The notes under the pieces are model-generated. The model searched no databases. It had not been told where the DNA came from and saw nothing but the letters and a program-made list of their open reading frames with translations. A stretch of 11,463 bases of DNA, from positions 1 to 11,463 of the forward strand of contig JAPLVI010000160.1 of NCBI GenBank assembly GCA_026397195.1, in the 5' to 3' direction. The stretch's first letter is position 1; every line of letters starts with the position of its first letter. This DNA is from Candidatus Berkelbacteria bacterium (lineage in GTDB: Bacteria; Patescibacteriota; UBA1384; JAHJRZ01). The translations under genes were made by a program, and so were the position numbers. Of this stretch, positions 1 through 11,463 are shown in pieces.

Positions 1-1
1 C

Positions 2-100
2 AGGGATGAGGCTATCAAAGAAATCAAGGATAAAACTGAATCAAAAAAAGAGAAGACTGAAAAAAAAGATGACGCAAAAAAGCCAAAAGCTGGGAAATAA
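2..100 (+). CDS. C-terminal tail of a Lys/Glu-rich protein (5' truncated by window edge)
   Basis: An open frame enters from the left edge and stops at TAA 98-100. It gives 32 residues rich in Lys, Glu and Asp (it begins RDEAIKEIK and ends KKPKAGK). This is a charged, low-complexity tail of the kind found at the C-terminus of ribosomal and other nucleic-acid-binding proteins. The family cannot be identified from the tail. A ribosomal protein would fit a position before yraN, but I see no diagnostic motif. Its end overlaps the start of yraN by 32 bases, so the two genes are probably co-transcribed. The apparent N-terminal extension of the yraN frame (6-68) is this Lys-rich tail read in another frame. 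Confidence 0.5.
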   Translation, partial: RDEAIKEIKDKTESKKEKTEKKDDAKKPKAGK

Positions 101-428
101 AGGCGAAGAAATAGCCTGTGAATTTTTAAAGAGACAAGGACTAGAGATTATTGCCAGAAATTATCGAAATCAAATGGGGGAAATAGATATTATCGCTAAA
201 GACGGCGATATTCTGGTTTTTGTGGAGGTAAAAACAAAAAAGGGTAATGAATTAGGGTCTCCGGAAGAGATGGTTGGACTTAAAAAACAGAGGAAATTAA
301 AAAAAGTGTCGCAAATGTATTTTGTGGAAAATGATCTCGAACCAAATTATAGGATTGATGTAATCGCAGTCGATTTCTCTCTAATCCTGCCCAGAATTAA
401 TTGGCTGAAGAGTGCCGTTGAGGGCTAA
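69..428 (+). CDS. yraN: YraN/UPF0102 family endonuclease-like protein
   Basis: The protein has 119 residues from the ATG at 69, close to the usual size of the UPF0102 (YraN) family. The family has a PD-(D/E)xK endonuclease-like fold and no firmly known role, though links to DNA processing have been proposed. Visible family features are the N-terminal GNKGEEIACEFL helix, G37-E-I-D40, the VFVEVKTK strand with E53 and K55 as the ExK pair, and RIDVIA near 95-100. The frame stays open back to an ATG at 6, but those 21 residues are a Lys/Arg-rich shadow of the upstream gene, so the start at 69 is preferred. No clear Shine-Dalgarno site is seen. The stop lies 2 bases from the stop of the convergent gene at 431. 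Confidence 0.9.
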   Translation: MTQKSQKLGNKGEEIACEFLKRQGLEIIARNYRNQMGEIDIIAKDGDILVFVEVKTKKGNELGSPEEMVGLKKQRKLKKVSQMYFVENDLEPNYRIDVIAVDFSLILPRINWLKSAVEG

Positions 429-430
429 GA

Positions 431-1606
431 CTACTCAATATTTTTTTCGATTTCACTTTTAACCGAATATTTTCTGTTTTTATAAAGTGTAGTTATGGAA
501 AAGTTTAGCACCCAGGCCATAACAAGCAAGATAATGATATAAACAGCTCCCAATGAGGTTAGTTTTGGCCAAGTCTCCCTACCCATATTGGCAATAATAG
601 TCGCCATAACTCCAATCGCCATGATAAGTTGCAAAGAAGCGATGGTGTTCTGAGTTCTCTTCGTCTGCAATTCATTAAAGATTTCAATCGCTGAATTAAG
701 ATAATCAGTGGTCATTTTCCAGAGATTTTTGATGTAACTATGGGTGTCTAAAAGTATTTCAAATTTAAATTGAAAGAGAGGCTTAAGATAATGAGCTATT
801 TTTTCTGAATCGGTTATTTTTTGTCTGGTTTGGACATAGGCATCCATTTGGTCAATACGAGCATCAATCAAGGTGATTGTTTTCTGGTATTTTGATAATT
901 CTCCACGCAAATCATCTATTTCTGTGCCTTTAATTTTACCTCTTTCTTTGATTTTCTCTATTTTCTCCCAAATAATGCGATGAATCATCAGATAACGCTC
1001 GAGTTGAGATTTAAATTCTCTAAAAAATATCTGTGATTCAATGATTTCCTGCGCCAGTTTTTCATCCTCGATATTATTAATTAAAATAATCCCCATACTG
1101 CGATAGACCTGGACCTGTTCGTTTGAGGTTGAAACAATGGTCGATATTTTTTCTCCAAAGTCTTTAAAAATCTTCTCCATTTCCCCTTTGGCGGCACCGG
1201 TTATAGTGACAATGTATGGCAGAATGGTTTTAATATTGGCGAGCTCCTTAGGCACTGGCGCGCCTTTGCCAAAAATGAAAGATAAGCTTTTTGAAAGCCG
1301 ATTGTCATAGTAGGTCTTGATATCTTTAAAATCTTCTTTAAGAGAGACAAATTTCTTTTCCAAAATGATTAAACCATCTTCATAGATGCGATAATTAATT
1401 CCTTTTTTGGTTTTGACCTCGATGCAATCAAGGGAACCGCTTTTCCAATCCAAATCCTTGATTTTTAGAAGTTGACGGTATTTCTCTAGTTCTTCTTTAG
1501 GAAAATTGATCTCCGAAGTTCCGAATTTCATAAATTTCCAGATTTCAGTCAAATGAAGAATAGTTCGTTGAAACCAGCCACCAATATAAATGCGATGAAT
1601 TTTCAT
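431..1606 (-). CDS. Hypothetical membrane protein with CorA-like C-terminal two-TM topology
   Basis: This is a 391-residue protein of unknown function. Residues 1-310 are soluble, charged and mostly helical. They include a conspicuous N-terminus (IYIGGWFQRT, 7-16) and long probable coiled-coil stretches around 190-320. Two hydrophobic segments follow at about 322-341 and 353-374, joined by a short loop, with a Lys/Arg-rich C-terminal tail. A long helical cytoplasmic domain followed by two C-terminal TMs resembles CorA/MIT-type Mg2+ channels. However, the GMN signature expected at the end of TM1 is absent; the sequence there is IANMGRETW. The CorA relationship is inferred from topology only. 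The gene appears monocistronic, with an extended -10 promoter placing transcription almost at the ATG. No signal peptide is visible. Confidence 0.75.
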   Translation of the reverse strand: MKIHRIYIGGWFQRTILHLTEIWKFMKFGTSEINFPKEELEKYRQLLKIKDLDWKSGSLDCIEVKTKKGINYRIYEDGLIILEKKFVSLKEDFKDIKTYYDNRLSKSLSFIFGKGAPVPKELANIKTILPYIVTITGAAKGEMEKIFKDFGEKISTIVSTSNEQVQVYRSMGIILINNIEDEKLAQEIIESQIFFREFKSQLERYLMIHRIIWEKIEKIKERGKIKGTEIDDLRGELSKYQKTITLIDARIDQMDAYVQTRQKITDSEKIAHYLKPLFQFKFEILLDTHSYIKNLWKMTTDYLNSAIEIFNELQTKRTQNTIASLQLIMAIGVMATIIANMGRETWPKLTSLGAVYIIILLVMAWVLNFSITTLYKNRKYSVKSEIEKNIE

Positions 1607-1615
1607 ATCGACTAT

Positions 1616-1646
1616 ATTATACCAAAAAAGACCATCTAGGTCTTTT
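1616..1646 (-). promoter_or_regulatory. Extended -10 promoter with overlapping inverted repeat
   Basis: Reading the minus strand, TATAAT occupies 1621-1616 and is preceded by TGG, giving an extended -10 (TGnTATAAT). The -35 region is poor. The -10 ends only 9 bases before the ATG at 1606, so a start site 6-8 bases downstream would leave at most about 3 leader bases. The perfect inverted repeat AAAAGACC/GGTCTTTT (1626-1633 and 1639-1646, 5-base loop) covers the spacer and -35 region. With its T-run it could also terminate the upstream metalloprotease gene. Confidence 0.55.
1626..1646 (-). terminator. Candidate intrinsic terminator downstream of the HExxH gene
   Basis: An 8-bp perfect stem (AAAAGACC/GGTCTTTT) with a 5-base loop is followed on the minus strand by further T residues. 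This is the shape of a weak rho-independent terminator for the gene ending at 1721. The stem has only three G-C pairs, so it is weak. It also overlaps the promoter of the next gene, so it may instead, or also, be an operator. Confidence 0.4.
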
Positions 1647-1720
1647 AATCTTCTGGCTCTCTGGGACGATTTTCGAACTTTAACCTGTCATTTATTTTAA
1701 AAAGATAAATTTATTTTGTC

Positions 1721-2707
1721 TCATACCCCTCTTCTATCTTTGATTGTTACTTTCGGATTCCTTAGATCATCATCACTAAAACTGTCTTGGGTAAAGATAT
1801 CTCTGTAAAGTGTTATCGGTTCACCTTTAATAAATGCTTCCAAATCATATAAATTTTGATTAAGGCAAATAATTATATTGAGAGCATTTGGTCCAAATGA
1901 TTGTTCAAGAGAATGTTTCAGTTGTTCCAGTCCTTCTTGGCTGAATTGGGCTTGCACCCACTGTTTTCTTCCAATAACATCATCCATCATTCTAAAAAAT
2001 CGGCTTTTAGACCAATTTGATGGCAAATTATCTTTACGTTGTCCAGTTATTTCTTGAGCTAGATTTTCAGTGATAACTTCTCTCAAAATACCACTTTGTC
2101 CGATTGGCACAACTCCACTTCGTTCTAAGTCGTGTTGCTCCCCATAAAAATCAGAAAGCCGATGTAAGACCTCGTGCACAACATCTCCTCTGTTAACTTT
2201 GCCTTCGTCGCCGATAATAACATATACTTTTCCCCTTATAACATGCCCACGGGTTGAACTTGGAAAGCTCAATGCATCACCCAGAGGGAATCTATTGGCG
2301 ACTAGGATAGCTGCATAATGGAGCGGCGAAACTGCATTTATCCTTTCAAATGAGTCCTTGCATTCGCTTGGCGATATATCAATTTCATACCCATGTAGAA
2401 CATCAATTGTTTTAGCTTGATCTTCTTCTGCCTGTCCACTTTCCCAATATTGAGTAACCGCATCTTTCGCTCTTCTATCGTCTTCAAATAAACTTGCAAG
2501 ATGCTCTTCGGCACTTTTAACCATTGATAAAAGTTCTTCTTGTTTCGCCGCATCCTCAGACTCACCACTAGATAATTGTTGCGACTTTGCATCAGCGAAT
2601 GCTTTCTGGAGTATGTCAAATGCCTCCTGATCGGTTAATTGTTCGATCCCGAATTCAGTAGACAAATTGCTGGACTCACCTTCAGGGATTTCTGGATTAT
2701 CTGACAT
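1721..2707 (-). CDS. Putative HExxH zinc metalloprotease (gluzincin-like), unknown family
   Basis: This is a 328-residue protein that I do not recognise as a named family. The first ~110 residues are very acidic and Gln/Ser-rich, probably helical and partly disordered. The middle part contains a metalloprotease signature, DVVHEVLHRLSDF, with HExxH at 178-182. About 31 residues later comes LREVITENLAQEI, in which E214 or E219 could be the third zinc ligand, as in gluzincins. No signal peptide or TM segment is visible, so it is predicted to be cytoplasmic. The gene starts 31 bases after tRNA-Gln. By eye its base composition is somewhat less AT-rich than its neighbours, so it may be an acquired accessory gene next to a tRNA. 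Function is inferred from the motif only. Confidence 0.7.
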   Translation of the reverse strand: MSDNPEIPEGESSNLSTEFGIEQLTDQEAFDILQKAFADAKSQQLSSGESEDAAKQEELLSMVKSAEEHLASLFEDDRRAKDAVTQYWESGQAEEDQAKTIDVLHGYEIDISPSECKDSFERINAVSPLHYAAILVANRFPLGDALSFPSSTRGHVIRGKVYVIIGDEGKVNRGDVVHEVLHRLSDFYGEQHDLERSGVVPIGQSGILREVITENLAQEITGQRKDNLPSNWSKSRFFRMMDDVIGRKQWVQAQFSQEGLEQLKHSLEQSFGPNALNIIICLNQNLYDLEAFIKGEPITLYRDIFTQDSFSDDDLRNPKVTIKDRRGV

Positions 2708-2738
2708 AGAAATATTTATAATTCTTAAAAAATTTCAA

Positions 2739-2809
2739 CTGGGAGGGAAGGATTCGAACCTTCATTAACAGGACCAGAACCTGTCGTCTTACCATTGGAC
2801 TACCTCCCA
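2739..2809 (-). tRNA. tRNA-Gln (anticodon CUG)
   Basis: The minus strand folds as a full cloverleaf. The acceptor TGGGAGG pairs with CCTCCCA, the anticodon stem is ACAGG/CCTGT with loop TTCTGGT (anticodon CTG), and the T-arm is GAAGG-TTCGAAT-CCTTC. The discriminator base is G73, as expected for tRNA-Gln. CCA is not encoded, so a CCA-adding enzyme is required. The gene lies 12 bases after tRNA-Leu. Confidence 0.95.
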
Positions 2810-2821
2810 ATATTTATTAAA

Positions 2822-2905
2822 TGCCGGAGGAGAGAGTTGAACTCTCAAGGACTTGCGTCCACACGGCCCTGAACCGTGCGCGTCTGCCAATTCCGCCACT
2901 CCGGC
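2822..2905 (-). tRNA. tRNA-Leu (anticodon CAG)
   Basis: This is a class II tRNA. The acceptor GCCGGAG pairs with CTCCGGC, the anticodon stem is CACGG/CCGTG with loop TTCAGGG (anticodon CAG), and the long variable arm GGAC-GCAA-GTCC is characteristic of Leu. The T-arm is GAGAG-TTCAACT-CTCTC, the discriminator is A73 and CCA is not encoded. The 5' end is only 8 bases downstream of the gltX stop, so it is probably made at least partly from the gltX transcript. Confidence 0.95.
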
Positions 2906-2913
2906 TCAAAAAA

Positions 2914-4368
2914 TTATTTATTTATTAATTCTAATGCCCCTGAAAGCCTTTTTAAGCTCTCATTTTTTCCCAAAGCCCAAAGTAGCTCCACGGGACTTGG
3001 GGAGGCTTCACGGCCCGAGAGTGCCGCTCTAACGGGCCAAAACACATCTCCATTATTTAATTTTTCTTTTTTGACCACTTCTTCAAGCGCTTTTTGAATC
3101 ACTTCGTGCCTCTGCCAATCTTTTTTATCTATTTCTTTAAGCTTTAAGATTGCCGCTGACAGCCCCTTTTGGCTAAGCGACTTATCGCTTTTTTTAAAAA
3201 TCAGGATTTCTTGGTCATATACTGGTTTTTCGAAAAAATAATCTGCCAGTTCGCTGAAATCAGAAAGCTTCTTCATGCGGTCCTTAACCAAAATAATTGC
3301 TTTTTCAATAATTTTGTCTTTATCTTGCCAACCTTCTGCCAAATGTTCGGGATAGATTAGACTTTTAAGCTCGTCGTCAGATAATTTTCTTAAATAGTAG
3401 CCGTTAATGTAATCGAGTTTTTGTTTATCAAAAATTGCCGGGGATTTGCCTACTTCTTCAATATCAAAGAGGGAAATAAGCTCTTCTGATCTATATAGTT
3501 CTTTTCCTTCCTTACCCTCTTTTCGAGGGTGCCAACCCAAAAGAGCAATAAAATTAACAAGTGCCTTCGGTAGATAGCCTTCTTTTTTGAATTCTGAGAC
3601 AGAAACAAAATCTCCTTTGCGTTTGCTCATCTTAGAACGATCGGCATTAAGAATCATCGGCAAATGAGCGAACTCTGGCATCTTTTTACCCCATTTCAGC
3701 GCTTCATAAATCAAAATTTGGCTGAAGGTATTAGAAATATGATCTTCGCCTCTTATCACATGGGAAATTTTTTGCAGATGGTCGTCGATAACACCAGCGA
3801 AAAAGAAAATCGGCACACCGTCTGATTTTATTATCACAAAATCACCAATTAAGGATGCCCTTTCTTTGATTTCACCACGGATCAAATCATTGAAAGCAAT
3901 AGTTCCCCGATCTTCGGGAATTTTGAGTCTGATTGTTGGTTCTCTGTCTTCTTTTTGATATGTCTCAATTTCTTTTTCGGATAAATTACGACATTTTCCG
4001 GAATAACGAGGAGGTTGTTTTTTTGATATTTGTTTTCGTCTTTCCTCCTCAAGCTTTTCGATAGAGCAGAAGCAATAATAGGCCTTTTTCTCTTTGAGTA
4101 GATTTTCGGCATATTTTTTGTATATTTCTATTCTCTCCATCTGTCTTGTAGGTTCATCATCTCCTTCGAGCCCTAGCCATTTTAAACTATTGAGAATATC
4201 TTTCTCATAATTTTTAGTAGAACGTTTGGCATCGGTATCTTCAATTCTAATAAGATATTTTCCTTTGTTTTTTCTGGCAAAAAGATAATTAAAAAGAGCG
4301 GTTCTGGCGGTGCCGATATGTAGTTTGCCGGTTGGACTGGGTGCGATTCTGACAATTGGTTTAATCAT
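2914..4368 (-). CDS. gltX: Glutamyl-tRNA synthetase (probably non-discriminating)
   Basis: The product is a class I aminoacyl-tRNA synthetase of 484 residues, normal for bacterial GluRS, which attaches glutamate to tRNA-Glu. The Rossmann fold carries the HIGH-type motif HIGT at 17-20 within APSPTGKLHIGTARTAL, and KMSKR lies at 246-250. C99-x-C101 with Y122 and C126 match the zinc-binding positions of the E. coli enzyme. The VIRGEDHISNT segment (204-214) is the conserved amino-acid-site region. The C-terminal helical anticodon-binding part is complete. No glutaminyl-tRNA synthetase is visible here. In most bacteria of this type GluRS also mischarges tRNA-Gln, which GatCAB then amidates, and the tRNA-Gln downstream fits that inference. 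The gene has its own promoter at 4388-4416. There is no Shine-Dalgarno site before the ATG. Confidence 0.97.
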   Translation of the reverse strand: MIKPIVRIAPSPTGKLHIGTARTALFNYLFARKNKGKYLIRIEDTDAKRSTKNYEKDILNSLKWLGLEGDDEPTRQMERIEIYKKYAENLLKEKKAYYCFCSIEKLEEERRKQISKKQPPRYSGKCRNLSEKEIETYQKEDREPTIRLKIPEDRGTIAFNDLIRGEIKERASLIGDFVIIKSDGVPIFFFAGVIDDHLQKISHVIRGEDHISNTFSQILIYEALKWGKKMPEFAHLPMILNADRSKMSKRKGDFVSVSEFKKEGYLPKALVNFIALLGWHPRKEGKEGKELYRSEELISLFDIEEVGKSPAIFDKQKLDYINGYYLRKLSDDELKSLIYPEHLAEGWQDKDKIIEKAIILVKDRMKKLSDFSELADYFFEKPVYDQEILIFKKSDKSLSQKGLSAAILKLKEIDKKDWQRHEVIQKALEEVVKKEKLNNGDVFWPVRAALSGREASPSPVELLWALGKNESLKRLSGALELINK

Positions 4369-4387
4369 ATTATTTATTTGCTTTTCG

Positions 4388-4416
4388 ATTTTAGGTTAAA
4401 AATATTTAATCGTCAA
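4388..4416 (-). promoter_or_regulatory. Sigma-70-type promoter for gltX
   Basis: Minus strand: -35 TTGACG (4416-4411), a 17-base spacer and -10 TAAAAT (4393-4388). Each hexamer has one mismatch to consensus. The predicted start site near 4381 leaves a leader of about 13 bases before the gltX ATG. This makes gltX independent of the upstream CsoR-like gene, although read-through is possible. Confidence 0.65.
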
Positions 4417-4422
4417 CTTTAT

Positions 4423-4728
4423 TTAATATCTTGATAATTCATTGATTAAATCTTTAATTAATTTTTTCTGTATTTTTTTGGGTCTTTTTTCTTCTTTGAC
4501 TTTCATAACTAAAGCAAGATGTTCAGAGATATACATCGTTCCGGCTTTAGTAAAAGCGCCTTTAAGGGCCTTAAGTTGAACTATAATATCAATCAAATCT
4601 CGTTTGTCGCCTATCATCTTGATGACACCATCGAGCTGACCTTTTAGATTAATGAGTCTTTTGACTATCCTATAATCTTCATCAGAAAGACCCTTGAGCT
4701 TTAATTCTCGTTTAAGATGTTTAACCAT
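4423..4728 (-). CDS. CsoR/FrmR-family (DUF156) transcriptional repressor lacking metal-site cysteines
   Basis: This is a 101-residue all-helical protein, the usual length for the CsoR/RcnR/FrmR family of homotetrameric DNA-binding repressors. The family core is recognisable: IVKRLINLKGQLDGVIKMI (21-39), then DLIDIIVQLKALKGAF and SEHLALVMK. In copper-sensing CsoR the ligands are Cys, His and Cys. By alignment the first Cys is L45, the His is kept as H70, and the second Cys is V74. The protein has no cysteine at all, so Cu(I) or aldehyde sensing by the known chemistry is unlikely. Its promoter contains a GC-tract palindrome of the type this family binds, which suggests autoregulation. No transporter or chaperone gene follows; the next gene is gltX, 54 bases away with its own promoter. 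The family call is firm; the ligand is unknown. Confidence 0.8.
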   Translation of the reverse strand: MVKHLKRELKLKGLSDEDYRIVKRLINLKGQLDGVIKMIGDKRDLIDIIVQLKALKGAFTKAGTMYISEHLALVMKVKEEKRPKKIQKKLIKDLINELSRY

Positions 4729-4750
4729 TGGGGGATTGAATTTTTCTTCT

Positions 4751-4778
4751 ATTATACACCCCTGGGGGGTGGGGTCAA
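4751..4778 (-). promoter_or_regulatory. Promoter with GC-tract palindromic operator for the CsoR-like gene
   Basis: Minus strand: -35 TTGACC (4778-4773), a 16-base spacer and a perfect -10 TATAAT (4756-4751). The spacer is almost pure G/C and contains CACCCC-TGG-GGGGTG (4757-4771), an inverted repeat of 6-bp arms. CsoR-family operators are known to be GC-tract pseudo-palindromes flanked by A/T, and a site between -35 and -10 would block polymerase. The promoter predicts a leader of about 15 bases with no Shine-Dalgarno sequence. Confidence 0.65.
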
Positions 4779-4781
4779 ATC

Positions 4782-4810
4782 TGTGGAAAACAGCGCAGAA
4801 AAGTGGATAA
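4782..4810. promoter_or_regulatory. Two DnaA-box-like 9-mers
   Basis: TGTGGAAAA (4782-4790) and AGTGGATAA (4802-4810) lie in the same orientation 20 bases apart, and each is one mismatch from the DnaA box TTATCCACA on the minus strand. They sit just upstream of the CsoR-gene promoter. There is no dnaA or dnaN gene and no cluster of further boxes, so this is a weak call. Confidence 0.25.
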
Positions 4811-4833
4811 AATCAAAGAAGACTCAACATTAA

Positions 4834-4966
4834 TGAACTACCACCGGCTAAAGCCGGTGGTATCCTCGGCCTGACGCCTCGGCGAGTTCGTTACTCCTCC
4901 GCTCACTTCGTTCGCTACGGGGTGGCTTATATCTTCCAGCCCAAAGCTGGGGTTTTACGCCAGTAG
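4834..4966 (-). mobile_element. Transposase-less IS200/IS605-like element (solo ends)
   Basis: This is a non-coding, GC-rich island in AT-rich surroundings, bounded by two hairpins. At the low-coordinate end, ACCACCGGC-TAAA-GCCGGTGGT (4840-4861) has a 9-10 bp perfect stem. On the minus strand this hairpin is followed by AGTTCATT, like the right end of IS200/IS605 elements. At the other end, CCAGC-CCAAA-GCTGG (4936-4950) could be the left-end hairpin. Between them lies G/C-rich sequence with small potential stems. No tnpA or tnpB frame is present. It is best explained as a non-autonomous derivative or remnant. The family assignment rests on end structure only, and the exact borders are uncertain. 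Confidence 0.5.
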
Positions 4967-5026
4967 TAATAAGAGAAAAAAAAATTTACAAAATATTTCA
5001 GACTAAAGCGGTTTTTAAACAAAAAA

Positions 5027-5099
5027 TAGCCCCAAGGGGACTCGAACCCCTGTTTCCAGCTTGAGAAGCTGACGTCCTAGACCGCTAGACGATAGGGCC
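5027..5099 (-). tRNA. tRNA-Glu (anticodon CUC)
   Basis: The minus strand folds as a cloverleaf. The acceptor GGCCCTA pairs with TGGGGCT with two G-T wobbles, the anticodon stem is TCAGC/GCTGG with loop TTCTCAA (anticodon CTC), and the T-arm is AGGGG-TTCGAGT-CCCCT. The discriminator is A73. CCA is not encoded; a T6 run follows at once and may help termination. It lies downstream of comEA but has its own promoter. Confidence 0.95.
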
Positions 5100-5108
5100 A
5101 CTTTTAAA

Positions 5109-5137
5109 AATATATCTTATTTTAGAGTTTTTTTCAA
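5109..5137 (-). promoter_or_regulatory. Promoter for tRNA-Glu
   Basis: Minus strand: -35 TTGAAA (5137-5132), a 17-base spacer and -10 TATATT (5114-5109). The -10 ends 9 bases before the tRNA 5' end at 5099, predicting a 5' leader of only a few bases, so little or no RNase P substrate. The -35 lies just after the comEA stop codon. Confidence 0.6.
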
Positions 5138-5139
5138 TC

Positions 5140-5703
5140 TTAGATTGTAATTTGATCTTTCATTTTTTCGAAAGTTTTTTCACCAATACCCTGGATTTCC
5201 ATAATTTCTTCAATTGAACTAAAGGGCTTTTTCTTGCGATAATCAAATATTCTTTGGGCATAGACTGGTCCAATTCCAGGCAGAGAATCTAACTGTTCAA
5301 GCGAGGCAGTATTTATGTTTATCTTGATTGAAGTTGTCTCTCCGGCAGTTTGTGGGGTTGCTTGTATCTGGGTTTTAAAAGGGATTAATATTTTTTGATT
5401 ATTTTTTAATATTTCAGCTCGATTTATATCCTTAGATGCCAATTCATTATCAGCAGTTTCATTAAATCCACCTGCAACATTAATCGCATCTTGAATGATA
5501 CTCCCATTTTTTAATTTATAGACGCCCGGATTTTTTACTGCACCTTCAATATCAATCGTAATTTCTGTTTCATTACTTGTAGTTTTTATTCCTTCCTTAT
5601 TCTTATTAACAGAATAGAGAATTATGCCAACTCCGATGAGAATAATTAAAATTAATAACCCCCCAATGAGCGTTCGTTTTTTGTAGATGAAATCAAGAAT
5701 CAT
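5140..5703 (-). CDS. comEA: ComEA-type competence protein (TM + SLBB + helix-hairpin-helix)
   Basis: This is a 187-residue membrane-anchored DNA-binding protein, normally the receptor that captures incoming double-stranded DNA at the cell surface and passes it to the ComEC channel. A single N-terminal TM segment (about 12-31) follows a short basic cytoplasmic stretch. An SLBB domain spans roughly 48-108 (ITIDIEGAVKNPGVYKL and INVAGGF are typical). A linker then leads to a C-terminal tandem helix-hairpin-helix domain (129-187) with NINTASLEQLDSLPGIGP and IQGIGEKTFEKM. This is the standard ComEA architecture and length. It begins 13 bases after the recG stop, and ComEC is not in the window. Pairing with recG puts DNA uptake and recombination together. 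No strong ribosome-binding site is visible. Confidence 0.92.
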   Translation of the reverse strand: MILDFIYKKRTLIGGLLILIILIGVGIILYSVNKNKEGIKTTSNETEITIDIEGAVKNPGVYKLKNGSIIQDAINVAGGFNETADNELASKDINRAEILKNNQKILIPFKTQIQATPQTAGETTSIKININTASLEQLDSLPGIGPVYAQRIFDYRKKKPFSSIEEIMEIQGIGEKTFEKMKDQITI

Positions 5704-5716
5704 TATTTTTTAAATC

Positions 5717-7837
5717 TTACTCTAAGTGGGTCTCTTTTTCAAATTGTTGCAGTTTATTTCGAAGCATAGGATAGGATATAAGCCGTGGATCGGTTTGAAT
5801 TAGCTTCTCGGCTTCGGTTTTTGCCTCTTTAATTAATCTATAGTCAAAAAGTGAAGCGAAACGTAAATTGGCGATTCCGTGTTGTCGTTCGCCATATATT
5901 TCACCCGGGCCACGTAATTTAAGATCAGCTTCAGCGATTTTAAAGCCATTAGAGGTTTCAGCAATGACTTTTAATCTTGCTTTTGTTTCTTCATGAGCTG
6001 ATTCGGTAAAAAGGAAGCAATAAGATTTATATTTATCGCGACCGACTCTTCCTCGGAATTGGTGAAGTTGAGAAAGACCAAATCTTTCTGCTCCCTCAAT
6101 CATAATAACCGTCGCATTAGGTATATCAACACCAACCTCAATTACTGAAGTAGAAACTAAAATATCGAGTTTTTTATCTTTAAACTGATTCATTATTTTT
6201 TCTTTCTCATTAGATCTCATTCTGCCATGTAAAAGACCAATTTTAAGTTCAGGGAAGATAGAATTTTTAAGCTTCTCATATTCTTCAATGGCTGCTTTTC
6301 TGCTATCAAAATCAAAGGTGAAATGAACACTATCCTTTTTTCTTTCTTTTTTCTCAATTAAGGGACAAATGACAAATATTTGTCTGCCTTTTTCTATTTC
6401 ATTTTTGATAAAATCGTAAGCTTTGCCTCTTTTAGTGGGAGGAACGAGATATGTTTTTATTTCCTTTCGATCTTTTGGATATTCATCGAGGATTGAGATG
6501 TCAAGATCACCATACAGTGCCAAGGAAAGTGTTCTGGGTATGGGTGTTGCCGTCATAGAGAGGAGGTGTGGAGTCTCTCCTTTTAAATTATTTTTTTTAA
6601 TTTGCGCTCTTTGTTTTACGCCAAAGCGGTGTTGTTCGTCTATGATTGCCAGAGCCAAATCTTTAAATTTGATACCTTTTTGGATTAAAGCATGGGTACC
6701 AATAATAATGTCAGAGGTTAGATATTTATTTTTAGGCATTATATTATTTTTTGAAGAAAGATGATAGCTATTTGTCAGAAGCTCGATTTCAAGATCATAA
6801 TTTTGAAAGAATTTTACAAAATTTTGATAATGTTGATAGGCAAGAACCTCGGTTGGCGCCATAATGGCTGTCTGTTTACCATTGAGATAAACGCAAAGAG
6901 CGGCGATGGCCGCGACAATAGTCTTTCCAGACCCCACATCGCCGTTTAGGAGACGATTCATCGGGCGGGTGTTATCTAGATCCTTTATTATCTCCCAGGC
7001 TGAACGTCTCTGGGCATCAGTTAATTTAAAAGGTAAATTTTTAACAAACGAAGTAACCTCTTTCTCCTTAAAACGCATTCTTCTTGCACTAAGCGAGCGG
7101 AGTTTGTTTTTTAATATTTCAGTCCTTAGAGCAATAATAAATAATTCATCAAATGCCAGACGATGGATGGCGGCCTTTAAGGATTGATGAAAATCAGGGA
7201 AATGGATTTGACGGATAGCCTCATCAAAATCGATCAAATCAAGCGAGTCCTTGATTTCAAGGGGTAATGGGTCTTTAAATTTTGAAGAAAGTTTTAAAAG
7301 AGGTTTAATCTTTGAGCGCAACCATTTCGAGGAAATGCCTCTTGTTTCAGGATAGATAGGGACAATTCTACCCAAATGAGGCGAAAGAGGATTTGTTGAT
7401 TTTTCATAGACTGGGTTAGAAAGATATCTTCCCAAATATGGTTTAAAATCCACCTTACCAGCCAGAACTAAAGTGTCTCCGATCTTAAAAAAGCGTGTCA
7501 AAAAGGGTTGATTAAAAAAGATAACCTTCAAAGTTGAAGTATCATCTGAGATTATCGCTTCGGTAATGTTCATTCTTCTATTTTTGGAGCGTCGTGAAGA
7601 AATGCTCAATAGTTTCCCTTTAAAGGTAGCAGATTCACCAGGTCTTGATTCAACAATAGGTTTGATTGAGCTTAAATCCTCATATCTCGAGGGAAAGTGT
7701 AAAAGTAAATCCTTTATTGTTCTTATTCCGAGTTTTCTTAATCTTAAACTCAAAACACGGCCGACATTATAAAGACGATCAACCCCCATATTTAGGTTAA
7801 GGTCATAATTTTGATTTTTTTTAGATATTGTTCTCAT
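5717..7837 (-). CDS. recG: ATP-dependent DNA helicase RecG
   Basis: The 706-residue protein has full RecG architecture. An N-terminal wedge/OB-fold region (about 1-260) binds branched DNA, and two superfamily-2 helicase domains follow. Visible motifs are Walker A GDVGSGKT at 299-306, motif Ia APTEVLA, Walker B DEQH at 400-403 followed by RFGV, motif III SMTATPIPRTL at 427-437, LLHGRM at 535-540, STSVIEVGVD, and motif VI QFRGRVGR at 593-600. The C-terminal FGLSQLHQ and LKLRGPGEIYGERQHG segments are typical of RecG/Mfd. It remodels stalled forks and Holliday junctions. Its ATG overlaps the mnmA stop in an ATGA arrangement (7834-7837), so its translation is probably coupled to the end of the mnmA frame. 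The start at 7837 gives a slightly extended N-terminus; M17 is an alternative. Confidence 0.97.
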   Translation of the reverse strand: MRTISKKNQNYDLNLNMGVDRLYNVGRVLSLRLRKLGIRTIKDLLLHFPSRYEDLSSIKPIVESRPGESATFKGKLLSISSRRSKNRRMNITEAIISDDTSTLKVIFFNQPFLTRFFKIGDTLVLAGKVDFKPYLGRYLSNPVYEKSTNPLSPHLGRIVPIYPETRGISSKWLRSKIKPLLKLSSKFKDPLPLEIKDSLDLIDFDEAIRQIHFPDFHQSLKAAIHRLAFDELFIIALRTEILKNKLRSLSARRMRFKEKEVTSFVKNLPFKLTDAQRRSAWEIIKDLDNTRPMNRLLNGDVGSGKTIVAAIAALCVYLNGKQTAIMAPTEVLAYQHYQNFVKFFQNYDLEIELLTNSYHLSSKNNIMPKNKYLTSDIIIGTHALIQKGIKFKDLALAIIDEQHRFGVKQRAQIKKNNLKGETPHLLSMTATPIPRTLSLALYGDLDISILDEYPKDRKEIKTYLVPPTKRGKAYDFIKNEIEKGRQIFVICPLIEKKERKKDSVHFTFDFDSRKAAIEEYEKLKNSIFPELKIGLLHGRMRSNEKEKIMNQFKDKKLDILVSTSVIEVGVDIPNATVIMIEGAERFGLSQLHQFRGRVGRDKYKSYCFLFTESAHEETKARLKVIAETSNGFKIAEADLKLRGPGEIYGERQHGIANLRFASLFDYRLIKEAKTEAEKLIQTDPRLISYPMLRNKLQQFEKETHLE

Positions 7838-8323
7838 ATTTCAATAAAACCGCCACCAAGCACCTTATCCTGTTGATAAAAGACACAGGATTGTCCGGGA
7901 GTGATAGCTCTTTCTGGATTTTTAAAAATGACTGAAATTTTTTTATTGGGAATTGTCTGAATACCTCGAGGCTTGCTTCGAGGATGAAGGCCAATGGCAC
8001 AGCCTCGACACAGGCTGCGCCGAGACTGTGTCATAGATGCAGCGGAGCTGCCACTTTGCCAACGAACCCGCCCTGATGCCCCGCCGCAGGCGGGATCGGA
8101 TTCATTATTTAGATAGGAGATAGAACAGGGTTTAGGTGTATGTTGATAACGTATTTGAGCTAAGGTCTTTCTTTCACCTACAAAGTGGCTAAGAGAAGAA
8201 TCTAACCAATTAATTTGGGATATTGTTAGACCTTTTTGAAAGACATCCTTATTTTCTCCAACAACCAGAATATTTTTATCTGGGATAATTTTTAAAACAT
8301 AGAGAGGAGGAATATCAATTTTT
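7834..8323 (-). pseudogene. mnmA: mnmA, C-terminal part, frame-shifted and carrying a GC-rich insertion
   Basis: This frame holds the C-terminal beta-barrel part of MnmA, in the +1 frame relative to the N-terminal part. IDIPPLYVLKIIPDKNILVV, then LTISQINWL, AQIRYQHTPKP, VIFKNPERAITPGQ and VFYQQDKVLGGGFIE all match the family in order. The junction lies at an A7 run (8319-8325, T7 on the plus strand). Removing one A joins GQRAPEK to IDIPPLYVL. The frame is open upstream to 8406, but those codons are a shadow of the N-terminal part. Between SYLNN and KKISV there are 53 extra residues rich in Ser, Arg, Gly and Cys, encoded by the repeat insertion at 7943-8109. The insertion keeps the frame and has no stop. 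The part ends in an ATGA overlap with recG. Confidence 0.85.
7943..8109 (-). repeat. GC-rich palindromic element inserted in frame within mnmA
   Basis: This sharply GC-rich block lies in an AT-rich gene. Hairpins in plus-strand coordinates are: 7964-7983 (CCTCGAGG.../...CTTCGAGG); 7996-8021 (10-bp arms, GGCACAGCCT against AGGCTGCGCC, whose single mismatch becomes a G-U pair in the mRNA); a competing GACACAG/CTGTGTC (8007-8013 and 8026-8032); GCAGC-GGA-GCTGC (8039-8051); and CCCGCC-GCA-GGCGGG (8080-8094). TTATT flanks it on both sides (7943-7947 and 8105-8109), a possible 5-bp target duplication, although such AT-rich repeats arise easily by chance. The repeat-to-repeat distance is 162 bases, a multiple of three. 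In layout it resembles Rickettsia palindromic elements, without claimed homology. Confidence 0.7.
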
Positions 8324-9064
8324 TTCTGGCGCTCTTTGGCCAATCGTATAGAAGGAAAGCCCCTTATGAGTTCCGATAATATTATTATTTTTATCGACCA
8401 CATCACCTGGTTCTAAAAGCTTTTTAGCATATTTTGAAAGAAAATGTGAATTGGATTTACCGACAAAACATAATCCTTGTGAATCTTTTTTGTTAAAGGT
8501 TATTAATTGATGTTTTTTTGCTATTTTCCTGACTGCATTTTTGGTCAATTTACCTAATGGAAAGATAATTGAAGAAAGAGAAGAAGCAGGAATCCGCCAA
8601 AGAAAATATGACTGATCCTTATTTTTGTCAATTCCTCGATGTAATTCGAATTTATCTCCCTTTTTTATAATTCTAGCGTAATGACCAGTGGCAATTTTTG
8701 TCGCTCCAAGATTATGTGCGATTTTTAAAAGTTTACCAAACTTGATTTCACGATTACAAACAATGCAGGGATTAGGAGTTATACCCTTTTCATATCCTTG
8801 AATGAAATATTCGACGACCTTCTTTCTAAAGAGTTCTTTAAAATTTAGAGAATATAATTTGATATTTAATTTATTGGCTATAGTTCGAGCAAACCCATAT
8901 GATTCAATTGAGCAGCATTTATTGCTTGAATTCCCTTCATTTTCACTCCAAAAATTCATAAATATGCCAATAACATCATAGCCTTTTTGTTTTAAAATTG
9001 ATGCAGCAACACTTGAATCAACCCCCCCTGAAATAGCACAAAGGATTTTATTAGAATTTGGCAT
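8315..9064 (-). CDS. mnmA: tRNA 2-thiouridine(34) synthase MnmA, N-terminal and catalytic part (frameshifted)
   Basis: MnmA uses ATP and a persulfide relayed from cysteine desulfurase to thiolate U34 of tRNA-Gln, tRNA-Glu and tRNA-Lys. This 249-residue part carries the whole catalytic region: the PP-loop SGGVDS (12-17), NPCIVCNREIKFG with C103 at the position of E. coli C102, the DQSYFLW motif (150-156) and SQGLCFVGK with the second catalytic cysteine C199. It ends early after FYTIGQRAPEKN at TGA 8315, inside the domain where the protein should continue; the remainder lies in another frame. The frame is open upstream to 9136, but that overlaps the CAP domain gene, so MPNSNKIL at 9064 is the likely start, 7 bases after that gene's stop. 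The break could be real, an assembly error, or bypassed by polymerase slippage on A7. Confidence 0.88.
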   Translation of the reverse strand: MPNSNKILCAISGGVDSSVAASILKQKGYDVIGIFMNFWSENEGNSSNKCCSIESYGFARTIANKLNIKLYSLNFKELFRKKVVEYFIQGYEKGITPNPCIVCNREIKFGKLLKIAHNLGATKIATGHYARIIKKGDKFELHRGIDKNKDQSYFLWRIPASSLSSIIFPLGKLTKNAVRKIAKKHQLITFNKKDSQGLCFVGKSNSHFLSKYAKKLLEPGDVVDKNNNIIGTHKGLSFYTIGQRAPEKN

Positions 9065-9071
9065 AGATCTA

Positions 9072-10037
9072 TTAATCAGTAAATTCCTGAGTAAACATTC
9101 TCCCATAGATTCCAGCATCAACAATACCAATTCCAACCTTATTAAAGTTTGGGTTTAGAATGTTTTCACGGTGTCCTTCACTATCCATTAGGCCTTGCTC
9201 AGCCTTACTAACATCAGGTGCGAGAGCTAGATTTTCGCCAGCGTAGACATAGATAATCCCGGCATTTCTTAGACGATCAAATGGGCTTAGGCCCTCAGGG
9301 GTATAATGGGAAAAGTATCCTCTTTCAAACATATCTTTTGAATGTTCTCTCGCAAGGTCACGTAGATGATCATCCATTTTTACTTCAGATATATCCCTTG
9401 CTCTTCTTTCTTGATTAATCAAGGAAAGCATTTCATTTTCGGAAAGATCATCAATTTTAAGGTTTTGGGTACGATAGTTTAGGGCAACAATTTTATCACT
9501 CTGAGGTGGTAGGGTAAAGAAATTAACTAAATCCTCAATACCTTTTCCAAATACAGCCTCATAGGGTTTTTGCAAGATTGAACTTGAACCAAGAAAAGAC
9601 TTGGCGATATGGGTTTTTTCAATCGCTCCCTTAAATCGTTGTGACTCTCTAATTGGTATTGAAGTTAGAAAGATTAATACTAAAAGGACAATTATAACTG
9701 CCTTGAAGAATGCGGGCAGTATACCAAAAATTTTATTGGCAGGCGCCTCCTTTATTTTTGGAGGAATAGGACGGTAAGCAAAAAACAAACCGATTGAGTA
9801 GATAATATCAGTCATAAGCCAAATAAGAAGAAAGGCAACAATCTTAGATAGACTTAGAGGAAGAGGGAAGTTTGAAATGAGAAAAGAAGAAACTGGGTTA
9901 TTAAGAATAAAGGCAGTATAAAGAGCAAGAATTGCGCCTAAAAGTTCAAAAAAATTTTTGATAAATCCATTACGATAGCCATCAATTAAATAAAAGACAA
10001 AAATTAAAATAATAATAATATCAATGAGATAACTCAC
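9072..10037 (-). CDS. CvpA-like membrane domain fused to a CAP/SCP domain
   Basis: This is a 321-residue two-domain protein. Residues 1-130 contain four hydrophobic segments (about 4-19, 27-45, 64-87 and 105-126). They follow the CvpA pattern: IDIIIILIFVFYLIDGYRNGF, FFELLGAILALY, and a conserved short loop before TM4. A linker (130-195) leads to a CAP domain at 197-321. This has LSLINQERRARDI, H232 in LAREHSKDM, GYFSHYTPEG, E268 in GENLA, and H289 in SEGHRENILNPNFNKVGIG. These are the conserved CAP-cavity residues, so the fold looks intact. The CAP domain should face outside, tethered by the membrane part; substrate and role are unknown. The start is GTG at 10037 with an AGAGG site 7 bases upstream (10045-10049). 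It overlaps the glycosyltransferase end by 17 bases. Confidence 0.88.
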   Translation of the reverse strand: MSYLIDIIIILIFVFYLIDGYRNGFIKNFFELLGAILALYTAFILNNPVSSFLISNFPLPLSLSKIVAFLLIWLMTDIIYSIGLFFAYRPIPPKIKEAPANKIFGILPAFFKAVIIVLLVLIFLTSIPIRESQRFKGAIEKTHIAKSFLGSSSILQKPYEAVFGKGIEDLVNFFTLPPQSDKIVALNYRTQNLKIDDLSENEMLSLINQERRARDISEVKMDDHLRDLAREHSKDMFERGYFSHYTPEGLSPFDRLRNAGIIYVYAGENLALAPDVSKAEQGLMDSEGHRENILNPNFNKVGIGIVDAGIYGRMFTQEFTD

Positions 10038-10722
10038 TTTTTTTCCTCTCTTTAAAAATAGAAAAAAGCCTTTCCCTTCTTCCTTTTTCTCTAAAATAAT
10101 TAATCAATCCTGTTTTTTCAATTGTAATGACGGCCATATTCGGATTATAGTAGATCCCAAAACCCTCATCCAGAAGTTTTGATGACCAATTCCAAATTGA
10201 GGTTTCCTCATCGTCAGGGAAATTATATTGTTGCCAAAGATTTTTTTTAAAGGCGCATACATCTAAATGAATATCCTTTATTTTATCTGGACCGATCAAT
10301 CTATCCTCATAATCGAGTTCACGCCATGATTCAAGACTGATAAGTTTAACGATTGGCGCCTCATTTTCTCTAAATTTATGACCAAATGACAAAACTGCCC
10401 TTGGACGTGAAAGTGTTTTAATGCCTGATGAGATGAAATTTATGTCCTGGGGGATGTTATTCCCCTTGAGGCAAAAAATATTTTCGCCAATACAGATTTT
10501 ACTTGCAAGATTAAGAGCACGAGGTATATTTATATCACCAGATTCAAGCCTGAATACCTTAACAGGATAAGGTTTGGCATTTACAAGTGTCTTGTCCGTA
10601 GAACAGAGATCAACAATGATAACCTCAAAATTTTTGAAATCCTGATATGCTAATGCTTCTAGAAGCTTAGCAATATGATTCTCGTTATTTTTGGTAACAA
10701 CAATAACTGATACTTTTTTCAT
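10021..10722 (-). CDS. Family 2 (GT-A fold) glycosyltransferase-like protein, DxD motif degenerate
   Basis: This 233-residue protein has the GT2 N-terminal pattern: KKVSVIVVTKNNENHIAKLLEAL, then FEVIIVDLCSTDKT (32-44), which aligns with the nucleotide-sugar-binding VDDGSTDxT. The metal-binding DxD normally follows in a GExxxFLDADD context; here it reads GENIFCLKGNNIPQD, with K86-G87-N88 in place of the acidic residues. The C-terminal part (YYNPNMAVITIEKTGLINYFREKG) is GT2-like. It is either a divergent or inactive transferase, or one that works without the usual metal site. No TM segment is visible. It is the first gene of a minus-strand operon, with a promoter that points to a leaderless mRNA. 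The fold call is solid; activity is doubtful. Confidence 0.8.
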   Translation of the reverse strand: MKKVSVIVVTKNNENHIAKLLEALAYQDFKNFEVIIVDLCSTDKTLVNAKPYPVKVFRLESGDINIPRALNLASKICIGENIFCLKGNNIPQDINFISSGIKTLSRPRAVLSFGHKFRENEAPIVKLISLESWRELDYEDRLIGPDKIKDIHLDVCAFKKNLWQQYNFPDDEETSIWNWSSKLLDEGFGIYYNPNMAVITIEKTGLINYFREKGRRERLFSIFKERKKSELSH

Positions 10723-10730
10723 TCAGTATA

Positions 10731-10759
10731 ATTTTATGCTCGAGAGGAAGATTTGTCTA
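10731..10759 (-). promoter_or_regulatory. Promoter of the glycosyltransferase-CvpA/CAP-mnmA-recG-comEA operon
   Basis: Minus strand: -35 TAGACA (10759-10754), a 17-base spacer and -10 TAAAAT (10736-10731), each one mismatch from consensus. Only 8 bases separate the -10 from the ATG at 10722. The start site should fall at or next to the ATG, giving a leaderless mRNA. Just upstream is an inverted repeat TAGGGC/GCCCTA (10758-10763 and 10779-10784), a possible operator. Confidence 0.6.
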
Positions 10760-10837
10760 GGGCATAATTGTGGTTTGAGCCCTAACCTTGTATGAAATAT
10801 TTTTAGGGAGATAAAAATAGGGTTTTTACGTTAATAT

Positions 10838-10866
10838 TTGACAAATGTTATATAACATCATATATT
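10838..10866 (+). promoter_or_regulatory. Consensus promoter with 14-bp palindromic operator
   Basis: Plus strand: a perfect -35 TTGACA (10838-10843), a 17-base spacer and -10 TATATT (10861-10866). Inside the spacer is a perfect 14-bp palindrome, ATGTTATATAACAT (10845-10858), placed where a bound repressor would exclude polymerase. Phd/YefM antitoxins are known to repress their own operons through short palindromes, so the downstream gene is the natural candidate to bind it. The leader is about 35 bases. Confidence 0.75.
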
Positions 10867-10907
10867 AGATTTAGATAATCAATGTATATTTTAATGAAAG
10901 GCAAAAA

Positions 10908-11114
10908 ATGAAAATTGAAGAAGACTTTGTAACTGTATCAGAACTTCAGGCAAGCATTTCCAATATCATTAGAAATGTAGAGGCGGGGAAAAAGTATGTC
11001 ATTATGCGCTATTCCAAACCGTCATCAGTACTTTTAGGTTTTCAGGAGTACAAAGAACTAAAAAAAATGGCTAAATTCGCTAAAGGTGGTGCTTGTCGTG
11101 TTTGTGAGCTTTAA
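10908..11114 (+). CDS. Phd/YefM-family antitoxin-like regulator without a toxin, C-terminal CxxC
   Basis: This 68-residue protein has the Phd/YefM fold signature: FVTVSELQASISNIIRNVEAGKKYVI, followed by MRYSKPSSVLLGFQEYKEL. In this family the N-terminal part dimerises and binds operator DNA, and the C-terminal tail neutralises a toxin. Here the tail is short and ends GGACRVCEL, with C63 and C66 forming a CxxC. No toxin gene adjoins it: 8 bases after the stop a cysteine desulfurase gene begins, and upstream is the divergent promoter region. A GAAAGG ribosome-binding site (10896-10901) lies 6 bases before the ATG. It is probably co-transcribed with the desulfurase gene, so it may be a repurposed repressor of that operon, or an orphan antitoxin. 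The regulatory role is inferred. Confidence 0.85.
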   Translation: MKIEEDFVTVSELQASISNIIRNVEAGKKYVIMRYSKPSSVLLGFQEYKELKKMAKFAKGGACRVCEL

Positions 11115-11122
11115 TTTTAATA

Positions 11123-11463
11123 ATGAGGATATATCTAGATAATTCAGCGACAACGCCAGTTGATTCAAAAGTTTTACAGGCAATGATGCCTTATTTTAAT
11201 GATAAATTTGGCAATGCTTCAAGTATTCATCAATTTGGGCAGGAAGCACGTAGGGCGATTGATAAGGCTAGAGATGATATAGCAGAGGTTATTAATTCAT
11301 CACCCGAGGAGATAATATTCACGTCAGGAGGATCGGAGGCAGATAACCTTGCGATTCGAGGTATTGTTGAAGGAATAATAAAAATAAAGAGTAGAAAATT
11401 TATTCCCCATGTAATTATTAGTCAAATTGAACATAAAGCCGTCCTTGAAACCGTAAAAGAACT
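11123..11463 (+). CDS. iscS: Cysteine desulfurase (NifS/IscS family), 3' truncated by window edge
   Basis: The first 113 complete codons of a PLP-dependent class V aminotransferase-fold enzyme are present; it converts cysteine to alanine and an enzyme-bound persulfide used for Fe-S clusters and thiolated tRNA. Diagnostic segments are YLDNSATTPVD (4-14), GNASSIHQFGQEARRAI, FTSGGSEADNLAI (66-78), which holds the PLP phosphate, and QIEHKAVL with H104, the residue that stacks on PLP in IscS. The PLP lysine and the catalytic cysteine lie beyond the window. It starts 8 bases after the Phd-like gene, with no evident Shine-Dalgarno site, which suggests coupled translation. MnmA, the classic acceptor of this sulfur, is encoded divergently about 2 kb away. 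NifS versus IscS type cannot be decided from this part. Confidence 0.93.
   Translation, partial: MRIYLDNSATTPVDSKVLQAMMPYFNDKFGNASSIHQFGQEARRAIDKARDDIAEVINSSPEEIIFTSGGSEADNLAIRGIVEGIIKIKSRKFIPHVIISQIEHKAVLETVKE

Follow-up and report, generated by a model that had tools for sequence, protein, structure and literature searches.

The GC-rich block inside the mnmA gene of this Candidatus Berkelbacteria contig is probably a copy of a non-autonomous mobile element that is dispersed in Patescibacteria and would move as a single DNA strand with a Y1 transposase supplied in trans; its antisense copies of 3n length would survive as peptide inserts. Our estimate for this joint reading is roughly 0.65. 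Mobility combined with tolerance in frame is close to certain, and if that much is granted the Y1 mechanism is likely. The window (the whole stretch analysed, 11,463 nucleotides) is contig C175 of the source genome (G000), an assembly of 842,208 bases in 183 contigs that is 79.5% complete.

The block in mnmA

GC content rises to 0.51-0.54 in two 160-base windows centred on the block, compared with 0.27-0.42 in the flanking mnmA windows, and several inverted repeats lie within it, confirming the original prediction of a GC-rich hairpin block. The minus-strand frame of the mnmA 3′ part runs open across the block, also as predicted. Comparison (tblastn) with the MnmA protein of a second species of the genus (G001) leaves a gap of 53 residues at the insert, the size expected, which corresponds to a net insertion of 159 nt. 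The DNA at the empty site in G001 is TTTTATTTTG and holds TTTAT; mnmA is the one gene for which target bases were set against an empty site in the DNA, the two proteins being about 73% identical. That the insert residues form a conserved native loop of MnmA can be dismissed for practical purposes: the empty site refutes it, the G001 protein being without those residues, and related sequence occurs at 33 other places in G000.

TTATT does stand on both sides of the block (7943-7947 and 8105-8109) with a period of 162 nt, as had been pointed out. As the footprint of an insertion it fails, since in other copies of the element the right flank does not repeat the left, which rules out TTATT as a target duplication; the net insertion of 159 nt relative to G001 instead places the boundaries at TTTAT and at the two ends of the element that follows it (Table 1).

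The window copy is composite, consisting of a 120-nt element and a 39-nt mini-element. CCAAT and AGATGC, contiguous in other copies, here bracket the 39-nt piece, whose single other match in the G000 search is a solo copy (L017) that comes after TTTAT and also ends in TCAT. It appears that a second, 39-nt element, seemingly obeying the same rule, landed inside the first.

The premise of an intact mnmA did not hold. The frame breaks directly behind the TIGQR motif (T[IL]GQR is present in 19 of 28 loci of the class scanned), some 240 nt upstream of the insert, which reflects either a decaying gene or an assembly error, and this frameshift makes the window copy the weakest of seven genic copies as evidence for translation in a working protein. 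An accidental in-frame state, with the copy lying in the dead DNA of a decaying or misassembled gene, would fit the frame change and the fact that no other mnmA was found in the 79.5%-complete assembly. Six other genic copies nevertheless lie in open frames with no such break in the stretches read (to the contig end for glutamate dehydrogenase); the explanation could apply to the window copy but does not extend to the family, and is highly improbable.

Elsewhere in the window, an intergenic block on the minus strand (4833-4968), read by eye, has the same grammar, with CTTAT at its left and a right end of the form GAAC...GGATACC-hairpin-GGTAGTTCAT; related right ends occur in G009, G016, and G025. 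The only known RNA families matched in the window at gathering scores were three tRNAs.

Table 1. Features of the mnmA region and of the element copy within it
Feature	Position	Strand	Remarks
TTTAT, left flank; presumed target and left cleavage site	7942..7946	+	xTxAT here in nearly all copies; TTTAT also in G001 mnmA empty site
Complete element copy, TGG...TTCAT, 159 nt = 53 codons antisense in mnmA	7947..8105	+	
Hairpin 1 (left end): stem GTCT/AGGC, internal loop GAATA/ATGA, CCTCGAGG-type apical stem	7955..7991	+	Family structure; position read off window
Nested mini-element, 39 nt = 13 codons, GGCACAG...GTGTCAT, inserted after CCAAT	7996..8034	+	
Middle hairpin GCAGC-GGA-GCTGC; 63-nt insert in its loop in 8 other copies	8039..8051	+	
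Hairpin 3 (right end): closing stem GAACCCG...CGGATTC, CCCCGCC-type apical stem, then terminal AT	8064..8103	+	Family structure; position read off window
mnmA 3′ part: C-terminal barrel, with in-frame insert	7834..8406	-	
mnmA 5′ part: PP-loop domain and start of middle domain	8315..9136	-	
mnmA frame change, ~29 nt fewer than G001	8330..8361	-	tblastn with G001 MnmA

Copies in the genome and their hairpins

A BLAST search of G000 with positions 7935-8115 gave 61 local matches (E <= 10), among which many copies appear twice, once for each half, and the best non-self match has E 1.2e-25; the block's repetition in this genome is not chance. Stretches around the matches were taken at 33 places, four of which (L038-L041) hold weak matches only, and one further copy (L061) was added. 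The resulting catalogue lists 34 places in G000, window copy included, and one in G001.

The common form is 123 nt after TTTAT, or 41 codons, and is laid out as TTTAT, then TGG...GCCTGAATACC-hairpin-GGATGAAGGC...GCAGCGGAGCTGC...GAACCCGCCCTGATACC-hairpin-GGTCGGGTTCAT; the right end is TTYAT in most copies. Five copies are without the first hairpin (L017, L025 at 5078, L026, L034, and L036), eight carry an identical, hairpin-rich insert of 63 nt in the middle loop (L010, L014, L024, L025, L030, L031, L035, and L037), only a short piece is left of one (L022, 275-326), and a contig end truncates another (L023, 1-108). Several copies in another genome, G160, have a different insert in the same middle loop. 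A further variant (L023, L029, L031, L033, and L061) has ACTTAGAAACGATCTCCGCCC in place of ACTTTGCCAACGAACCCGCCC, spoiling part of the right closing stem, which looks like an exchange between subfamilies.

Secondary structure was analyzed on the strand that reads from TTTAT to TTCAT, with 18 of the 35 copies; the window copy, L032, all eight copies bearing the 63-nt insert, five truncated ones, and two fragments were set aside. A structure of 33 pairs in six helices accounts for these sequences, with 92.9% of cells paired. The compensatory stem changes that the insertion hypothesis led one to look for are present: for 21 of the 33 pairs at least one copy has both partners changed, and double-change cells number 60, compared with 19.4 in shuffled data (none of 500 shuffles was as high). 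The weakest covariation measure, "further pair types," gave 39 versus 34.8, with 6 of 500 shuffles as high. Pairing falls to 30%-46% when partners are slid, a control that flatters the structure because it was drawn from these same sequences. In hairpin 1 the GAATA/ATGA internal loop is nearly constant and the stem beneath it alternates between GCCT/AGGC and GGTTC/GAACC. The consensus is one of separate hairpins, one near each end on one strand; the two ends are not paired together, and there is no terminal inverted repeat.

The original prediction also took a single G-U pair as a sign of selection on the mRNA. The stem in question is most likely the arm pair 7996-8005/8012-8021, inside the nested 39-nt piece, and the wider count does not bear the idea out: on the plus strand of the 18 other copies there are 24 G-U and 13 A-C cells (p ~0.1), counts that, if anything, favour the strand opposite to the coding strand.

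Copies inside protein genes

Six copies in G000 lie in open frames: those in mnmA (window), miaB (L012), tsaD (L023), uvrD/pcrA (L016), the glutamate dehydrogenase gene (gdh, L019, which reaches the end of its contig), and an amidohydrolase-like gene (L013, whose Pfam match starts only after the insert). A seventh, in G001, lies in the topA open frame. The seven share an antisense orientation and a single reading register, and the length of each is divisible by three (159, 123, 123, 123, 120, 117, and 123 nt after TTTAT). Among the other G000 copies, with the contig-end copy set aside, 10 of 27 are 3n long (Fisher p = 0.007), a contrast that is biased because "in a gene" was judged by open frame. 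Pfam searches of 20 ORFs flanking 14 of these 27 non-genic copies (on both sides for six) revealed no single gene split by a copy; three of the 20 ORFs have no family, and the other 13 copies were judged by ORF positions alone.

The orientation bias has a partial explanation in the element itself. Of the 27 non-genic copies, 17 are open in the common antisense register and nine in a second one, and among all 35 copies 11, mostly truncated or variant, have an open sense frame; these counts indicate that stop codons account for much, not all, of the bias.

If the insert were removed from the mRNA in the manner of an IStron or intron, its frame would be irrelevant. An element structured on one strand and host genes that are usually important would suit such removal, yet all seven genic copies are open and 3n long although 17 of the 27 others are not 3n; moreover, the genic copies are antisense, so that the mRNA carries the complement, and no intron family was matched in the window. 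We give this possibility hardly any weight.

Two further copies seem to have altered the end of a coding region: one (L034:1340-1597) seems to give hypC a new C-terminal tail in the second register, and the other (L010:971-1762) a C-terminal tail to a methyltransferase-like ORF, the stop lying inside the element. A second TsaD homologue in G000 (contig C29:1073-2125), 46%-50% identical to the insert-bearing TsaD, is a paralogue or a contaminant; in view of it, the insert-bearing protein may not be the sole TsaD in this genome.

Insert-bearing genes were compared with their orthologues for mnmA, tsaD, miaB, and topA. The TsaD and MiaB open frames of G001 are without the insert (359 and 366 residues, versus 400 and 413 in G000), as are those of G008 and G009, and the MiaB of G010 has a different insert in the same loop. 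Conversely, the TopA of G000 has a shorter native loop where G001 TopA holds the element. With filled and empty sites in both directions, the insertions post-date the split of the two species and took place in both. The central proposal of the original prediction, a palindromic insertion in frame like those of Rickettsia palindromic elements (RPEs), is supported by further copies (34 catalogued in G000), by genic lengths divisible by three in 7/7 cases in the genus, by an empty site in a close relative (G001 mnmA), and by compensatory changes; the idea was largely right.

Movement, spread, and relation to known repeats

In the mechanism we propose, a single DNA strand would be excised and inserted by a Y1 (HUH) transposase of the IS200/IS605 type acting in trans. 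The enzyme would bind hairpin 1 at the left end and hairpin 3 at the right end; it would cut at TTTAT, also the target, on the left and at TTCAT on the right. Insertion would occur 3′ of xTxAT without target duplication, so that a gene would gain exactly the length of the element. The antisense reading would be a polar open frame, and because of it a copy that is 3n long and comes to lie antisense in a loop that tolerates it could survive as a peptide insert; others would be lost or kept intergenic.

Two observations make a Y1 transposase in trans our preferred mechanism: the right ends are similar to those of some resident IS200-type transposons, and the printed flanks of the copies show no target duplication. 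Among 11 IS200-type tnpA loci examined, five (L103, L104, L105, L131, and L187) have a right end of the form [GC]ATACC-hairpin-GG... followed by TTCAT, TTGAT, or ATCAT, which the right end of the element, GATACC-hairpin-GGTCGGGTTCAT, resembles; the other six do not have it. At the left, the IS200 elements do not look like hairpin 1, and no parent element with both ends matching was found among the 11 loci. A covariance model of the element matched two of 47 Y1 loci, one of which (L138) has palindromes of its own, and in G158 a weak match (E 8.8e-4) adjoins a tnpA with such a right end. The Y1 domain (PF01797) was found in nine of 12 element carriers; it had no match in the 79.5%-complete G000 or in the 100%-complete carriers G274 and G108.

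The absence of a Y1 gene from these three genomes, together with the strong secondary structure and reverse transcriptases in 10 of the 12 carriers, would also suit an element that is mobile and tolerated in frame but moved otherwise, examples being reverse transcription of a structured RNA and a transposase of another class that has been lost or goes unrecognized. We consider such a mover unlikely, at perhaps the odds of a minority view: carriers G283 and G269 have Y1 genes and no reverse transcriptase, PF07282 is unmatched in all 12 carriers, and the right end resembles that of 5/11 IS200-type loci.

Three other candidates were rejected. A TnpB-type guide-RNA scaffold has no partner at the level of PF07282, matched in 0/12 carriers, although this is one domain model that a divergent TnpB could escape. 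The RAYT enzymes of G001 are poor candidates as mobilisers, since its three RAYT-like Y1 genes have other palindromes and no match to the element nearby, and a reverse transcriptase is not a factor common to all carriers (10/12 only). The RAYT-like genes at L133 and L134 (G001 contigs C27 and C1) are in themselves an instance of such genes with their own flanking palindromes in a Patescibacterium. Reverse-transcriptase domains were seen in carriers G000, G001, G009, G160, G249, G213, G274, G108, G222, and G202; their lengths might suit diversity-generating retroelements.

BLAST with the common form matched five of 41 genomes, G000 included, three of them (G009, G016, and G025) in short pieces only. 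The covariance model extended the range to 21 of 286 genomes of the phylum at E <= 0.01, again counting G000 and with a few matches over one hairpin only; 12 candidates were scored per genome, so copy numbers are lower bounds, and G001 is not among the matches listed. G160, of another family, has at least 11 copies. Five further in-frame antisense copies occur in G003, G009, G269, and G222: in the rel gene of G003 (after the synthetase domain and before TGS), in a UvrD-PDDEXK gene of the same genome, in an rmlC-like gene of G009, and, in G269 and G222, in ORFs without a Pfam family; two of the five use the other target register (ATA-AA). An exact-pattern scan of named genomes yielded seven stretches, of which the covariance model recognized one (L228) as a real element, scored two (L222 and L226) at E 0.3, and found nothing at E <= 1 in the remaining four; viral contigs held no exact pattern. 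On palindromic in-frame repeats or IS200 in Patescibacteria/CPR nothing relevant was found in the open-licence literature, which is weak evidence of absence.

RPEs, as outlined in the available text, are palindromic repeats of about 105-150 bp, dispersed between genes and, in frame, within many unrelated conserved genes (PMC2229807, PMC10969869); a 12-bp terminal inverted repeat is listed for them and the target duplication is entered as "?" (PMC2229807), and the same process has been suggested as possible in other prokaryotes (PMC10969869). The present element is likewise a short palindromic repeat in frame in many unrelated genes (seven copies in the genus and five elsewhere). Its ends, unlike those of RPEs as described in these excerpts, are not inverted repeats, and no duplication is present in the printed flanks; the two were compared by description only.

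The ends-only derivatives of IS200/IS605 elements (PATE) are, in the portions of the source at hand, short, bear end hairpins without terminal inverted repeats or target duplication, insert 3′ of a fixed sequence, and are mobilised in trans (PMC7290912). The element shares with them a hairpin near each end on one strand and the lack of terminal inverted repeats; its right end is like that of some resident IS200-type elements, left ends being different, and the undoubled printed flanks, with xTxAT on the left and TTYAT on the right in most copies, would agree with what these extracts report for the IS200/IS605 group (PMC7290912, PMC2817692). It differs in having a middle hairpin and subfamilies, and the passages available describe PATE without in-frame coding insertions.

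REPs are dispersed GC-rich palindromes with a GT(A/G)G head 5′ of the palindrome, arranged in inverted pairs and tied to Y1 RAYT enzymes, according to the sections available (PMC2817692). Dispersal and GC-rich palindromes are common to REP/BIME and the element, but its consensus has no GT(A/G)G head, its hairpins are unequal and in one orientation, and the RAYT-like loci of G001 have no model match. The lack of inverted-repeat ends and of a GTAG-type head leads us to file it under neither RPE nor REP. Unlike a MITE of a DDE transposon it shows neither terminal inverted repeats nor target site duplication, and ERIC, YPAL/RU-2, RU-3, and the archaeal palindromic repeats (MITEs with open frames), several of which have inverted repeats and/or target duplications and all of which belong to other hosts, are set apart by description.

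In its behaviour the element is like an RPE, in its appearance like an ends-only IS200-type element. Selfish DNA in frame inside proteins is the striking claim made for Rickettsia, and the system described here, in another phylum, is apparently independent of it. It offers sites with and without the insert, a structure that can be measured, and a plausible class of transposase, and it makes testable how such elements enter genes without breaking them and whether the inserts stay inert or become useful. For annotators, odd inserts of 40-50 residues in Patescibacterial TsaD, MiaB, TopA, MnmA, UvrD, and RelA may be mobile DNA. More tentatively, and at somewhat less than even odds, Patescibacteria may harbour a phylum-wide superfamily of Y1-type single-strand mini-transposons that duplication-free insertion, a length of 41 codons, and an open antisense frame would together make recurrent suppliers of new peptide segments to essential proteins. 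If true, RPE-like insertion would have a further, independent case, one whose way of moving can be identified and which could serve as a model for the spread of RPEs.
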